64,000 bases of DNA from Sinorhizobium alkalisoli (GTDB taxonomy: Bacteria; Pseudomonadota; Alphaproteobacteria; Rhizobiales; Rhizobiaceae), in assembly GCF_008932245.1 (NCBI RefSeq), contig NZ_CP034909.1, positions 930,001-994,000 of the forward strand, in the 5' to 3' direction. Shown here in pieces: positions 1-64,000 of the stretch. Every line of letters begins with the position of its first letter. The first letter of the stretch is position 1. Under the pieces are notes generated by a model that saw only the letters and a list, made by a program, of their open reading frames with translations, did no database searches and was not told the DNA's origin. Made by a program: the position numbers and the translations under genes.

Positions 1-254
1 TCCTCGTCAACCGAAAGCTGGAATCGCAAGGTCTGTTCCACCCACAGCGCGTCGGTGGCAAGCTTCGTTCGCGCCTGCTCGGCCTCGCTGCGGCTGACGA
101 TCCAGACCAGCGCAGCCACAAGCGCCACCAGCGCCACGATGGCCGCAAGGGGCACCAGTGACAGAAGATCGGTCCGACCGCCCTGTTCCCTCACGTTCGC
201 CGACCACGGATCCTCCCCTGGCCGCGTCCCGTCCCGCTCTTTCAGTGCGCCCAC
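1..254 (-). CDS. membrane sensor protein, N-terminal part only (probable sensor histidine kinase)
   Basis: The gene runs off the left edge, so only about 84 residues are visible. A hydrophilic N-terminus is followed by one clear membrane segment (core AAIVALVALVAALVWIV), then a charged stretch (RSEAEQARTKL) that would begin an extracytoplasmic or HAMP-like region. It is read divergently from the TRAP transporter genes, the usual place for a DctB-like sensor controlling such a transporter. No kinase motif is in view, so the kinase assignment is inference from context. The start is uncertain: an in-frame stop lies at 330-332 and the best candidate is GTG at 252-254, although its Shine-Dalgarno-like run is too close. 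Confidence 0.4.
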   Translation of the reverse strand, partial: MGALKERDGTRPGEDPWSANVREQGGRTDLLSLVPLAAIVALVALVAALVWIVSRSEAEQARTKLATDALWVEQTLRFQLSVDE

Positions 255-431
255 CTCCCTCGGTCGCAAGGCCCACTTCTTGAATTTTTCCTGGTTGGGC
301 CTGTCGATTGTGGAAACCCACAATAGCCGTCAGGCGCAAAGGCTGGCAAGGAGAGGCATCATGCAAGCAGGAGCATTCCACGGTTTGCGACCAGCGCCTG
401 CACGGGAGGCATGATTAGAGGAGGAGAAAAT

Positions 432-1439
432 ATGCTGACACGTCGCACTTTCGCCCGCTTGGCCGGGGCTGCTGCCCTTGCGCTCACCGTTGCATTGCCC
501 GCCTGGGCCGAGCCGGTCGTCATCAAATTCAGTCACGTCGTCGCGCCGGATACGCCGAAGGGCAAGGGGGCGGAGAAGTTCAAGGAGCTGGCCGAGAAAT
601 ATACCGACGGCGCGGTGAAGGTGGAGGTCTACCCGAACAGCCAGCTTTACAAGGACAAGGAGGAGCTGGAGGCGTTGCAACTCGGCGCCGTGCAGATGCT
701 CGCCCCTTCGCTTGCCAAATTCGGGCCGCTCGGCGTGCAGCAGTTCGAGATTTTCGATCTGCCCTTCCTGATGAACGGCTATGACGATCTTCGCAAGATC
801 ACCGATGGAGAGATCGGTAAGTCGCTGCTGTCGAAGCTGGAGGACAAGGGCATCACGGGGCTTGCCTATTGGGACAATGGCTTCAAGGTCATGTCAGCTA
901 ACTCGCCGCTGCACACGCCCGACGACTTCCTCGGTCTCAAGATGCGCATCCAGTCCTCGAAGATTCTCGAGGCGCAGATGCAGGCGCTCGGCGCCGTTCC
1001 GCAGGTGATGGCGTTCTCGGAAGTCTACCAGGCGCTGCAGACGGGTGTCGTCGACGGCACGGAAAACCCGCCATCGAACATGTATACCCAGAAGATGCAT
1101 GAGGTGCAGAAGCACGCCACGATTTCCAATCACGGCTATCTCGGCTATGCGGTCATCGTCAACAAGGCCTTCTGGGACGGCCTCGATCCGGCGATCCGGG
1201 AGAAGCTGTCGCAGGCAATGGCAGAGTCGACGGAATATGCGAACTCCATCGCCAAGCAGGAAAACGAGGCTGCGCTCGCTGCCATGAAGGCAGCCGGGAC
1301 GACGGAATTCCACGAATTGACCGAGGACGAGCGTGCCGAATGGGTCGAAGCCCTGAAGCCGGTCTATGAAGAGATGTCCGGACGTGTCGGCGCCGATCTA
1401 ATCGAGCAGGTCCGCACTACTCTCGGCAGCACCAACTGA
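432..1439 (+). CDS. dctP: TRAP transporter periplasmic solute-binding protein, DctP family
   Basis: 335 aa. It captures a carboxylate-type solute in the periplasm and delivers it to the DctQM permease. An N-terminal signal (LTRRTFARLAGAAALALTVA, cleaved after AWA) with a twin-arginine-like pair is followed by the DctP fold: VIKFSHVVAPDTPKGKGAEKF near the N-terminus and the conserved GVVDGTENPPSNMYTQK region in the middle. ATG at 432 is chosen because GGAGGA precedes it at about 420; upstream in-frame codons have no such site. It is the first gene of a dctP-Q-M operon. The exact substrate (C4-dicarboxylate, keto acid or sugar acid) cannot be read from sequence. Confidence 0.93.
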   Translation: MLTRRTFARLAGAAALALTVALPAWAEPVVIKFSHVVAPDTPKGKGAEKFKELAEKYTDGAVKVEVYPNSQLYKDKEELEALQLGAVQMLAPSLAKFGPLGVQQFEIFDLPFLMNGYDDLRKITDGEIGKSLLSKLEDKGITGLAYWDNGFKVMSANSPLHTPDDFLGLKMRIQSSKILEAQMQALGAVPQVMAFSEVYQALQTGVVDGTENPPSNMYTQKMHEVQKHATISNHGYLGYAVIVNKAFWDGLDPAIREKLSQAMAESTEYANSIAKQENEAALAAMKAAGTTEFHELTEDERAEWVEALKPVYEEMSGRVGADLIEQVRTTLGSTN

Positions 1440-1500
1440 TCACCACTCGGCCTGCGGGGGCGTGGCTGGCGCCGCGTCCCCTTTTTTTTCGAGGTTCGCC

Positions 1501-2133
1501 ATGACTCTGCGCATCCTCGACCGCCTCGAAGAGATTCTGATTTCCGTGCTCATGGCTGTGGCCGTGGCGCTGATCTTCGTCGCGGTCCTGCACCGTTTTT
1601 CCATCGGATTTGCAGCCGACATAGTCGGCTTCGCCCGCACCAACGACATGCCCGCCCTGATGGACTTCGCGCGCTCCTTCTTCAAGACAGTGAACGCGAT
1701 CAAGCTTACCTGGGCGCAGGAGGCCTGTATCTACCTGTTCGTCTGGATGGCCAAGTTTGGCGCGGCCTACGGCGTGCGCGTTGGTATCCACGTCGGCGTC
1801 GATATCCTCGTCGAGCGCCTTACCGGGGCGGCTCGCCGGCTCGTTACCATAGTCGCCATGTCCGGCGGGGTTCTGTTCACCGCAATCATCGCCTGGATCG
1901 GCAGCGACTTCGTCTATCATGTCGCAAAGGGCGGTCAGACCTCGCCAGATCTCGAGATCCAGATGTGGATCGTCTATCTCGCGGTTCCGCTTGGGTCGGC
2001 ACTGATGTGTTTCCGTTTCGTCCAGGCGCTCTGGCTCTACGTGACCACGGGCTTCATTGCGCATCATGACCATGGTGCCGTGGAAGGACTGGAAGAAGAG
2101 GCCGAGGATCTTTCCAAGGGAGCTCACGCATGA
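1501..2133 (+). CDS. dctQ: TRAP transporter small permease subunit, DctQ family
   Basis: 210 aa integral membrane protein with about four predicted segments (for example LISVLMAVAVALIFVAVL near the N-terminus). It pairs with DctM to form the permease. The WAQEACIYLFVWMAKFGAAY stretch is the typical DctQ core containing the conserved E and W. ATG at 1501 fits the family N-terminus (MTLRILDRLEE); a longer upstream reading would add a non-conserved leader. The stop overlaps the dctM start by ATGA (2130-2133), implying translational coupling. The linker between the first two membrane segments is somewhat longer than usual for DctQ. Confidence 0.9.
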   Translation: MTLRILDRLEEILISVLMAVAVALIFVAVLHRFSIGFAADIVGFARTNDMPALMDFARSFFKTVNAIKLTWAQEACIYLFVWMAKFGAAYGVRVGIHVGVDILVERLTGAARRLVTIVAMSGGVLFTAIIAWIGSDFVYHVAKGGQTSPDLEIQMWIVYLAVPLGSALMCFRFVQALWLYVTTGFIAHHDHGAVEGLEEEAEDLSKGAHA

Positions 2134-3455
2134 CCGCGCTTCTGATCTTTGCGATTCTTGCGATCCTGCTCGTCACCGGCATGCCCGTCTCCATCGCGCT
2201 GGGGTTGACGGTCTTCGCCTTCCTCTTCGGTTTCACCGGCATCCCGATGGACTCGATCGCGTTGAAGCTGTTCACGGGTATCGAGAAATTCGAGATCATG
2301 GCGATCCCGTTCTTCATCCTGGCCGGCAATTTCCTTACCCATGGCGGGGTCGCCAAGCGGATGATCCGGTTCGCGACCTCGATGGTGGGGCACTGGTATG
2401 GCGGCATGGGACTTGCGTCGGTGCTGGCCTGCGCCCTGTTCGCAGCAATCTCCGGCTCGTCGCCGGCAACGGTGATGGCCGTCGGTTCGATCCTGATCCC
2501 CGCCATGGTCCGGCAGGGTTATCCGCCGCAGTTCGGCGTCGGCGCGGTGGCGACGGCCGGCGGTCTCGGTATCCTGATTCCGCCGTCCATCGTGATGGTC
2601 ATGTATGCCGTCGCCACATCCGGCATGGTGGTGACCGGTCCGAATGGCGAACAGGTCATGTCCGCCTCCATCGGCACCCTGTTCATGGCCGGCGTCGTTC
2701 CCGGGCTGATGCTTGCTACGATGCTCGGCGCCACGACCACCTATCGAGCTTGGAAGAACGACTATCCGCGCATGCCGCGGGCGCCGTGGAGCGAGCGCAT
2801 CAAGGCGTTCCGCGAAAGCGTCTGGGGCCTGATGCTGATCGTGATCATCATGGGTGGCATCTACGGCGGCATCTTCACGCCGACCGAGGCGGCCGCGGTC
2901 TCGGCCGTTTATGCCTTCGTCATCGCGGTTTGGGTCTACAAGGACATCACGCTGCGCGAGGTGCCGAAGGTGCTGCTGGCCTCGGCGGCCATGTCGGCGA
3001 TGCTGCTCTACATCATCACCAATGCCGTCATGTTCGCCTTCATCCTGACCTCGGAACAGATACCGCAGATGCTGTCGTCGTGGATCGTCGATTTCGGCTT
3101 CGGCAAGATCGGCTTCCTGCTGATGGTCAACGTGATCCTGCTTATGATCGGCATGGTGATGGAGCCCTCGGCGATCGTTCTGATCATGGCGCCGATACTT
3201 TATCCGGTCGCCGTCAAGCTCGGTGTCGACCCGGTTCATTTCGGCATCATGCTGGTGGTCAATATGGAGATCGGGCTTTGCACGCCCCCGGTCGGGCTCA
3301 ATCTCTATGTCGCCTCTGCGCTATCGAAGCTGGGTCTGACGGAAGTGACGCGAGCAAGCTGGCCATGGCTGCTGACGGCGCTCTGTTTCCTGGCGGCGTT
3401 GACCTATGTCCCGGAAATCTCGCTTGCCCTGCCGCGGTTCCTAGGCTTGAACTGA
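2130..3455 (+). CDS. dctM: TRAP transporter large permease subunit, DctM family
   Basis: 441 aa, very hydrophobic, with about 12 predicted membrane segments. It is the ion-coupled permease subunit of the tripartite system. Diagnostic stretches are GMPVSIALGLTVF near the N-terminus, ISGSSPATVMAVGSILIPAM, GILIPPSIVMVMYA, and the C-terminal EIGLCTPPVGLNLYV that is a hallmark of DctM. Length matches the family (about 425-440 aa). It is translationally coupled to dctQ through ATGA and is followed by a terminator-like hairpin, so the operon ends here. Confidence 0.93.
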   Translation: MTALLIFAILAILLVTGMPVSIALGLTVFAFLFGFTGIPMDSIALKLFTGIEKFEIMAIPFFILAGNFLTHGGVAKRMIRFATSMVGHWYGGMGLASVLACALFAAISGSSPATVMAVGSILIPAMVRQGYPPQFGVGAVATAGGLGILIPPSIVMVMYAVATSGMVVTGPNGEQVMSASIGTLFMAGVVPGLMLATMLGATTTYRAWKNDYPRMPRAPWSERIKAFRESVWGLMLIVIIMGGIYGGIFTPTEAAAVSAVYAFVIAVWVYKDITLREVPKVLLASAAMSAMLLYIITNAVMFAFILTSEQIPQMLSSWIVDFGFGKIGFLLMVNVILLMIGMVMEPSAIVLIMAPILYPVAVKLGVDPVHFGIMLVVNMEIGLCTPPVGLNLYVASALSKLGLTEVTRASWPWLLTALCFLAALTYVPEISLALPRFLGLN

Positions 3456-3475
3456 ATGCAGGCCGGACACCGAAC

Positions 3476-3503
3476 GGCCGCGACCCGGAACGGGGTCGCG
3501 GCC
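3476..3503. terminator. terminator-like hairpin after dctM
   Basis: A perfect 11-bp inverted repeat, ggccgcgaccc (3476-3486) and gggtcgcggcc (3493-3503), with a 6-nt loop. It sits 20 bases after the dctM stop and between convergent dctM and argC. No clear T-run follows, so it may act as a weak or bidirectional terminator. Confidence 0.6.
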
Positions 3504-3559
3504 TTGTCGCGTTCGACGCGGCGTGGCAGGTCAGATCGGTCAGGATCTACTGCCGTTGG

Positions 3560-4492
3560 TCAGGCCGAGAGCATCAGATCCATATTCTGGACGGCCGCCC
3601 CCGAAGCGCCCTTGCCGAGGTTGTCGAGCAGGGCGACGAGGTTCACATGCGCGCCGCCGCTGGTGCCGAAGACGAAGAGCTTCATAGTATCCTGGCCGGC
3701 GAGCTCGGCGGCATCAATGCGAGCCAGCTGGGCACTTTCTTCGAGCGGCACGACTTCGACGATCGACTGACCGGCATAGTGCTCGACGAGCGCGGCGTGA
3801 ATGCTTTCGAGCGTCGCGCCGGCCGCAAGCTCGTCGAGATAAAGCGGAACCTGCACGATCATGCCCTGTGGGAAGTTCCCGACGGAGGGCGAGAAGACCG
3901 GCGCGCGCTCGAGCAAGCCATGCATCTTCATCTCCGGCACGTGCTTGTGCTTCAGGGGGAGGCTATAGAGGAAGTGCGGTGCGCCGATATGCTCGGGATG
4001 CTGCTTGTCCTCCATCTGCGCGATCATCTGCTTGCCGCCGCCCGTATAACCGGAGACGGCATTGACGGTGACGGGATATCCGTCCGGCAGGATGCCCGCC
4101 TGGCGCAGCGGCCGGATGGCGCCGATGGCGCCAGTCGGATAGCAGCCGGGATTGGCGACGTGCCGGGCGCCGCGGATCTTCTCGGGCTGCGCCCGGTCCA
4201 TCTCGGCAAAGCCATAGGCCCAGTCGGGCGCCACGCGATGCGCGGTCGACGTATCGATGATGCGCACGCTGTTGTTGCCGGCGACCATGGCGACCGCCTC
4301 CCGCGAGGCATCGTCCGGCAGGCAGAGAATGGCGATATCGGCGCCGTTCAAAAGGTCCTCGCGCATCGCCGCGTTACGACGCTCCGCTTCCGGAATCGAC
4401 AGGAGTTCGACATCGGAGCGGCCGGCCATGCGCGCGCGGATCTGCAGCCCAGTCGTGCCATGCTCGCCATCGATGAAGATCTTCGGTTTCAT
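3560..4492 (-). CDS. argC: N-acetyl-gamma-glutamyl-phosphate reductase (short type)
   Basis: 310 aa. It catalyses NADPH-dependent reduction of N-acetylglutamyl phosphate to the semialdehyde in arginine synthesis, in the cytoplasm. The N-terminus ([19 protein letters not shown]) replaces the usual GASGYTG nucleotide-binding loop, characteristic of the type 2 ArgC. The catalytic cysteine lies in [12 protein letters not shown] and the substrate-binding region in [12 protein letters not shown]. Length fits type 2 (about 310 aa). GGAG lies 11 bases upstream of ATG. It is followed on the same strand by nothing but the dctM-side hairpin; the next upstream gene is the agmatinase gene, also in polyamine/arginine metabolism. 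Confidence 0.95.
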
Positions 4493-4574
4493 GATTTATC
4501 CCGCTCCTGCAGACCTTTACGGGGATTTCCGGAATCGGTCTGACATCGAATTGAATCTTTTTGTTAACGCAACG

Positions 4575-5531
4575 TCAGCCGCGTCGCTCCGCAAGCCATT
4601 CGGCGCGCAGGCCCAGCATATACATGGCGATCGTCGACCCAGCAATGGCGGTCATATCCGCATGGTCATAGGCAGGCGCCACTTCGACGACATCGCTGCC
4701 AGCGACATGAAGCGCGCCGAGCTTGCTGAGGACGGAAAGGATCTTCGCGCTGGATGGGCCGCCGGCGACCGGGGTGCCGGTGCCCGGTGCAAAGGCCGGA
4801 TCGAGGCAGTCGATGTCGAAGGTGAGATAGGCAGCGTGGCTGCCGACGTGGCGGACGATCGTCTCGGCGATTTCCCCCGTACGCATCTCCTCGACCTCAT
4901 GGCCGTAGACGATGCGGATGCCGCAATCCTCCGGCGCATGCGTGCGGATGCCGATCTGGATCGAGCGCTCCGCGTCGATCAGCCCTTCGCGTGCGGCGCG
5001 GCCGACGAAGGAGCCATGATCGATACGACCCCCGGCGTCGGGCCAGGTGTCCTGATGAGCGTCGAAATGGACGAGGGCAAGGGGACCATGGAGCGCCACA
5101 TGCGCCTTGAGCACGGGATAGGTGACGAAATGGTCACCGCCGAGCGTCAGGAGATAGGCGCCCGACCTCAGGATCTTCCCCGCCTCGCGTTCGATGGTCG
5201 CCGGCGTCTCGGCGTGGTTGCCGTAGTCGAGCAGGCAGTCGCCATAGTCGATCGTCGCCATGTCCGCGAAGAGATCGCGCTGGAACGGATATTGCGGATC
5301 GTTGTCGAAGATCGCAGACGCCCGGCGGATCGCCTGCGGTCCGAAACGGGCACCGGGGCGGTTCGACGTGGCCGCATCGAAGGGAATACCCCAGACGACG
5401 GCGTCGACGCCATTAAGGACCTTGGTGTATTTGCGCCGCATGAAGGAGAGGACGCCCGCATGCGTCGGATCCGTTGCCGCGCCGTAGAGCGAGCGGGCCG
5501 TGATGGCGTGATCGATGGTTTTTTCCGGCAT
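4575..5531 (-). CDS. speB: agmatinase
   Basis: 318 aa ureohydrolase. It hydrolyses agmatine to putrescine and urea with a binuclear Mn centre. The metal-binding signatures are all present: TLGGDHFVTYP, VHFDAHQDTW and FDIDCLDPAFAPGTGTP. The arginase/formiminoglutamase family is related, but GxGxPxxGG spacing and length favour agmatinase. ATG at 5531 is preferred over a TTG two codons upstream because GGAGG sits seven bases before this ATG and only one base before the TTG. It lies just upstream of argC on the same strand with an 82-bp gap, so co-transcription is possible. Confidence 0.88.
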   Translation of the reverse strand: MPEKTIDHAITARSLYGAATDPTHAGVLSFMRRKYTKVLNGVDAVVWGIPFDAATSNRPGARFGPQAIRRASAIFDNDPQYPFQRDLFADMATIDYGDCLLDYGNHAETPATIEREAGKILRSGAYLLTLGGDHFVTYPVLKAHVALHGPLALVHFDAHQDTWPDAGGRIDHGSFVGRAAREGLIDAERSIQIGIRTHAPEDCGIRIVYGHEVEEMRTGEIAETIVRHVGSHAAYLTFDIDCLDPAFAPGTGTPVAGGPSSAKILSVLSKLGALHVAGSDVVEVAPAYDHADMTAIAGSTIAMYMLGLRAEWLAERRG

Positions 5532-5685
5532 GCTCAAGCCTCCGTTCTATCGAGCCATAGGCGCGCTCCGCCCGCGCCACACGCACTTCATAATGGCAGT
5601 ACCATTTTTCCCGGTCCCGCCGTTGCGCAACAAGATGGTCGACGTGCTTTTTCCACGCGAGACTCCGACAATGGATACCAAAAAG

Positions 5686-5714
5686 AAAAAGGCGGAGCCG
5701 AGCCCCGCCTTTTT
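5686..5714. terminator. rho-independent terminator of rplM-rpsI
   Basis: A GC-rich stem (ggcgg-a-gc / gc-c-ccgcc) flanked by five A on one side and five T on the other, 24 bases after the rpsI stop. Read on the minus strand, the stem is followed by TTTTTCTTTTT, a classic intrinsic terminator. It may also work for the opposite direction. Confidence 0.88.
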
Positions 5715-5738
5715 CGAATTCGCAATTCCGTGCAGCGG

Positions 5739-6206
5739 TTAACGCTTGGAGAACTGGAACGAACGGCGTGCCTTTGCACGGCCGTACTTCTTGCGCTCGA
5801 CCACGCGGCTGTCGCGGGTGAGGAAGCCGCCGCGCTTCAGAACGGAGCGCAGGCCCGGTTCGAAGTAGGTCAGCGCCTTGGCGATGCCGTGACGAACGGC
5901 ACCGGCCTGACCGGAGAGGCCGCCGCCGGCAACCGTCGCGTCGACGTCGAACTGACCATCACGGGCAGCGGCGACGATCGGCTGCTGCAGGATCATCTGC
6001 AGGACCGGACGGGCGAAGTAAGCCGAGAAAGGCTTGCCGTTGACGGTGATCTTGCCGGAGCCGGCCTTGACCCAAACGCGGGCGACGGCGTCCTTGCGCT
6101 TGCCGGTCGCGTAGGAACGACCCTGCGCGTCGACCTTCTTCACGTGAACCGGAGCGGCCGGTTCCGCCGTCGTGGCGATTTCCTTGAGAGCGGAAAGGTC
6201 AGCCAT
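5739..6206 (-). CDS. rpsI: 30S ribosomal protein S9
   Basis: 155 aa component of the small subunit. The conserved [36 protein letters not shown] and the basic C-terminal tail [17 protein letters not shown] (ending SKR, reaching the P-site tRNA) are all present. An N-terminal extension of about 25 residues is usual in alphaproteobacteria. It is the second gene of the rplM-rpsI operon, two bases after rplM. Confidence 0.98.
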
Positions 6207-6208
6207 TA

Positions 6209-6673
6209 TCAGGCGCTCCTTATGTTCTTGCTATTCAGCTTGGCGACGTCGAGGACGGTCGGCTGCTGTGCTTCGTGCGGATGGTTCGCGCCTGCATAGA
6301 CGCGCAGGTTCTTCATTTGGCGACGGCCGAGCGGGCCGCGCGGAACCATGCGCTCAACCGCCTTCTCGATGACCCGCTCCGGGAAGCGGCCTTCGATGAT
6401 CTGGCGAGCGGTACGCTCCTTGATGCCACCCGGATAGCCGGTGTGCCAGTAGTACTTCTTGTCGGAGTACTTCTTGCCGGTGAGGGCGACCTTCTCGGCA
6501 TTGATGACGATGACATTGTCGCCGTCATCGACATGCGGGGTGAAGGTGGCCTTATGCTTGCCGCGCAGTCGGTTTGCGATAATGGTGGCGAGGCGGCCGA
6601 CAACGAGCCCTTCGGCGTCGATGAGGATCCACTTCTTCTCCACCTCTGCAGGCTTCTGAACGAAGGTTGCCAT
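6209..6673 (-). CDS. rplM: 50S ribosomal protein L13
   Basis: 154 aa component of the large subunit. Diagnostic stretches include [37 protein letters not shown] and [21 protein letters not shown]. Full length. It leads the rplM-rpsI operon. Its own transcript leader lies in the 6674-6990 interval. Confidence 0.98.
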
Positions 6674-6990
6674 ATCTAAACTCTTTCGTTGGACCCGGAA
6701 ACGAGCCGGGCGTTTCTTGTTGCTTGCTTTGGCCCCGATGAAGCCAAAAAAGAAGGCGGCCCGAGAGGGACCGCGATCTTCGGCAGCTTATACGGAAGGG
6801 CGAGGGAGAGGTCAAGAGCGGCATTTTCCGCCTCACCAAAGAAGAGGAAGCAAAAACAATTAGTTATGTAAATGGTATCATAATACCACACAGTTTTTGA
6901 CCAGGGACGCTCGCGCGAGCGGCCTGCCGGGGTTGAAAGACCTGTGGCTGCGGCGTACGACGTGTTCCTTCGTGATAATGGGAGAAAACC
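6674..6990. other. intergenic region between divergent rplM and an enoyl-CoA hydratase homologue
   Basis: About 317 bases with no convincing gene. It must hold the rplM promoter (leftward) and the promoter of the downstream hydratase homologue (rightward). The central part (about 6840-6890) is AT-rich, with caaaaacaattagttatgta, and is the most promoter-like stretch, but no exact -35/-10 pair can be assigned with confidence. Confidence 0.5.
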
Positions 6991-7812
6991 ATGGCTGACG
7001 TCGTTGCCTTCAGGAAGGAAGAGCCGGGCGGCCTGCTTTTGCGGGAGGCAAAAGGCCCCGTGCTGCGGCTGACGTTGAACAACCCTCCGGCCAATGCCCT
7101 CTCGCTCGCGCTTCTGGAGGCGCTGGCGTCGGAACTCGACGCCGTCGCCTCGTCGAAGGAGACCAAGGTCGTCGTCATTGCCGCTTCGGGCAAGGTCTTC
7201 TCCGCCGGCCACGATCTGAAGGAACTGACGCTTCATCGCGCCGACAGCGATGGCGGCCGGGCTTTTTTCGAGCGCGCCGTCCGCCTTGCGGCCGATATCA
7301 TGCTGAAGATCACCAGGCTGCCGCAGGCGGTCATAGCCGAGATCGACGGGCTTGCCACCGCGGCGGGTTGCCAGTTCGTTGCAAGCTGTGATCTTGCGGT
7401 CTGCACCGACAGCTCGACGTTCTGCACGCCCGGGGTCAATATCGGCCTCTTCTGCTCGACGCCGATGGTGGCGCTGACGCGCACAGCGCATCGGAAGCAG
7501 GCGCTGGAGATGCTGCTCACGGGCGAGACGATCGATGCGTCCACCGCCAAGGACTTCGGCATCGTCAACCGCATCGTGCCGCAGCAATATCTGCGTCAGG
7601 TGGTCGACAAATATGCCTCGGTCATTGCCTCCAAATCGCCGCAGGCGCTTAAGATCGGCAAGGAAGCCTTCTATCGGCAGGCCGAAATGCCGCTCGATGC
7701 CGCCTATGACTACGCTGTCGGCGTCATGGTCGAGAACATGCTCGCACGGGATGCGGAGGAGGGGATCGGTGCCTTTCTCGGTAAGCGCATGCCCGAGTGG
7801 AATGAGGACTAG
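6991..7812 (+). CDS. enoyl-CoA hydratase/isomerase family protein (ECHDC3-like)
   Basis: 273 aa crotonase-fold protein. The oxyanion-hole segment SAGHDLKEL and the domain sequence RLTLNNPPANAL are clear. At the two usual catalytic glutamate positions the sequence reads GLATAAGCQFVAS (Gln instead of Glu) and CTPGVNIGLF (Gly instead of Glu), so ordinary hydration of enoyl-CoA is unlikely. It resembles the ECHDC3-type subgroup, whose activity is poorly defined. ATG at 6991 follows GGGAG. It is a single-gene unit between divergent or convergent neighbours. Confidence 0.85.
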   Translation: MADVVAFRKEEPGGLLLREAKGPVLRLTLNNPPANALSLALLEALASELDAVASSKETKVVVIAASGKVFSAGHDLKELTLHRADSDGGRAFFERAVRLAADIMLKITRLPQAVIAEIDGLATAAGCQFVASCDLAVCTDSSTFCTPGVNIGLFCSTPMVALTRTAHRKQALEMLLTGETIDASTAKDFGIVNRIVPQQYLRQVVDKYASVIASKSPQALKIGKEAFYRQAEMPLDAAYDYAVGVMVENMLARDAEEGIGAFLGKRMPEWNED

Positions 7813-7857
7813 CAGGTCCACGAGAGTGCCTGCGGCAAACCTGAAGAATCCAGGCCC

Positions 7858-8694
7858 CTAAGCGAGCCGGAGCAGCAGGGCGCCGAGCGCAATCACGCAG
7901 GCCGCGGCGATGCGCCAGATGCTGACGCGTTCCTTCAGGAACACGACGGAAATCACCACTGCAAAGAGGATGGCGGTCTCGCGCAGCGCCGCGACGGTCG
8001 CAACCGGAGCCCTGGTCATCGCCCAGAGCGCCAGCCCGTAGGAGCCGAGCGAGCCGGCGCCGCCGACAAGGCCGCGCAACCAATGGTGACGGACGTGGCC
8101 CAGCACGGACCTGACGCCGCGCGTCATGAAAGCCCAGGCGAAAAGCAGGACCGGGGGCAGCGGTGCCATCCAGAGCGTATAGGAGATGGCGTTGCCGGAA
8201 ACACGCGCGCCGATACCGTCGATGAAGGTGTAGCTCGCAATCACGCAGGCGTTCAGAAGGGCGAGAGCAATGGCGCGCCGGCCGCCCTTGCGCGATTCCA
8301 GCGCGAGCGTCAGCACCCCCGCCGAGATCGTCAGGATTCCGGCGAGCGCGCCGTCGGTCAGATGCTCGCCGACGACGATGCTGCTCGTCGCCGCGACGAT
8401 TAGTGGCGCCGTGCCGCGCATGAGCGGGTAGACGAGGCCGATATCACCGGCGCGATAGGAGGCGGCCACCAGTTGGAAATAGGCGAACTGGAAGATTGCC
8501 GAGACCAGGATGAAGGGCCATGCCTCCGGCCGCGGCAGCGGCAGGAGGGGGAGAAACGGCAGCGCCACGACGGCGGCGCCGAGCGCAACCATGGCGGCGT
8601 CCAGCGACTTCTCCGCGCCGGCTTTGACGAGCGCATTCCAGGTCGCATGCAGAAGCGCCCCGAAGAGCACGAGCGCAATGACATCAAGCGGCAA
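7858..8694 (-). CDS. EamA/DMT-family membrane transporter
   Basis: 278 aa with about ten hydrophobic segments in two EamA repeats, an inner-membrane metabolite exporter of unknown substrate. Typical features are LVLFGALLHATWNALVKAG at the N-terminus and RETAILFAVVISVVFLKERV in the second repeat. The TTG at 8692-8694 is chosen as start because GAGG lies six bases before it and homologues of this group begin with this segment. An ATG at 8746-8748 (18 codons earlier) is possible but has no ribosome site. It is read divergently from the CoA-binding protein gene. Confidence 0.85.
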   Translation of the reverse strand: MPLDVIALVLFGALLHATWNALVKAGAEKSLDAAMVALGAAVVALPFLPLLPLPRPEAWPFILVSAIFQFAYFQLVAASYRAGDIGLVYPLMRGTAPLIVAATSSIVVGEHLTDGALAGILTISAGVLTLALESRKGGRRAIALALLNACVIASYTFIDGIGARVSGNAISYTLWMAPLPPVLLFAWAFMTRGVRSVLGHVRHHWLRGLVGGAGSLGSYGLALWAMTRAPVATVAALRETAILFAVVISVVFLKERVSIWRIAAACVIALGALLLRLA

Positions 8695-8906
8695 GATGAA
8701 CCTCGGTTGGCGCTTCGGAAGGAGGGTCGGGAACTTGTCGCCTTGCATTCGGGGAAATGCAACCGGATTCCAGTATCCGAGTTGAAATTCGGCGAGACGA
8801 CAACGAATCGGTGCAAAGCCGGCCGAAAGAACCGCGATTTGGTTGACTCGTCGCGGGGCGGCGCCAACTATCGGCGCAATTGGCATTCGATGGGCGGACT
8901 GGAAGC

Positions 8907-9335
8907 ATGAAACACGATTCTTATCCGGATGGTTACCTCGCCGATATCCTGCGCGAGACGAAGACAGTCGCCCTCGTCGGCGCCTCGCCGAAGCCCGAAA
9001 GGCCGAGCCATCGGGTAATGGCTTTCCTGCTGCGTAAGGGATACCGCGTCATCCCGGTCAATCCCGGCCAGGCGGGCAGAACGATCCTCGATCAGCCTGT
9101 CGTTGCAAGGCTCGCCGACATCGCCGAGCCGATCGACATGGTCGACGTTTTCCGAGCCCCGGCGGCCTTGCCGGGGCTCGTCGACGAAATCCTGGCTCTC
9201 CCCCGTTTGCCCAAGGCAATCTGGGGCCAATTGTCGGTGCGCGACGACGAAGCCGCGGCCAAGGCCGAAGCCGCGGGCCTAAAGGTCGTGATGGATCGCT
9301 GCCCGGCCATCGAGTATCCGCGTCTGATCGGCTAG
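8907..9335 (+). CDS. CoA-binding domain protein (YccU-type)
   Basis: 142 aa, a single Rossmann-like CoA-binding domain: TVALVGASPKPERPSHRVM near the N-terminus, YRVIPVNPGQAG, and the C-terminal GLKVVMDRCPAIEYPRL. The cysteine in DRCP is conserved in the family. Function in the cell is unknown; homologues bind CoA. ATG at 8907 matches the family start (MKHDSYPD). The next gene, for O-acetylhomoserine sulfhydrylase, begins 15 bases downstream, so the two are probably co-transcribed, a pairing common in alphaproteobacteria. Confidence 0.88.
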   Translation: MKHDSYPDGYLADILRETKTVALVGASPKPERPSHRVMAFLLRKGYRVIPVNPGQAGRTILDQPVVARLADIAEPIDMVDVFRAPAALPGLVDEILALPRLPKAIWGQLSVRDDEAAAKAEAAGLKVVMDRCPAIEYPRLIG

Positions 9336-9350
9336 GCGAATAGGGAGAAC

Positions 9351-10637
9351 ATGATGACGAAAGCCGGACCCGGCTTCAGCACGCTGGCCATACACGCGGG
9401 AGCCCAGCCCGACCCGACGACCGGCGCGCGCGCGACGCCGATCTACCAGACGACGAGTTTCGTCTTCAACGACGCGGATCACGCCGCGGCACTCTTCGGG
9501 CTGCAGCAATTCGGCAATATCTACACCCGTATCATGAATCCGACGCAGGCGGTACTGGAGGAGCGGATTGCCGCGCTCGAAGGCGGCACGGCGGCGCTTG
9601 CCGTGGCTTCGGGCCATGCAGCCCAGCTTCTCGCATTTCATACGATCATGAGCCCGGGCGACAACTTCATCGCGGCACGGCAGCTCTATGGCGGTTCCGT
9701 CAACCAGTTCGGCCAGGCCTTCAAGTCCTTCGCCTGGCAGGTGCGTTGGGCCGATTGCGCCGATCCGGAAAGCTTCGGGGCAGAGATCGACGGGCGCACG
9801 AAGGCGATCTTCATCGAGAGCCTCGCCAATCCGGGCGGCATCTTCGTCGATATCGCAGCGGTTGCCGAAGTCGCCCGCCGGCACGGCCTGCCGCTGATCG
9901 TCGACAATACGATGGCGACACCCTATCTCGTGCGGCCGCTGGAGCACGGGGCGGATATCGTCGTCCATTCGCTGACCAAGTTCATCGGCGGCCATGGCAA
10001 TTCGATGGGCGGCATTCTGGTCGACGGCGGCACGTTCGATTGGTCGAAATCAGGCAAGTATCCGCTTCTTTCCGAGCCACGGCCTGAATATGCGGGCATC
10101 GTGCTGCACCAGGCCTTCGGCAATTTCGCCTTCGCCGTTGCGGCCCGCGTCCTGGGGCTCCGGGATTTCGGACCGGCGATCTCGCCCATGAACGCCTTCC
10201 TGATCCAGACGGGCGTCGAGACGCTGCCGCTGAGGATGCAGCGCCATTGCGATAACGCACATGCCGTGGCCAAATGGCTGGCGGCGCAGGAAAAGGTCTC
10301 CTGGGTCCGCTATGCCGGGCTCGATGGCGACCCGAACCATGCGCTCCAGCAGCGTTACTCTCCGAAGGGGGCGGGCGCTGTCTTCACCTTCGGGCTCAAG
10401 GACGGATACGAGGCGGGCAAGCGTTTCGTCGAAGCGCTCGAGATGTTCTCGCATCTCGCGAATATCGGCGACACCCGCTCGCTCGTCATTCACCCGGCCT
10501 CGACCACTCACCGGCAACTCACGCTGGAACAGCAGGTTTCTGCCGGTGCCGGGCCGGAGGTCGTCCGTCTGTCGATCGGCATCGAGGACGTCGAGGACAT
10601 CATTGCCGACCTGGATCAGGCGCTGGCGAAGGTCTGA
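9351..10637 (+). CDS. metY: O-acetylhomoserine aminocarboxypropyltransferase (sulfhydrylase)
   Basis: 428 aa PLP enzyme of the Cys/Met metabolism family. It makes homocysteine from O-acetylhomoserine and sulfide in the cytoplasm. The Schiff-base lysine is in VHSLTKFIGGHGNSMGG; other signatures are YQTTSFVFNDADHAA, NIYTRIMNPTQAVLEERIA and the C-terminal RLSIGIEDVEDIIADL. The length of about 430 aa, longer than cystathionine enzymes, points to MetY. GGGAG precedes the ATG. It probably forms an operon with the preceding CoA-binding protein. Confidence 0.92.
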   Translation: MMTKAGPGFSTLAIHAGAQPDPTTGARATPIYQTTSFVFNDADHAAALFGLQQFGNIYTRIMNPTQAVLEERIAALEGGTAALAVASGHAAQLLAFHTIMSPGDNFIAARQLYGGSVNQFGQAFKSFAWQVRWADCADPESFGAEIDGRTKAIFIESLANPGGIFVDIAAVAEVARRHGLPLIVDNTMATPYLVRPLEHGADIVVHSLTKFIGGHGNSMGGILVDGGTFDWSKSGKYPLLSEPRPEYAGIVLHQAFGNFAFAVAARVLGLRDFGPAISPMNAFLIQTGVETLPLRMQRHCDNAHAVAKWLAAQEKVSWVRYAGLDGDPNHALQQRYSPKGAGAVFTFGLKDGYEAGKRFVEALEMFSHLANIGDTRSLVIHPASTTHRQLTLEQQVSAGAGPEVVRLSIGIEDVEDIIADLDQALAKV

Positions 10638-10728
10638 TGTTGTTCATCACAAACGTCTGTTTTTTCCGCGCATACCTCTGACACGTTTCAACCGTCGATG
10701 GTGGGTGTATTCTGAGGAAAACAAACAG

Positions 10729-10764
10729 AAATCCCCCGCATGTGAAACTTGTGGCAGGGGATTT
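10729..10764. terminator. possible hairpin downstream of metY
   Basis: Inverted repeat aaatcccc (10729-10736) and ggggattt (10757-10764) around a 20-nt loop, 92 bases after metY. It lacks a T-run, so the terminator role is only a suggestion. It also marks the left border of the accessory stretch. Confidence 0.3.
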
Positions 10765-10899
10765 GGCAGGTCCATCTGGATGTTTGCAGGATTGTGATCC
10801 AGCCACTTTTCGGCTACCCAGCCCCAGCCGATTTCCTGAACCAGACGGTAGATGCGTTGGGGCAGCTAAAAAGCCTTCCCCCTCCAGCCACTAACCTCA

Positions 10900-11547
10900 G
10901 TGTGGAGTCGTTGGGCTAACCTTCTCCAACCATATAACGCGTGTTATCGGGCTATTGCGTATGCCGTCTGGGCACATCCTATATTCAATGGCAAAAAGCC
11001 GGTGGCTGCAATTTCGGGTCTGGATCGTGCTCGGCACGAGCTAGGCCACCACTTCGTGGGCTACCATCTCAAGTTTGAGATGGGCGACGTTTCGATCGAA
11101 CCTCCGCTAGGCAATCTGGTCTTCATCGGCGGCACTTCGGAACTCGACACGTCAAGGCCGATAACTTCGATGCTTGAGTTGGAAAAGTGGTGCGAGGACC
11201 GGGTGAAGGTCTTGTACGCAGGCGTAATAGCCCAAGCTCTAAAGGGAGGCGTGGTCGACAACCAAGCGGCTATCTGTCTTACCACCGAAGTCAGCGGCCA
11301 TATGGATCACAAGATGGTCTCGCAGCTAATGAACCTCCTTCGCAACGTCCGCTACAGTGATCGCCCCCGAGCCGACGCGGAAATCTCCATGCAGGCCGAC
11401 GAGCTCGAGCTTTGGAGTGAAACGTCCGACTTGGTCGCGAGCTACGCGTCCGAGATCGAGTGAGTGGCCGTTGACCTTCTGAAGAAGCTAAAACTTACAA
11501 GACCGGAATTCGAGGCTCATCCCCTAGTCAAAGCTCGCTTTCCGTAG
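10900..11547 (+). pseudogene. M41-like zinc peptidase domain protein interrupted by an in-frame TGA
   Basis: The first part (10900-11463, 187 aa from GTG) has a zinc-protease motif RHELGHHFVGYH followed by MGDVSIEP, which resembles the HEAGH...VSIIP segment of the FtsH peptidase domain, without an AAA domain or membrane segment. Right after the TGA at 11461-11463 the same frame continues for 27 codons (VAVDLLKKLKLTRPEFEAHP...) to TAG at 11545-11547. That continuation looks like the C-terminal helix expected for this fold, so the TGA seems to be a nonsense mutation (TGG to TGA would restore it). Alternatively the 187-aa product is functional and a short GTG-started peptide follows. The neighbouring small gene is frameshifted, supporting decay. 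Confidence 0.55.
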
Positions 11548-11630
11548 CGACTCATCCCCGGTACGGAGCACACAAGCGACCACGCGCCGACCTGGATCGA
11601 ACATTCAGATGGGCCTACGGAGGAAGGTCA

Positions 11631-11856
11631 ATGACGATGAATGATTGGCGGGCCGAGCTGCGCCTCGAACTGGAAAAACTGGTTGACGCCGCCGTCGTCG
11701 CCGGCGCGCGCCAACAGGATGTCTTCGCCGCCATTCTTGACGAGGTTGGACAACCTTCGGACCGCCTACGAACGAGACCCTGATCCCGCCGAAGACGTCG
11801 GCGAACAAGTCATCGAAGGACCGACCAACAATTGGCCCGCCGCCGACAAAGGCTGA
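11631..11856 (+). pseudogene. small hypothetical protein gene with a one-base frameshift
   Basis: A strong ribosome site (GGAGGAAGGTCA) precedes ATG at 11631. The frame reads MTMNDWRAELRLELEKLV and on to ...AAILDEV, then ends early at TGA 11781. Deleting one T of the TT at 11746-11747 joins it smoothly to another frame: DNLRTAYERDPDPAED ... NNWPAADKG, ending at TGA 11854-11856. The joined 74-75 aa product is a plausible acidic helical protein. It is either a pseudogene or a sequencing error. It lies about 80 bases after the M41-like gene and may have been in one operon with it. Confidence 0.6.
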
Positions 11857-12237
11857 GTGAAATTGAGAATGAGCCAGCACGGACCCATACTGGGCGTCGC
11901 CGGTCAGAACGGGATTATAGAGCCGCGCCGGGCTGGAAACCGAAGAGGCAGATGGCGGCAGCGACGGCCAACTCGAAGGAGTTTGATGCTTCACGCCAGC
12001 GAGCGGAGCAAGGTCCAGGGCGCGAATGACTTCCTCGTCTTCGGCACGGTCCCCTGCGCATTGTCACTTCTTCACAGCTCGGTTTCCGGCCATCCAAGAC
12101 ACGGGCGTTCGGGATTTCGTGGTGGGCGTCTTCCACCGGGAGAACTGGACCGTCGGGGGAGCCTCGGATGAAATTGATGGGTATGAGCCGCATGATCTCG
12201 TGGACTCCGGGCCGCCCTGCACACCGGGAGTGACGTC
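11857..12237. other. gene-poor stretch
   Basis: About 380 bases. Several overlapping open frames exist on both strands, but none has a ribosome site, recognisable domain or convincing composition. It is probably remnant DNA between the decayed pair on the left and the MBL hydrolase that converges from the right. Confidence 0.45.
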
Positions 12238-13173
12238 CTATGCCTTCACGAACGCATATCCGCTCCCGCGACGCTCCGCATACCCGATGCCTGGATATGC
12301 CCAGTGGTAGCCGAGCATCCGCAACTTCTCGGACGCAGCCCGATCCAAGAGCATTTGCCTGCTTTTGAGAGCGGTCTCCGCGTCGGTATCGAAGCCGAAA
12401 TGCCATGAAGGATGCTCGAAGAAGATGACATCATTGGTGCAGGCGTCCCCTGTGACGAGGAGGTTCTCGTCGCCGGCGAGTTCGATTGACATGTGACCTG
12501 GCGTATGGCCTGGGGTGTCAACGACCAGCATGCCAGGTACGATCTCCTCGCCCGGTTTGACGAGTGTCAGTCGATCCCGTACGGCGAACAGGTCGCGCTG
12601 GGCCCCCTGCGCGAAACCGTGCAGGACTGGAGGCATCTTGGCTTCGAAGTTCTTGTCGGTCCAGAAATCCCATTCGGCCCGGCTGACGAAGTAATGGGCA
12701 TTGGGATACAGAACCTTGCCGTTGGAGGTGATCGTCGCGCCCGAGTGATCGGGATGGGCATGGGTGAAGACGACCTTCGTGATCTTCGCGGGGTCCACGC
12801 CCAAGGCGCTGAGGTTGACCGCGAGCTTTCCGGCCGTGGACTGGAAATTCGACCCGGAGCCGTTGTCAATCAGAATGAGGTCGTTGCCGTGGCGGATGAG
12901 TGGAATATTGGCCTGCACAGGTGCGCCTTGGTCGTTGCCGCCGAGCCTTGCCATTATCATCTGCCGTTCCTCGGGCGTGGCGTCTGGCAGGAGTATTTCG
13001 GCTGGCAGTGTAATGAAGCCGTCACTGACGACGGTGATGTCGAACGCGCCGTGCTTGAACCGGTGGAAATCGGAGGCGTACAAGGCTGGCGGAAGTACTG
13101 CGGCCGAAGCCGCCGCGGCGGTGACTGAGAGTAAGTCGCGACGCGTGAATAGCACTGCTCTTGGATCGCTCAT
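12238..13173 (-). CDS. MBL-fold metallo-hydrolase, exported
   Basis: 311 aa. A twin-arginine signal (FTRRDLLSVTAAAASAAVLP) is followed by a metallo-beta-lactamase fold with HAHPDH at residues 138-143, TPGHTPGHMS and TGDACTNDV. It would be a periplasmic zinc hydrolase, perhaps a quorum-signal lactonase-like or esterase-like enzyme; the substrate is not evident. AGGAGAG lies before the ATG. Its start overlaps the SDR stop by four bases (13170-13173), so it is co-transcribed with that upstream gene and probably belongs to the hydrolase cluster controlled from the right. Confidence 0.9.
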   Translation of the reverse strand: MSDPRAVLFTRRDLLSVTAAAASAAVLPPALYASDFHRFKHGAFDITVVSDGFITLPAEILLPDATPEERQMIMARLGGNDQGAPVQANIPLIRHGNDLILIDNGSGSNFQSTAGKLAVNLSALGVDPAKITKVVFTHAHPDHSGATITSNGKVLYPNAHYFVSRAEWDFWTDKNFEAKMPPVLHGFAQGAQRDLFAVRDRLTLVKPGEEIVPGMLVVDTPGHTPGHMSIELAGDENLLVTGDACTNDVIFFEHPSWHFGFDTDAETALKSRQMLLDRAASEKLRMLGYHWAYPGIGYAERRGSGYAFVKA

Positions 13174-13970
13174 CTCATCTCTCCTCTCGGCCGATACCGT
13201 GCGGCCGCATGTTTCAGCGAGAGGTGCGGCCCGAGGTCGCGTCTTGTCCTTTCATGCTGCTCCCAGAGGTCGCCGTCGGCGAGGGAGGGGATCGTCACCA
13301 CCTCCCCGCGATCGAAACCAGCCAGGGCTGCGTCCACCATTTCGCCCGCGTCCATCATCATGTCCGCGGGGATCACGCCGATGTCGATGCCGGCTCTGTC
13401 GAATATCTCGGTTCGCGTGAAGCCCGGAAGCACGGTTTGCATCCGGACGCCGTGTGGCTCCAGTTCTGCGGACAACGCCTGCGTCAGAGCAAGAACGAAC
13501 GCCTTAGTCGCGACGTAGGTCGCGTTGAAACGCTCGGGCATCAGCGCCACCGCGGAAGCTATGTTTATGATCGTTCCATTGCGGCGGTGCGCAAAGGTGT
13601 GCGCCGCCGTCGCGGTCAGGGAATGCAGGACGTCGACATTGAGCTGGACCATCTTGCTGAGACTGTCGGGGTCCGATCCCAGCAAAGGGCCGTTCGGGCC
13701 GATGCCGGCACAGTTCACAAGCAGGGATATCTCGGCGTCCTCGCGAAGCTTCACAATTACCCGTTCCAGATCGGCCACGCTGGTGAGGTCTGCGATCAGA
13801 GGAGTGACGACCACGCCGTGGTCGCCCGACAGACGGTTGGATAGTGATTTCAGGCGGTCGAAGTCACGGGCGACGAGAATGAGATCGTGACCCCGGCGGG
13901 CCAGCCGTTCGGCGTAAACCGCGCCGATGCCTGATGAGGCTCCGGTGATAAGGGCTGTTCCTTGTGTCAT
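13170..13970 (-). CDS. SDR family NAD(P)-dependent oxidoreductase
   Basis: 266 aa classical short-chain dehydrogenase. The nucleotide motif TGASSGIG is at residues 9-16, the NAG-like motif reads NCAGIG, and the catalytic Asn111, Ser139, Tyr152 and Lys156 (YVATK) are all present. The C-terminal half with GFTRTEIF is typical of YqjQ/DltE-like members. Substrate unknown. The start MTQGTALITG is chosen over an upstream in-frame reading that is not conserved. It is coupled to the MBL hydrolase by a four-base overlap and lies 37 bases after the DUF4126-like gene. Confidence 0.9.
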   Translation of the reverse strand: MTQGTALITGASSGIGAVYAERLARRGHDLILVARDFDRLKSLSNRLSGDHGVVVTPLIADLTSVADLERVIVKLREDAEISLLVNCAGIGPNGPLLGSDPDSLSKMVQLNVDVLHSLTATAAHTFAHRRNGTIINIASAVALMPERFNATYVATKAFVLALTQALSAELEPHGVRMQTVLPGFTRTEIFDRAGIDIGVIPADMMMDAGEMVDAALAGFDRGEVVTIPSLADGDLWEQHERTRRDLGPHLSLKHAAARYRPRGEMR

Positions 13971-14007
13971 TTTGCTTTCCTGTTCGCTTGAGTAGCGTTG
14001 AGAGCGG

Positions 14008-14469
14008 TCATGGTACGGACGCCACGATGAGGAGAGCGCCGCCGATCGCCACGGCATCCTCGATGAGGGCAGCCGGAGTGTCGCGTCGGAACGCTTTGGC
14101 CAGCCTGCCGCGGGCGGCGGCACCCGCGAGCGTCCCGGCAATCGCACCGAAGGTGCCGGCGAGTAAGGCTTCGGTGAGCGACCCGCCGGCCGCGCCCACG
14201 GTAGCTCCTGCGAGCGCCCCCATGAGAATGCGAGCGCCGAATTGCATCGGCACTTTGCGGGACGGGGTGTTCGGGAGCTGGTCGGTGACGAGCTCGACGA
14301 GCGCCAGCGCAGTGAAAATCAAGGGCGTCCACCTGTAGCCCATGAAAGCGAGCGGGGTCCCGGAGACATCGAACCAGCCGAGGTGGGCCGCCCAGGCGGC
14401 GGCCGCCGGGGCTGTCATTGCACGGAGGCCTGCGGTGATGCCGATGAGTATTGCGAGGGCGTATGTCAC
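14008..14469 (-). CDS. DUF4126-like small membrane protein
   Basis: 153 aa, hydrophobic with about four glycine/alanine-rich membrane segments (AILIGITAGLRAMTAPAAAA at the start, GALAGATVGAAGGSLTEALL in the middle). The GLRAMTAP segment is typical of the DUF4126 family, whose function is unknown. GTG at 14467-14469 is preferred because AGGGGA lies upstream. Same strand as the SDR and MBL genes, so it is probably in one transcript with them. Confidence 0.75.
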   Translation of the reverse strand: MTYALAILIGITAGLRAMTAPAAAAWAAHLGWFDVSGTPLAFMGYRWTPLIFTALALVELVTDQLPNTPSRKVPMQFGARILMGALAGATVGAAGGSLTEALLAGTFGAIAGTLAGAAARGRLAKAFRRDTPAALIEDAVAIGGALLIVASVP

Positions 14470-14564
14470 CCGTATTCCCCTTTCCAGTGCGTCTTTGTTG
14501 CCTAGCCAAACAGAATGGGGAGGGGCACCGAAACGATACTCTCGGTGCGGTTCTCCTCGCCGGG

Positions 14565-15542
14565 TCAGCCGCGGATAAAGCCCAGGAGGTCCGCGTTGAT
14601 AATCTCGGGGTGGGTGGTGCACATGCCGTGAGGCAGGCCTTCGTAGGTCTTTAGCGTGCCGTTCTTCAGGAGCTTGACCGAAAGCGGAGCGGAGTCGGCA
14701 TAGGGGACGATCTGATCGTCGTCGCCGTGCATGACCAGCGTCGGCACCTTTATCCGCTCGAGGTCTTCGGTGAAGTCCGTCTCGGAGAAGGCCTTGATGC
14801 AGTCGTAATGGGCCTTCGCGCCACCCATCATGCCCTGACGCTACCAGTTGTCGACGACGCCCTGGCTGACTTTCGCGCCGGGGCGGTTGAACCCGTAGAA
14901 CGGTCCGGCAGGAATATCGAGGAAGAACTGGGCGCGGTTGGCGACGAGCGCGGCGCGGAAGCCGTCGAAAACCTCGATCGGCAGGCCGCCGGGGTTCTTG
15001 TCCGACTTCACCATGACGGGCGGAACCGCGCCGATCAGCACGGCCTTCGCCACGCGCCCGGGCTTGGCCCGCGCGACGTAGTGCGCAACCTCACCGCCGC
15101 CTGTCGAGTGGCCGACATGGACAGCGTCCCTGAGATCAAGCGCATCCGTAAGCGCCGCGACATCGGCCGCATAGGTGTCCATTTCGTTGCCGGACGACGT
15201 CTGCGTGGAACGGCCGTGGCCGCGACGGTCATGCGCGATGACGCGATAACCCTTGTCCAGGAAGAACATCATCTGGGCATCCCAGTCGTCGGCGCTCAGC
15301 GGCCACCCGTGATGGAAGACGATGGGCTGGGCGTCGCGTTGTCCCCAGTCCTTGTAGAAAATTTCCGTTCCGTCCGCGGTCCTGATAAACGACATGTCCT
15401 CACTCCTCTTCTCGGTTGAAGTCGCTGGAGGGGCGGCCGACGTTTTGCCGGGCAATACGATTGCGGCGAGGGCGAAACCTCCCGCAAGCAGCACGTCCCT
15501 CCGTGTGGCCTCCGCCGTGAATGCGACTGATTGTTCATCCAT
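14565..15542 (-). pseudogene. alpha/beta hydrolase (non-heme haloperoxidase type) split by an in-frame TAG
   Basis: From ATG at 15542 the frame gives a Tat-type leader ([18 protein letters not shown]), then the hydrolase fold with [22 protein letters not shown] and the nucleophile elbow GHSTGGGE (Ser146). After VVDNW a TAG (14841-14843) stops it at residue 233. The same frame continues [13 protein letters not shown]... through HGDDDQIVP (catalytic Asp) and LPHGMCTTH (catalytic His) to 14565. The stop most simply replaces a Trp codon of the family motif. The truncated product would lack Asp and His of the triad and so should be inactive. AGGGAG precedes the start. Confidence 0.85.
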
Positions 15543-15653
15543 TTTGCATCTCCCTTGCGGTGTCCGCCTGAACGATTGCAACCTCTTCCAGAAAGGGCGT
15601 TTTCGCGAGTTAAGTGTCGTAAATCCGTGCAAAGGAGCGGTGTAGACAGTGAG

Positions 15654-16202
15654 TTACGCCGTCGTCGCGAACTGCCTGCGAAGTTCGATCACGTTGAGGA
15701 GTGCATGTGCCGCGAGCGCCGCAGACTGCCCACTGTCACCGACGACCAGCAACCCGCTCCCCGCGCCTTCGGCAGCGATGTCGAGGCCTCGGCCGGGGAT
15801 GATCGCCACGGGCTTCATGTCTCCGAGGAAGGCCCGGATCATGGGCGCGACGCCCAGGCCGTCCGCCCCCCAGATCGAGCCTGAAAATCCGAAACAGAAC
15901 GCTGCGTCGAAATCGTCGATGACGATCTGATCGAGGCTCAGAGTATCGGCAAAGTCATCCCTCGCGTCGCGATCCGAGAGAAAGCGCTGAACGCATGGCT
16001 CCTCGCTTGGGAACTGGCGCAGATCGGGGGCAAGCGCGGCATACCCGCCCGTCGGCGTGGCGAGAACGACGTCCGCCTCTACGTCCTTGAACATGTAGTA
16101 AACGGGTGCAATTCGCTCGATGCGTATTTCATCGTTCGAGGACTCTCCGACCATATCCGCCGACAGAATGACCAAAAGGCGGATCGGTGTGGCATGGTCC
16201 AT
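15654..16202 (-). CDS. DJ-1/PfpI-like (type 1 glutamine amidotransferase-like) protein
   Basis: 182 aa. It starts PIRLLVILSADMVG and contains DVVLATPTGGYAAL and DDFDAAFCFGFSGSIWGADG, the place where DJ-1/PfpI proteins carry their nucleophile elbow, followed by AFLGDMKPVAIIPGRG. It could be a stress-related hydrolase or chaperone-like protein; activity is not established. ATG at 16202 is selected since AGGAG is seven bases upstream; a GTG two codons earlier has no spacing for it. It lies upstream of the broken haloperoxidase gene and downstream of the STAND regulator gene on the same strand. Confidence 0.7.
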   Translation of the reverse strand: MDHATPIRLLVILSADMVGESSNDEIRIERIAPVYYMFKDVEADVVLATPTGGYAALAPDLRQFPSEEPCVQRFLSDRDARDDFADTLSLDQIVIDDFDAAFCFGFSGSIWGADGLGVAPMIRAFLGDMKPVAIIPGRGLDIAAEGAGSGLLVVGDSGQSAALAAHALLNVIELRRQFATTA

Positions 16203-16298
16203 TTGCACTCTCCTCTTCCTGGCATTTGTGCACGGATCGGGGAGGGCGGACGAGTTGAGAGTTGTAAATCGGTGTAAACGGAACGCTCTATCCGCATC

Positions 16299-19094
16299 TC
16301 ACGAAGGCACGGAAGGATCGCCCGCGGGAATGATTGGCGGTGCCTGCATCCCCCCATCACCTCGCCGCTCGATGACAAACTCGTCGGCTTGGGCAGCGGC
16401 CAGCGCGGCGCGACACTGGGCGATGTCCTCCACGATGAGACGTTTCCATCCCTCCGCCTTGTCGACGAGCGCGCTTTCGAGAGCGGCTTCGAACGCGGCC
16501 AGTGCCGACGGTCCACCGCCCGCCGCCTGGGCTTCTATATGGCCCTTGACTCGATGAAGCTCGGGCAGGCACCAGCGCTCGCCAGAAGAGGCGCAGCGGC
16601 CGAGCGCGGCATTTATTGCCGCCAGTGCCTCTTCCAGGCAGCCTGAGGCGGCAAGAGCCTTGGCCTCCGTCGTCTGGAAGATCGTCTGGAAGAGCGTGAA
16701 GCCTGCCCCGACGAGCACGCCCATGCTCGAGCGTATTTGTGTCAGGCACTCGCCCGGCTTTCCCGTTCTGAGCTGAAGTTCGGCCTCGAAGCAGTCCGCA
16801 TAGGTGTTCCAGACGTCGAGTGACAGCGCCTTCGTGTGCTCGCGCAGGAGCTCGATGTATTCTGCTGCAAGGTCGTTGCGGCCAGCAAGCAAAGCTATGG
16901 GGCATGCCGCCTCCGCCAGGACGTTGCTGAGCGAAAGGTGGTGGCGGATGTCCAGCGCGTGCCTGATGGTCTCGGCGATCTCGCGGAGGGCGGCGTCCTC
17001 TTCCCCCAGGACCCAAAGGCACCGCGCCAGAATGATCCTCGCGGTCACTCGCTGGTCGAACTGGAAACGGACGGAATGTCGCCCGTCGGGAACGGTCTCG
17101 TACTCGGCCAGCATCATCCGGAGCTCGTCCACCGCTTCCGCGTGTCGGCCGAGCCAGTGCAGTGTTGCTCCATGCATGCGGCGTCCGATGATGACGTCCG
17201 CCCGATCGGGTGAGGATGGCGCGACTGCCAGATAACGACCGACCAGCTCGAGGGCGGGTCTCGGCTCCCCTCGGTTTATCGCGTCTACCCACAACGCCCA
17301 CATGGCGCGCAGCTGGTAGTCGACATCGCCCAGCTTTTCCGCGATGTGCAAGGCCGTCGTCCATGCGCCTATGCCATGCTTCGACGCATCGGTGGATCGC
17401 ATCTGCGGCCATCCAAGCGCAGCATACAGCTTCATCCTGCTCCGCTCGTCGAGATCGGGTCGCGCATCGAGGTGGCCGAGTGCCTTGGTTACGGCGACCA
17501 GACATTCGTCGAGTAGGGAAAGGCGGAAGAGGAGGGGCAGAGCGGCCACGGTCAATCGTACCGCTCGGAGGATGTCGCCCGAATTGCCGAAGCTCCACTC
17601 GAGCGCAGCGCGAAGGCCAGGCACCTGCTGCGCGAAATCCTGCGACCACTCGTCCATCGAGACGGAATAAATCTCCCCTTCCGCCGCCTCGAGCAACGCG
17701 ATGAGGTGTTCGGAAAAACTGGACATGACAACGGAGAACTCTCCGGCGTCGGCCAATTTCTCCGAGGCGTAGAGGCGGGTGGTGTCGAGCAGGCGATAGA
17801 CCGGCTCACCGTAATGGGTGTCCGCGACCAGCAGCGATTTCGAGACGAGTGCCGCAAGAAGGTCATCGGCTTCGCCGCCGGAGATAACGGCGCGCGCGGC
17901 TCCTCCCGTGAAGCCGCCTGGCAGGACCGAAAGTTCTTTCAGGGCCTGCTGCTCCGGCGGCGGGAGACGCAGATAGCTCCAGTCGATCGTTGCACGAAGC
18001 GTCTGATGCCGGGGAAGCGCCGTCCTGCGGCCGCGCGACAGCACGCGGAAGCAATCGGAGAGGGAGCGTGACAGCGCGGCCACGCCAAGGGACTCAAGGC
18101 GGCCCGCGGCAAGCTCGATTGCCAGGGCGATGCCGTCGAGCCTCGAGCAGATTTCCGCGACGTAGGGCGCGTCGGCATCCGAAAGTTCGTACCCGCCGAG
18201 ACAGGCGTCGGCGCGATCCACGAACAGCTGGACCGCTGGGGAAACCAAGGCGGCCGCGGCGGTGGCGGCAGAAGGAGGAAGACCCAAGGGCTGCAGGCGG
18301 TAGACGCGTTCGCCGCGTGCGCGGAGAGGCTCGCGGCTCGTTGTGAGTACTCGCGGAGATATTGTCTGATCCAGCAGCGCTTCAGCGAATTCGGCCGCGT
18401 GCTCCACAACGTGCTCACAACTGTCGAGGACGACCACCACATTACGCGCATCGAGATGTGCGCTTATGTCCCTCACTATGTTGTCGGTGCGGATCAGGAT
18501 GCCCAGCTCCGACGCGACCACGGTGGGGACCAGAACTCCATTCCCGATTTCCGAGAGATCGATCCAGACAGCGTCAAGGTCTGCCGCACACCTCGACAAG
18601 ACGGCTTTCGCGAGGGTTGACTTACCAATGCCGCCCGGTCCGCAGATCGTGACCAGCCGCTCCTTGGCCAGTTGGCCCGCAATTCCGGCGATGCTTTCCT
18701 CTCGGCCGAAAATGCGCGCGGGAAAGCGTCCGGAGTGCGAATTCGCAAGCGGAGCGACACGTACGGACGCTGCCCGGTTGTCCCGTTCCAGAGGGGCGAT
18801 GAACGCGTATCCGCGTCCCGGAACGTTACTTATGAACCGCGGAGAGCCCTGGCTATCCCCAAGTGCCTTTCGGAGCGCCGATAGATGCACCCTGAGATTC
18901 GCCTCGTCGACGAACGTATTGGGCCAGACCTGCTTGACGATCTCGTCGTTGGTCTTCAATTCGCCGGGATGCGATGCGAGGAATGACAGGATGTCGAGCG
19001 CCCGGCTTCCCAGCGGCACCGCTGTTCCCTCCTTCAACAGGCTGCGCCTGGCGGGGATTAACCGAAATGGCCCGAAGCGTATTTCCTCTTCCAA
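16299..19094 (-). CDS. winged-helix/STAND (NB-ARC-like) ATPase/TPR transcriptional regulator
   Basis: 931 aa. Residues 1-100 are an OmpR-type winged helix (RFGPFRLIPARRSLL ... ANLRVHLSALRKALGD ... VPGRGYAFIAPL). A P-loop ATPase follows with Walker A GPGGIGKST at 152-160, Walker B VVLD at 221-224 and TTSREPL, typical of the NB-ARC/STAND group. The C-terminal half (from about 480) is alpha-helical and TPR-like. Such proteins switch on transcription after ligand binding to the C-terminal sensor. The genes downstream on the same strand (DJ-1, hydrolase, membrane protein, SDR, MBL) are the likely regulon. The ligand is unknown. Confidence 0.88.
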   Translation of the reverse strand: MEEEIRFGPFRLIPARRSLLKEGTAVPLGSRALDILSFLASHPGELKTNDEIVKQVWPNTFVDEANLRVHLSALRKALGDSQGSPRFISNVPGRGYAFIAPLERDNRAASVRVAPLANSHSGRFPARIFGREESIAGIAGQLAKERLVTICGPGGIGKSTLAKAVLSRCAADLDAVWIDLSEIGNGVLVPTVVASELGILIRTDNIVRDISAHLDARNVVVVLDSCEHVVEHAAEFAEALLDQTISPRVLTTSREPLRARGERVYRLQPLGLPPSAATAAAALVSPAVQLFVDRADACLGGYELSDADAPYVAEICSRLDGIALAIELAAGRLESLGVAALSRSLSDCFRVLSRGRRTALPRHQTLRATIDWSYLRLPPPEQQALKELSVLPGGFTGGAARAVISGGEADDLLAALVSKSLLVADTHYGEPVYRLLDTTRLYASEKLADAGEFSVVMSSFSEHLIALLEAAEGEIYSVSMDEWSQDFAQQVPGLRAALEWSFGNSGDILRAVRLTVAALPLLFRLSLLDECLVAVTKALGHLDARPDLDERSRMKLYAALGWPQMRSTDASKHGIGAWTTALHIAEKLGDVDYQLRAMWALWVDAINRGEPRPALELVGRYLAVAPSSPDRADVIIGRRMHGATLHWLGRHAEAVDELRMMLAEYETVPDGRHSVRFQFDQRVTARIILARCLWVLGEEDAALREIAETIRHALDIRHHLSLSNVLAEAACPIALLAGRNDLAAEYIELLREHTKALSLDVWNTYADCFEAELQLRTGKPGECLTQIRSSMGVLVGAGFTLFQTIFQTTEAKALAASGCLEEALAAINAALGRCASSGERWCLPELHRVKGHIEAQAAGGGPSALAAFEAALESALVDKAEGWKRLIVEDIAQCRAALAAAQADEFVIERRGDGGMQAPPIIPAGDPSVPS

Positions 19095-19437
19095 AGCGCC
19101 GCCCTCATGGAACTACCGAAGATTGAGCCGGCGACGCGCTAGTTGTCAATCAAACCGTAAAGACGCGGATCACGTCTCACCGCGACTTGCCTACAGGGCG
19201 ATTGCAGCTGTCTAGGACATTGATATTCCCCTAGAGCGGGAAGAGTGTTCGGGGGCGAGGCATGCGTATTGGGCTGGGCGTCTGCAGTGGTCATCCGACG
19301 GACTGTTCGACGAACGCTAAGGCAAGCGCGCAATTAGCTACGCATTAGGCGTTCGGCTAAACCTCACGATAATCGCTCACCGGATGCCTCGCAGACAGAT
19401 CGCAGAATTCAGACGAAATGGTGCTGACGATCTATGT
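19095..19437. other. intergenic region upstream of the STAND regulator
   Basis: About 343 bases with no supported gene. Its right half lies beyond the 3' end of the leftward TOPRIM remnant. It should contain the leftward promoter of the regulator gene near 19100-19200, but no clear hexamers were identified. Confidence 0.4.
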
Positions 19438-20187
19438 TCACGCCGCCGCTTCAGTTGTAAGTTGAGGCCATATGCGTGCGTCAATCGAACGAAAGGCAGC
19501 CGTCTTCTTAAATGCGGCGAAGAGTTCGTTGCGGAACTTCCTAATTGCAGCTTGGCTTCCTTCGTTTACCAGCCAAGCCTTTCTGACAAGGTCGTAGAAA
19601 GCACGATGCTCTTTAAAGTGAGCCTTGCTCAAAATCCGCTGAAGACCGTGAGTCGATCTACCCGCGGACTTTTCCTCAGCGATCTTCTCGGCAATACTGT
19701 CGAAGTCCTTCAATACGTCGCTTGCCGTGAGCTTCGAGTAACCGAAGGCCTGTACCTCGTGCCAGAAGGCGTTATGCGCCTCGCCCGTCATCAGTTCTCG
19801 CAGAAAAATGGAAAACATGCGATCGGGTGGCGACCCGCCCGGCAAGGCTATTATGTGGTGCTTTGGATCGGACATTTGGTCGCCGTCGAGTATGCATATC
19901 GACCGCATCGATGACTGATTCATCTTCAAATCGCGGAAGAGGCTGGTCAGAGCGTCTGAACCGATGTTCGCCTCAACGAAGTGCAGAAGGTTCTTCGCCG
20001 ACGCAAATCCGGTGTCCAACGTCTTGCTTATGTAGTCGAGGAGGTGTTGCAAGAAAAACCGAGCCTCGTCATCCTCCGTGTACACGGGGATGAAAATGTT
20101 TCGGTACAGGGACGAAGCCTGAAGACCGCTTAGATGCATTTCAATGTGCGAGGGACCAGGATCAGGCATGGTGCTCACACTGTCCAT
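19438..20187 (-). pseudogene. C-terminal fragment of an OLD-like ATP-dependent nuclease (TOPRIM region)
   Basis: 249 aa. The first 30 residues (PSHIEMHLSGLQASSLYRNI) resemble the end of an AAA ATPase core with its conserved histidine region. They are followed by a TOPRIM-like domain: IPVYTEDDEARFF (acidic Glu motif) and SICILDGDQ (DxD). The ATPase with Walker A that normally precedes this in OLD/AAA_15 proteins is absent, and upstream sequence has stops in this frame. No ribosome site precedes the ATG. It is thus probably a truncated remnant of a defence-type nuclease, though a stand-alone TOPRIM product cannot be excluded. Confidence 0.6.
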
Positions 20188-20808
20188 CTGATGATGCGGT
20201 GGTCTACGTGTTCCTGAGTTTCAACTTTCATATACCATCCCGCCGCGAATCTTCGCGCTAAACTAACGTAAGTCGCTCAGGAATATTCCACAACACCAGA
20301 GCTAAACGCTTATCAGTTCACCATAACAACTGTCGCGGCAACAATCGCATTTGTCACCCCCCGGTGTTGGACGCTGATGTTTGAGGCCGGACCCGGCTAG
20401 CCCACGGGAGCCTCGGCCTAATGGCGAGCCCGAGGAAACGAAGCTATCCGCCTCAGTGCGATCGCCGGCAGATAGCTGCGGATCAGTCCGACGGAGCGGG
20501 GGACAGGAAACTGACTGGAGTTAGATGGGAAGGGGAGGCCCGGCCTCGTTCTTCAGGTCCAGCGCGGCGTAAGCCACATCTGTCATGAATTCCCTTGGAA
20601 ATGCAGGGGCTTGCCGTACGGTTGCAGAGTTGGTCAATGGTATGCGATGTAGATGCCGCACCTGATCACGGGTATCTGAGGAATCGACCAATGGTATCTG
20701 AAGCCGGTTTCAGAAAAACTGAATGTTTTCAATTCGGCGCTTGTCAGAGGTATGTGACGAACCACATCTGAAGCCAAGGGCCAAGGAATTGCAGCAAGGA
20801 GGTGCCTC
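20188..20808. other. gene-poor region flanking the nuclease remnant
   Basis: About 620 bases with no supported gene, no tRNA and no transposase. It contains short similar stretches such as caatggtat at about 20635 and 20689. The composition shifts from AT-rich (20190-20350) to GC-rich (20360-20560). It probably marks a deletion or recombination scar where the N-terminal half of the nuclease was lost. Confidence 0.4.
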
Positions 20809-21153
20809 ATGAGCCACATGCTGAGATTTGATCCGGTTACGGCCGAAGCGGAGATCGGCGCTCCGGCGCCCGATCGGCTGATTTCAGGAACGCCTGAATT
20901 CCGCACCTGGAACATCGAGGAAGCGCCCGGGGGGCTTTATGCCGGCATCTGGGAATCGACGCCCGGAAAATGGCGGGTCATCTATGAAGAATGGGAGTAT
21001 TTCCACATCCTCTCCGGCTATTCGATCGTGACTGAGGAAGGCGGCGAGGCCGTTCATCTGCGGCCCGGCCACCGCATGGTCCTGCGGCCCGGCTTCAACG
21101 GAACATGGGAAGTCGTGGAAACGACCCGCAAGGACTACGTCGTCCGGCTTTAG
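20809..21153 (+). CDS. cupin-domain protein (Cupin_3/DUF861 type)
   Basis: 114 aa single cupin. Characteristic sequence: GIWESTPGKWRVIYEEWEYFHILSG followed by HLRPGHRMVLRPGFNGTWEVVETTRKDYVV. The ExWE...H pattern replaces the usual first cupin motif, as in the (S)-ureidoglycine aminohydrolase/EutQ-like group. Metabolic role unknown. AAGGAGG lies seven bases before the ATG. It stands alone and converges with the beta-helix lipoprotein gene. Confidence 0.85.
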   Translation: MSHMLRFDPVTAEAEIGAPAPDRLISGTPEFRTWNIEEAPGGLYAGIWESTPGKWRVIYEEWEYFHILSGYSIVTEEGGEAVHLRPGHRMVLRPGFNGTWEVVETTRKDYVVRL

Positions 21154-21187
21154 GCAGAGCCTACCAACGCTCGCGTTTTTGCCCAGC

Positions 21188-22396
21188 TCACCAGCCGCCG
21201 CTCCCGATATTGCCGCTGACCTCGTTGCTCGGATCATCGTTCCGGATCAGGCTTGCCGAGCCACCGTCCAGCCGGTTGTTGCGCACCACATTATTCTCGG
21301 CGAAATCGAGATTGCTAGCGCTGCTTCCGAAGGGATAGGCGGGATCCTTGAAGCAATAGCTGCTCGAGCCATTGCGCGAGTTCAGCCATACGGCCGGCCT
21401 TGCGAGGAACGATGAGCGGTAGCGGAACGTATTACCGACGATCTGGTTGAATTGCGGCTTCTGATGCCGGATCACGCCCCCTTCGCCGCAATTGCGATAG
21501 ACGAAGACGCCACCATTGTCTGTGTGCTCGAATGTGTTGTTGGTGATCCTGTTCCCGGCCGAACCGTCGATGGCGATCAGTTCTCGCTTCTCCGTGGTCA
21601 AGCCGAAGACGTTGTTGCTGATCGTGTTGTTGGCGGACTCGGCGTCCAGGTAGACGGCGACGGCCGTCGAACGGCCATTGACCTTGGAATTCACGAGCGC
21701 CGCATTGGTTACACCGGGTCCGACATAAAAGGGAATGCCGTCCGGCGCGTCGAAGGTCACGTTCTCCAGGCGCACATTCCTTGGCGCCGAGGCCTGGGCG
21801 AAGGCCGTGTGGTCACGGTTGCGGGACGACAGCTTCATCGTCTCACCATTGGCGTTCTCGCCAAGCCCGTAAAGCCGCACGAAGCCCTTGATCCGGCAGT
21901 TGCGAATGGTCACGGAGGACGGTGCGTCCCACGCGCCGGCCGCCGACTTCCTGGAGCGGACCGCAATGGCGGTCTTCTCCTTACGCGATTGGCCGGCACT
22001 CACGTCAAGCAGTCCGCCGCCGCAGTCGAGAACGGAACCGGAGGCAGCACTGCCTTCGAAGACGACCGGATGCGTGATGACGTCTGATGAGGACAGGCGA
22101 AGGCTGCAGGCAAGCGTGACGGCGTCGGTACCCGGCGTCTTGAGCTTAGCCTGCATGTCCGCATCGCAGGCCGGCTTCTCCACCACGTCTTCGACCGGTG
22201 GCGCTGTGGGAGGCGTAGGTCTGGACGGCTCCGTCGGCTGGGAGGGCGTGTTTGGCTGGGACTGGTCCGGCCGTTGCTGGACGGGATATCCGGGCGCGCC
22301 CCTGAGAGCCGTGTCGGCAACCGTGGCGAGGTCGCTCTGGCAGCCGCTGAGGGCGAGGCCGACGGCGATCAGGCTCGTGAACATCGTTGGCTGCAT
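21188..22396 (-). CDS. lipoprotein with right-handed parallel beta-helix
   Basis: 402 aa. A lipobox signal (SLIAVGLALSGC, then QSDL) anchors it in the envelope. A proline-rich spacer (residues about 40-70, rich in Q, P, S and T) follows, then a long region with repeated N-x-I-x-x-N rungs, such as ANNTISNNVFG, GNRITNNTFEH and ENNVVRNNRLDGG. This pattern is typical of parallel beta-helix proteins (pectate-lyase or surface-binding fold). The catalytic function cannot be told. Single gene, convergent with the cupin. Confidence 0.85.
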   Translation of the reverse strand: MQPTMFTSLIAVGLALSGCQSDLATVADTALRGAPGYPVQQRPDQSQPNTPSQPTEPSRPTPPTAPPVEDVVEKPACDADMQAKLKTPGTDAVTLACSLRLSSSDVITHPVVFEGSAASGSVLDCGGGLLDVSAGQSRKEKTAIAVRSRKSAAGAWDAPSSVTIRNCRIKGFVRLYGLGENANGETMKLSSRNRDHTAFAQASAPRNVRLENVTFDAPDGIPFYVGPGVTNAALVNSKVNGRSTAVAVYLDAESANNTISNNVFGLTTEKRELIAIDGSAGNRITNNTFEHTDNGGVFVYRNCGEGGVIRHQKPQFNQIVGNTFRYRSSFLARPAVWLNSRNGSSSYCFKDPAYPFGSSASNLDFAENNVVRNNRLDGGSASLIRNDDPSNEVSGNIGSGGW

Positions 22397-22480
22397 TGGC
22401 AGGGCTCTCCTCGCGATTCCATCAAGAAGGCATAGGACGCCATGCTTAACGGATTGTGAAGCGCTTCCGGGCCTATTGCA

Positions 22481-23719
22481 TTACCAGACGAGATCCAGCC
22501 GTTCCAAGCCGTGGAAGTGGAAGCTGTCCTTGACCGGCGGCTCATCTTTCAGCCGAATGCCCGGCAGCCGCCGAAAGAGGATCGGCAGCGCAATGTTGAG
22601 TTCCAGCCGGGCGAGCGGCGCACCGATGCAGAAGTGCAGGCCCGCGCCGAAGGAGACGTTGGCGCCTTCATCGCGGTCGGGCTTGAACGTGTCGGGTGCG
22701 GAGAATTTGCGCGGGTCGACGTTCGCAGCGCCGAGCATCAGCCCGATCCTGTCGCCCTTCTTCAGCGCAATGCCGTCCTCGAGCTCGATGTCGCAGAGCG
22801 CATAACGCTGAAAGATGTGCAGGGGGGCTGCGAAACGCAGGCACTCCTCGACGGTGCGCTGCGTCGTTTCCTCACTAACGAAAAGCTCGGTGGCGGAAAG
22901 GCCGGACTTGAGGATGGTGCGCACGGCGTTGCCGATCTGGTGCACCGTCGCCTCGTGGCCTGCATTCAGAAGCAGGACGGTCGTCGAGACCAATTCGGCC
23001 TCGGAGAGTCGCTCGCCGTCCTTCTCGGAGGTGATCATATGGGTGAGCAGATCGTCCGCCGGCGCTGCACGTTTCCCGGCGATGATGCCCTTGAGGTATT
23101 CGGCGAATTCCGCGGAAGCACGGTTGGCGTCAAGCTCCGTCTCGACGCTCGGATTGAACACATACATCTTTACCATCCGGTGCGACCAGTCGAGCAGCCG
23201 AGGGGCCGCCTCGAAGGGGATCCCGAGCATTCGTGCGATGATGGTGACTGGGATCGTTTCCGCATAGGTCTTCAGCAGTTCGACCTCGCCATCCTTTTCG
23301 AATGTGTCGATGACCGCATGCGAGAGCGCTTCGATCTCCGGTCTCAGCTGCTCGATCTGACGGGAAACGAAGGCGCGGTTGACCAGCGTTCGCAGTCGGG
23401 TATGCGCCGGCGGTTCCAATTCGAGCAGCGAATGCGCCTCCAGCGCATCGAAATCCTTGAGATGCGGCTTCGGCTCGGCAAGGCCGAGTTCCTCGCGCGT
23501 CGCGACATGAAGGATCTGGCGGCCGAAGCGGCGGTCGCGCAGCAGCGCGTTCACCTGCTCGTAGCCCGCAAAGCACCACTGCCGCGGCTCCTCCCAGAAA
23601 AAGGCGGGGCATTCCGCATGGAGCGCGGCATAGGCGGGAAGCGGATTGCGGTAGAAATCGGGATCGCGAACGTCGAGGCGAACGCGCCGGGCGGCGCCGT
23701 CTATGGAGATTGGTGTCAT
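22481..23719 (-). CDS. cytochrome P450
   Basis: 412 aa soluble bacterial P450. The heme-binding loop is FGAGLHFCIGAPLAR with the axial cysteine at residue 364. The ExxR motif is in VEECLRFAAP, and the I-helix region reads TTVLLLNAGHEATVHQIGN, where the usual acid-threonine pair appears as GHEAT. It would oxidise a small hydrophobic substrate with separate redox partners, none of which are nearby. Substrate unknown. The reading from ATG at 23719 (MTPISIDGAARRVRLDVRDP) fits the family. Confidence 0.93.
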   Translation of the reverse strand: MTPISIDGAARRVRLDVRDPDFYRNPLPAYAALHAECPAFFWEEPRQWCFAGYEQVNALLRDRRFGRQILHVATREELGLAEPKPHLKDFDALEAHSLLELEPPAHTRLRTLVNRAFVSRQIEQLRPEIEALSHAVIDTFEKDGEVELLKTYAETIPVTIIARMLGIPFEAAPRLLDWSHRMVKMYVFNPSVETELDANRASAEFAEYLKGIIAGKRAAPADDLLTHMITSEKDGERLSEAELVSTTVLLLNAGHEATVHQIGNAVRTILKSGLSATELFVSEETTQRTVEECLRFAAPLHIFQRYALCDIELEDGIALKKGDRIGLMLGAANVDPRKFSAPDTFKPDRDEGANVSFGAGLHFCIGAPLARLELNIALPILFRRLPGIRLKDEPPVKDSFHFHGLERLDLVW

Positions 23720-23887
23720 GATTTCGTCTCTTGATGCATGTCATAGATCTCTATTGCGCCGGACGACGTTGCCGCAAGAGCAATCGGCGAGCAGCGTTGG
23801 TAGAAGCGAGGCGGGCACAAAGTCGACTTTTTTGGGTGGCACTGACCAACTTATTTGCGCATGATGCGGCAGCAAGCAAGGAACGCC

Positions 23888-24742
23888 ATGGCGAGATCGC
23901 AAGGTACACTGTCCGCGGGGATCATGGCAGCGATCCGCAAGCGGCGGCCGACCGTCGTCAATCGCGACGCGGCGGTGAGCCGCGGCGACATCGTAATTGC
24001 ATCCTACAACATCCATAAATGCGTCGGCATCGACGGCCGCTTCGATCCGACGCGGACCGCCCAGGTCATCGCCGAACTTGGAGCGGATATCGTGGCCCTG
24101 CAGGAGGCCGATCAGAGATTCGGCGAACGCGCCGGCCTACTCGATCTCGATCACCTGCGTCGGGAAGCACATCTCGTTTCGGTGCCGATCTCTCCATTTT
24201 CTGAAAAAGGCCATGGCTGGCATGGCAATGTCCTTTTGCTCAGGGAAGGGGCCGTTTCCGCTGTGCGGCAGCTGAACCTCCCCGGCGTCGAGCCGCGCGG
24301 CGCGCTCGTCGTCGATCTTGACCTCCAGGTCGGACCGTTGAGGGTGATCGCCGCCCATCTCGGCCTGCTCCGCCACTCCCGTGCGCGACAGGCCGAAACG
24401 ATCATGCAGGTCGCCGCCGACGGCGGCGATCGGCCGACCCTCCTGATCGGCGATCTCAACGAGTGGCGGATGGGCAAGCGCTCGTCCTTACGATTCCTGC
24501 ACCCCCTCTTCGACCCCTCCCACGGGACCGTCGCAAGCTTTCCGTCGCGTTTCCCGCTCTTTCCGCTCGACCGGGTCCTCGGCAACCCCCACCAACTCGT
24601 GACCTCCGTGGCGGTGCACGACACGCCGCTTGCGCGGGTGGCCTCCGATCACCTGCCGGTCAAGGCATCCATCGACCTGAAGGCCGCCATCAAGGACGAG
24701 GACGGACGCCACGCGGGGCTCCTCGGCGTGGAGCCCGTGTAA
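23888..24742 (+). CDS. endonuclease/exonuclease/phosphatase family protein
   Basis: 284 aa. The EEP fold motifs are all present: ASYNIHKCVGIDGRFD, IVALQEAD, AAHLGLLRHSRARQAE, IGDLNEW and the C-terminal SDHLPVKA, which bind the metal and catalyse phosphodiester or phosphoester cleavage. There is no clear signal peptide. The upstream ATG at 23855 is possible, but AAGGAA precedes the one at 23888. The next gene is a phospholipase-D protein on the same strand; the pair is often found together in rhizobia, which suggests a lipid headgroup or membrane role. Confidence 0.88.
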   Translation: MARSQGTLSAGIMAAIRKRRPTVVNRDAAVSRGDIVIASYNIHKCVGIDGRFDPTRTAQVIAELGADIVALQEADQRFGERAGLLDLDHLRREAHLVSVPISPFSEKGHGWHGNVLLLREGAVSAVRQLNLPGVEPRGALVVDLDLQVGPLRVIAAHLGLLRHSRARQAETIMQVAADGGDRPTLLIGDLNEWRMGKRSSLRFLHPLFDPSHGTVASFPSRFPLFPLDRVLGNPHQLVTSVAVHDTPLARVASDHLPVKASIDLKAAIKDEDGRHAGLLGVEPV

Positions 24743-24874
24743 AGAATGCCACCACGTCTGTGCGCAGATCGGAGAGGGTTCAGGGGTAAACTCGCGGGAT
24801 GGAGTCCCATGGTGGCACTTGCATGTCTCCTTCGATCAAGGTCGATTAATGGAGACATGTGGTAGGCGGCAGGC

Positions 24875-26434
24875 ATGTTGTCGTGGATTGCGCTCTTCCT
24901 CACCGTCCTTTTCGCGCTGCTCGCGGCGGCGACAGTCTACGTGTACGGTGTGTTCGGCCGTCGCCCCCATGCGCTGCCTTCCTTTGCCCTGCCGATTGCC
25001 GGCGAGGAGACGGAAATCGACAGGGGCGTTGCCTCGCTCATGTCCGACGGCTTGCCTCAAAGCGCGATAGCCCTGGTGTCTGACAATATCGAAGCCTTTG
25101 TCGTACGGGCCCATTCGGCCCGCCGGGCCGGGCGCAGCCTCGACCTGCAATATTATTACTGGAAGGACGATCTGACCGGTCTCCTGCTGACGCGCGAGAT
25201 CATCGAGGCGGCGGATCGTGGTGTGCGCGTTCGCCTGCTGCTCGACGATATCAATGCCGGGATCCATGACCGCCTCTGCATCTCGCTCGACGCTCACCCG
25301 AATGTCGAGGTACGCCTCTTCAATCCGAGCCGCGCAAGGGTTGACCGCTTCCGTCGCGGCTTCGAAATGGCGGTTCGTGCATTCAGCGCGACGCGGCGGA
25401 TGCATAACAAGCTGTGGCTAGCGGATGGGCGCCTGGCGATTTCCGGCGGCCGAAACATCGGCGACGCCTATTTCGACGCGGCGGAACTCTCCAATTTCCG
25501 CGATCTGGATGTCTGGATGACGGGGGCAGTGGTCGACCAGGTGACGGAAATGTTCGACCAATACTGGAACAGCTCTTCCGTTCTGCCGATCGCAGCGCTG
25601 AGAACGCCGCGCAAAGCTTATCTGCCGGCGCTCCGCGAGACGCTCGAAGCGCTGGCGCGCACCGCTGGCGCCCGCTTCTACCTGGAAAAGGTCGACAATG
25701 CGGAGGCCGGTCCGGGTCTCTATTGCGGCAGTCGAACTCTCCACCGCTGCGAAGGCGTTCGCGTGGCCTTCGATCCGCCGGAAAAGGCGCTGATGCAGAA
25801 GCGGCAGAATTGGCTCCTGCGGGAGCTCTTTCCGCTGATAAAGGCGGCCGAGCGCGACCTGCGCATCATATCGCCCTACTTCATTCCGGGTGCTGAGGGT
25901 ACGCGCGAACTGACTGCGCTCGCGGCGAAGGGCGTGAAGGTGGCGGTCCTGACCAATTCGCTTGCGGCGACCGATGTAGCGGCCGTTCATGGCGGATACA
26001 TGAAATACCGCATTGGCGTGCTTCGCGGCGGCGCCGATATTTACGAACTCAAGGCGTCCGGCGATTTTCTCGACCATCACCGCATGTCGCTGTTCGGCGC
26101 GCGCAATGCGAGCCTCCACACCAAGGCGTTTCTCGTCGACGGCTTGACGGGCTATGTGGGCTCGATGAATTTCGACCCGCGATCCGCGTCCCTCAACACG
26201 GAGATGGGGGTCATCTTCTCGGACCGGGCGCTTGCCGCCGAACTAGAAACGATCTTCGACGAAGAGACATCGCCGGAGCGCAGCTACAGGCTGCTTCTGG
26301 AAGGCGGACGGCCCGTTTGGCGCGACCGCACGAATGGTGTGGCTCGGCTGCTCAGGCACGAGCCCGAGGCATCCCTGTTCCGCCGGCTCATCGCGGGCGC
26401 GATCCGTTATCTGCCGTTGGAATCACAGCTTTGA
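24875..26434 (+). CDS. phospholipase D family protein, probable cardiolipin synthase (ClsC-like)
   Basis: 519 aa. One N-terminal membrane segment (LSWIALFLTVLFALLAAATV) anchors it. Two HKD motifs follow: MHNKLWLADG (His177) and LHTKAFLVDG (His415), each with the downstream Gly-Gly/Ser-rich and Asn partner (GGRN; GSMNFDPRS). The YYYWKDD segment and overall length resemble ClsC, which joins phosphatidylglycerol and another phospholipid. A phosphodiesterase role is also possible. It starts 132 bases after the EEP gene; the two may share a transcript. Confidence 0.88.
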   Translation: MLSWIALFLTVLFALLAAATVYVYGVFGRRPHALPSFALPIAGEETEIDRGVASLMSDGLPQSAIALVSDNIEAFVVRAHSARRAGRSLDLQYYYWKDDLTGLLLTREIIEAADRGVRVRLLLDDINAGIHDRLCISLDAHPNVEVRLFNPSRARVDRFRRGFEMAVRAFSATRRMHNKLWLADGRLAISGGRNIGDAYFDAAELSNFRDLDVWMTGAVVDQVTEMFDQYWNSSSVLPIAALRTPRKAYLPALRETLEALARTAGARFYLEKVDNAEAGPGLYCGSRTLHRCEGVRVAFDPPEKALMQKRQNWLLRELFPLIKAAERDLRIISPYFIPGAEGTRELTALAAKGVKVAVLTNSLAATDVAAVHGGYMKYRIGVLRGGADIYELKASGDFLDHHRMSLFGARNASLHTKAFLVDGLTGYVGSMNFDPRSASLNTEMGVIFSDRALAAELETIFDEETSPERSYRLLLEGGRPVWRDRTNGVARLLRHEPEASLFRRLIAGAIRYLPLESQL

Positions 26435-26442
26435 GGTGCGCC

Positions 26443-26655
26443 ATGCTCTGGCCGTTGATCGCCCCTGCTGCCGGTCGAATTTACGGGTCGTTTACCGCAC
26501 AATCGCGAATGCCTGTGCGCAAGGCGCCAATGGATGCGCGTGCCGAGGCAGCCGTTGGAAAAATGTTCTATCGGCAGGGGCGCGCGGCCAATGAAAAGCT
26601 TTGGGCCCGGCAGCCGCGACCTTTAAGCTTATCGAGCGCTCGCGACTTGAAGTGA
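26443..26655 (+). CDS. small hypothetical protein
   Basis: 70 aa (MLWPLIAPAAGRIYGSFTAQ ... AEAAVGKMFYRQGRAANEKL). ATG at 26443 follows AGGTG and lies nine bases after the phospholipase-D stop. The acidic-then-basic sequence has no recognised domain. Codon use looks similar to genuine genes of the region, but the evidence is thin. Confidence 0.35.
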   Translation: MLWPLIAPAAGRIYGSFTAQSRMPVRKAPMDARAEAAVGKMFYRQGRAANEKLWARQPRPLSLSSARDLK

Positions 26656-26746
26656 AGGGCATTGACACTCTATGTAAGGGGCCGAGGCTTATCCGATGAT
26701 TCCCGGTCCGCGAAGGGATTGCGGGCCCGACTGATGAAGGTTCGAT

Positions 26747-27379
26747 ATGAGAAATCCAGTTGATACGGCCATGGCGCTGGTGCCGATGGTTGTCGAGCAG
26801 ACCAACCGCGGCGAACGGTCGTATGACATCTATTCGCGGCTGCTCAAGGAGCGCATCATTTTCCTGACGGGCCCGGTCGAAGATCACATGGCGACGCTTG
26901 TCTGCGCGCAGTTACTTTTCCTCGAGGCGGAAAACCCGAAGAAGGAGATCGCGCTCTACATCAATTCACCCGGGGGCGTCGTGACGGCCGGCATGGCCAT
27001 TTATGACACTATGCAGTTCATCAAGCCGGCGGTTTCTACACTCTGCATCGGTCAGGCGGCGTCGATGGGTTCGCTGCTCTTGGCCGCTGGCCACAAGGAC
27101 ATGCGCTTCGCGACGCCGAACTCGCGCATCATGGTTCACCAGCCGTCGGGCGGCTTTCAGGGGCAGGCCTCCGACATCGAGCGGCATGCGCGCGACATCC
27201 TCAAGATGAAGCGCAGACTGAACGAAGTTTATGTCAGGCATTGCGGTCGTACCTATGAAGAGGTGGAACAGACTCTTGACCGCGATCATTTCATGAGTGC
27301 CGACGAGGCTTTAGACTGGGGTTTGATCGACAAGGTGATCACGTCTCGAGAAGCCGCCGAAGGCGGCGAAACGGCTTGA
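26747..27379 (+). CDS. clpP: ATP-dependent Clp protease proteolytic subunit
   Basis: 210 aa serine peptidase forming the tetradecameric ClpP chamber that works with ClpX. Ser106 ([11 protein letters not shown]), His131 (MVHQPSGG) and the following acidic residue form the triad; [19 protein letters not shown] is diagnostic. Full length for alphaproteobacteria. The clpX gene follows after 380 bases, the usual rhizobial order clpP-clpX-lon-hup. Confidence 0.97.
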
Positions 27380-27759
27380 AGTCGAAATTTTGGTCCGCAC
27401 AGATGCGATTGTGACGCATTTGTAACGGCGAAGGGCTTTATCGGTAGGGTAAAGCCGCTAATATGAGCCGAAATGCTGTGCTGCTTCATGTCCCTCGACC
27501 CGATTAAAGGGCGAAAGACATGCGGCAATCGAAGGTGCTACATCGGCCTTTGCGTGTTTGATAAGACGCGCGAGCGCTGCAGGTTTCTAGGTGCAGCGTT
27601 ATGAGTGGGGAGACTCGTTGCAGCCGAAGGTCGGGCAGTTTGCCTGAACGGTGTGTACTCCCCGGGGACGTCGTGCGGGCGATGAGGGCTCGCGCAAGGC
27701 GATTTGAGTAGTCCGTGATATCTTTCCGAAGGTGTCCGGCGTGCTGGAAGGAAGTGAAA
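27380..27759. other. clpP-clpX intergenic region
   Basis: About 380 bases with no supported coding frame. The distance suggests that clpX has its own promoter here in addition to any readthrough from clpP. No clear intrinsic terminator follows clpP within the first 100 bases. Confidence 0.5.
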
Positions 27760-29037
27760 ATGAGCAAGGTCAGCGGTAGCAACGGCGGTGACTCGAAAAA
27801 TACCCTCTATTGTTCGTTTTGCGGCAAGAGCCAGCATGAAGTTCGCAAACTGATTGCCGGACCCACCGTATTCATCTGCGATGAATGCGTGGAACTCTGC
27901 ATGGACATCATCCGCGAAGAGAACAAGACCTCGATGGTCAAGTCTCGCGATGGCGTGCCGACCCCCCAGGAGATCATCAAGGTCCTCGACGAGTATGTCA
28001 TCGGCCAGCAGCAGGCCAAGCGGATCCTGTCGGTTGCCGTGCACAACCATTACAAGCGCCTTGCGCATGCTGCCAAGAGCAGCGACGTCGAGTTGGCAAA
28101 GTCGAACATCATGCTCGTCGGGCCGACCGGTTGCGGCAAGACCTATCTGGCGCAGACGCTGGCCCGGATCATCGACGTTCCCTTCACCATGGCCGACGCC
28201 ACGACCCTGACCGAAGCCGGCTATGTCGGCGAGGACGTCGAGAACATCATCCTGAAGCTGCTCCAGGCTGCCGACTACAATGTCGAGCGCGCGCAGCGCG
28301 GCATCGTCTACATCGACGAGGTCGACAAGATCTCTCGCAAGTCTGACAACCCGTCGATCACCCGCGACGTCTCGGGCGAGGGCGTGCAGCAGGCGTTGCT
28401 CAAGATCATGGAAGGCACCGTTGCCTCGGTGCCGCCGCAGGGCGGCCGCAAGCACCCGCAGCAGGAATTCCTGCAGGTGGATACGACCAACATCCTCTTC
28501 ATCTGCGGCGGTGCCTTTGCTGGTCTCGACAAGATCATTTCCGCCCGCGGTGAAAAGACCTCGATCGGCTTCGGGGCCACCGTTCGTGCGCCGGAAGACC
28601 GCCGCGTGGGCGAGGTCCTGCGTGACCTGGAGCCGGAAGATCTGGTCAAGTTCGGCCTCATTCCGGAATTCATCGGCCGTCTGCCGGTGCTGGCGACGCT
28701 TGAGGACCTCGACGAGGACGCTCTGATCCAGATCCTGTCGGAGCCGAAGAACGCGCTCGTGAAGCAGTACCAGCGGCTGTTCGAGATGGAAGACGTCGAA
28801 CTGACCTTCCACGAGGACGCGCTCAGGGAAATCGCCCGGCGGGCGATCGTCCGCAAGACCGGCGCCCGCGGCCTGCGTTCAATCATGGAGAAGATCCTGC
28901 TCGACACCATGTTCGAGTTGCCGACGCTCGAGGGCGTTCGCGAGGTCGTCATTTCGGACGAGGTCGTCAAGGGCACGGCGCGGCCGCTCTACATCTATTC
29001 GGACCGCTCCGAGGAAAAGACCAACGTCTCGGCTTGA
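27760..29037 (+). CDS. clpX: ATP-dependent Clp protease ATP-binding subunit ClpX
   Basis: 425 aa unfoldase. An N-terminal C4 zinc finger (Cys18, Cys21, Cys40, Cys43) binds adaptors. The AAA+ domain has Walker A GPTGCGKT at 121-128, GYVGEDVEN pore-1 loop, Walker [10 protein letters not shown], and the [14 protein letters not shown] segment; [13 protein letters not shown] is in the C-terminal subdomain. ATG at 27760 gives the family N-terminus; an upstream in-frame extension of 15 codons has no support. A terminator follows 23 bases downstream. Confidence 0.98.
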
Positions 29038-29060
29038 CGGCGTTGCTCCCGTCACTGAAA

Positions 29061-29084
29061 AGCCCGCATGTGCGGGCTTCTTCA
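29061..29084 (+). terminator. intrinsic terminator after clpX
   Basis: Stem agcccgca (29061-29068) pairs with tgcgggct (29071-29078) and is followed by tcttctt, preceded by a run of A. It sits 23 bases after the clpX stop, so clpX transcription ends before lon. Confidence 0.8.
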
Positions 29085-29475
29085 CGAGATTCATGACCGA
29101 GCGCCAGGTTGGCCGAACCGGGGCCGAGATCACCCCGCGCCGAGGCCCATTTCTGATTTTTGGCGTGTTTTCTCCCCATTTTTGAACAATTTCGGGCGCA
29201 AAATCATTGTCGTCAAGCGAAACGATTATTGCTAAACCTCCACGACGACGCGATGATGTGACGATTCAATGAAGCCGGTTGCAGTGCACCGGTCCCCGTG
29301 TCGTAAGGTCCGCAACAGCATTTCAGCGTAGGGCGGAATTCTCATGGAAGCGAGATTGCACCTGGGCTTGAAAAGGCATCTTCCGCACTCCACTTTCACG
29401 TGGACAATGTGATGGCCGGGAGTGCTGCCAAGGCTCCCGGGAACGGGCCCGAAATCGGGACGGAAAGGAAATGAC
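29085..29475. promoter_or_regulatory. lon upstream region
   Basis: About 390 bases without a gene, separated from clpX by the terminator. The lon promoter must lie here. A heat-shock-like element starting with cttgaaaa at about 29368 is a tentative candidate for an RpoH-type -35 box, but the -10 part was not convincing. Confidence 0.35.
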
Positions 29476-31896
29476 ATGACGAACAAAACGTCTCCGGCGA
29501 CTGAAAGCGCGACCTATCCGGTTCTGCCGCTGCGTGACATCGTGGTATTCCCGCACATGATCGTGCCGCTCTTCGTCGGTCGCGAAAAATCGATCCGCGC
29601 GCTCGAAGAAGTCATGGGTACCGACAAGCAGATCATGCTGGCGACCCAGATCAACGCGACGGACGACGACCCGGAACCTTCCGCGATCTACAAGGTGGGA
29701 ACGGTCGCCAATGTCCTGCAACTGTTGAAACTACCCGACGGTACCGTGAAGGTCCTCGTCGAAGGGCGCGCGCGCGCTGAGATCGATCGCTATACGGAGC
29801 GCGACGATTTCTACGAAGCGGTGGCGCATGTGCTCCACGAACCGGAAGAAGATCCGGTCGAGATCGAGGCGCTGAGCCGCTCGGTCGTGTCGGAATTCGA
29901 AAGCTACGTGAAGCTGAACAAGAAGATTTCTCCGGAAGTCGTCGGCGTCGCAAGCCAGATCGACGACTACTCGAAGCTCGCCGACACGGTGGCCTCGCAC
30001 CTCTCGATCAAGATTGTCGAGAAGCAGGAGATGCTGGAGACGACCAGCGTCAAGATGCGGCTCGAAAAGGCACTCGGCTTCATGGAAGGCGAGATCTCCG
30101 TGCTGCAGGTCGAGAAGCGCATCCGCTCGCGCGTCAAGCGCCAGATGGAGAAAACGCAGCGCGAATACTATCTCAACGAGCAGATGAAGGCGATCCAGAA
30201 GGAACTGGGCGACAGTGAGGACGGCCGCGACGAAATGGCCGAAATCGAAGAGCGCATCTCCAAGACCAAGCTTTCCAAGGAAGCGCGCGAGAAGGCTGAC
30301 GCGGAGTTGAAGAAACTGCGCCAGATGAGCCCGATGTCCGCGGAAGCGACGGTCGTGCGAAACTATCTGGACTGGCTCTTGGGCCTGCCCTGGGGCAAGA
30401 AGTCCAAGATCAAGACCGACCTCAATCACGCCGAGAAGGTGCTAGACACCGATCATTTCGGTCTCGACAAGGTCAAGGAGCGCATCGTCGAATATCTGGC
30501 TGTGCAGGCCCGTTCCGCGAAGATCAAGGGCCCTATCCTGTGCCTTGTCGGCCCTCCGGGCGTCGGTAAGACCTCGCTTGCCAAGTCGATCGCCAAGGCC
30601 ACCGGCCGCGAATATATCCGCATGGCCCTCGGCGGGGTGCGCGACGAAGCCGAAATTCGCGGTCACCGTCGGACTTATATTGGCTCCATGCCCGGCAAGG
30701 TCGTGCAGTCGATGAAGAAGGCCAAGAAGTCGAACCCGCTGTTCCTGCTCGACGAGATCGACAAGATGGGCCAGGACTTCCGCGGTGATCCGTCTTCGGC
30801 GCTGCTGGAAGTGCTCGATCCGGAACAGAACTCGACCTTCATGGATCACTATCTCGAGGTCGAATACGACCTGTCGAACGTGATGTTCATCACCACGGCG
30901 AACACGCTGAACATTCCGCCGCCGTTGATGGACCGCATGGAAGTCATCCGCATCGCCGGCTACACCGAAGAGGAAAAGCTGGAGATCGCCAAGCGGCACC
31001 TGCTGCCGAAGGCGATCCGCGATCACGCGCTGCAGCCTAACGAGTTCTCCGTCACGGATGGCGCACTGATGGCGGTTATCCAGACCTATACGCGGGAGGC
31101 GGGTGTCCGCAACTTTGAGCGCGAGCTGATGAAGCTTGCGCGCAAGGCGGTGACCGAGATCCTCAAGGGCAGGACCAATAAGGTCGAGGTGACGGCGGCA
31201 AACGTCCACGACTATCTTGGCGTGCCGCGCTATCGCCACGGCGAGGCCGAGCGCGACGATCAGGTCGGCGTGGTCACCGGTCTCGCCTGGACCGAGGTCG
31301 GCGGCGAGCTTTTGACGATCGAAGGCGTGATGATGCCGGGCAAGGGCCGCATGACGGTCACCGGCAACTTGCGTGAGGTCATGAAGGAATCGATTTCGGC
31401 GGCGGCATCCTATGTCCGCTCGCGCGCGATCGATTTCGGCATCGAGCCGCCGCTCTTCGACAAACGCGACATCCACGTCCATGTGCCGGAAGGCGCGACG
31501 CCGAAGGATGGTCCGTCGGCAGGTGTCGCTATGGCGACGGCAATCGTCTCGGTCATGACCGGCATCCCGATCTCCAAGGATGTGGCGATGACCGGCGAGA
31601 TCACGCTGCGTGGTCGCGTCCTGCCAATCGGGGGCCTCAAGGAGAAGCTGTTGGCGGCTCTGCGCGGCGGCATCAAGAAGGTGTTGATCCCTGAAGAGAA
31701 CGCCAAGGACCTCGCCGAGATCCCGGACAACGTGAAGAACAGCCTTGAAATCATCCCGGTGTCGCGGATGGGAGAGGTGCTTGAACACGCTCTGACCGGG
31801 CGCCCTGAGCCGATCGAATGGGATGCGTCGAACGAGGCAGCTTCGATTACTCCGGTCGATTCGCAAGACGAGGCGGGGGCGTCGATCGCCCACTGA
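29476..31896 (+). CDS. lon: ATP-dependent protease Lon (LonA)
   Basis: 806 aa. The N-terminal substrate-binding domain ([19 protein letters not shown]) is followed by an AAA+ domain with Walker [11 protein letters not shown] and Walker [12 protein letters not shown], then the peptidase domain with the Ser-Lys dyad: Ser681 in [11 protein letters not shown] and Lys722 in [11 protein letters not shown]. It degrades misfolded and regulatory proteins in the cytoplasm. ATG at 29476 with GGAAAGGAA upstream gives the family start. Full length. Confidence 0.98.
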
Positions 31897-31952
31897 AGAC
31901 GTCGAAGCGGCACGGGAGTGTGTCCCGGGTGGCGCAGTTTGACCAAAAAATC

Positions 31953-31983
31953 AAAAAAGACCGGCATTTCGCCGGTCTTTTTT
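31953..31983 (+). terminator. strong intrinsic terminator after lon
   Basis: A perfect 13-bp inverted repeat aaaaaagaccggc (31953-31965) / gccggtctttttt (31971-31983) with a 5-nt loop atttc, 57 bases after the lon stop. The A/T flanks make it efficient in both directions. Confidence 0.93.
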
Positions 31984-32116
31984 GTTGTAAAGCAGCCTGC
32001 AAGCCTTGCAATCCAAGGGATTAGGCGCAATTGGGAATGGCAAGACGTGGGTGATGCACATGCCGCCCCGGCTTAAGAACACAGTCGTTTCGAACCAGTA
32101 TGAAAGGGGTGGAAAC

Positions 32117-32389
32117 ATGAACAAAAATGAGCTCGTGTCTGCTGTCGCCGAGAAGGCCGGTCTTTCCAAGGCCGATGCGTCTTCTGCAGTTGATGCAGTT
32201 TTTGAGACCATCCAGCGCGAACTGAAGAACGGCGGCGACATCCGCCTCGTCGGCTTCGGCAACTTCTCCGTGACTCGCCGCGAAGCCTCCAAGGGCCGCA
32301 ACCCGTCCACAGGTGCGGAAGTTGACATCCCGGCTCGCAACGTGCCGAAGTTCACGGCCGGCAAGGGCCTCAAGGACGCTGTCAACTAA
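32117..32389 (+). CDS. hup: DNA-binding protein HU
   Basis: 90 aa nucleoid protein. MNKNELVSAVAEKAGLSK, GFGNFSVTRREASKGRNPST and IPARNVPKFTAGKGLKDAVN are the family hallmarks (the RNP...P beta-arm that bends DNA). ATG at 32117 is preceded by AAGGGGTGG. It stands between the lon terminator and its own terminator at 32531, so it is transcribed alone. Confidence 0.97.
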   Translation: MNKNELVSAVAEKAGLSKADASSAVDAVFETIQRELKNGGDIRLVGFGNFSVTRREASKGRNPSTGAEVDIPARNVPKFTAGKGLKDAVN

Positions 32390-32530
32390 TCGGGCGGTTC
32401 GGGTTCCGACGGAACCCGGCGACCGCCGGTGGGCATTCACGCTTGGTGGCTGCCGATTGCGGGCCCAGACAGGTTCATGTTCCCTTGCCGTTTGCGCCGC
32501 TTTGCGAAGCGCGTGCAGGCAGATCGATTT

Positions 32531-32557
32531 GAGGCCCGGCCCAGCCGGGCCTCTTTT
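32531..32557 (+). terminator. intrinsic terminator downstream of hup
   Basis: Stem gaggcccggc (32531-32540) and gccgggcctc (32544-32553) with a cca loop, followed by tttt. It lies 141 bases after the hup stop. No tRNA gene was recognised in the interval between. Confidence 0.88.
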
Positions 32558-32688
32558 CAACTTCCTCCGCTGTCATCGGACTGTAACAGCGCGGTTGCAA
32601 TAACCTCCCATCCGGGGCGTCAGGCAACCGGCCGATTCCGGATGCCACAGCGGCGCGAATGCTCGAGCGCCGCGATAAGGAGGGACAC

Positions 32689-34884
32689 ATGAAAGCATTT
32701 TCCATCACCGCAGCATTGGCCGCAGCCCTTGCCGCATCCACGACATCCGCCGTTCAGGCCGAACAGGTCTTCAATCGCATCGCATCCTTTCCCGTTGCCG
32801 ACAATCTCCCCGAGGGTGCCGAGCGGAAGGCGCCCACCTCGGCGGAAATCATCACGGCGAGCGAGGACGGCAACACCCTCATCTATTCCGACAGCCCCGG
32901 CAAGCGCATCGGCTTCATCGACATTGCCGATGCCAAGGCGCCGAAGGCCGGCGGCATCGTCGCCTTCGATGGTGAGCCGACATCCGTCGCGACAGCCGGC
33001 GCAAAAGTGCTCGTCGCCGTCAACACGCGCGAAAGCTTCACCAATCCCTCCGGCCTGCTTGCCGTGGTCGATGTCGCCACGAAGAAGGTGGATGCCACCT
33101 GCGATCTCGGCGGCCAGCCGGACTCGGTGGCGGTCAACAAGGACGGGACGCTCGCCGCGGTCGCGATCGAGAATGAGCGCGACGAGGAATTCAATGATGG
33201 CCAGATGCCGCAGATGCCGGCGGGCGATCTCGTGATCCTGTCGCTGAAGGACGGGGTTGCGGACTGCGCGACGATCAAACACGTGGCGCTGATCGGCCTC
33301 GCGGAGATTGCCGGTGATGATCCGGAACCGGAATTCGTCGCCTTCAACAGCAAGGACGAGATTGCGCTGACGCTGCAGGAGAACAATCATATCGTCATCC
33401 TCGACGGCAAGTCCGGCACGGTGAAGACGCATTTCTCCGCCGGAGCCGTCGATCTCAAGAACATCGACACCAAGCGTGACGGCGCAATCTCATTCACGGG
33501 TGAGCAGGCCGGCCGCAAGCGCGAGCCGGATGCGGTGAAGTGGCTCGACGACGAGCGGATCGTGGTGGCCAATGAGGGTGACTACGAGGGCGGCGCCCGC
33601 GGCTTCACGATCTTCGACACAACGGGCAAGGTGCTCTTTGAATCTGGCCCGAGCTTCGAATATGCGATCGCCTCGATCGGCCACTATCCGGAGAAGCGCT
33701 CGTCGGCCAAGGGTGTCGAACCGGAAGGCCTCGAAGCGGCGCATTTCGGCGACGACGACCTCTTCTTCGTGCTTTCGGAACGCGCTTCGATCGCCGGTGT
33801 CTACAAGGATACCGGGGCTGAGCCTGAACTTCTCCAACTTCTGCCGTCCGGCATCTCGCCCGAGGGCGTCATTGCCATACCGGGCCGCAATCTGCTGGCG
33901 ACCGCCAACGAGCTCGACCTCATCGAGGATGGCGGCGCCCGGGCGCATGTCATGATTTACGAGCGCGGGGAAGGCGAAGCCGCCTATCCGCAGATACGCT
34001 CCGCGGAAAGGGACGGCCTGCCGATCGGCTTCAGTGCGCTCTCGGGCCTTGCCCCCGCCGCGGACAAGCCGGGCTTCCTGTACGCGGTCAATGATTCCTT
34101 CTACTCGTCGCAGCCGACGATCTTCACGATCGACGCCACGCAGAAGCCGGCGGTGATCACCGAAGCACGACCGATCACCCGGGACGGCGCACCCGCCCAG
34201 AAGCTCGATATCGAAGCCATCGCCAACGATGGAGAGGGCGGCTTCTGGCTTGCCTCCGAAGGCAATTCAGACAAGCATTACAGCCATGCGATTCTCCATG
34301 TGAACAAGAAGGGCGAGATCAAGCAGGAGATCGCGCTTCCGGAGGAACTGCGTGCCAATGAGATTCGCTTCGGCTTCGAAGGGATTGCGGCCCTCGGCAA
34401 AAGTGACGACCAGACGCTCTGGATGGCGGTCCAGCGCGAGTGGAAGGATGACGAAGAAGGCTTCGTCAAGCTCGTCTCCTATAAGCCGGCAACCAAGGAG
34501 TGGGGTGCCGTGCGCTACCCGCTCAACAAGTCCGAGGAAGGCTGGGTCGGTCTCTCGGAAATCGCCCTCCATGGCGAATACGCCTATGTCATCGAGCGCG
34601 ACAATCTGATCGGCGAAGCGGCGAAGATCAAGAAGCTCTACCGTGTTCCCCTCGCCGACTTGAAGCCTGCGGCACTCGGCGGCGAATTGCCGGTGGTGAG
34701 GAAGGAAGAGGTGCGCGATCTCATTCCGGACTTGAAGGCGCTGAATGGCTATGTGGTCGACAAGGTCGAGGGTTTCGCGATCGATGCGGCCGGCAACGGC
34801 TATGTCGTGACGGACAATGATGGCGTCGACGACTCCTCGGGCGAAACCCTGTTCTTCTCCATCGGTGCCATCGACGCGATGTAA
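32689..34884 (+). CDS. exported phytase-like/esterase-like beta-propeller protein
   Basis: 731 aa. A signal peptide (KAFSITAALAAALAASTTSA, cleaved after VQA) directs it to the periplasm. The N-terminal half carries beta-propeller-like repeats (SDSPGKRIGFIDIADAK, GQPDSVAVNKDGTLAAVAIE). The C-terminal half contains the pattern of the esterase-like-activity-of-phytase domain (FEGIAALG, DIEAIANDGEGGFWLASEG, KVEGFAIDAAGNGYVVTDND). Probable calcium-dependent phosphoesterase. GGAGGGACAC precedes the ATG. A terminator follows. Confidence 0.85.
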   Translation: MKAFSITAALAAALAASTTSAVQAEQVFNRIASFPVADNLPEGAERKAPTSAEIITASEDGNTLIYSDSPGKRIGFIDIADAKAPKAGGIVAFDGEPTSVATAGAKVLVAVNTRESFTNPSGLLAVVDVATKKVDATCDLGGQPDSVAVNKDGTLAAVAIENERDEEFNDGQMPQMPAGDLVILSLKDGVADCATIKHVALIGLAEIAGDDPEPEFVAFNSKDEIALTLQENNHIVILDGKSGTVKTHFSAGAVDLKNIDTKRDGAISFTGEQAGRKREPDAVKWLDDERIVVANEGDYEGGARGFTIFDTTGKVLFESGPSFEYAIASIGHYPEKRSSAKGVEPEGLEAAHFGDDDLFFVLSERASIAGVYKDTGAEPELLQLLPSGISPEGVIAIPGRNLLATANELDLIEDGGARAHVMIYERGEGEAAYPQIRSAERDGLPIGFSALSGLAPAADKPGFLYAVNDSFYSSQPTIFTIDATQKPAVITEARPITRDGAPAQKLDIEAIANDGEGGFWLASEGNSDKHYSHAILHVNKKGEIKQEIALPEELRANEIRFGFEGIAALGKSDDQTLWMAVQREWKDDEEGFVKLVSYKPATKEWGAVRYPLNKSEEGWVGLSEIALHGEYAYVIERDNLIGEAAKIKKLYRVPLADLKPAALGGELPVVRKEEVRDLIPDLKALNGYVVDKVEGFAIDAAGNGYVVTDNDGVDDSSGETLFFSIGAIDAM

Positions 34885-34906
34885 GCGTCAGCTCGGGAGA
34901 AACGAA

Positions 34907-34935
34907 AGAGGCCGGGACATGACGTCCCGGCCTCT
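34907..34935. terminator. bidirectional terminator between the phytase-like gene and marR
   Basis: Stem agaggccgggac (34907-34918) and gtcccggcctct (34924-34935), 5-nt loop, 22 bases after the stop. It separates two convergent genes and has no long T-run. Confidence 0.75.
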
Positions 34936-34991
34936 TCCGATTCGTGAACGCACCTATGGCGCCATGCTCGGATTAAGCGAACATGCCGCGT

Positions 34992-35474
34992 TCACCGCGC
35001 GGCGGCGATCTCCTGATCCTCCGCCGCTTCCTTGCGCTTGCGGATCTCGTCGGTCTTCACGACGAGCTTGCTGACGATCTCGAAGAGTTGGTCGAGTTGA
35101 TCGTCGTCGAGTGCTGAGAAGATTTCCTCAAGCAACTGCTTGCGCGGATGCTCCGCCGCCTCGAGCACGGCCCGGCCCGTATCGGTGATGGAAACGATCT
35201 TGGCGCGGCGGTCTTCCGGGTCGGGCTTGCGCATCACCAGCCGGTCGCGCTCCAGGCCGTCGATCGCCTCGGTGACGGTGCGCGGCGCGAAATTCAGGGC
35301 GCAGGCGATGTCGGTCGATCGGCAGGGCCCGAGTTTGCTCAGGAAGAACAGGAACTTGCTTCGGGCAAGCGAGACGCCTTCCTCCGTCATCGACTCGTTC
35401 ACCAGACGATGAATGCGATGATAGAGCTCGAACAGCTTGTCGGAAACTTCGAATGTGTTCTTCATGACCATCAT
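34992..35474 (-). CDS. MarR-family transcriptional regulator
   Basis: 160 aa. A winged helix-turn-helix protein: ARSKFLFFLSKLGPCRSTDIACALNFAPRTVTEAIDGLERDRLV (recognition helix) followed by the wing PEDRRAKIVSITDTGRAVLE. It probably binds a palindrome as a dimer and responds to small aromatic ligands. The start is uncertain among several nearby ATG codons; 35474 (MMVMKNTFEVSD) is chosen as the most conserved. It ends near the phytase-like gene terminator. Confidence 0.88.
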   Translation of the reverse strand: MMVMKNTFEVSDKLFELYHRIHRLVNESMTEEGVSLARSKFLFFLSKLGPCRSTDIACALNFAPRTVTEAIDGLERDRLVMRKPDPEDRRAKIVSITDTGRAVLEAAEHPRKQLLEEIFSALDDDQLDQLFEIVSKLVVKTDEIRKRKEAAEDQEIAAAR

Positions 35475-35590
35475 GGTTGTATGTTGAGGGGCCATGTCAA
35501 ATGGCAGCAACCCTATTGATAGTGACAATCGCCATGCTTGTCGACAAAAACCCGGTAATTCTTAAGGAGAACACCGGCAGTTGCAAAAGC

Positions 35591-35614
35591 AACGGCCCCG
35601 CCTGCGGGGCCGTT
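35591..35614 (-). terminator. intrinsic terminator of the chemotaxis receptor gene
   Basis: Stem aacggccccg (35591-35600) and cggggccgtt (35605-35614) with a cctg loop, 32 bases beyond the receptor stop on the minus strand, followed on that strand by gcttttgc. Confidence 0.8.
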
Positions 35615-35645
35615 GCCGATATGGGAGGTAAGCCGCTGCGGTCTG

Positions 35646-37469
35646 CTATGCGGCGGGACGCGACCCGTAGCCATGACCTGCGATTTCGGCCAGTGTGAAG
35701 CGGCCGATCAGGTCGTGCAGGCGGCTGGCCTCCTGCGCCAACGTTGCGCTCGCGGCATTGGCCTCTTCGACCATTGCGGCGTTCTGTTGCGTAACCTGGT
35801 CCATCTGATTGACGGCGGTGTTTACCTCCGAAAGCCCGGCGGACTGCTCCCGGGCCGAAACGGCGATGGCATCCATATGTTCGTTGATGGTTACGATGAA
35901 GCCTTCTATGGTGCGCAAGGCCTCGCCCGTTTCGCGCACGAGCCGGACGCCGCTTTCGACTTCGCTCGCCGAATTGCGGATCAGTTCCTTGATCTCCTTG
36001 GCGGCATTGGCCGAACGCTGTGCGAGCTCGCGCACCTCCTGCGCGACCACCGCGAAACCCTTGCCGGCTTCGCCGGCACGCGCGGCTTCGACGCCGGCAT
36101 TGAGCGCCAGGAGGTTCGTCTGGAAGGCGATCTCGTCGATGACGCCGATGATATTCGAGATCTGGCTGGAGGAATGCTCAATGCGGCCCATGGCATCGAT
36201 TGCTCCGGAAACGATCGCGCCGGACTTGTGAGCGCTCTCGTTCGCCTGGGCGGCGATCGTCCGGGCTTCGTTGGTGCGCTTGGAGGAGTTCGCGACGTTG
36301 ACGGTGATCTCGTCGAGTGCGGCGGCCGTTTCTTCGAGCGACGCCGCCTGCTGTTCCGTGCGCCGCGAGAGGTCATCGGCGCTGTGGCTGACTTCACGCG
36401 CGCCGCCGTCGATGCTGCTTGAGCTGACTGAAACGGCCGCGAGCGTCTCGGCGAGCTGGGCGACCGCCTGGTTCAGGTCGTGCCTGAGCTGCTCGAAATC
36501 GGGCGCAAAGGGCTCGGTGAGCTGGAAGGCCAGATCGCCGGAGGCAAGCCGCTGCAAGCCGTTCGCAAGGCCGGCCGTGGCTTCTCGGAGGCGCTGCTGT
36601 GCCGCTGCCTCGGCGTCGCGGGTCGTCCTTTCGCGTTCGGCCTCGGCCTCGGCGCGCTGGATGCGGGCCTCTTCCTCGAGCTTCCGATTGGTGATCGCCG
36701 CCTGGCGGAAGACCTCGACAGCGCGCGCCATCTCGCCGATCTCGTCCTTGCGGGTGCCGTAGGGAATGCTGCTTGCCGCATCCCCCTCGGCAAGCTTCGC
36801 CATAGAGCGGGTGATGATCTGGATCGGGCGGGCGACGCCACGAACGGCATAGGCGATCGACCCGAGAACGATCGCTGCTGCAAGGCTGATAACGATGGAG
36901 TCGATCGTCATGATCAGCTTGTGGGTTGCGACGCTGGCGGCGACGGCAGCTTCGGCCCCGGCAAGGTTCTGATCGAGCAACTCGCTGATTGCCACATCCA
37001 CCTTCTCGCCTTCCACCCGCATGTCGACCTTGAAGATATGCTGGGCCTTCATGTTCTGGAGGTCGTTCGACTGTTTCACCATTCCGTCGGCGACTACGAG
37101 ATAGGCCTTGTAGGCCGCGTGCACCTTGTCGAGCGCGGCCCTGTCGGCATCCGACGTCACCAAGGCGGCATAGTCGCCGGCGAGCTTCTCGAAGCCGCTG
37201 ACGGCCTCACCGATCGCTTTTTCTGCGCCCTTCTTTTCGAAGGGCGTGAGCGAGATCAGGTGCCGGGCAAAGACGGTTCGCGTGTCTGAGAGCTGTGTCT
37301 TGAGCGCACGCGCCAGCGAAACGCGCGGTAGCCAGCTCTTGGCGATTTCGCCGTTTCGCTCGTTCATCATGCGAACGCCGTTGATGGAGGCGGCGGCGAG
37401 TGTGGCGACGATCACCGCTACAAGGACAAACAGGGCGATCAGCGTATGCGATATCTTCAGTCGGGACAT
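35646..37469 (-). CDS. methyl-accepting chemotaxis protein
   Basis: 607 aa. Membrane segments at about residues 9-29 and 188-210 enclose a helical periplasmic domain (four-helix-bundle type). Two HAMP-like stretches follow ([31 protein letters not shown]), then the signalling hairpin with [18 protein letters not shown] and the kinase-contact region [18 protein letters not shown]. The C-terminus (GYGSRPAA) has no CheR-binding pentapeptide. Ligand unknown. Single gene. Confidence 0.93.
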
Positions 37470-37717
37470 GTCTCACTCCGGAACGATCCGCGGACGGTGC
37501 AATGTGTCTTCCGCCGCTTGATCGTCATGACGGAGCGGAAGCCGAAGCAGGAATCATTCCGGTGCTGCCGATGCGGGCTGCGCATCCCGACGAAAGTACC
37601 GAGCAACGCGTTACGAAACCGCTAATTGGTCGCAACACGGGCATATGTTGTGCGTTTGGTGGCGGTCGCGTCCGGCTGCCATTGACGAGCGATGGGCGCC
37701 GAAGCCATGGTCCGGCC

Positions 37718-39004
37718 ATGCCCTTCCGATTTGTTCACACCGCCGACCTCCATCTTGATTCGCCCTTGCGCAGTCTGGCTCTCCGCAATGCCGAGCTCGC
37801 CAATCTCGTGCGAAACGCAACGCGCAATGCGCTGACCCGGATCGTCGATCTCTGCCTCGCGGAGGCCGTGGACGCGCTGTTGATCGCGGGGGATCTTTAC
37901 GATGGCACCCAGACCTCGATGAACACGGCGCTTTTTCTTGCCGGGGAACTTCGCCGTCTCGATGAGGCGGGCATCCGCACCTTCGTCATCAGGGGCAATC
38001 ACGACGCGCAATCGCAAGTGACGCGCGAGCTCACCCTGCCGGCCTCGGCCCACATCTTTTCCGGACGCAGCAAGCCGGTGCTCGCCAAGACCCTCGAAGA
38101 CGGCAGACCCGTGCACATCCACGGCATGAGCTTTGCCGATCCGCACGCAGCGGAGAGCCTGCTGCCGTACTTCCAGGCTCCGGTGGCCGGTGCCATCAAC
38201 ATAGGCATGCTGCACACCAGTCTTGCCGGCTCTGCGGGACATGATCCCTACGCCCCCTGCAGCCTCGCCGATCTTGAGCGGCATGGTTTCGATTACTGGG
38301 CCCTCGGCCATATCCACCAGCGGCAGGTGCACGGCCGGAACCCTTGCATCGTCATGCCCGGAATGCCGCAGGGCCGCGACATCAACGAGGCGGGCGTGAA
38401 GGGTGTCACGCTCGTCACGATTGATGAGGATGGCGACCCGTTCCTCGACGAACGGCCGATAGGCACGGCTGTTTTCGAGCGTCTCCGCGTCGACCTGACG
38501 GGCGTTGCCGACTGGCGCGCTATGCTGGCCGAAGCAGGGCGACAACTGTCGCTGCTGCGAAACGAAGTGCCGGCGGACAACCTTATCGTTCGGGTAGGCC
38601 TCAGCGGAACGACGCCGCTCGCCTGGCGCCTGCGGCGCGATGCCGATCTTGTGGAGGCGGAGATCGCCAATCTCGCCGCGGCGCTCGGCGGCTGCTGGAT
38701 CGAGAAAATCGAAATCCTGTGCCGCGAAGGCCGAAACGATGAAGGCCGCGTCGGAGCGGATCCGGTGGGCGAGCTTGCGGCACTGGTCGAGGGCGACGTT
38801 CTGCCCGCCTTCAGCTTTCGTTCCGAAATGAAGTCCGTTGCCGAGGAGCTTCTGCAGCACCTGCCGGCCGAGTTGCGCTCCCTCCTGGCGGCGGACGAAC
38901 AGAGACTCGAGGAACTGGTGCGCGATGCCGCGTTTGCGGGAAGTGCCGATGTTCTCTCGCACCTTCACGGACGTAGTGCAGGTGCGGGCGAGGGCATCGA
39001 CTGA
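37718..39004 (+). CDS. metallophosphoesterase, SbcD/Mre11-like exonuclease
   Basis: 428 aa. Mre11-type phosphoesterase motifs in order: FVHTADLHLDSP (Asp10, His12), LLIAGDLYDG, VIRGNHDAQ, and ALGHIHQRQV. It is the nuclease partner of the ATPase that follows; the pair resembles SbcCD or the YhaO-YhaN couple. ATG at 37718 gives the family N-terminus (MPFRFVHTADLH). The ATPase start overlaps its stop (TGATG at 39002-39006), so they are translationally coupled. Confidence 0.88.
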   Translation: MPFRFVHTADLHLDSPLRSLALRNAELANLVRNATRNALTRIVDLCLAEAVDALLIAGDLYDGTQTSMNTALFLAGELRRLDEAGIRTFVIRGNHDAQSQVTRELTLPASAHIFSGRSKPVLAKTLEDGRPVHIHGMSFADPHAAESLLPYFQAPVAGAINIGMLHTSLAGSAGHDPYAPCSLADLERHGFDYWALGHIHQRQVHGRNPCIVMPGMPQGRDINEAGVKGVTLVTIDEDGDPFLDERPIGTAVFERLRVDLTGVADWRAMLAEAGRQLSLLRNEVPADNLIVRVGLSGTTPLAWRLRRDADLVEAEIANLAAALGGCWIEKIEILCREGRNDEGRVGADPVGELAALVEGDVLPAFSFRSEMKSVAEELLQHLPAELRSLLAADEQRLEELVRDAAFAGSADVLSHLHGRSAGAGEGID

Positions 39005-42000
39005 TGCGGCTTAATCAGCTGCACCTCGTCCGGTACGGCAAGTTTACCGAGCGGAGCCTGGACCTCGGCGGCGCAAAGCCCGGCGAACCGGATTTTCACC
39101 TCGTATACGGACCGAACGAGGCGGGCAAATCCACGCTCTTTTCCGGCTTCCTCGATCTTCTCTTCGGCATCGACCGCAAGAGCCCCTACGGTTTCCTGCA
39201 CCCGTACCAGACGATGCGGATCGGCGGTCTCGTCGAGGCCGGCGGCCGCAGCCACCATGCCTATCGGGTCAAGCGCAACGCCAACAGTCTTGTCGGCCCG
39301 GACGAACAGCCTCTGCCGGACAACATCTTTTCCGCCGCGCTCGGTGCGGTCGACCGCGAGACCTATCGCATGATGTTCTCGCTCGACGACGAGAGCATCG
39401 AAGAGGGCGGCGAAGCCATCCTGAAGAGCGAGGGCGAACTGGGGGCGCTTCTGTTTTCCGCAAGCTCCGGCTTGCCGGACAGCACCGCGGCGCTCTCGAA
39501 TCTCAAAGGAGAGGCCGATGCTTTCTTCCGCCCCCAGGGGCGCAAGCATGGTCTGGCTGAGCTGAAGGCGGAGCTCGATGCGCTCAAGGCGGAGCGCAAA
39601 GCGATCGATGTGAATGCCCGCGACTATACCGCGCTACGCAAGGCGCTCGCAAAAGCGCGAGACCGGCACGAGGCAGCGGCGGAGACGCGCGCCGAACTGC
39701 GCGTCATCCGGGACCAGCTCCGTGCCAAACGCGACGCCCTGCCGCTTCTTGCGCGGCTTCGCACGGCTCGCGACGAGCTCGCATGCCGGGAGCCGTTGCC
39801 GGTGCCGCCGGCGGATTGGTGGCACGAGGTGCCGAAGCTGCGCAAACGCGAGGCCGAACTCGCCGCCAGGCTGCAGCAGTTGAACGAGGACCTGGAACGC
39901 CGTCGGCAGGAGCTCGAGGCGGTGCCGCGCGACGACCAGGCGCTTGCACTCTCGGAGCGGTTCGAGGCCCTTCGCGAGGCGGCGCTCGAGGCACGCTACC
40001 TGACAGCGGCCCGCGACATGCCCTCCCGTCGCGATGAACTGGCACGGACCGTTGCGGAAATCGACGCATGCCTGATCCGTCTTGGAGAGGCGGGCAATAG
40101 CGAGCCCGCATCGCTCCTGCTGCCGGCCGCGCACGCGGCGCGGCTCCAGGAACTGGTCCACCGCCACGCCAGCCTTTCGGAAAGGCTGACGGCAACGGGT
40201 AAAGAGGCTGAGAGTGCGAGGGTCGATCGGCAGGAAGCGGAGCGCGAGCTCGCCGACGTGAAGGGTAGTGCCGCGGATCCGGCCCCGCTTGCCGATCGCT
40301 TGCATGTCCTACGCCAGACCGACTGCCATCTGCGCCGGCAGACGGCGGCACTGGAAGCGGCACGGCTGGAGACGGCACTTGAAGACGTGTTGGACGCCCT
40401 GCGGCCTTTCGCCGGCAGCGCCGACGATTTGTCGGCCCTGACGATTCCGGCGCCCGGCGTGATCGAAGCATGGCGGGCGCAAGACGCGGCCCTGTCCGAG
40501 CGCCGGCTCCGGCTCGATGACAGGATCGCGGACGAGACCGAGCGGCAGGCCGGAGATGAGGCGCGCCTCGCCGCGCTCGGCGCCGATGGCGCCGTCGTCG
40601 ACGATGCGGCGGCGGGCGAGCTGCGGAGACGGCGCGATCTTGCCTGGCAGGCCCACCGCAACGGTCTCGACGCTGCGACCGCCTTGGCTTTCGAGACCGC
40701 GTTGAAGGCAGACGACGCGGCCTGCGCGCTCCGCCTGGCGCAGGCGGAGCGGGTGGCCGCAATGCGTGGACTGACGCTTGCGATCGCTGAACGGCGTGCC
40801 CGCCTGCAAGCGTTGGAAACACAGAAAGAAGCGGTGACCGCGGAGCGGCAATGCCTGAGCGCAGCCGTGGCGTCTGCCGCAGAGGGGTGCGGCTTACCTA
40901 ACGGCACCATGCTGCCGCAACTGGAGGCCTGGCTCTCGGCGCGCGCGACGGCCCTGGAGCTGCGCGCGGATTTGCGGTCCGCCCGGCAGGCGCATGACGG
41001 CGCCACCGAACAGGAGAATGCGGCGCTGTGTGGTTTGGGAACCGAACTGAAACGCTTCGGCGTGGCCGAAAACCTGCCCGAGCGGTTCGACGAGCTGCTT
41101 GCCTTCGCGGAACGGCTCCTCTCCGAGGCCCAGGCGGCCTCGGCCGCGCGCGGCGCTGCCATTGCCCGCTTCCGGCGGGCGTCCGAAGCCCTGGAAAGCC
41201 GGGAGGCCGCTTTCGCCGCGGCCCAAGCGGCGATCGGCGACTGGCAGCAAGAGTGGGCCGATGCACTGGCGGAGACCTGGCTAGCCCGGAGGCGCAAACG
41301 TCCGCTGCCGCACGAGATCGGTCCGGTGCTCGCCGCGCTCCAGGACTTCGACAAGCTTATGCAGAAGAAGGGTGAGCTCGATCATCGCATAGCCAGCATG
41401 CGCCGGGACCAAACCGCATTCGCCGAGGCGGTCGCGGATATCGCCGATGCCTTGGGGCATGTCGCCGACGGCGATGTGCTGGCACGTTTTGCCGGCGTCC
41501 GCGATCGGATCTCCGCGGCAAAGCGGGGGGAGGACCGGCGCCTTACGGCCTGCGGCGACATTGCCCGCCTGGAGGAGAGCCTCAGCGCGTTGCGCGACGA
41601 GGAGCGGCTCGATTACGCGACCAGAAAGGTGGTTCTCGACTTCTTCGGCTGTCCGTCGCTCGACGTGGCCGCCTTTTGCCTGGAGGCTGTGCGCGAGCAG
41701 GAGCGGCTCCGGCAAAGATGCGCCGAGCTGGAGGACGACCTGATGACGCGTCTCGCCGCACCCGCGGTTGGCGAAGCCGAGGCTCTGCTTGCGGCGCTCG
41801 ACCGGGCCGAACTCGGTGTCGAACTGGCACGTCTGGACGAGGCGATCGATGCGGCTGACCGTGACGTCAGCGAGTTACATGCGGAGGTGCGCAGCAAGGA
41901 GCGGGCGCTGGCCGAGGTGGAGGGTGGCGACAGGGCTGCCGAATTGGAGCAGCGGCAGCGGACCCTTCTTCTGGAAATCGAGAGCAAGGCGATCGGCTAT

Positions 42001-42465
42001 CTGCGGCTGCGGGCAGGCGTGGCGGCCGCCGAGCACGCCCTCCGGCTGTTCCGCGAGCGCCACCGCAGCGCCATGATGCAGCGCGCCTCGCGCACTTTCG
42101 CGCATATTAGCGGCGGCGAGTATTCCGGCCTCTCGACGCAAGCCGACAGGGGGCAGGAGTTTCTCATTGCCAATCCGTCTGACGGCGGATCGAAGCTCGC
42201 AGCCGACCTCTCGAAAGGCACCCGTTTCCAGCTCTACCTGGCGCTCCGCATCGCCGGCTACCACGAGGTCGCGGCGGCCCGCGAGACGCTGCCCTTCATC
42301 GCCGACGATATCATGGAGACCTTCGATGACAACCGCGCCGGCCGCGCCTTCGAATTGATGGCGGAGATGGCGCGGGTCGGCCAGGTGATCTACCTGACAC
42401 ACCACGAACATCTTTGCGACATTGCCCGCAAAGCCTGCCCGACGGTCGAGATTCATCGGCTGTGA
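39004..42465 (+). CDS. AAA ATPase, SbcC/YhaN-like
   Basis: 1153 aa. Walker A GPNEAGKS at residues 36-43 near the N-terminus, then a long coiled-coil rich middle, and a C-terminal ATPase half with ARRTF-HISGGEY signature, SKGTRFQLYLALRIAG and Walker B LPFIADDIMETFDDNRAG. It acts with the upstream nuclease in DNA end processing. Length and the GGEYSGL region match the YhaN group rather than classical SbcC, which has a zinc-hook. No zinc-hook CxxC was seen in the middle. Confidence 0.88.
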   Translation: MRLNQLHLVRYGKFTERSLDLGGAKPGEPDFHLVYGPNEAGKSTLFSGFLDLLFGIDRKSPYGFLHPYQTMRIGGLVEAGGRSHHAYRVKRNANSLVGPDEQPLPDNIFSAALGAVDRETYRMMFSLDDESIEEGGEAILKSEGELGALLFSASSGLPDSTAALSNLKGEADAFFRPQGRKHGLAELKAELDALKAERKAIDVNARDYTALRKALAKARDRHEAAAETRAELRVIRDQLRAKRDALPLLARLRTARDELACREPLPVPPADWWHEVPKLRKREAELAARLQQLNEDLERRRQELEAVPRDDQALALSERFEALREAALEARYLTAARDMPSRRDELARTVAEIDACLIRLGEAGNSEPASLLLPAAHAARLQELVHRHASLSERLTATGKEAESARVDRQEAERELADVKGSAADPAPLADRLHVLRQTDCHLRRQTAALEAARLETALEDVLDALRPFAGSADDLSALTIPAPGVIEAWRAQDAALSERRLRLDDRIADETERQAGDEARLAALGADGAVVDDAAAGELRRRRDLAWQAHRNGLDAATALAFETALKADDAACALRLAQAERVAAMRGLTLAIAERRARLQALETQKEAVTAERQCLSAAVASAAEGCGLPNGTMLPQLEAWLSARATALELRADLRSARQAHDGATEQENAALCGLGTELKRFGVAENLPERFDELLAFAERLLSEAQAASAARGAAIARFRRASEALESREAAFAAAQAAIGDWQQEWADALAETWLARRRKRPLPHEIGPVLAALQDFDKLMQKKGELDHRIASMRRDQTAFAEAVADIADALGHVADGDVLARFAGVRDRISAAKRGEDRRLTACGDIARLEESLSALRDEERLDYATRKVVLDFFGCPSLDVAAFCLEAVREQERLRQRCAELEDDLMTRLAAPAVGEAEALLAALDRAELGVELARLDEAIDAADRDVSELHAEVRSKERALAEVEGGDRAAELEQRQRTLLLEIESKAIGYLRLRAGVAAAEHALRLFRERHRSAMMQRASRTFAHISGGEYSGLSTQADRGQEFLIANPSDGGSKLAADLSKGTRFQLYLALRIAGYHEVAAARETLPFIADDIMETFDDNRAGRAFELMAEMARVGQVIYLTHHEHLCDIARKACPTVEIHRL

Positions 42466-42600
42466 GGGCAGGGCGGAGGCCGCAGCTTGGATGTGCCCGA
42501 CCACCCCGCCCAAAAAGGGAGTTCCAAGTGCGGACGATTGGTCATAGCGTGCGGGAACGCAGGACGAAAATGCGCCATTGCACCCAGGAGGGAATTCCGG

Positions 42601-42999
42601 ATGGAGATCTATGAATGTGGATCAAGGCCCTCGCTGCACGGCCCGGCCGAGTATTTTCGAGGAGCCGTGCGTCAGGACCCGGGGATCGAGGCGCCGGCAC
42701 CCGCACGGGTCCGCATGGTAACGGTGACCTTCGAGCCCGGCGCGCGCACAGCATGGCACACGCATCCGCTCGGACAGACCCTGGTCGTCACCGCCGGCCG
42801 TGGCCTCGCACAAAGCTGGGGCGGGCCTCTGCGCGAGATCCGCGCCGGCGACGTCGTCTGGTTTCCGCCGGGCGAGAAACACTGGCACGGCGCCGCCGCC
42901 GAGACCGCGATGACCCACATCGCCATCCAGGAAGTGCTCGACGGCAAGGCGGTGGACTGGCTCGAGCATGTGACGGACGAGCAATATCGCGGAGGGTGA
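42601..42999 (+). CDS. cupin-domain protein ((R)-mandelonitrile lyase-like)
   Basis: 132 aa single cupin. [21 protein letters not shown] supplies the metal-binding histidines and [17 protein letters not shown] the second motif. The group is close to TM1287-like cupins annotated as cyanohydrin lyases, a label that need not reflect function. ATG at 42601 is chosen since GGAGGG precedes it; an upstream reading is not conserved. It lies 66 bases from the convergent L,D-transpeptidase gene. Confidence 0.85.
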
Positions 43000-43065
43000 G
43001 CGGAGCGGCCACCCCATGTGTGCACTGGCAAATGGAGCATCTCGCTTCCACCACTTGCCAAGAAA

Positions 43066-43734
43066 CTAGAGGACGACGACTTTGGCCCCGATCCTCACCC
43101 TTTCATAGAGGTCAATGACGTCCTCATTCGACATGCGAAAGCAGCCTGACGATGAGGCGCGGCCGACGCTTTCTGGCTCGTTCGAACCATGGATGCGATA
43201 GAGAGTGTTGCCGAGGTAGAGAGCCCGCGCACCGAGCGGATTGTCGGGCCCGCCTACCATATGAGCGGGCAGGTCTGGTCTTCGGGCGCGCATGCCTGCG
43301 GGTGGGCGCCAATCCGGCCAGGAACGCTTGGCGGTCACCATCTCAGTTCCATGCCAGCCATAGCCTTCACGGCCGACGCCCACGCTGTAGCGAATGGCCG
43401 TTCCGCCCGGCTCAATGTAATAGAGAGCATATGCGGTCGTGTCGATGACCACCGTGCCGGGAGCTTCCGCTGTGCCATAAGCCACCCTATGCCTCGGCAC
43501 GAAGGCGGTTGTCTCGCGGTAAAGATATTTTTCGCGGTACTGTCGCGGCGGGTGGGCGGGCAGCGACATCAGAAACTCGATGTAGCCCCCTTCGATCCAG
43601 ACCCGCTTGTTTTTCTTGTCCAACAACGGCGGCGAAGGCTGCTCGGCATACACGTGACCGGCCACCGCCAATGAAAGTGCGGTCAAGATCAGCGGACCCA
43701 AGACACGCCTCGCCAGTGTTCGCAAATCGGGCAT
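43066..43734 (-). CDS. L,D-transpeptidase (YkuD family), last gene of the T3SS operon
   Basis: 222 aa. A signal peptide (VLGPLILTALSLAVAGHVYA) exports it to the periplasm. The YkuD domain follows with YALYYIEPGG, YSVGVGREGYGW and the catalytic segment IHGSNEPESVGRASSSGCFR, with His182 and Cys198. Such enzymes cross-link or trim peptidoglycan through L,D bonds, or attach proteins to it. It starts only 28 bases after sctU on the same strand, so it is probably in the T3SS operon and could open or anchor the wall around the apparatus. That role is inference. Confidence 0.93.
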   Translation of the reverse strand: MPDLRTLARRVLGPLILTALSLAVAGHVYAEQPSPPLLDKKNKRVWIEGGYIEFLMSLPAHPPRQYREKYLYRETTAFVPRHRVAYGTAEAPGTVVIDTTAYALYYIEPGGTAIRYSVGVGREGYGWHGTEMVTAKRSWPDWRPPAGMRARRPDLPAHMVGGPDNPLGARALYLGNTLYRIHGSNEPESVGRASSSGCFRMSNEDVIDLYERVRIGAKVVVL

Positions 43735-43762
43735 GTGAAGCTCTCCATCGACATTGAGGCGC

Positions 43763-44800
43763 TCAAATCAAACCGTTGGCTACCAGGGCATTCGCTACCT
43801 GCTGGAAAAGACGGTCTGGAACCGGTGCCCCGATGGGCGTGTTTTCGAGATCGGCGGCCAGAGCCGCATCGACTGTCAACGGAATGCCCTTTTCCCTGGC
43901 CTGATCTCGCATCGATGACCCGGCCGCGCCGGCAGCACGGCAGACGATCAGCGGAACGGGTGTTTCGCCGCGGACATACCGGATCCCGACCACTCCCGAC
44001 CGCGCGTCGCCGATCAACAGTACGGCATTGGCAAGACCGGTTTTGCTCATGCCGAGCAGGCGCGCGAGTTTGCGGCGCTCCTGCCTCATGAGCGGATCGC
44101 CTTCCGTATCCTTGTGCTCACGTTTACTCTCGGACTTCGTCATGCGCATTTCGCGCAGGAATAACCAGCGTTGCAGAAAGACATCGAAAGTGCCCATGAC
44201 GATGAAGGCGGCGATTGCGATAAAGGCCGTGGTCTTGAGCATGGTGAGGGCGAGTGCGTGCAGGCACAGGAAGCCGCATGTCGGCGCTTGGAACAAGGCC
44301 TTGAGACCCGCATAGAAGACCACGGAAAAGGCAACCGAAAGCGCCAGGATCTTGAACAGAGCCTTGCCGAACTCGACGACGCTTTTCAGCGAGGTCAGGC
44401 GCTTCAAACCCGTCGCCGGATTGATGCGGCTGAAATCCGGTTCGACGGGTTTTCCGGAGAATACGAATCCTCTGGTGATCGCGACATTGGTGGCCAGAGC
44501 CGCGACGATCGTTATTCCGAGGATGGGCAGCACCGTGGTCCAGAGGGCGTCGACAGCGACAGTGCTCAGTCGGTACCAGACACTCGTGAACGGACGCTCG
44601 TAGATATGCGACGCCTCGTCGAGCAAGATGTCGATCTTCACCCGCAGACGCGGAGCGACATAGAAGAGATAAAGGGTGCAGAAGAGAATGACGATGCCCG
44701 AGACCATGTCCGGGCTGTGAAGGACCTGGCCTTTCTTGCGGGCATCCCGGATCTTCTTCTCAGAAGCCGGAAGGGATTTCTCTTCGCTTGTCTCGCTCAT
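43763..44800 (-). CDS. sctU: T3SS export apparatus protein SctU (FlhB/YscU family), NPTH motif absent
   Basis: 345 aa. The N-terminus EKKIRDARKKGQVLHSPDM, four membrane segments (about 33-50, 86-108, 150-170, 190-205) and the linker KSESKREHKDTEGDPLMRQE identify the family. The C-terminal domain has VGIRYVRGETPVPLIV and PVPDRLFQQVANAL. Where other members carry the autocleavage motif NPTH, this one reads DARS (residues 265-268, coordinates 43997-44008), so the self-cleavage that switches substrate specificity should not happen in the usual way. It overlaps the preceding TPR lipoprotein gene by four bases. It sits away from sctRST, unlike many T3SS. Confidence 0.95.
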   Translation of the reverse strand: MSETSEEKSLPASEKKIRDARKKGQVLHSPDMVSGIVILFCTLYLFYVAPRLRVKIDILLDEASHIYERPFTSVWYRLSTVAVDALWTTVLPILGITIVAALATNVAITRGFVFSGKPVEPDFSRINPATGLKRLTSLKSVVEFGKALFKILALSVAFSVVFYAGLKALFQAPTCGFLCLHALALTMLKTTAFIAIAAFIVMGTFDVFLQRWLFLREMRMTKSESKREHKDTEGDPLMRQERRKLARLLGMSKTGLANAVLLIGDARSGVVGIRYVRGETPVPLIVCRAAGAAGSSMRDQAREKGIPLTVDAALAADLENTPIGAPVPDRLFQQVANALVANGLI

Positions 44801-45648
44801 GTCACGTCATCTTTGGACGATGCCAAGAGGCCTATCTCCTGAGCGCGCTTGGCAGGATCCGAAATTGACCGCAATTTCGCAGCTTTCGCCAGAATTTGGT
44901 TCTTCTGCTTGGCCGACATGTCGGGCACGTCGAAGGCGCGTGCCTTCTCCGTCTCGCCGGCCATCGCGAGCACGATCAAATAATTGAGGAAGTGCCGTTT
45001 TTGCGCGAGCGGTGACCCGACCACGCTGCTCATATGGGTCACGGCCCGTGGTAGATCGTTCGAAAGTGCCTCGGCTAATGCCAGATTGGTTGTTGTGTCC
45101 AGATTGGCGGGTTGGAGCGACAGGGCTTTGGAAAAGGCCTCTTCTGCCCCCGCGCCATTGCCGCTGAAGACGAGGGCGGTTCCCAGTCGATTGTAGGCGA
45201 CGACGGAGTTCAGCGCCTGCGCCGCCGGGGCGAGGGTCCGCGCGGCTGACTGGGCTTCGCCTTTGCGCAATTGCGCGGTACCCAGCCCGAGCAGCGCCTG
45301 CGCGTCGTTGGGGTTTATCTGCAGGGCCGTGCGGAAAGCCTCTTCCGCACCCTCCACATCGCCAGCCTTAAGGCGCGCATTGCCGACGCGCACGCGCAGC
45401 GACACGTCGCTCGGCGCATTGTCGGCGGCGCGCTCGAAAAGCGCGAGGGCCGTCGCACTTTCCCCTTTGGCCTCGATGCTCTCAGCAATGCTGAGCAACT
45501 TCGTCTGCTCGCTCGACGATTTCTCCATTTCTTTTTCGGCAGCCGTCGTCGTGCATGAGGAAAGTGCAAGCAATGCAATGAGAGCGGCAATGCTCCTCTT
45601 TTTGCCGACCCCATGCAAGCGGAATTGTAGGAAGGAACGTGGCGTCAT
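44797..45648 (-). CDS. TPR lipoprotein (TadD-like) of the T3SS operon
   Basis: 283 aa. A lipoprotein signal (IAALIALLALSSC) is followed by TPR repeats, for example LRVRVGNARLKAGDVEGAEEAFRTAL and AYNRLGTALVFSGNGAGAEEAF, ending in a helical tail. TadD-type TPR lipoproteins help assemble Tad secretins, and here the gene lies next to a CpaC-like secretin and a CpaD-like lipoprotein. A pilotin/assembly role in the outer-membrane ring is likely. ATGA overlaps link it to its neighbours on both sides. The n-region before the hydrophobic core is long, so a later GTG start is possible. Confidence 0.75.
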   Translation of the reverse strand: MTPRSFLQFRLHGVGKKRSIAALIALLALSSCTTTAAEKEMEKSSSEQTKLLSIAESIEAKGESATALALFERAADNAPSDVSLRVRVGNARLKAGDVEGAEEAFRTALQINPNDAQALLGLGTAQLRKGEAQSAARTLAPAAQALNSVVAYNRLGTALVFSGNGAGAEEAFSKALSLQPANLDTTTNLALAEALSNDLPRAVTHMSSVVGSPLAQKRHFLNYLIVLAMAGETEKARAFDVPDMSAKQKNQILAKAAKLRSISDPAKRAQEIGLLASSKDDVT

Positions 45649-46055
45649 TCTTCACCTGTAGTGTTTGTCACCGCGCGGCGCCTGCGGCCCTCCTCGCTGT
45701 ATCCGTCGAGATAGTTCTTGGCGGCGCGCGCTACCGGAGCAGCCATTGCCGGACCCATCTGGCGGCCCTGGATGAGATCTCCCTGGTTCTGTGCCATGAA
45801 CTGCAGATTGAGGTTGTTGGCGCAGCCGGACGGCAGGTAGAGCGGCTGATCGGCAGTGTCGGGGGTGATGCAGGCGTCGGGTACCAGAACCTGACTCTCC
45901 GCCTCGTCATAGCCCTTGCGTACGATGCCGGCTTTCGCCGGTGCCCCGCGCATCGAAACATAGCTGTAGTTCGGAGAATAGGGCTGTGGATGTGAACCAC
46001 TGCAGGCGACCGCGGTGAGCGATAGGGCCACTGCCAGCACGAGACGGGCCTCCAC
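45645..46055 (-). CDS. CpaD-like lipoprotein of the T3SS operon
   Basis: 136 aa. Lipoprotein signal RLVLAVALSLTAVAC. The C-terminal half, with YLPSGCANNLNLQFMAQNQGDLIQGR, matches the CpaD pattern (GC..NLA.M...P.DLL..R) from Tad pilus assembly. GTG at 46053-46055 is preferred as start because AGGAG is seven bases upstream. An ATG at 46088 that overlaps the secretin gene end is possible. It lies between the secretin and TPR lipoprotein genes and probably guides or stabilises the secretin. Confidence 0.7.
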   Translation of the reverse strand: MEARLVLAVALSLTAVACSGSHPQPYSPNYSYVSMRGAPAKAGIVRKGYDEAESQVLVPDACITPDTADQPLYLPSGCANNLNLQFMAQNQGDLIQGRQMGPAMAAPVARAAKNYLDGYSEEGRRRRAVTNTTGEE

Positions 46056-46077
46056 CGCACCACTCCTTTCTGGACGA

Positions 46078-47421
46078 TCATTCCACATAAAAGCCGTATC
46101 CTTTGTTGACGACGGGCTTGTTCTTGTTTCGCGGCGAGGTAATGGCACCGGAGGGACTGTCCAGCGGCGTTTTCATCTTTCGTTCGGAGGTTGGCGAGAC
46201 CAGATACGGCGTGATCAGGATGACAAGTTCGGTCTCGTTGCGCTGGAACCGCTTGGACTTGAACAGTTCTCCGAGAATCGGGACGTCGCCGACGACAGGG
46301 GTCTTGTTCAGCGTCTGCGATTCCTGCCGCTGGAATAGACCTGCAATTGCAAAGGTCTGGCCGCTGCCGACCTCGACCGTCGTGTCAGCCCGGCGAATTC
46401 GCAAGGACGGCACCACAAGTCCGCCGATTGAAACCACACTGTCCTGGGAAACGCTGCTGACTTCCGGGCGCACCTGCAGCGCGATGCGGTTGTTTGGCAG
46501 GAGTGTCGGCGTGAACTGGAGCGAGACGCCGAACTGCTTGTATTCTATACCGATCTGGTCGTTACCGACTGGCACCGGCACCGGAATTTCACCTCCGGCG
46601 AGGAAGCTGGCGGTTTGGCCGGTGACGGCGGTTATGTTCGGCTCCGCCAAAATCGTCAATATTCCGTTCGCCTGGAGCGCGTCCAACAGCACGTTGACGT
46701 TCACATGATCGCCCCTGGCGCCAATAGAGATGCCGGTATCGTCCTCATTGCTGGCGCCTCCAGTCCGGACGATGCCGAAGGAGAATGAGCCGCTGTTGAC
46801 GAAGACACTCCAATCGATGCCGAAGCGCGTCAGCTCGTTGCGGGCGACTTCGGCAAAGCGTACGCGAATATTGACCTGGTTGGTCCCGGCAATCGTCGTG
46901 TTGTTGAGCGCCGGCTTGTCCGGGGTGGAGTAGCTCTCGAGGACATTTTCCATGTCCATCGCTTCGCCAACATTGCGGGTCTGCCCGGTGCCGACATATT
47001 GACCGCCGAAAAGGCTTATGTCGACTTTAGTGGTTGGCTGTAGCGCTAGAGCCGATTGCTCCGCGGCGCGCGGGTTTCCGCTGACGCGGACCTGCACGGT
47101 GCCGCGTGTGCTTTGATCGGCGCTCAAGGCAATCAGATTCGTGTCGCCTATTTTCGTTGCGTAGATATAGACCACGCCCGGTGAGACGACGCGCACGTCG
47201 GCGATTGCCGTATCCGCGAGAAAAACCGACTCGACCGGTTCGTCGAAACGCAGGATCTGACCCTGTCCAACGGTGAGTTCGAGCACCTGGCCGTTGATGG
47301 CGTCGACCTTTACCTGCGCATTCACCGGCGGCGCGAGAACGCCGGACGAAAGCATCAACATCAGGATGAATGTAATCAGTTCCCCTGCGGCAATCGCGCG
47401 AAAACTTCGCAAGCTCAGCAT
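46078..47421 (-). CDS. rhcC2: T3SS outer-membrane secretin of CpaC/Tad type (RhcC2)
   Basis: 447 aa. Signal peptide at the N-terminus, then a CpaC-like N-domain (GQILRFDEPVESVFLADTAI ... VYIYATKIGDTNLIAL). The secretin domain spans about 240-420, with AEPNITAVTGQTASFLAGGE, RIRRADTTVEVGSGQTFAIAG and VPILGELFKSKRFQRNETEL. It lacks the N0-N1 domains of a classical SctC, which are instead encoded by rhcC1 at 51944. It forms the outer-membrane channel. The resemblance to Tad pilus secretins is stronger than to typical SctC. AGGAAA precedes the start. 80 bases separate it from sctV. Confidence 0.88.
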   Translation of the reverse strand: MLSLRSFRAIAAGELITFILMLMLSSGVLAPPVNAQVKVDAINGQVLELTVGQGQILRFDEPVESVFLADTAIADVRVVSPGVVYIYATKIGDTNLIALSADQSTRGTVQVRVSGNPRAAEQSALALQPTTKVDISLFGGQYVGTGQTRNVGEAMDMENVLESYSTPDKPALNNTTIAGTNQVNIRVRFAEVARNELTRFGIDWSVFVNSGSFSFGIVRTGGASNEDDTGISIGARGDHVNVNVLLDALQANGILTILAEPNITAVTGQTASFLAGGEIPVPVPVGNDQIGIEYKQFGVSLQFTPTLLPNNRIALQVRPEVSSVSQDSVVSIGGLVVPSLRIRRADTTVEVGSGQTFAIAGLFQRQESQTLNKTPVVGDVPILGELFKSKRFQRNETELVILITPYLVSPTSERKMKTPLDSPSGAITSPRNKNKPVVNKGYGFYVE

Positions 47422-47500
47422 TCCATTTCCTATTCGTTCCCCTCACCAGCGCCCCCGCGCAGGCAATACCCAACTATGTCTCCTGGCGGCCACCGTGAAG

Positions 47501-49648
47501 TCATGCGCGCACGCCTCCGAGCTCCGCCGCTCCGGTCGCCGGGAGCGCGATATAGCCAAGGCACTGCACGCTGAATTCCGAGGAGATTTCCTGGTAGGAC
47601 AGAACCGCCACGTTGACATCGTGGCGGGCCAGAAGGTTTCGGACGTGCCGCCGGATGTCGATCGATGTCAGGATCGCGGTGCGAAGCTGAGTATCAGCCA
47701 ATTCCTGCCGCTTTTTCATTTCGTCCAGGATCGGCGCTGCCCACTGCTCCGGAACGCCACCGGCCGGCCCGGTACCCTTCTCCACCGCGGTTCTCACTTC
47801 GTCCTCCAGAGGCCGCGTCAAGAGATAGGCGGAAACGATCCTGTTGCTGTCGGCGAAACGGAAGCAGATTTGCCGGGCGAGGCTCACTCGCACGCTGTCG
47901 GTCAGGGCCTGGACCCCCTGTATTTGCGCACCGCGCTCGGCAATAGCCTGGAGAATGATCCGCATGTTGGTGATCGGTACGTCCTCCTCGACCAGCCTTC
48001 GCAGCACTTCGGCAAGCTTCTGTGCTGAAACCGCCTCGAGAACTTCGCGGATTAGATCGCCATAGGCTTCTTCCAATCTGCCGAGCATGGCACGCACCTC
48101 CTGTGCGTCGATGAACTCCGGTGCATAGCGGCGCAACACGCGTTCGACGAGCGTGACGATGACGTCGGCCGCTTCGCAGTATCCGACGCCCGCCGCGTCC
48201 AATGCCGCCGCACGGGTTTTCTCGACCCAGACGAGCCTCAGTCCCAAGAGGTCCGGTTGCGTAACATAGGGGACCGCCATGATGTCGAGATCGACCGTTT
48301 CGTCCCAAACCATGACATGGCCGAGCGGCAACCCGGTCTCGAGGACCGGAACCCCTTCGAAAGCTATGCGAAGCCCGGTCCGTTCCTGCCGTGGATCCGT
48401 GTGGAGGCCGATCGCCGGAACGCGAATGCCGAGGTCGTCAAGGATCGCTGCCGCGGATGCTTCGGCCCGTTCGGCGAACAAGGCGGGCGGAAGCGCCTGG
48501 GCAAGCTCCTCTCCAAGCGACACCGTGATCCTGTGTGCCGCTCCGCCGAGCTTGCCGGAATTGGCGGGCAGGGTGCCTGCGATATGGTCGACGACGGGAC
48601 CGCCGGAGGACACCAGCGACGGCGCCTCGCGCAGCACCGATGCCGGTCCTGCTGCAGTCTCCTCAGCGCCTCGCCGGCGTGCGGCGTAGGCGAGGAGGCC
48701 GGCCGCGGCGGCGAGAAACCAGAAGACGAGCAACGGAAAACCCGGAACCAGGCCAAATCCGAAGAGGATGGCCGCCGCAAGTGCAAGTGCGCGATCGCTC
48801 GCGCCGAGTTGACCGAGGATTTCCGAGCTCAAGTCCTGCGGACGGCTGCCGGACGGGACGCGTGTGACCACGGCACCGGCGGCCACCGCCATCATCAACG
48901 CCGGCATCTGTGCTATCAGGCCGTCGCCAACGGTTAGCAGTGAATAGGTATGTGCCGCTTCGCCGATGGTCAGCCCCCGTTGAAAAGATCCGATGGTTAG
49001 GCCACCGATGAGGTTGATCGCGATGATGATCAGGGCTGCGACCGCATCTCCTTTGACGAACTTCATGGCACCGTCCATGGCGCCGTAGAATTGACTCTCG
49101 CGCTCGAGTTCATCGCGCTTCCGGCGGGCTTCCTGCTGACCGATCTCGCCGCTACGGGCTTCATTGTCGATGCTCATCTGCTTGCCGGGCATAGCGTCGA
49201 GGGCAAAGCGCGCTCCGACCTCGGCCACGCGCTCGGCGCCCTTGGTGATCACCACGAACTGCGCGACCGTGATAATCAGGAAGACGACGAGACCTACGAG
49301 CACGTCACCCCCGACTACGAAATCTCCAAAGGCCGAGACTATCTGGCCCGCGTCGGCCTGAGTCAGGATAAGACGCGTTGTCGTGATCGAAAGGGCAAGG
49401 CGAAACAGCGTGCCGAGCAGAATGATTGATGGCAGAGACGAGAACTGCACCGGGCGCGACACATAGAACGTGCCGATGAGGATAAGCAGGCTGTAGAAGA
49501 AGTTGAAGCCGATCAGCGCGTCTACAAGATAGGTCGGCAGCGGGATGATCATCATCGTTATCGCGAGCATCACCAATGCCGCAACCACGACGTCCGACCG
49601 TCGAGCGGCGGCTCTGGCGAATTGGTTTACGGTGGCGATCGCGCTCAT
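47501..49648 (-). CDS. sctV: T3SS major export gate protein SctV (FlhA/LcrD family)
   Basis: 715 aa. About eight membrane segments in the first 330 residues, with the FHIPEP signature region ARFALDAMPGKQMSIDNEAR and ALIIIAINLIGGLTIGSFQRG. The cytoplasmic domain follows (DLLGLRLVWVEKTRAAALDA; EDVPITNMRIILQAIAERGA). It forms the nonameric export gate. ATG overlaps the SctY-like stop by four bases, so the two are translationally coupled. Confidence 0.96.
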   Translation of the reverse strand: MSAIATVNQFARAAARRSDVVVAALVMLAITMMIIPLPTYLVDALIGFNFFYSLLILIGTFYVSRPVQFSSLPSIILLGTLFRLALSITTTRLILTQADAGQIVSAFGDFVVGGDVLVGLVVFLIITVAQFVVITKGAERVAEVGARFALDAMPGKQMSIDNEARSGEIGQQEARRKRDELERESQFYGAMDGAMKFVKGDAVAALIIIAINLIGGLTIGSFQRGLTIGEAAHTYSLLTVGDGLIAQMPALMMAVAAGAVVTRVPSGSRPQDLSSEILGQLGASDRALALAAAILFGFGLVPGFPLLVFWFLAAAAGLLAYAARRRGAEETAAGPASVLREAPSLVSSGGPVVDHIAGTLPANSGKLGGAAHRITVSLGEELAQALPPALFAERAEASAAAILDDLGIRVPAIGLHTDPRQERTGLRIAFEGVPVLETGLPLGHVMVWDETVDLDIMAVPYVTQPDLLGLRLVWVEKTRAAALDAAGVGYCEAADVIVTLVERVLRRYAPEFIDAQEVRAMLGRLEEAYGDLIREVLEAVSAQKLAEVLRRLVEEDVPITNMRIILQAIAERGAQIQGVQALTDSVRVSLARQICFRFADSNRIVSAYLLTRPLEDEVRTAVEKGTGPAGGVPEQWAAPILDEMKKRQELADTQLRTAILTSIDIRRHVRNLLARHDVNVAVLSYQEISSEFSVQCLGYIALPATGAAELGGVRA

Positions 49649-49980
49649 GTCGCCACCCTTGCCTGAAGATAGTCCCTGAACGCAGCACGCGCTTCATCTT
49701 CCCGGCCACGCAACCAATGTGCCTTGCTTCTCAAACGTGAAAGATCAGGATCGGCATCGCCGGAAATTTCATCGATGCGAGTGATGGCGGCGATTGCGCG
49801 CGTCGCCGCATCCGTAGCGATGAATGCTTCGGCCAAGGAATGCAGTATCGAGATATCTTCCGGGGCCATTCTTGCCGCAAGCAGCAGGAAGACAAGGCCG
49901 CGCTCATGGTGTCCGGCGCGACAGTAGAGCGAACCGAGCGCATGAAGAAATTCGACGCTGTCGGCGCGTTGCTGCGTCAA
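49645..49980 (-). CDS. TPR protein, SctY-like T3SS chaperone
   Basis: 111 aa, almost entirely TPR helices (VEFLHALGSLYCRAGHHERGLVFLLL; SILHSLAEAFIATDA). Position directly before sctV and after an SctX-like gene, together with size, matches the SctX-SctY-SctV module in which SctX and SctY bind each other and SctV. The start is TTG at 49978-49980, which overlaps the previous stop (TTGA) and is supported by coupling rather than a ribosome site. A generic TPR chaperone is an alternative. Confidence 0.65.
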   Translation of the reverse strand: MTQQRADSVEFLHALGSLYCRAGHHERGLVFLLLAARMAPEDISILHSLAEAFIATDAATRAIAAITRIDEISGDADPDLSRLRSKAHWLRGREDEARAAFRDYLQARVAT

Positions 49981-50354
49981 GTGGCTTGCGCCTGCATGAG
50001 GCGGCGCTGAAGATCGCGCCTGCTTTCGATTTCTTCGTTCAGCATCGATGCAGTGAGCTTCGCGATATCCTCGTCGAGGTCCAGGCCGGGCAAGACTTCC
50101 CGGACGACATAGTTCAGTATCTCCTGGGAGCGGGATAGATCGAAAAGGCCGGCACTCGAAAGCCTTGCCCCTTCCGCTGCCGCGCCCGCACGGGAGCCAC
50201 TTGCCTGCCTCTTGTTCCTCGCCTGGCGGACTGATTGCAGGAGCGTGGCGTCGAAGGCCTGCGACTGTGCCTCGACAGCCGCATGCGGCCGCATGGAAAC
50301 CGCGCTTGACTGAGCGCGGCTCCGATGGTCGTGTCGGCGGACCTCCAAGCTCAT
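49977..50354 (-). CDS. putative SctX-like T3SS protein
   Basis: 125 aa, basic and disordered at the N-terminus (VRRHDHRSRAQSSAVSMRPH), helical at the C-terminus (LFDLSRSQEILNYVVREVLP ... NEEIESRRDLQRRLMQ). ATG at 50354 follows GAGGA. Its length (SctX is about 120 aa) and position ahead of the SctY-like gene and sctV suggest SctX. Sequence identity to known members is not obvious by eye, so the assignment rests on synteny. Confidence 0.5.
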   Translation of the reverse strand: MSLEVRRHDHRSRAQSSAVSMRPHAAVEAQSQAFDATLLQSVRQARNKRQASGSRAGAAAEGARLSSAGLFDLSRSQEILNYVVREVLPGLDLDEDIAKLTASMLNEEIESRRDLQRRLMQAQAT

Positions 50355-50377
50355 ACCGTCGTCCTCTTCCTCAGTTG

Positions 50378-51286
50378 TCAGAAGCGAAGCGTGAATTCTT
50401 CTCCCTGCCGCGCTGCTGTCAGGCCGCCGTCGCGAATATCCTTGATGTACCAGCCGTCCTCGAGCGCGGCGCCCTTGTAGAGACGCGTTCCGTCGGCGCT
50501 GATCGCGTAGGGCGTTTCGCCGAACCAAATGGCTTGCAGATTGAATTTCGGCGAGGTATTCGCAACGGCCTCGCCCACGTTGCTCGTCAAAACGTAGCTG
50601 GTGCCGTAAGTCCGATCGAACCAGGTCTGGACATCGTTCCACGACTTGCGGCCCTCTTCATCGACCGCACCGGAGACGGAAAACCGCGTTCCGTCCGCCT
50701 GCAGTCGAAGGTCCGGCAATCCTGACTCCAACAGCTTTGCCGCAACGGCTAAGGACACATCCTCGGCCGAGGGCGGGGAGGGAGGTACGGCTCCGGTCGT
50801 TACACTTTCCTGATTGAAGCTCGCGACAGACAGCGGTCTTTCGGCGTCAGCCACTCCGGCCTGGACGGCCGCGATGGTGAGAAGCGAGAAAGCCACGACG
50901 CCGCCCAGCATCCAGGTCGTGCGCGCGGAGCCGTGGACCTTGTTGCCCGACGAAGCCCGCGCCGGTTCGGAAAGGCTAAGGCGCGCGCTCCCCAGCGAAA
51001 CCGTCACGGGTGTCTTGACCTGGAGGCCATGGCCGACGGGAACCGCCGTATCGTCGACGACGACATCGGCTCCGATTGCCTCGATCATCACCTCGGAACC
51101 GGCGAGCTGCAGACGCACATGGTGCTCACTGACGTCGCGGTCGCTCAGCATGAGATCACAGTCCGCAGCGGAACCGACCAGATAGGATCCCCTGGCCAAG
51201 GGCAAAGAGACGCCGCTGTGAACGCCCTTGAGAACGTCGAGCGACAGATCCGTTACGGCATTCCTCAAGACCAAATTGGATTTCAT
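50378..51286 (-). CDS. sctD: T3SS inner-membrane ring protein SctD
   Basis: 302 aa. A cytoplasmic FHA-like domain (GSYLVGSAADCDLMLSDRDVSEHHVRLQ) is followed by one membrane segment (TTWMLGGVVAFSLLTIAAVQ) near residue 125-145 and a periplasmic domain. That arrangement is typical for SctD, the outer component of the inner-membrane ring. It is somewhat shorter than Ysc-type SctD, as in rhizobial forms. GAGGTGAG precedes the ATG. Confidence 0.85.
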   Translation of the reverse strand: MKSNLVLRNAVTDLSLDVLKGVHSGVSLPLARGSYLVGSAADCDLMLSDRDVSEHHVRLQLAGSEVMIEAIGADVVVDDTAVPVGHGLQVKTPVTVSLGSARLSLSEPARASSGNKVHGSARTTWMLGGVVAFSLLTIAAVQAGVADAERPLSVASFNQESVTTGAVPPSPPSAEDVSLAVAAKLLESGLPDLRLQADGTRFSVSGAVDEEGRKSWNDVQTWFDRTYGTSYVLTSNVGEAVANTSPKFNLQAIWFGETPYAISADGTRLYKGAALEDGWYIKDIRDGGLTAARQGEEFTLRF

Positions 51287-51378
51287 CGAACTCTCACCTC
51301 GCTTGCCCTATAGCCAAGACAGTAACGCCACGTGCAAGGCGTGACCCGGTCCATTTCAAGTCTTTGCAACGGAGATGA

Positions 51379-51403
51379 GAGGGGCGGCGCCAAGCCGCCC
51401 CTC
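51379..51403. terminator. hairpin between the small leading gene and sctD
   Basis: Perfect 10-bp inverted repeat gaggggcggc (51379-51388) / gccgcccctc (51394-51403), 5-nt loop, nine bases beyond the stop of the 53-aa gene. No T-run follows on the minus strand. It may attenuate readthrough or stabilise the upstream message, giving more of the small protein than of SctD. Confidence 0.6.
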
Positions 51404-51412
51404 GGCCTGATG

Positions 51413-51574
51413 CTAGCCGTTCGGACGCTGCTTCGCTGCGTCGAGGGCGACCTTCTTTTCAGTCGTGACCTTCGTGATTTCAGCAGACTTTTCGATAGCC
51501 TTATCAAAGGCTTCCGTCATCGTCTTAATGGAATTGTCCGAAGTTTGCGTACCGCTTACACCGGAAACAGCCAT
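51413..51574 (-). CDS. small protein at the head of the leftward T3SS operon (needle-subunit candidate)
   Basis: 53 aa (MAVSGVSGTQTSDNSIKTMT ... ALDAAKQRPNG). An ideal ribosome site AAGGAG is six bases before ATG at 51574. The sequence is a small Ser/Thr-rich head followed by an amphipathic helix (EAFDKAIEKSAEITKVTTEK). No cysteine, no signal peptide. Being first, with a hairpin behind it, suits an abundant product such as the needle/pilus subunit SctF, but it is shorter than usual needle proteins (about 70-85 aa) and similarity is not visible. It could also be a small secreted protein or chaperone. Confidence 0.55.
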   Translation of the reverse strand: MAVSGVSGTQTSDNSIKTMTEAFDKAIEKSAEITKVTTEKKVALDAAKQRPNG

Positions 51575-51720
51575 TGTCTTCTCCTTGATAATTCGGCCGG
51601 GCCCGGAGTAGCGCCCCGGAGCCGGCATAGAGTTCTTATCGAGTCGACCACCCCTGCATCGGGGCCAGCAATGGTTAAAGTTCAAGTCGTGAAATGACAA
51701 TTTACAAGGGCATCACATAA

Positions 51721-51737
51721 TATTACAATATGTAATA
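51721..51737. promoter_or_regulatory. palindrome in the divergent T3SS promoter region
   Basis: TATTAC (51721-51726), spacer AATAT, GTAATA (51732-51737): a perfect inverted repeat in the AT-rich spacer between the two T3SS operons. It has the size of an operator for a dimeric regulator. The regulator is not known. Confidence 0.5.
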
Positions 51738-51770
51738 CTTTGTGAGTTTAATCGATTTGAGTGTGGCAGA

Positions 51771-51791
51771 CAATGTCATGATATTGTCATG
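51771..51791. promoter_or_regulatory. nested repeat in the divergent T3SS promoter region
   Basis: TGTCATG occurs twice (51774-51780 and 51785-51791), 11 bases apart, about one helical turn. The segment CAATGTCATGATATTG (51771-51786) is also a near-perfect palindrome (14 of 16 positions). Such arrays often bind cooperative regulators. The rest of 51575-51943 holds no gene. Confidence 0.5.
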
Positions 51792-51943
51792 CAATCAAGA
51801 TTTACAGTATAAATTCATGGTTTTTCAGGCGGCGCTTGTTTAGTGGTTCGCATTCCTAGTTTTTACTCCACCTGTGAGTTGCACGGACGGACATACTGTT
51901 ATAGCTTTCGGCCGGACTGAGGCGGGCAGTCGGAACGTATTAC

Positions 51944-52597
51944 ATGAAGAGTGTCATGCTTGCGCGGAGATTCTGTATGTTTGCTGTTGCTATATTAGCG
52001 GCACCGATTCCGGCCATCGCCGGCGCGCCGCGCTGGTACGACAGCAGCTATAACTATGTCCTGATCAATCAGGATGTTCGGGACGCACTAAACGAGTTCG
52101 GTCGCAATGTCTCCATTCCGGTCGTTGTTTCTGACAGGATCCGGGGACAGGTCCGAGGTGACGTCCGCGCTGAGACCGCCAAGGGCTTCCTTGACGAGCT
52201 GACCCAGGCCAACGGGCTGATCTGGTACTTCGACGGCTCGATCCTGCACATCAATACCAGTGACGAGTTCTCGACGCAGATCATCAATATCGGCAGGGCA
52301 GACGGCCGGTCGGTCATAGACGAGATCGAGCGATTGGACCTTATGGACGAGCGCTTCTCGATTCGCACGACCGACAATGCTCCGGCACTTCGCGTTTCCG
52401 GACCGCCTCCATTCATTGCAATGGTCAAGCAGGTCGTCTCATCGGTACAGCCGCCTCCGAGAGCTCAGATGGACGATCCGCGCGTGCGGATCTTCCGCGG
52501 TGGCCAGCACAAGGAGGTGGCGGACGATCTGGTCGAGGGTGAGCGCAAGGGGACCAATTCCGAAACGAATGATGTTCAGCAGGAGGGCAACAGATGA
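51944..52597 (+). CDS. rhcC1: T3SS secretin N-terminal domain protein RhcC1 (N0-N1)
   Basis: 217 aa. Signal peptide (FAVAILAAPIPAIAG) followed by the N0 domain typical of SctC (LINQDVRDALNEFGRNVSIP, QVRGDVRAETAKGFLDELTQ, NGLIWYFDGSILHI) and N1 (ADGRSVIDEIERLDL, RVSGPPPFIAMVKQVV). There is no secretin channel domain. A detached N-domain gene is the rhizobial arrangement (RhcC1/NolW), the channel being encoded by rhcC2 in the opposite operon. It leads the rightward operon and its stop overlaps the next start (ATGA). Confidence 0.88.
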   Translation: MKSVMLARRFCMFAVAILAAPIPAIAGAPRWYDSSYNYVLINQDVRDALNEFGRNVSIPVVVSDRIRGQVRGDVRAETAKGFLDELTQANGLIWYFDGSILHINTSDEFSTQIINIGRADGRSVIDEIERLDLMDERFSIRTTDNAPALRVSGPPPFIAMVKQVVSSVQPPPRAQMDDPRVRIFRGGQHKEVADDLVEGERKGTNSETNDVQQEGNR

Positions 52598-52779
52598 CTG
52601 GATCGGTAGCCGCGACAACGCAGACACCCGCTCAGATGCAGAATGTAGATGCGTCACAGGCACAATTCGAAGAGGCGCTGCAGCAAGCCGTCGCAAGCGG
52701 CGGCAGTCAGCTGATCGGGCAGGAGATGATGAAAATCGCTCAGGAAGTGCTGAACGAAGCCTTGTCCGACGAGGAATGA
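52594..52779 (+). CDS. 61-aa unknown protein of the rightward T3SS operon
   Basis: Starts ATGA-overlapping with rhcC1. Sequence MTGSVAATTQTPAQMQNVDA, then a helix with FEEALQQAVASGG and MKIAQEVLNEALSDEE. No signal peptide and no recognised family. The size and helix suggest a secreted or needle-related small component (SctF/SctI-like) or a chaperone. Coupling to rhcC1 and proximity to sctI support a structural or export-related role. Confidence 0.65.
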   Translation: MTGSVAATTQTPAQMQNVDASQAQFEEALQQAVASGGSQLIGQEMMKIAQEVLNEALSDEE

Positions 52780-52801
52780 CTTAGCAACAGGAGACGCAAC
52801 C

Positions 52802-53233
52802 ATGACGGTTGTCCCGCCAGTTGAGAATACGACAGTCGCAATATCTCCACCCGCGCAGGACTCGAACTCGATCACTTCGCAAGACCTGTTCGAACATTCG
52901 GCGCTGAACGCCCAGAGCCTGCCGCACGGCGCGAGCCCGGTCGATCTCGGCCGAACGATCGTCGACAACCTCAAGGGCTTCGTCGAGCGTGCTGGGGCAT
53001 TCGCGAGTGGCTCCGAGCTTCTGGCCGGTCCTGGCCAAACGCCGACCTCACAGTCATTTGCGCCTGGTGCGGTCGCCGCGCAAGCAGATGTCACGCGTAC
53101 ATCGGACAGCGAGGCGGGTCGGCTGGTGGAGGCGTTGGGAAAGATTTTCGATCACGCCATCGAAACCCAGATGATCGTCCGCGGCCCCACGCAATTCACC
53201 AGCGCGACAATGACGCTTACCAAAGGTCAATGA
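52802..53233 (+). CDS. sctI: T3SS inner-rod-like protein SctI (NolB-like)
   Basis: 143 aa. An extended low-complexity N-terminal half precedes a C-terminal helix ending VRGPTQFTSATMTLTKGQ, where SctI proteins end in T..T....LLKGQ. Position directly before sctJ is that of nolB in other rhizobia. It would form the inner rod or the junction to the needle. Its stop overlaps the sctJ start (ATGA at 53230-53233). Confidence 0.7.
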   Translation: MTVVPPVENTTVAISPPAQDSNSITSQDLFEHSALNAQSLPHGASPVDLGRTIVDNLKGFVERAGAFASGSELLAGPGQTPTSQSFAPGAVAAQADVTRTSDSEAGRLVEALGKIFDHAIETQMIVRGPTQFTSATMTLTKGQ

Positions 53234-54030
53234 AGATCTCGTGGCGTTTCTCACCTATCTGGCGTGTACTGCTGCTCGGGCTCATGGTTCTGATGCTTGA
53301 GGCCTGCAGCGTCGATCTTTACACCAATCTTGAGGAGCGCGAGGCGAACGAGATGGTCGCGACGCTGCTGTCGAATGGCATAGCCGCAAGTCGCGTCGTG
53401 CAGAAGGACGGCAAGCTCACCGTAACGGTTGACGAGGATCAGTTCTCGCAGGCCGTCGCCGTGCTCAACACTGCCGGGTTGCCGAAAGAGAAATTCGCCA
53501 CCCTCGGCACCGTGTTCAAGCAGGAAGGCCTCGTTGCCTCGCCGGTGCAGGAGCGCGCGCAGATGATCTACGCGCTGAGTGAGGAGCTCTCCCGGACGGT
53601 TTCCGAGATCGACGGCGTCCTCTCTGCGCGCGTCCACGTCGTCCTTCCGGACAATGACCCGCTGCAGCGTAATGCGATACCGGCTTCAGCCTCGGTTTTC
53701 ATTCGCCATGAAGCTGATCTCGACGTCAACCCGCTGATTCCGCGGATAAAGACGCTGGTCGCCAACAGCATATCCGGCCTAACCTACGAAAAAGTCTCGG
53801 CGGTGCCGGTAGCGAGCCAGCGGACGAGCGAGCCGGCCCCAGGCGCAGAACTCACCTCCTTCCTTGGTATTTGGATGCTGCCAGCGAGCGTCGCCAAGGC
53901 CAAACTCATCTTTGGCTGTCTGGCAGGTGCTCTGCTGGCCGCGATGGTAAGCCTCGGCTATCTTGCGTGGCGCAAGCAGAGCAAGCGGCGAAAGATCTAT
54001 CCTCTGCAGCCATATGGTCCGGCAAAGTGA
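53230..54030 (+). CDS. sctJ: T3SS inner-membrane lipoprotein SctJ (NolT)
   Basis: 266 aa. Lipobox LMLEAC with Cys26, then YscJ/FliF domains (LYTNLEEREANEMVATLLSNG; QEGLVASPVQERAQMIYALS; SVFIRHEADLDV) and a C-terminal membrane segment (LIFGCLAGALLAAMVSLGYL). It builds the inner-membrane ring with SctD. The stop overlaps the sctK GTG start. Confidence 0.95.
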   Translation: MKISWRFSPIWRVLLLGLMVLMLEACSVDLYTNLEEREANEMVATLLSNGIAASRVVQKDGKLTVTVDEDQFSQAVAVLNTAGLPKEKFATLGTVFKQEGLVASPVQERAQMIYALSEELSRTVSEIDGVLSARVHVVLPDNDPLQRNAIPASASVFIRHEADLDVNPLIPRIKTLVANSISGLTYEKVSAVPVASQRTSEPAPGAELTSFLGIWMLPASVAKAKLIFGCLAGALLAAMVSLGYLAWRKQSKRRKIYPLQPYGPAK

Positions 54031-54725
54031 CGGAGCGCTCAGCGGCAAACGGCGCGACGGGCGCCGAAGCGGAGAGCATCTGGGAAACCTTCCGCAGTTC
54101 CCCGGCTCGCCTCATCCACCCGCGCCATATTGTCATCGCCTATGATGAGGCGATCACAATCGAGGCAGCCGTCAGGCTGCAGCAGTCCGATCGGGTGCAA
54201 AGACCACTGTTGCGGCTGCTAATGGAGAAATTCGAGCTTCCGGATGTCGGCTCCTGTCCCTCCCCGGAAGAAGACGACCTCAAGCTCCTGGCACTGGCAC
54301 CGTCGGCTGTAGTGCAGCACAGCTATCTGGCGGGGGCGGTATTTTGGGGTCATGTGCTTGCCGGCGAAATACGAAGTCGCGAAGTCGCCGTGATGAAAGA
54401 GCGCATCGGCGAGCGCGCTTTCCGGATCGCGGTCGAAAATCGCGATCTTGCCGCCGGGCATGAGCCTCCTGGCGACCTCGACTCCTTGATCAAGGCAATC
54501 GAGGACGACGGCCGCAAATGCTGGGCTGGGTGGCAGGCCTCACTACCGGGTGCCTTGGCGGCGTGGCTTCGTCTGATGGGCGAGGCGGACGAGGCCGAAA
54601 TTCGTTTCTCGGTGGCAGCCGATATTGCAACGGGCGTGGCGATCGTTCGGCGCCTCTTGTGCGACGAAAACACCGAGTTGTCGGCATCACGGGCGGGGAG
54701 GGCTGATGAACGAACTCCCCACTAG
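54027..54725 (+). CDS. sctK: T3SS sorting-platform accessory protein SctK (NolU-like)
   Basis: 232 aa from GTG at 54027, which overlaps the sctJ stop (GTGA). It contains ESIWETFRSSPARLIHPRHI and LPGALAAWLRLMGEADEAE. The family is poorly conserved; position between sctJ and sctL supports the call. It overlaps sctL by about 20 bases. Confidence 0.75.
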   Translation: MTERSAANGATGAEAESIWETFRSSPARLIHPRHIVIAYDEAITIEAAVRLQQSDRVQRPLLRLLMEKFELPDVGSCPSPEEDDLKLLALAPSAVVQHSYLAGAVFWGHVLAGEIRSREVAVMKERIGERAFRIAVENRDLAAGHEPPGDLDSLIKAIEDDGRKCWAGWQASLPGALAAWLRLMGEADEAEIRFSVAADIATGVAIVRRLLCDENTELSASRAGRADERTPH

Positions 54726-55311
54726 GCCGACGACGAAGATTCTCCGAAAGACAGAAGGCGATCACTGGCTCGAAGGGTTCGCATTTCTCGAGGCGGCAAA
54801 AACTGAAGCGGATAAGCAGCTCGCGCAGGTGCGCCAGGTTGTCGAAGCGAGCAGGAAGCAGGGCTACGAGGCCGGCAGACTGGAAGGAGAGCGTCAGGCG
54901 GCCGCCCTACTCATGAAAACGACTGCCGATGTCAACACCTATGTCGCCGGGCTCGACCGGCAGATCGCCGAACTCAGCCTCGCGATCGTCGAGAAACTGC
55001 TTGGCCGTTTCGATCAGGCGGAGCTGGTCGCCAAGCTTGCGCTGCAGGCGCTGCAATCGTTCCAGCATGAGCGCGAGGTGACGATAACCGTATCCCCCGC
55101 CCTGCTTGAGCGCGTAGCTGAACTCATCGAGCGGCACAACAAGGATGCAGCGCTCAAGATCTCGGTTCTCCCTGACCCCCGCATCGACGGCAGCAAGTGC
55201 GTTCTCGCCAATGCCGTGGCTGTTGTCGATGCTGGACTCGACACGCAACTTTCCGTCATTCGCGACGCCTTGGTCGGTGTTCAGACTGATGCTTCGGGCT
55301 CTGCCGCATGA
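54706..55311 (+). CDS. sctL: T3SS stator protein SctL (NolV)
   Basis: 201 aa from ATG at 54706 with GGGAGGG upstream. A coiled-coil N-terminal half ([20 protein letters not shown]) precedes the FliH/YscL domain ([38 protein letters not shown]). It connects the ATPase SctN with SctK and SctQ. It overlaps sctN by ATGA. Confidence 0.9.
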
Positions 55312-56654
55312 TCGAGCAAGCGCTTTCGGATCCTGGCGAGCTCATTCAGCGCCTACGCAGGCGGGCGCTAGCGCCAGACACGCGACCGGTGCACGGACGC
55401 GTCCGCAGGATCACGGGAATCATCGTTCATGCGACCGCCCCGATGGTCCGCATCGGTGAGCTTTGCCATCTCCGGGATCCGGTCTCCGGCGCAACGGTCC
55501 CAGCGGAGGTCGTCGGTTTCGAAGGCGAGGAGGCGGTGCTGACGCCCATCGGTGAACTTGAAGGCATGTCCACGCGAGCAGAAGTCATCGCCACCGGCAA
55601 GACGTTGCAGATTCCTGTTGGCGAGGGCCTCCTTGGTCGAGTCCTCAATCCCTTGGGAGAAGTCCTCGACGACGTTGACGATCGTACCGCTCCGCTTGTT
55701 ACGGGCAAGTATTACCCGACACATCGGCCGCCGCCCAATGCGCTGCGGCGCGATCTGATCACCGAGCCTCTGCAACTCGGTGTCCGTGCGATCGACGGAT
55801 TGCTCACCATAGCTCGCGGCCAGCGCGTGGGCATTTTCGGAGAGCCTGGCGTCGGCAAGTCGTCGCTCTTGTCTACCATTGTTCGCGGCACGAAAGCGGA
55901 TGTCGTCGTAATTGGACTTGTCGGCGAACGCGGCCGCGAGGTGCGGGAGTTCATCGAGGGGCAGCTCGGCGAAGAGGGTCGCAAGCGCTCGGTCGTGGTC
56001 GTTGCGACTTCCGATCGCCCGGCGATCGAGCGTGTGAAGGCAGCCTACGGCGCGACCGCCATAGCCGAATACTTTCGCGATCAAGGTCAAGACGTGCTGC
56101 TTCTGATGGACAGCGTAACCCGTTTTGCCCGGGCGCAACGCGAGATTGGACTTGCGGCGGGCGAGCCGCCAACCCGCCGCGGCTATCCGCCCTCTCTTTT
56201 TGCCGCGCTGCCCCGTTTGTTGGAAAGGGCAGGGCCTGGACGAGGTGGTACGATCACGGCGCTCTACACGGTGCTGACCGAGGGTGACGGGACGCTTGAC
56301 CCTGTCGCCGAGGAAACCAAAGCCATTCTCGACGGCCATATCATGCTGAGTTCCAGTTTGGCCGAGCGCAACTTCTTTCCCGCGATCGACGTGCTGAAGA
56401 GCCGCAGCCGCCTGATGGAAAGCGTCGCAGGCAAGGCACATCGGGAGAACGCCTCTCACATTCGTGCACTGCTTGCACGATACGAGGAAATCGAACTGCT
56501 GCTGCGGGTAGGGGAGTACGAGCGCGGCGTTGATGCTTTGTCGGACGAAGCGATCGAAAAACGCGAGGCAATCGAAGCCTTCCTGAGGCAGGACAACAAC
56601 GAGTTCGCGTCTTTGGAGACCACCGAGGAGCAGCTGAAGAGGATCGCATCGTGA
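55308..56654 (+). CDS. sctN: T3SS ATPase SctN
   Basis: 448 aa F1-type ATPase. Walker A GEPGVGKS at residues 178-185, [16 protein letters not shown], Walker [19 protein letters not shown]. It strips chaperones and energises export. Full length for the family. ATGA overlap with sctL and GTGA overlap with sctO. Confidence 0.97.
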
Positions 56655-57139
56655 CCGGGAAATTCGATTTGCGCCGACTCGTCGAATTGCGGGCATTGAG
56701 AATGCGGCGCGCGGAAGTTGAGGCAGAGCGCCAGCATAGCCGCCACCGACAGGCTGCCCGTGCCGTCGAGGCAGCGAAACACGAGAGCCTTGCGCATGAG
56801 GCGGGGCGCAGACTGCAGGAGGAGGCTCTCTATTCGCAGTTCGTGCACGGCCCGCTCGATCAGCGCGATCTCGAGAGTTACCGCGGTGCCCTGGACGCCT
56901 TGGATCACCGTGCCCGCCGGCTGGAGGAGGAAATTCACGCGGCTCGACAGAGTGAATTGCGGGAGGCAAGGCGGAAGCGAGAGCTTGCGGCCGAGTATCG
57001 GGTCAAACAGAAGCTGCATGAGCGCGTCTCGCTGTTAGCCGAGGAAAAGCGCCGCCTGGATGCCAAGCGAGCAAACGTCCTTAGCGAGATCGACGAGGAG
57101 GATGCCGTTCGCGCAAACAACCGAAAGCGCTCCAGGTGA
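56651..57139 (+). CDS. sctO: T3SS central stalk protein SctO (YscO/FliJ-like)
   Basis: 162 aa from GTG at 56651. Almost wholly alpha-helical, charged coiled coil rich in R, E and A ([40 protein letters not shown]). Such coiled-coil proteins fit inside the ATPase ring. It follows sctN as y4yJ does in other rhizobia. Sequence similarity in the family is low, so position carries weight. Confidence 0.8.
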
Positions 57140-57143
57140 CCGG

Positions 57144-58196
57144 ATGAGGATGTCTGCAGAGGACCGCGCCCGGGCCGCGGATGTTCGCTCTGTTGCGGAG
57201 GACTCTTCCTGGCTGCCGGACATTGCCGCCGCGCATGTCGACGCGTTCAACGCGCTGGCAAGGATCCGCATTGCTTTTCGACTCCCGCTGGCGGCCGTGA
57301 ACGTTTCCGTCCAACCTACGCAGGACAGCCGAGCTCTAACGGAGCCGGTCGAGCTGCCCTTTCTCATCGGCGCGTCGGCCGGGCGCCTCATGATTCCCTC
57401 GGGTGCCCTCGACGAGCTCGCACCAGCGCTCGGGGTTCGTGCGAAAATGGCGACGTTGACGCCCCTGCAGCGCAATATCCTCTTGGAGGAAGCCCTCTCC
57501 TTTTATCTTGACGCGTTGGAGAATCTTGTCGGTGAACCGCTGCGCCTCGGTTCGCACGACAGGGCAACGGGCTGCCCGATCGAGCTTTCATGGATGATCG
57601 AGCTCGGCGGCTTGCCCCACTATGCCCAACTTCACCTGAGCACCGGCGCGGCGTTCAAGATCGGCAGGGCCTTTGCTCGCCCCACAAGCCCTCTGAACAG
57701 GATTACAGCGGAACTGGTTCAACCCATCCGGCTCTGCGCCGGAACACAGCAATTAAGCGCCGGCGAGTTGGAAAGTCTGCAGGTCGGCGACATCGTTATG
57801 TGTCAGCAGTCTCAAACGAACGAACCCTTTGCCCTTATCTCAAATCACATGATCGCCTCCCTGCGCCGGAGCGATGCAGGCTACGTGCTGATCTCCGGCT
57901 GGCGAAACCTGAAAACAAGTTGGGAACATTCCTTCATGGCAAAACAGGAAACGTCGTCCGACGAGCTCGGACCGCTCGCGGACCTGCCGGTACAACTCGT
58001 ATTCGAGATCGGACGGGCGGAGTTTCCGCTCAAGGAAGTGGCCAAAATGGGGGAGGGAACGGTGCTTCATGCAAGCCCGAACCTTTCCAGCCCTGTCAAC
58101 ATCATGGCGAATGGTCGCCTGGTCGGGAAGGGCGAGCTGATCAGGATCGGCGAAGGTCTCGGCGTACGCATTGTACGGCTTTCGACCGATGGGTGA
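57144..58196 (+). CDS. sctQ: T3SS C-ring/sorting platform protein SctQ
   Basis: 350 aa. The C-terminal SpoA domain (LADLPVQLVFEIGRAEFPLK; SPVNIMANGRLVGKGELIRI; GEGLGVRIVRL) is diagnostic, and the N-terminal part is the variable SctQ region. ATG at 57144 lies four bases after the sctO stop; an ATG two codons later is an alternative. It overlaps sctR by eight bases. Confidence 0.92.
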   Translation: MRMSAEDRARAADVRSVAEDSSWLPDIAAAHVDAFNALARIRIAFRLPLAAVNVSVQPTQDSRALTEPVELPFLIGASAGRLMIPSGALDELAPALGVRAKMATLTPLQRNILLEEALSFYLDALENLVGEPLRLGSHDRATGCPIELSWMIELGGLPHYAQLHLSTGAAFKIGRAFARPTSPLNRITAELVQPIRLCAGTQQLSAGELESLQVGDIVMCQQSQTNEPFALISNHMIASLRRSDAGYVLISGWRNLKTSWEHSFMAKQETSSDELGPLADLPVQLVFEIGRAEFPLKEVAKMGEGTVLHASPNLSSPVNIMANGRLVGKGELIRIGEGLGVRIVRLSTDG

Positions 58197-58839
58197 GACG
58201 ACCAATCTCATACCGATCATCATCATTGTATCGACGATCGGCCTCATTCCGCTCGCCGTGGTGACGATGACAGGATTCTTGAAAATCTCCATCGTCCTGT
58301 TCCTGATCCGAAACGCGCTTGGCATCCAGCAATCGCCGCCAAATCTCGTGCTTTACGGCGTCGCGCTGATCCTCACAGTGTACGTGACGACGCCTCTGGT
58401 CGGCGAGATGTACCGCACGCTCTCCAGCGAGCAGATCGACGTCCAATCAATGGATAGCATGATGCGGGCAGCCGATTCGCTGCGCGTACCGCTGCAGGCG
58501 CACCTCACCCGCTACACGGACGAGAACGAGCGCCAGTTCTTCATGCAGGCAACCGAACGCATCTGGTCAGAAAAGGCCAGGGCGCAGGTGAAGACCGATA
58601 GCCTTCTCATCCTCGTGCCGGCCTTTGTCAGTTCGGAGCTGACCCGCGCCTTCGAGATCGGCTTCCTGCTCTATCTTCCGTTTCTGGTCATCGATCTCAT
58701 CGTCTCGACCGTGCTGATGGCGATGGGCATGATGATGGTTTCTCCGACGCTGATCTCGATTCCGCTGAAGATCTTCCTCTTCGTCGCCGTCAACGGCTGG
58801 TCACGACTGATGCACGGTCTGATCCTGAGCTACGGATAA
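58189..58839 (+). CDS. sctR: T3SS export apparatus protein SctR
   Basis: 216 aa, four membrane segments. FliP/YscR signatures: LAVVTMTGFLKISIVLFLIR, ALGIQQSPPNLVLYGVAL, and LVPAFVSSELTRAFEIGFLL followed by YLPFLVIDLIVSTVLMAMGM. Start MGETTNLIP; an upstream in-frame ATG is not conserved. Confidence 0.97.
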   Translation: MGETTNLIPIIIIVSTIGLIPLAVVTMTGFLKISIVLFLIRNALGIQQSPPNLVLYGVALILTVYVTTPLVGEMYRTLSSEQIDVQSMDSMMRAADSLRVPLQAHLTRYTDENERQFFMQATERIWSEKARAQVKTDSLLILVPAFVSSELTRAFEIGFLLYLPFLVIDLIVSTVLMAMGMMMVSPTLISIPLKIFLFVAVNGWSRLMHGLILSYG

Positions 58840-58844
58840 GGCCG

Positions 58845-59114
58845 ATGGATCAAACTGCCTTCCTCGCTCAAATGCAGAAAGCGCTACTGACCGTCCTGTT
58901 CGCGTCGGCCCCGGCACTCGCGATCGCCATCGTCATCGGGGTCAGTGTCGGCCTGATACAGGCTTTGACGCAGATCCAGGACCAAACCCTCCCACAGGCC
59001 GTCAAGCTCGTCGCCGTCATGTTGGCCTTGATCGTTCTCGGGCCGGTGCTCGCGGTGCAGGTCGCCAATTTCGCCAGCAACACGCTCGATATCTTTCCGG
59101 CTTTGACGCGGTAG
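58845..59114 (+). CDS. sctS: T3SS export apparatus protein SctS
   Basis: 89 aa with two membrane segments (ALLTVLFASAPALAIAIVIG; VKLVAVMLALIVLGPVLAVQ) and the FliQ-type signature SVGLIQALTQIQDQTLPQAV. It forms the export gate core with SctR and SctT. Five bases after sctR. Confidence 0.95.
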   Translation: MDQTAFLAQMQKALLTVLFASAPALAIAIVIGVSVGLIQALTQIQDQTLPQAVKLVAVMLALIVLGPVLAVQVANFASNTLDIFPALTR

Positions 59115-59121
59115 GTGGCGT

Positions 59122-59943
59122 GTGGATCCTATTGCCACCACATCTGCGATGCTCGATGCCATCTATCCGGTGCTCGCGGGCGCAGCCATCGCCATGGCGC
59201 GGGCGCTGGGGATGATCGTCGTCACGCCGGCCTTCGTCCGGCTCGGGCTCACCGGACTAATCCGCTCGGGGGTGGCGATCGCCATCGCTCTGCCGCTGAT
59301 ACCGAGCTTCACGGCGACGCTCGCGGAGGGGCAAAGCCTCTCGACCCTGACGATGACCGGCCTGATCCTGAAGGAAATCATTCTCGGCCTCATCATCGGC
59401 GTGGTGCTCGGCATACCCTTCTGGGCGGCCGAAGTCGCCGGCGATCTCGTCGACCTGCAGCGAGGCTCGACGTCGGCGCAGCTCGTCGATCCGCTGCAGG
59501 TGACGGAAACCAGCATCGCTGGAACCTTCTTCGTCCTGACGCTGGTCGCCCTGTTCTTCCAGTCGGGCGGCTTTTCCCTGCTCGCCGATACCTATTACAG
59601 AAGCTATGAGATCTGGCCGGTCACCAGCTTCTCGCCGAACCTCGGTTCCGGCGCAGCCGAGGCCGTGCTCGCCATTCTGGACCGGGTCATGCAAATCGGC
59701 GTTCTGCTGATCGCGCCGATCGTGCTCGCTCTGCTCATTGCCGATCTGATGCTTGCCTACCTCTCACGCATGTCGCCGCAGCTTCACGTCTTCGATCTGT
59801 CGCTGGCGATCAAGAACCTGCTCTTTGCGATCCTGATCGTGCTCTACATTAACTATCTCATGCAATACATGGTTGCGGAGTTCGCCATCCTGAAGGAAGC
59901 GCCGGCGATGCTGCGCGGCCTCGCTGGCACTGCGCCTCGATAA
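59122..59943 (+). CDS. sctT: T3SS export apparatus protein SctT
   Basis: 273 aa from GTG at 59122. About six to eight membrane segments, with FliR/YscT features GLIIGVVLGIPFWAAEVAGD, FFQSGGFSLLADTYYRSYEI and PIVLALLIADLMLAYLSRMS. It is the last core gene of the rightward operon. No sctU follows, since that gene is at the end of the opposite operon. Confidence 0.95.
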   Translation: MDPIATTSAMLDAIYPVLAGAAIAMARALGMIVVTPAFVRLGLTGLIRSGVAIAIALPLIPSFTATLAEGQSLSTLTMTGLILKEIILGLIIGVVLGIPFWAAEVAGDLVDLQRGSTSAQLVDPLQVTETSIAGTFFVLTLVALFFQSGGFSLLADTYYRSYEIWPVTSFSPNLGSGAAEAVLAILDRVMQIGVLLIAPIVLALLIADLMLAYLSRMSPQLHVFDLSLAIKNLLFAILIVLYINYLMQYMVAEFAILKEAPAMLRGLAGTAPR

Positions 59944-60133
59944 CTGCCCTCACGCGGGGCGCAAGAAATCCAATCCCTGTCATCAAACCGTTAAGCAGGC
60001 CCGCCATAGTGGCCCGCGCGCGCTCGCGAGCAACTCACTAGTGTCTTGATTTCCGAGACAATTCTTCGTTTGCCGCGCCTTTTCGCCGAATGTGCATCCT
60101 CGCATGCCGCATGGAGCCAAGGAGATCCCGCCC

Positions 60134-63100
60134 ATGTCCTATCGCATCGATATCGAGGGCAAGAACCGCTATGACGCAAATGGCGGTCGCGCCACCGCCG
60201 TTTCCGAAGAGCTGCGGCGGTTCTTCGTCGAGCAGATCAACCAAGCCGTGCGCGAGCGAGCCGAGGCAGGAGGGCCGAAGACGATCGATCCTCTTACGGA
60301 GAAGGCGATCGTCGTCGAGAAGGGAGACAGTCTATGGGAGATCGCCCAGGAGAATCATGTCAGCCTCGACGATCTCATGGCCGCCAACCGGATCAAGATG
60401 ACGGCGAAGTCGGCGGCGGTCGACCCCAATGACGTGGTGATCGTGCCGTTCGCCTCGCCGGAACTCGTTGCGCAAGGCCCCGTCGACGACAAGGGCGTGC
60501 CCAAGGGAGAGGCCGCCTTCATCGAGGATCTTTATGGCCGCGGCAACAAGCTCGCCTATGCCGACGAGCCTTCGAAAATCGACTTTGCCGCCGAAGGCGA
60601 GGACATGCAGCGCGACGTCGGGGCCTATCTGGACAACCTGCCGAAGGCGGAGCGACGGGCCGCAGCCTTGAGGATGATGAGCAGCGACTGGCTGGATGCA
60701 GGCCCCGCCGGCAACGCCGTCAAGGCAGCGATCGAGGAACGCGGCCTGACGGTTGGCTCTTCGACGACGCCTTCGCCGCCACAGCTGGAAAAGCCCCTGA
60801 GTGAGGCGGAAACGCTCCGGCAGGACCTCGCTACCCGCTATTTGGGCGGCCCCGGCTACAAGGGCGAGATCCAGCGCACACCGGAAGAGACCTATGGCGT
60901 ACCCACCGAGAAACTGGCCGAGACGATGGCGGATGGCAATCCGCTGGAGCGGGCGGCCTACACGAGTATGTATGGCGGCGCCGACCCCGTGACCGGCGAG
61001 AACCGCCGCCCGCTGTGGGAGGAATTGGGCATCAGCCGCGACGAGCTTCGCCGGACCGTGGTGGAGCGGCCCTGGGAAATCGCGTCACACCATCTAGGGC
61101 GGCCGATCACTCAAGAGCAGTACAACCAGCTCCAGTCGATCGACGGTCCGCTCGGGCATTTGCTCAACATGGGAGTCGATCCGGAAACCGCCCTATCCAT
61201 CCAGGCGACCTGGAGCGCCCATTTTCACGGCGGATATGACCCGATCAGCCAGTCGCAACTCAAGCCCGTCTGGGAACGCTGGGGGCTGGAATCGGCTGAC
61301 GAACTGACGACCTTGTTCGAGGACAGCCCCGCCGCGACCATCAAGCTGGAGGAACTGATCGGCGGCGTCGACCCGGTCACCGGCAAGACCGAGGCGGCTC
61401 CCTGGGGCGACAAGTCGGCAGCAGCCTATGGCGCGGCGCAGCTCCGTGAAGCCCAGGAGATACTCGAAATCCAGGTGCTGCCGACGATGAAGGACGTCGC
61501 CCCGAGGGAGGATGCCGAGCTTTTCGCGCTGGGCTTCACCACACCGAGCGGCACCAAGCAGATCGAATACGTCAATCCGCTGCAATATGCGCAGTCACCC
61601 AGCTTCCGTAACGGGCTCCAGCTCAGGGACGGCAACATCATCGTTTCCAACCTGATGGACCCGATGGGTGGCGTGGGCCTGTTCGGGCTTGTCAAGGGTT
61701 ACCCGCCGCAGATGGCGCAGAACCTCGACCAGCGGCTCGTGCCTGGCACCAACGAGAAGGTGAAATATCAGGCGCATGGTCTGTTCCAGGTCTTCCCCGA
61801 AAACGGTGAGGTCGTGCTGTTGTCCAAGATCCAGCGGCTGCCGAAAGCGCCAAAGGGGCGGCCCGACCCCGATTCCCAATTTGCCAAGGTCATGGGGCGT
61901 TGGAGTGAGGCTGGAGGCGGCGTCACCTTCTTCGTCGGCAAGGGCGACGAGACCGAAGGAAGCCGGGGCCGCACCCCCAAGATCGCCGGCGTCAACTGGG
62001 CGAATGCGCCCGATGGCACGATCGAGCGCTTCGCCACCGCGCTGGCCGCGCCGTTCAGTCCGAGCGAACGCCGTTCGATGGGCGTGCAGTTCCAGATGGG
62101 ACGCAACGGGAATGGCGAGTGGGTGCCGAGCGGCATCGGCGCAGTCACCGAATGGAGCACCAGCCGCTACCAGTTCTGGCCGATGGTCACTTGGGATCCG
62201 GACGGCGGCGGGCTGACGGGCGGCAGCGTCTTCGGCGGCACCGGCTGGACGCTCGGCCAGTTCGGTCTCCATCATGATCCGAGCCGGCCCACTACGCGGC
62301 TTGACCTGCTGGGCGTTGGCAGCGCCGGGGGCTCCGCCAGCGTGACGTATTCAGACCCCTCGGTCTTCGGCGTGGATCTCGGCGGCATGCACGGGAAAGC
62401 GGGGCGTGCGGCCGGGCTGGGTTTCACGCACGGCGACGGCAGCAATGTCGCCGTTTCGGTCGATGTCGTCGATGGCGATGTCGACGCCGCCGAGCGCCAG
62501 GCGAAATCCTATCACGACCGAATTGCGCGCGGCGAGATAACGCCCCTCGACCTGCCCGCGGGCGTGCGTGTGACCTCGACCGCACAGGAAGCAACGTCGT
62601 TCCGGGCGATGGGTTTTGCCTGGCTGGTCAACGTCGGCGGGGGCAAGGGCGGTGGCCTCAATGTCACGACCGAAGTCGGCCGCACTGGCGAGAAAAGCTG
62701 GACGGTCTCGCGCTATGACGAGCCGATCCGCGACTGGTCGTGGAACGTGGGCATCTACGGTGTCGGCCCGGGCGGTCACCATTGGGATGCGCACATGCGC
62801 GGCGAGACGCTCGAGATCACAGCGCCGGCCGGCGCTGACGGCAAGCCCGCGCTGCAGGGAGAGGCGCGTCAGGCGCTCGACCGCTATCTCACCGAAGGCC
62901 TGCTGCCCGGTGCCTTGACCACCGAAGGCCGGTTCCAGGGCGACACTGCCGAGACCTACCGCAGTGTGCGCGACAATTTTCTGGCGTCCGGAGGCGCCCT
63001 GTCCGAAGCGCAAACCACCTATGACAAGGACCGCACCGAGGAAGCCCGCAACGCCCTCGACCGGGCCAAGACCGAGTACAGCGATCGCCGGGCGGATCTG

Positions 63101-64000
63101 AACGACTTCCTTCGCCGCCAGCTCAAGCCCGGCGACGAGCTGATGCCGGGGATCAGGATCGCTTCGACGAGCCGGCGCGACACCGAGGGCAATCGTCCAT
63201 CCTTCGTCATCCCGATGGAGGCCAAGACGATCACCCGCGGTGAGACCCGGACCGAGGACAATACCTATTTCAGCTATGAGCTTTCCCGCCGTCCGCTCTT
63301 CGGGGACGACTACTCGAACCAGCACGCCGGACGCACAGGCGCGGATGCAGATCTGTTCCAGCTTTCCAGTACCGGCACGGTCCGTTCGGGAGGCGGCTAT
63401 CTGAGCCACTGGTTGCCGCGCGAGACGATCGAGCAGCTCGACAACCGGTCGGCCTATCGCCCGCTCTGGGAAGCCTCGGGCCGTGGCGAGACGGAGATCG
63501 CTGGCACAATATCGGTCAATTTCACCGACGCCCAGATCGTCCAGCTCGGGCGCTCGCTGGGCGAAGGGCCGCAGGGTGGCGCGCTTTGGCAATCGATGGC
63601 GAACCGCGCATCCGGGGTGTTCGCCGACGATTTCCTGGCGCGCAATCCCGAATATATCAACAACAACACCGATCTGCTGGGCCTCAGCCGCGCCGCCGAC
63701 AGCGCCGCCGAGGCGCGCGGCCTCAAGGACACCGACAGCTTCTATGACCGGCTGACCAGCAACGAGGACCAGGGATCACGTGAACGCCTTGCGGAGAAGT
63801 TTGCCGGCGTGACCTCGCCCGAGGCCTTCGTCGCGCTCAGCAAGGAGGAGCAGGAGGTCTTCATCGAGGTGGTCGCGAAATCCGCATCCGCCGACCATTC
63901 CGCCTATGAGACGACGGCGCTGATCGCGGCTATCCCCTCCGAAGACCGTCGATCGGACCTGTTTCGCCATCTCGTCGAGGGAATCGCGGAAACGAACCAG
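60134..64000 (+). CDS. giant LysM-domain protein, incomplete at the right edge; probable T3SS substrate
   Basis: The frame is open for 1289 codons without a stop and leaves the window. AAGGAG lies nine bases before ATG at 60134, 190 bases after sctT. There is no signal peptide; the N-terminus (MSYRIDIEGKNRYDANGGRA) is hydrophilic. Residues 58-107 form a LysM domain (VVEKGDSLWEIAQENHVSLD ... DPNDVVIVP). Between residues 281 and 412 a GGxDP motif recurs three times (281, 366, 410), pointing to repeats. The later part (about 600-1000) is rich in Gly, Trp and beta-strand-like stretches. No known toxin or enzyme domain was recognised. Its place behind the T3SS and its lack of a Sec signal suggest an exported effector or surface structure. 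That function is inference. Confidence 0.8.
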   Translation, partial: MSYRIDIEGKNRYDANGGRATAVSEELRRFFVEQINQAVRERAEAGGPKTIDPLTEKAIVVEKGDSLWEIAQENHVSLDDLMAANRIKMTAKSAAVDPNDVVIVPFASPELVAQGPVDDKGVPKGEAAFIEDLYGRGNKLAYADEPSKIDFAAEGEDMQRDVGAYLDNLPKAERRAAALRMMSSDWLDAGPAGNAVKAAIEERGLTVGSSTTPSPPQLEKPLSEAETLRQDLATRYLGGPGYKGEIQRTPEETYGVPTEKLAETMADGNPLERAAYTSMYGGADPVTGENRRPLWEELGISRDELRRTVVERPWEIASHHLGRPITQEQYNQLQSIDGPLGHLLNMGVDPETALSIQATWSAHFHGGYDPISQSQLKPVWERWGLESADELTTLFEDSPAATIKLEELIGGVDPVTGKTEAAPWGDKSAAAYGAAQLREAQEILEIQVLPTMKDVAPREDAELFALGFTTPSGTKQIEYVNPLQYAQSPSFRNGLQLRDGNIIVSNLMDPMGGVGLFGLVKGYPPQMAQNLDQRLVPGTNEKVKYQAHGLFQVFPENGEVVLLSKIQRLPKAPKGRPDPDSQFAKVMGRWSEAGGGVTFFVGKGDETEGSRGRTPKIAGVNWANAPDGTIERFATALAAPFSPSERRSMGVQFQMGRNGNGEWVPSGIGAVTEWSTSRYQFWPMVTWDPDGGGLTGGSVFGGTGWTLGQFGLHHDPSRPTTRLDLLGVGSAGGSASVTYSDPSVFGVDLGGMHGKAGRAAGLGFTHGDGSNVAVSVDVVDGDVDAAERQAKSYHDRIARGEITPLDLPAGVRVTSTAQEATSFRAMGFAWLVNVGGGKGGGLNVTTEVGRTGEKSWTVSRYDEPIRDWSWNVGIYGVGPGGHHWDAHMRGETLEITAPAGADGKPALQGEARQALDRYLTEGLLPGALTTEGRFQGDTAETYRSVRDNFLASGGALSEAQTTYDKDRTEEARNALDRAKTEYSDRRADLNDFLRRQLKPGDELMPGIRIASTSRRDTEGNRPSFVIPMEAKTITRGETRTEDNTYFSYELSRRPLFGDDYSNQHAGRTGADADLFQLSSTGTVRSGGGYLSHWLPRETIEQLDNRSAYRPLWEASGRGETEIAGTISVNFTDAQIVQLGRSLGEGPQGGALWQSMANRASGVFADDFLARNPEYINNNTDLLGLSRAADSAAEARGLKDTDSFYDRLTSNEDQGSRERLAEKFAGVTSPEAFVALSKEEQEVFIEVVAKSASADHSAYETTALIAAIPSEDRRSDLFRHLVEGIAETNQ

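What the first reader, a model, noticed from the sequence alone, without database searches (positions are those of the whole stretch)
60134..64000. Giant LysM protein open across the right edge behind the T3SS
An unbroken frame of at least 1289 codons begins with a good ribosome site right after sctT, has no Sec signal, carries an N-terminal LysM domain and is otherwise unlike anything I recognise. A cytoplasmic or T3-exported protein with a peptidoglycan-binding domain is odd: it might bind the cell wall while being exported, or act on a target cell that has peptidoglycan.
Basis: partly seen in the sequence, partly recalled or inferred. Interest (0 to 1): 0.8.

Follow-up and report, generated by a model that had tools for sequence, protein, structure and literature searches.

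The report
LysM-tagged swappable injection-system cargo
In a bacterium related to root-nodule symbionts, a giant gene beside a poorly understood protein-injection gene cluster joins a front part that relatives keep with that cluster to a back part that was likely swapped in from elsewhere, so its protein is likely an effector exported by that machine.

Summary
The open frame is real and intact: it starts at ATG 60134, leaves the window and ends 573 bases later in the same contig (1479 aa). It has one Pfam LysM domain (residues 60-105) and no visible signal peptide. It is the next gene after sctT of an Rhc-II type III secretion cluster, like T3SS-II of Sinorhizobium fredii NGR234, whose role is published as unknown. 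The protein is a chimera. Residues 1-205 (LysM module) lie at a fixed distance in 9 of 9 same-genus genomes with this T3SS and in 0 of 24 without it. In the other eight the module continues into an unrelated ~836-aa region. Here it continues into 1274 residues seen in 11 protein clusters only. A 29-codon remnant of the usual 3' end lies about 90 bases after the stop, and DNA identity changes partner at the junction, so the back part likely replaced the old one in place. The payload is under purifying selection. Best reading: a T3SS substrate with a constant LysM front and an exchangeable payload. Secretion, glycan binding and payload activity are untested. A LysM giant beside a different, Burkholderia, injectisome is already in print.

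The parts
60119..60124 (+). AAGGAG, likely ribosome-binding site
   Evidence: sequence
60134..64000 (+). LysM giant gene, window part (residues 1-1289 of 1479); it ends at G000:C1:994573, outside the window
60134..60748 (+). N-module, residues 1-205, shared with the ~1040-aa LysM proteins of Rhc-II clusters
60311..60448 (+). LysM domain, residues 60-105
   Evidence: PF01476, E 7.6e-08
60509..60748 (+). ~80-residue unit (residues 126-205); in the ~1040-aa relatives a second copy follows at once, here the payload begins instead
60749..64000 (+). payload region, residues 206-1289 of 206-1479; predicted helical first part, uncertain beta region in the middle, helical end
43066..43734 (-). L,D-transpeptidase gene at the far end of the cluster (named after annotated homologues)
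43763..44800 (-). sctU
   Evidence: PF01312
44797..45648 (-). TPR protein (named after annotated homologues)
46078..47421 (-). secretin, sctC part 2
   Evidence: PF00263 and PF13629
47501..49648 (-). sctV
   Evidence: TIGR01399 above cut-off
50378..51286 (-). FHA protein in the sctD position (named after annotated homologues)
51944..52597 (+). type III secretion protein in the rhcC1 position (named by position)
53230..54030 (+). sctJ
   Evidence: TIGR02544 above cut-off
54625..55311 (+). sctL (named after annotated homologues)
55308..56654 (+). sctN ATPase
   Evidence: PF00006 and PF18269
57060..58196 (+). sctQ
   Evidence: TIGR02551 above cut-off
58171..58839 (+). sctR (named after annotated homologues)
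58845..59114 (+). sctS (named after annotated homologues)
59122..59943 (+). sctT, the gene before the finding (named after annotated homologues)

Best explanation
The gene encodes a chimeric 1479-aa protein that is likely an effector exported by the neighbouring Rhc-II type III secretion system, with a conserved LysM front predicted to serve delivery and a back part that likely replaced an older one by recombination. Shown: the N-module (1-205) stays with this T3SS; the back part (206-1479) is unrelated to that of the orthologous genes; DNA identity changes partner at the junction; a remnant of the older 3' end remains downstream; the payload is under purifying selection. Inferred: the highly conserved first residues serve recognition by the export apparatus; the chain leaves unfolded through the needle; LysM refolds outside and binds an N-acetylglucosamine glycan (chitin-like, Nod-factor-like or peptidoglycan) at the target; the payload acts there. 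LysM would not meet its usual ligand in the cytoplasm and no signal peptide is visible, so export through the adjacent T3SS is the simplest route.
For: Module and this T3SS: 9 of 9 genus genomes with the SctJ subtype, 0 of 24 without; sctJ-to-module distance 6860-6913 bases in all nine (distances worked out by hand). Eight of 8 plasmid clusters mapped have the module gene next to sctT. Exchange: residues 1-205 match the ~1040-aa proteins at 52-89%, the rest matches P0003-P0011 at 32-82%; identity per 45-base bin changes partner at codon ~205; remnant of 29 codons, 83% identity, at L003:5663-5749, 123 bases at 80% in DNA. Synonymous divergence from E. adhaerens is 0.32-0.38 in the payload but 0.70 in the module, 0.68 in sctT, 1.47 in sctN; dN/dS overall 0.19. 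A third C-region on the module: the G067 protein with DUF4781, E 4.8e-31; a DUF4781 plus HopBF1 protein in Burkholderia T3SS clusters is in print (PMC12580581, passage).
Against: No secretion data exist here and no type III signal predictor was run. Only two payload-type proteins (own and E. adhaerens) are known to sit beside a T3SS. A seven-gene deletion in NGR234 T3SS-II is reported without symbiotic defect (PMC3732241, passage), so function of the machine is itself unproven. No catalytic domain was recognised in the payload. Two of 11 order-level T3SS loci fetched showed no LysM frame (G765, G123). No remnant was found behind the E. adhaerens gene.
Confidence: 0.58

Rival explanations
1. 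The ancestral ~1040-aa protein is the missing translocator (pore) of this T3SS and works like HrpF/HrpK1; the window's protein is a variant translocon part, not an injected effector.
For: The ~1040-aa relative has a hydrophobic stretch near its C-terminus (residues 841-885). NGR234 T3SS-2 is published as lacking a HrpK-like translocator gene (PMC3574062, passage). In Phyllobacterium zundukense a gene next to the module gene is a PF16937 HrpK1 protein, E 4e-24.
Against: The window's protein has no such stretch (highest 1.51 at 502-520). PF16937 is not matched by it, by P0012, B or C, and profile comparison of the ~1040-aa family with the HrpK1 protein gives probability 0.9%. A part that the machine needs would hardly be exchanged for an unrelated one.
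Confidence: 0.22
2. It is an assembly factor or scaffold that uses LysM to hold the apparatus to the bacterium's own peptidoglycan, together with the L,D-transpeptidase of the cluster.
For: An L,D-transpeptidase match lies in 8 of 8 plasmid clusters (in one of them in two pieces, in one cut by the locus end). No YscP-like length regulator is described in Rhc systems (PMC3574062, passage).
Against: No signal peptide is visible, so it would not reach the periplasm by Sec; the C-region is exchangeable, unlike an assembly part.
Confidence: 0.12
3. It is a relic or a protein without present function, a by-product of recombination at a cluster that is decaying.
For: The same genome holds a decayed second copy of the cluster with a 94-residue module fragment.
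Against: The 1479-codon frame is intact, the same fusion is kept at 86% identity in E. adhaerens, and dN/dS is 0.19 overall and 0.10 in residues 545-900.
Confidence: 0.06

Closest known systems
~1040-aa LysM protein of Rhc-II T3SS clusters (by gene counting NGR_b23010 of S. fredii NGR234; my inference)
   Same: Same locus, same N-module (52-89% identity over residues 1-205), same place next to sctT.
   Different: C-region unrelated: ~836 aa predicted helical with a hydrophobic stretch, against 1274 aa here.
LysM giant of the Burkholderia cepacia complex injectisome (PMC8565462, passages)
   Same: A very large LysM protein encoded within a non-canonical T3SS cluster, with a peptidoglycan enzyme gene nearby; effectors of that system unknown.
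   Different: The paper finds no Burkholderia T3SS close to the Rhizobiales type; lytic transglycosylase there, L,D-transpeptidase here; I did not compare the sequences.
HrpK1/HrpF translocators (PF16937)
   Same: Large T3SS-linked proteins; one lies beside the module gene in P. zundukense.
   Different: No PF16937 match in the window's protein.
Polymorphic toxins (PMC3482391, passages; orphan tips left behind are recalled)
   Same: Constant front, exchanged back part, remnant of the displaced end downstream.
   Different: The exchanged part is 1274 aa, no immunity gene was looked for, no toxin domain was recognised.

Membership tests
LysM domain (PF01476) | profile match above the curated cut-off | tested here: met
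   32.6 bits against 20.9, residues 60-105
LysM domain (PF01476) | binds peptidoglycan or chitin | not testable with these tools
   needs a binding assay
T3SS effector | gene linked to a T3SS across genomes | tested here: met
   N-module: 9 of 9 against 0 of 24 in the genus; payload half not testable beyond two loci
T3SS effector | no Sec signal peptide | tested here: met
   hydropathy and reading only; no dedicated program
T3SS effector | T3SS-dependent export | not testable with these tools
   needs a secretion assay
T3SS translocator HrpK1/HrpF (PF16937) | PF16937 match | tested here: not met
   no match in the window's protein
T3SS translocator HrpK1/HrpF (PF16937) | hydrophobic membrane segments near the C-terminus | tested here: not met
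   highest window 1.51, residues 502-520; present in the ~1040-aa relative
polymorphic toxin | constant N-terminal part with unrelated C-terminal parts | tested here: met
   ~836-aa region, 1274-aa payload, DUF4781 form in G067
polymorphic toxin | recognised C-terminal toxin domain | tested here: inconclusive
   no Pfam or NCBIfam match above cut-off; PT-TG at E 0.15, below cut-off
polymorphic toxin | immunity gene next to it | not tested
   no search was made
Rhc-II T3SS cluster (apparatus) | gene order and identity of the NGR234 pNGR234b cluster | tested here: met
   20 of 20 window genes matched in L034 in the same order, 59-95% identity; no tree was built

The most novel reading that the evidence does not exclude
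Rhc-II and related non-canonical injectisomes of Hyphomicrobiales carry their own class of giant substrates: a LysM front module travels with the machine, and unrelated payloads of a thousand residues and more are exchanged onto it in place, the way polymorphic toxins exchange tips. This would be the missing cargo of a T3SS of unknown role, aimed at glycan-coated targets.
Probability: 0.4. Interest if true: 0.85.

Novelty: new variant of a known kind. Interest (0 to 1): 0.68.

Why it matters
The Rhc-II T3SS is published as having an unknown or unclear role (PMC3973906, PMC9569860, passages), and NGR234 T3SS-2 as lacking a HrpK-like translocator gene (PMC3574062, passage). A conserved gene next to sctT with an exchangeable C-region gives a concrete candidate for its cargo and a front module that can be tested as a reporter. 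It also meets a published puzzle: the Burkholderia BCI injectisome with a LysM giant, whose effectors could not be found (PMC8565462, passages).

Tried and rejected
Two genome-contig scans and one viral-contig scan found no encoded relative, and the payload was found only in the own genome in 150 relatives and in 385 genomes of the class. So the surroundings of P0003-P0011 stayed unread. The two protein searches for payload relatives scored only the 7990 candidates sharing most words, so 11 clusters is a lower bound.

Order-level look: of 36 genomes with an SctJ match (own included) I fetched 11 others, mostly those with the best scores, leaving out G618 and G666 (same genus as G589) and G831, G854, G642. 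Eight of 11 had a frame of at least 500 codons matching my LysM profile at E below 1e-7, G594 one at 6e-5, G765 and G123 none. In several, LysM is not at the N-terminus and the rest is unrelated, so this is domain-level likeness only.

Paper searches: the listed rows name no LysM effector of a rhizobial T3SS; one search listed 20 of 104 papers, 20 of 27, 10 of 77. Papers were seen as listings or passages, none in full. NGR_b23010 occurs in 2 papers, in the passages seen as the end of a locus range.

Full report
What is there. The window's last frame starts at ATG 60134, with AAGGAG nine bases before it, and is open to the window edge. The window is G000:C1:930001-994000 of a 6.13-Mb genome in three contigs, and the frame ends at C1:994573, 1479 aa. 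The genus is Sinorhizobium/Ensifer by inference: positions of the module in same-genus handles equal those in named plasmid records (G013 and NC_012586.1 of S. fredii NGR234; G031 and NZ_CP141214.1 of S. meliloti LMB1; G028 and NZ_CP023068.1 of S. sojae). LysM is the only Pfam domain above its cut-off.

The neighbourhood. sctV, sctJ and sctQ are above their NCBIfam cut-offs, and sctU, sctN and the secretin are clear by Pfam; the other T3SS names follow annotated homologues or position. All 20 window genes used as queries, from the L,D-transpeptidase to sctT, match in the same order in pNGR234b of NGR234 at 59-95% identity. That system is T3SS-II, subgroup Rhc-II, described as of unknown role (PMC3973906, passages; PMC9569860, passage). 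Counting genes from the published range rhcC1 to rhcN = NGR_b22890-22950, the LysM gene would be NGR_b23010, the last of the 22-gene locus NGR_b22800-23010; this is my inference, since the record held here is not annotated. Of the 22 genes, 22 are reported up-regulated in Leucaena leucocephala and 8 in Vigna unguiculata bacteroids, and deletion of seven gave no symbiotic defect (PMC3732241, passage).

Linkage. Searching 150 relatives with residues 1-219 gave a match in 12. Nine are of the genus, own included, and the same nine carry SctJ of this subtype (84-100% identity); the other 24 genus genomes have neither, though several have other SctJ types. Fisher's p is about 3e-8, worked out by hand. 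The distance from sctJ to the module is 6860-6913 bases in all nine. G067 (54%) and G081 (62%) of the family also have both. The twelfth, G075, is a weak match (E 3e-4) to residues 130-192 in a genome without SctJ match at 1e-8. In 397 genomes of the order, 6 matched the module profile and all 6 have SctJ, against 36 of 397 overall. Two of the six, G594 and G639, are weak matches; in G594 it lies about 80 kb from the nearer SctJ.

The chimera. Residues 1-205 match ~1040-aa proteins at 52-89%; beyond that only one ~80-residue repeat unit is alike. Residues from about 212-225 on match P0003-P0011 at 32-82%. A profile search added no further payload relative, 11 clusters in all. A search with the module alone returned 24 proteins: 2 of payload type (P0001, P0002), 21 of the ~1040-aa type or pieces of it (P0019 and P0033 judged by length only), and P0034, an unrelated LysM protein. 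In the eight other genus genomes with the module, the ~836-aa C-region follows it. The N-termini of the payload relatives look like a divergent version of the module (hhalign probability 65%, E 6e-5), but Pfam LysM is above cut-off only in P0001, P0002 and P0010.

Evidence for exchange in place. In 45-base bins the gene is 78-98% identical to six modules of S. fredii type and R. gallicum for 13 bins, and from bin 15 on 33-71% (two end bins at 0 are alignment ends). Against E. adhaerens it is 58-91% for 14 bins and then 82-93%. About 90 bases after the stop, 29 codons match residues 804-832 of the 836-aa C-region at 83% (E 4e-7, 6.5e-11 in the smaller search), and 123 bases match the R. gallicum gene end at 80%. 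No such remnant was found behind the E. adhaerens gene. Synonymous divergence from E. adhaerens is 0.32-0.38 across the payload, 0.70 in the module, 0.68 in sctT and 1.47 in sctN, so the payload was shared between the two lineages more recently than its surroundings. The junction falls at the end of a repeat unit.

The neighbouring slot. Convergent behind the module gene lies B here, 91% identical in S. meliloti and S. sojae; a C-type gene in G022, G008 and G011; a ~1197-aa class about 1.8 kb further on in G023 and G012. In P. zundukense a HrpK1-domain protein flanks the module gene on the other side, and G081 has the 82% identical end of such a protein behind its module gene. B and C share 21-25% identity and have weak LysM matches below cut-off.

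Structure. In the ~1040-aa relative the LysM part is predicted strand-helix-helix-strand at moderate confidence and the rest is helical. The payload model (residues 206-1288) has a confident helical first part, an uncertain central beta region and a helical end. Structure comparison leans to beta barrels but is not significant by Foldseek.

Reading. A protein without visible signal peptide, encoded next to sctT, whose front stays with the machine while its back is exchanged, behaves like cargo rather than like an apparatus part. The G067 protein, which keeps the front 350 residues (43% identity) and then has DUF4781, and the published DUF4781 plus HopBF1 protein in Burkholderia T3SS clusters (PMC12580581, passage) point the same way; the G067 gene itself lies on a contig where no T3SS gene matched in the 16 kb fetched, its T3SS genes being on two other contigs. 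A large LysM protein in a non-canonical Burkholderia T3SS is already in print (PMC8565462, passages), so the association as such is not new. The conserved module, the exchange in place and the link to Rhc-II are not in the passages I read.

Noticed in passing
L062:6795-17369, L065:2179-13068, L067:4600-17118, L057:3176-10843 (G776, G733, G716, G589): Frames of 3525, 3630, 4173 and 2556 codons near T3SS genes. The first three have LysM, SH3_3 and ALTTAQ repeats by Pfam; Enterotoxin_a is above cut-off in L065 and L067 and below in L062, Scabin-like above in L065 only. L057 was compared by blastp only (41-44% to the others over ~1500 residues).
   Followed up: partly
L038:7338-11534 (G067:C25): A third form of the module protein, ~1400 aa, with DUF4781 (E 4.8e-31); its last part reads to me like a nuclease, but no family matched.
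   Followed up: partly
L004:3846-9108 (G000:C2:1321846-1327108): A decayed second T3SS cluster: fragments of the L,D-transpeptidase, SctU, TPR and module genes beside an intact 1031-1061-aa LysM-like gene C.
   Followed up: partly
G000:C3:54014-54733: SctJ of another T3SS (49% identity) on the smallest contig of the own genome.
   Followed up: no
window 43066-43734: An L,D-transpeptidase gene goes with this cluster: matched in 8 of 8 plasmid clusters, in G081 and in 5 of 11 order-level genomes within the stretches; it might edit peptidoglycan for the apparatus.
   Followed up: partly
L070:2954-5995 (G658): A 1014-codon frame near a T3SS with SH3_3, LysM and DUF6973 (E 1.6e-24) in its second half.
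   Followed up: no
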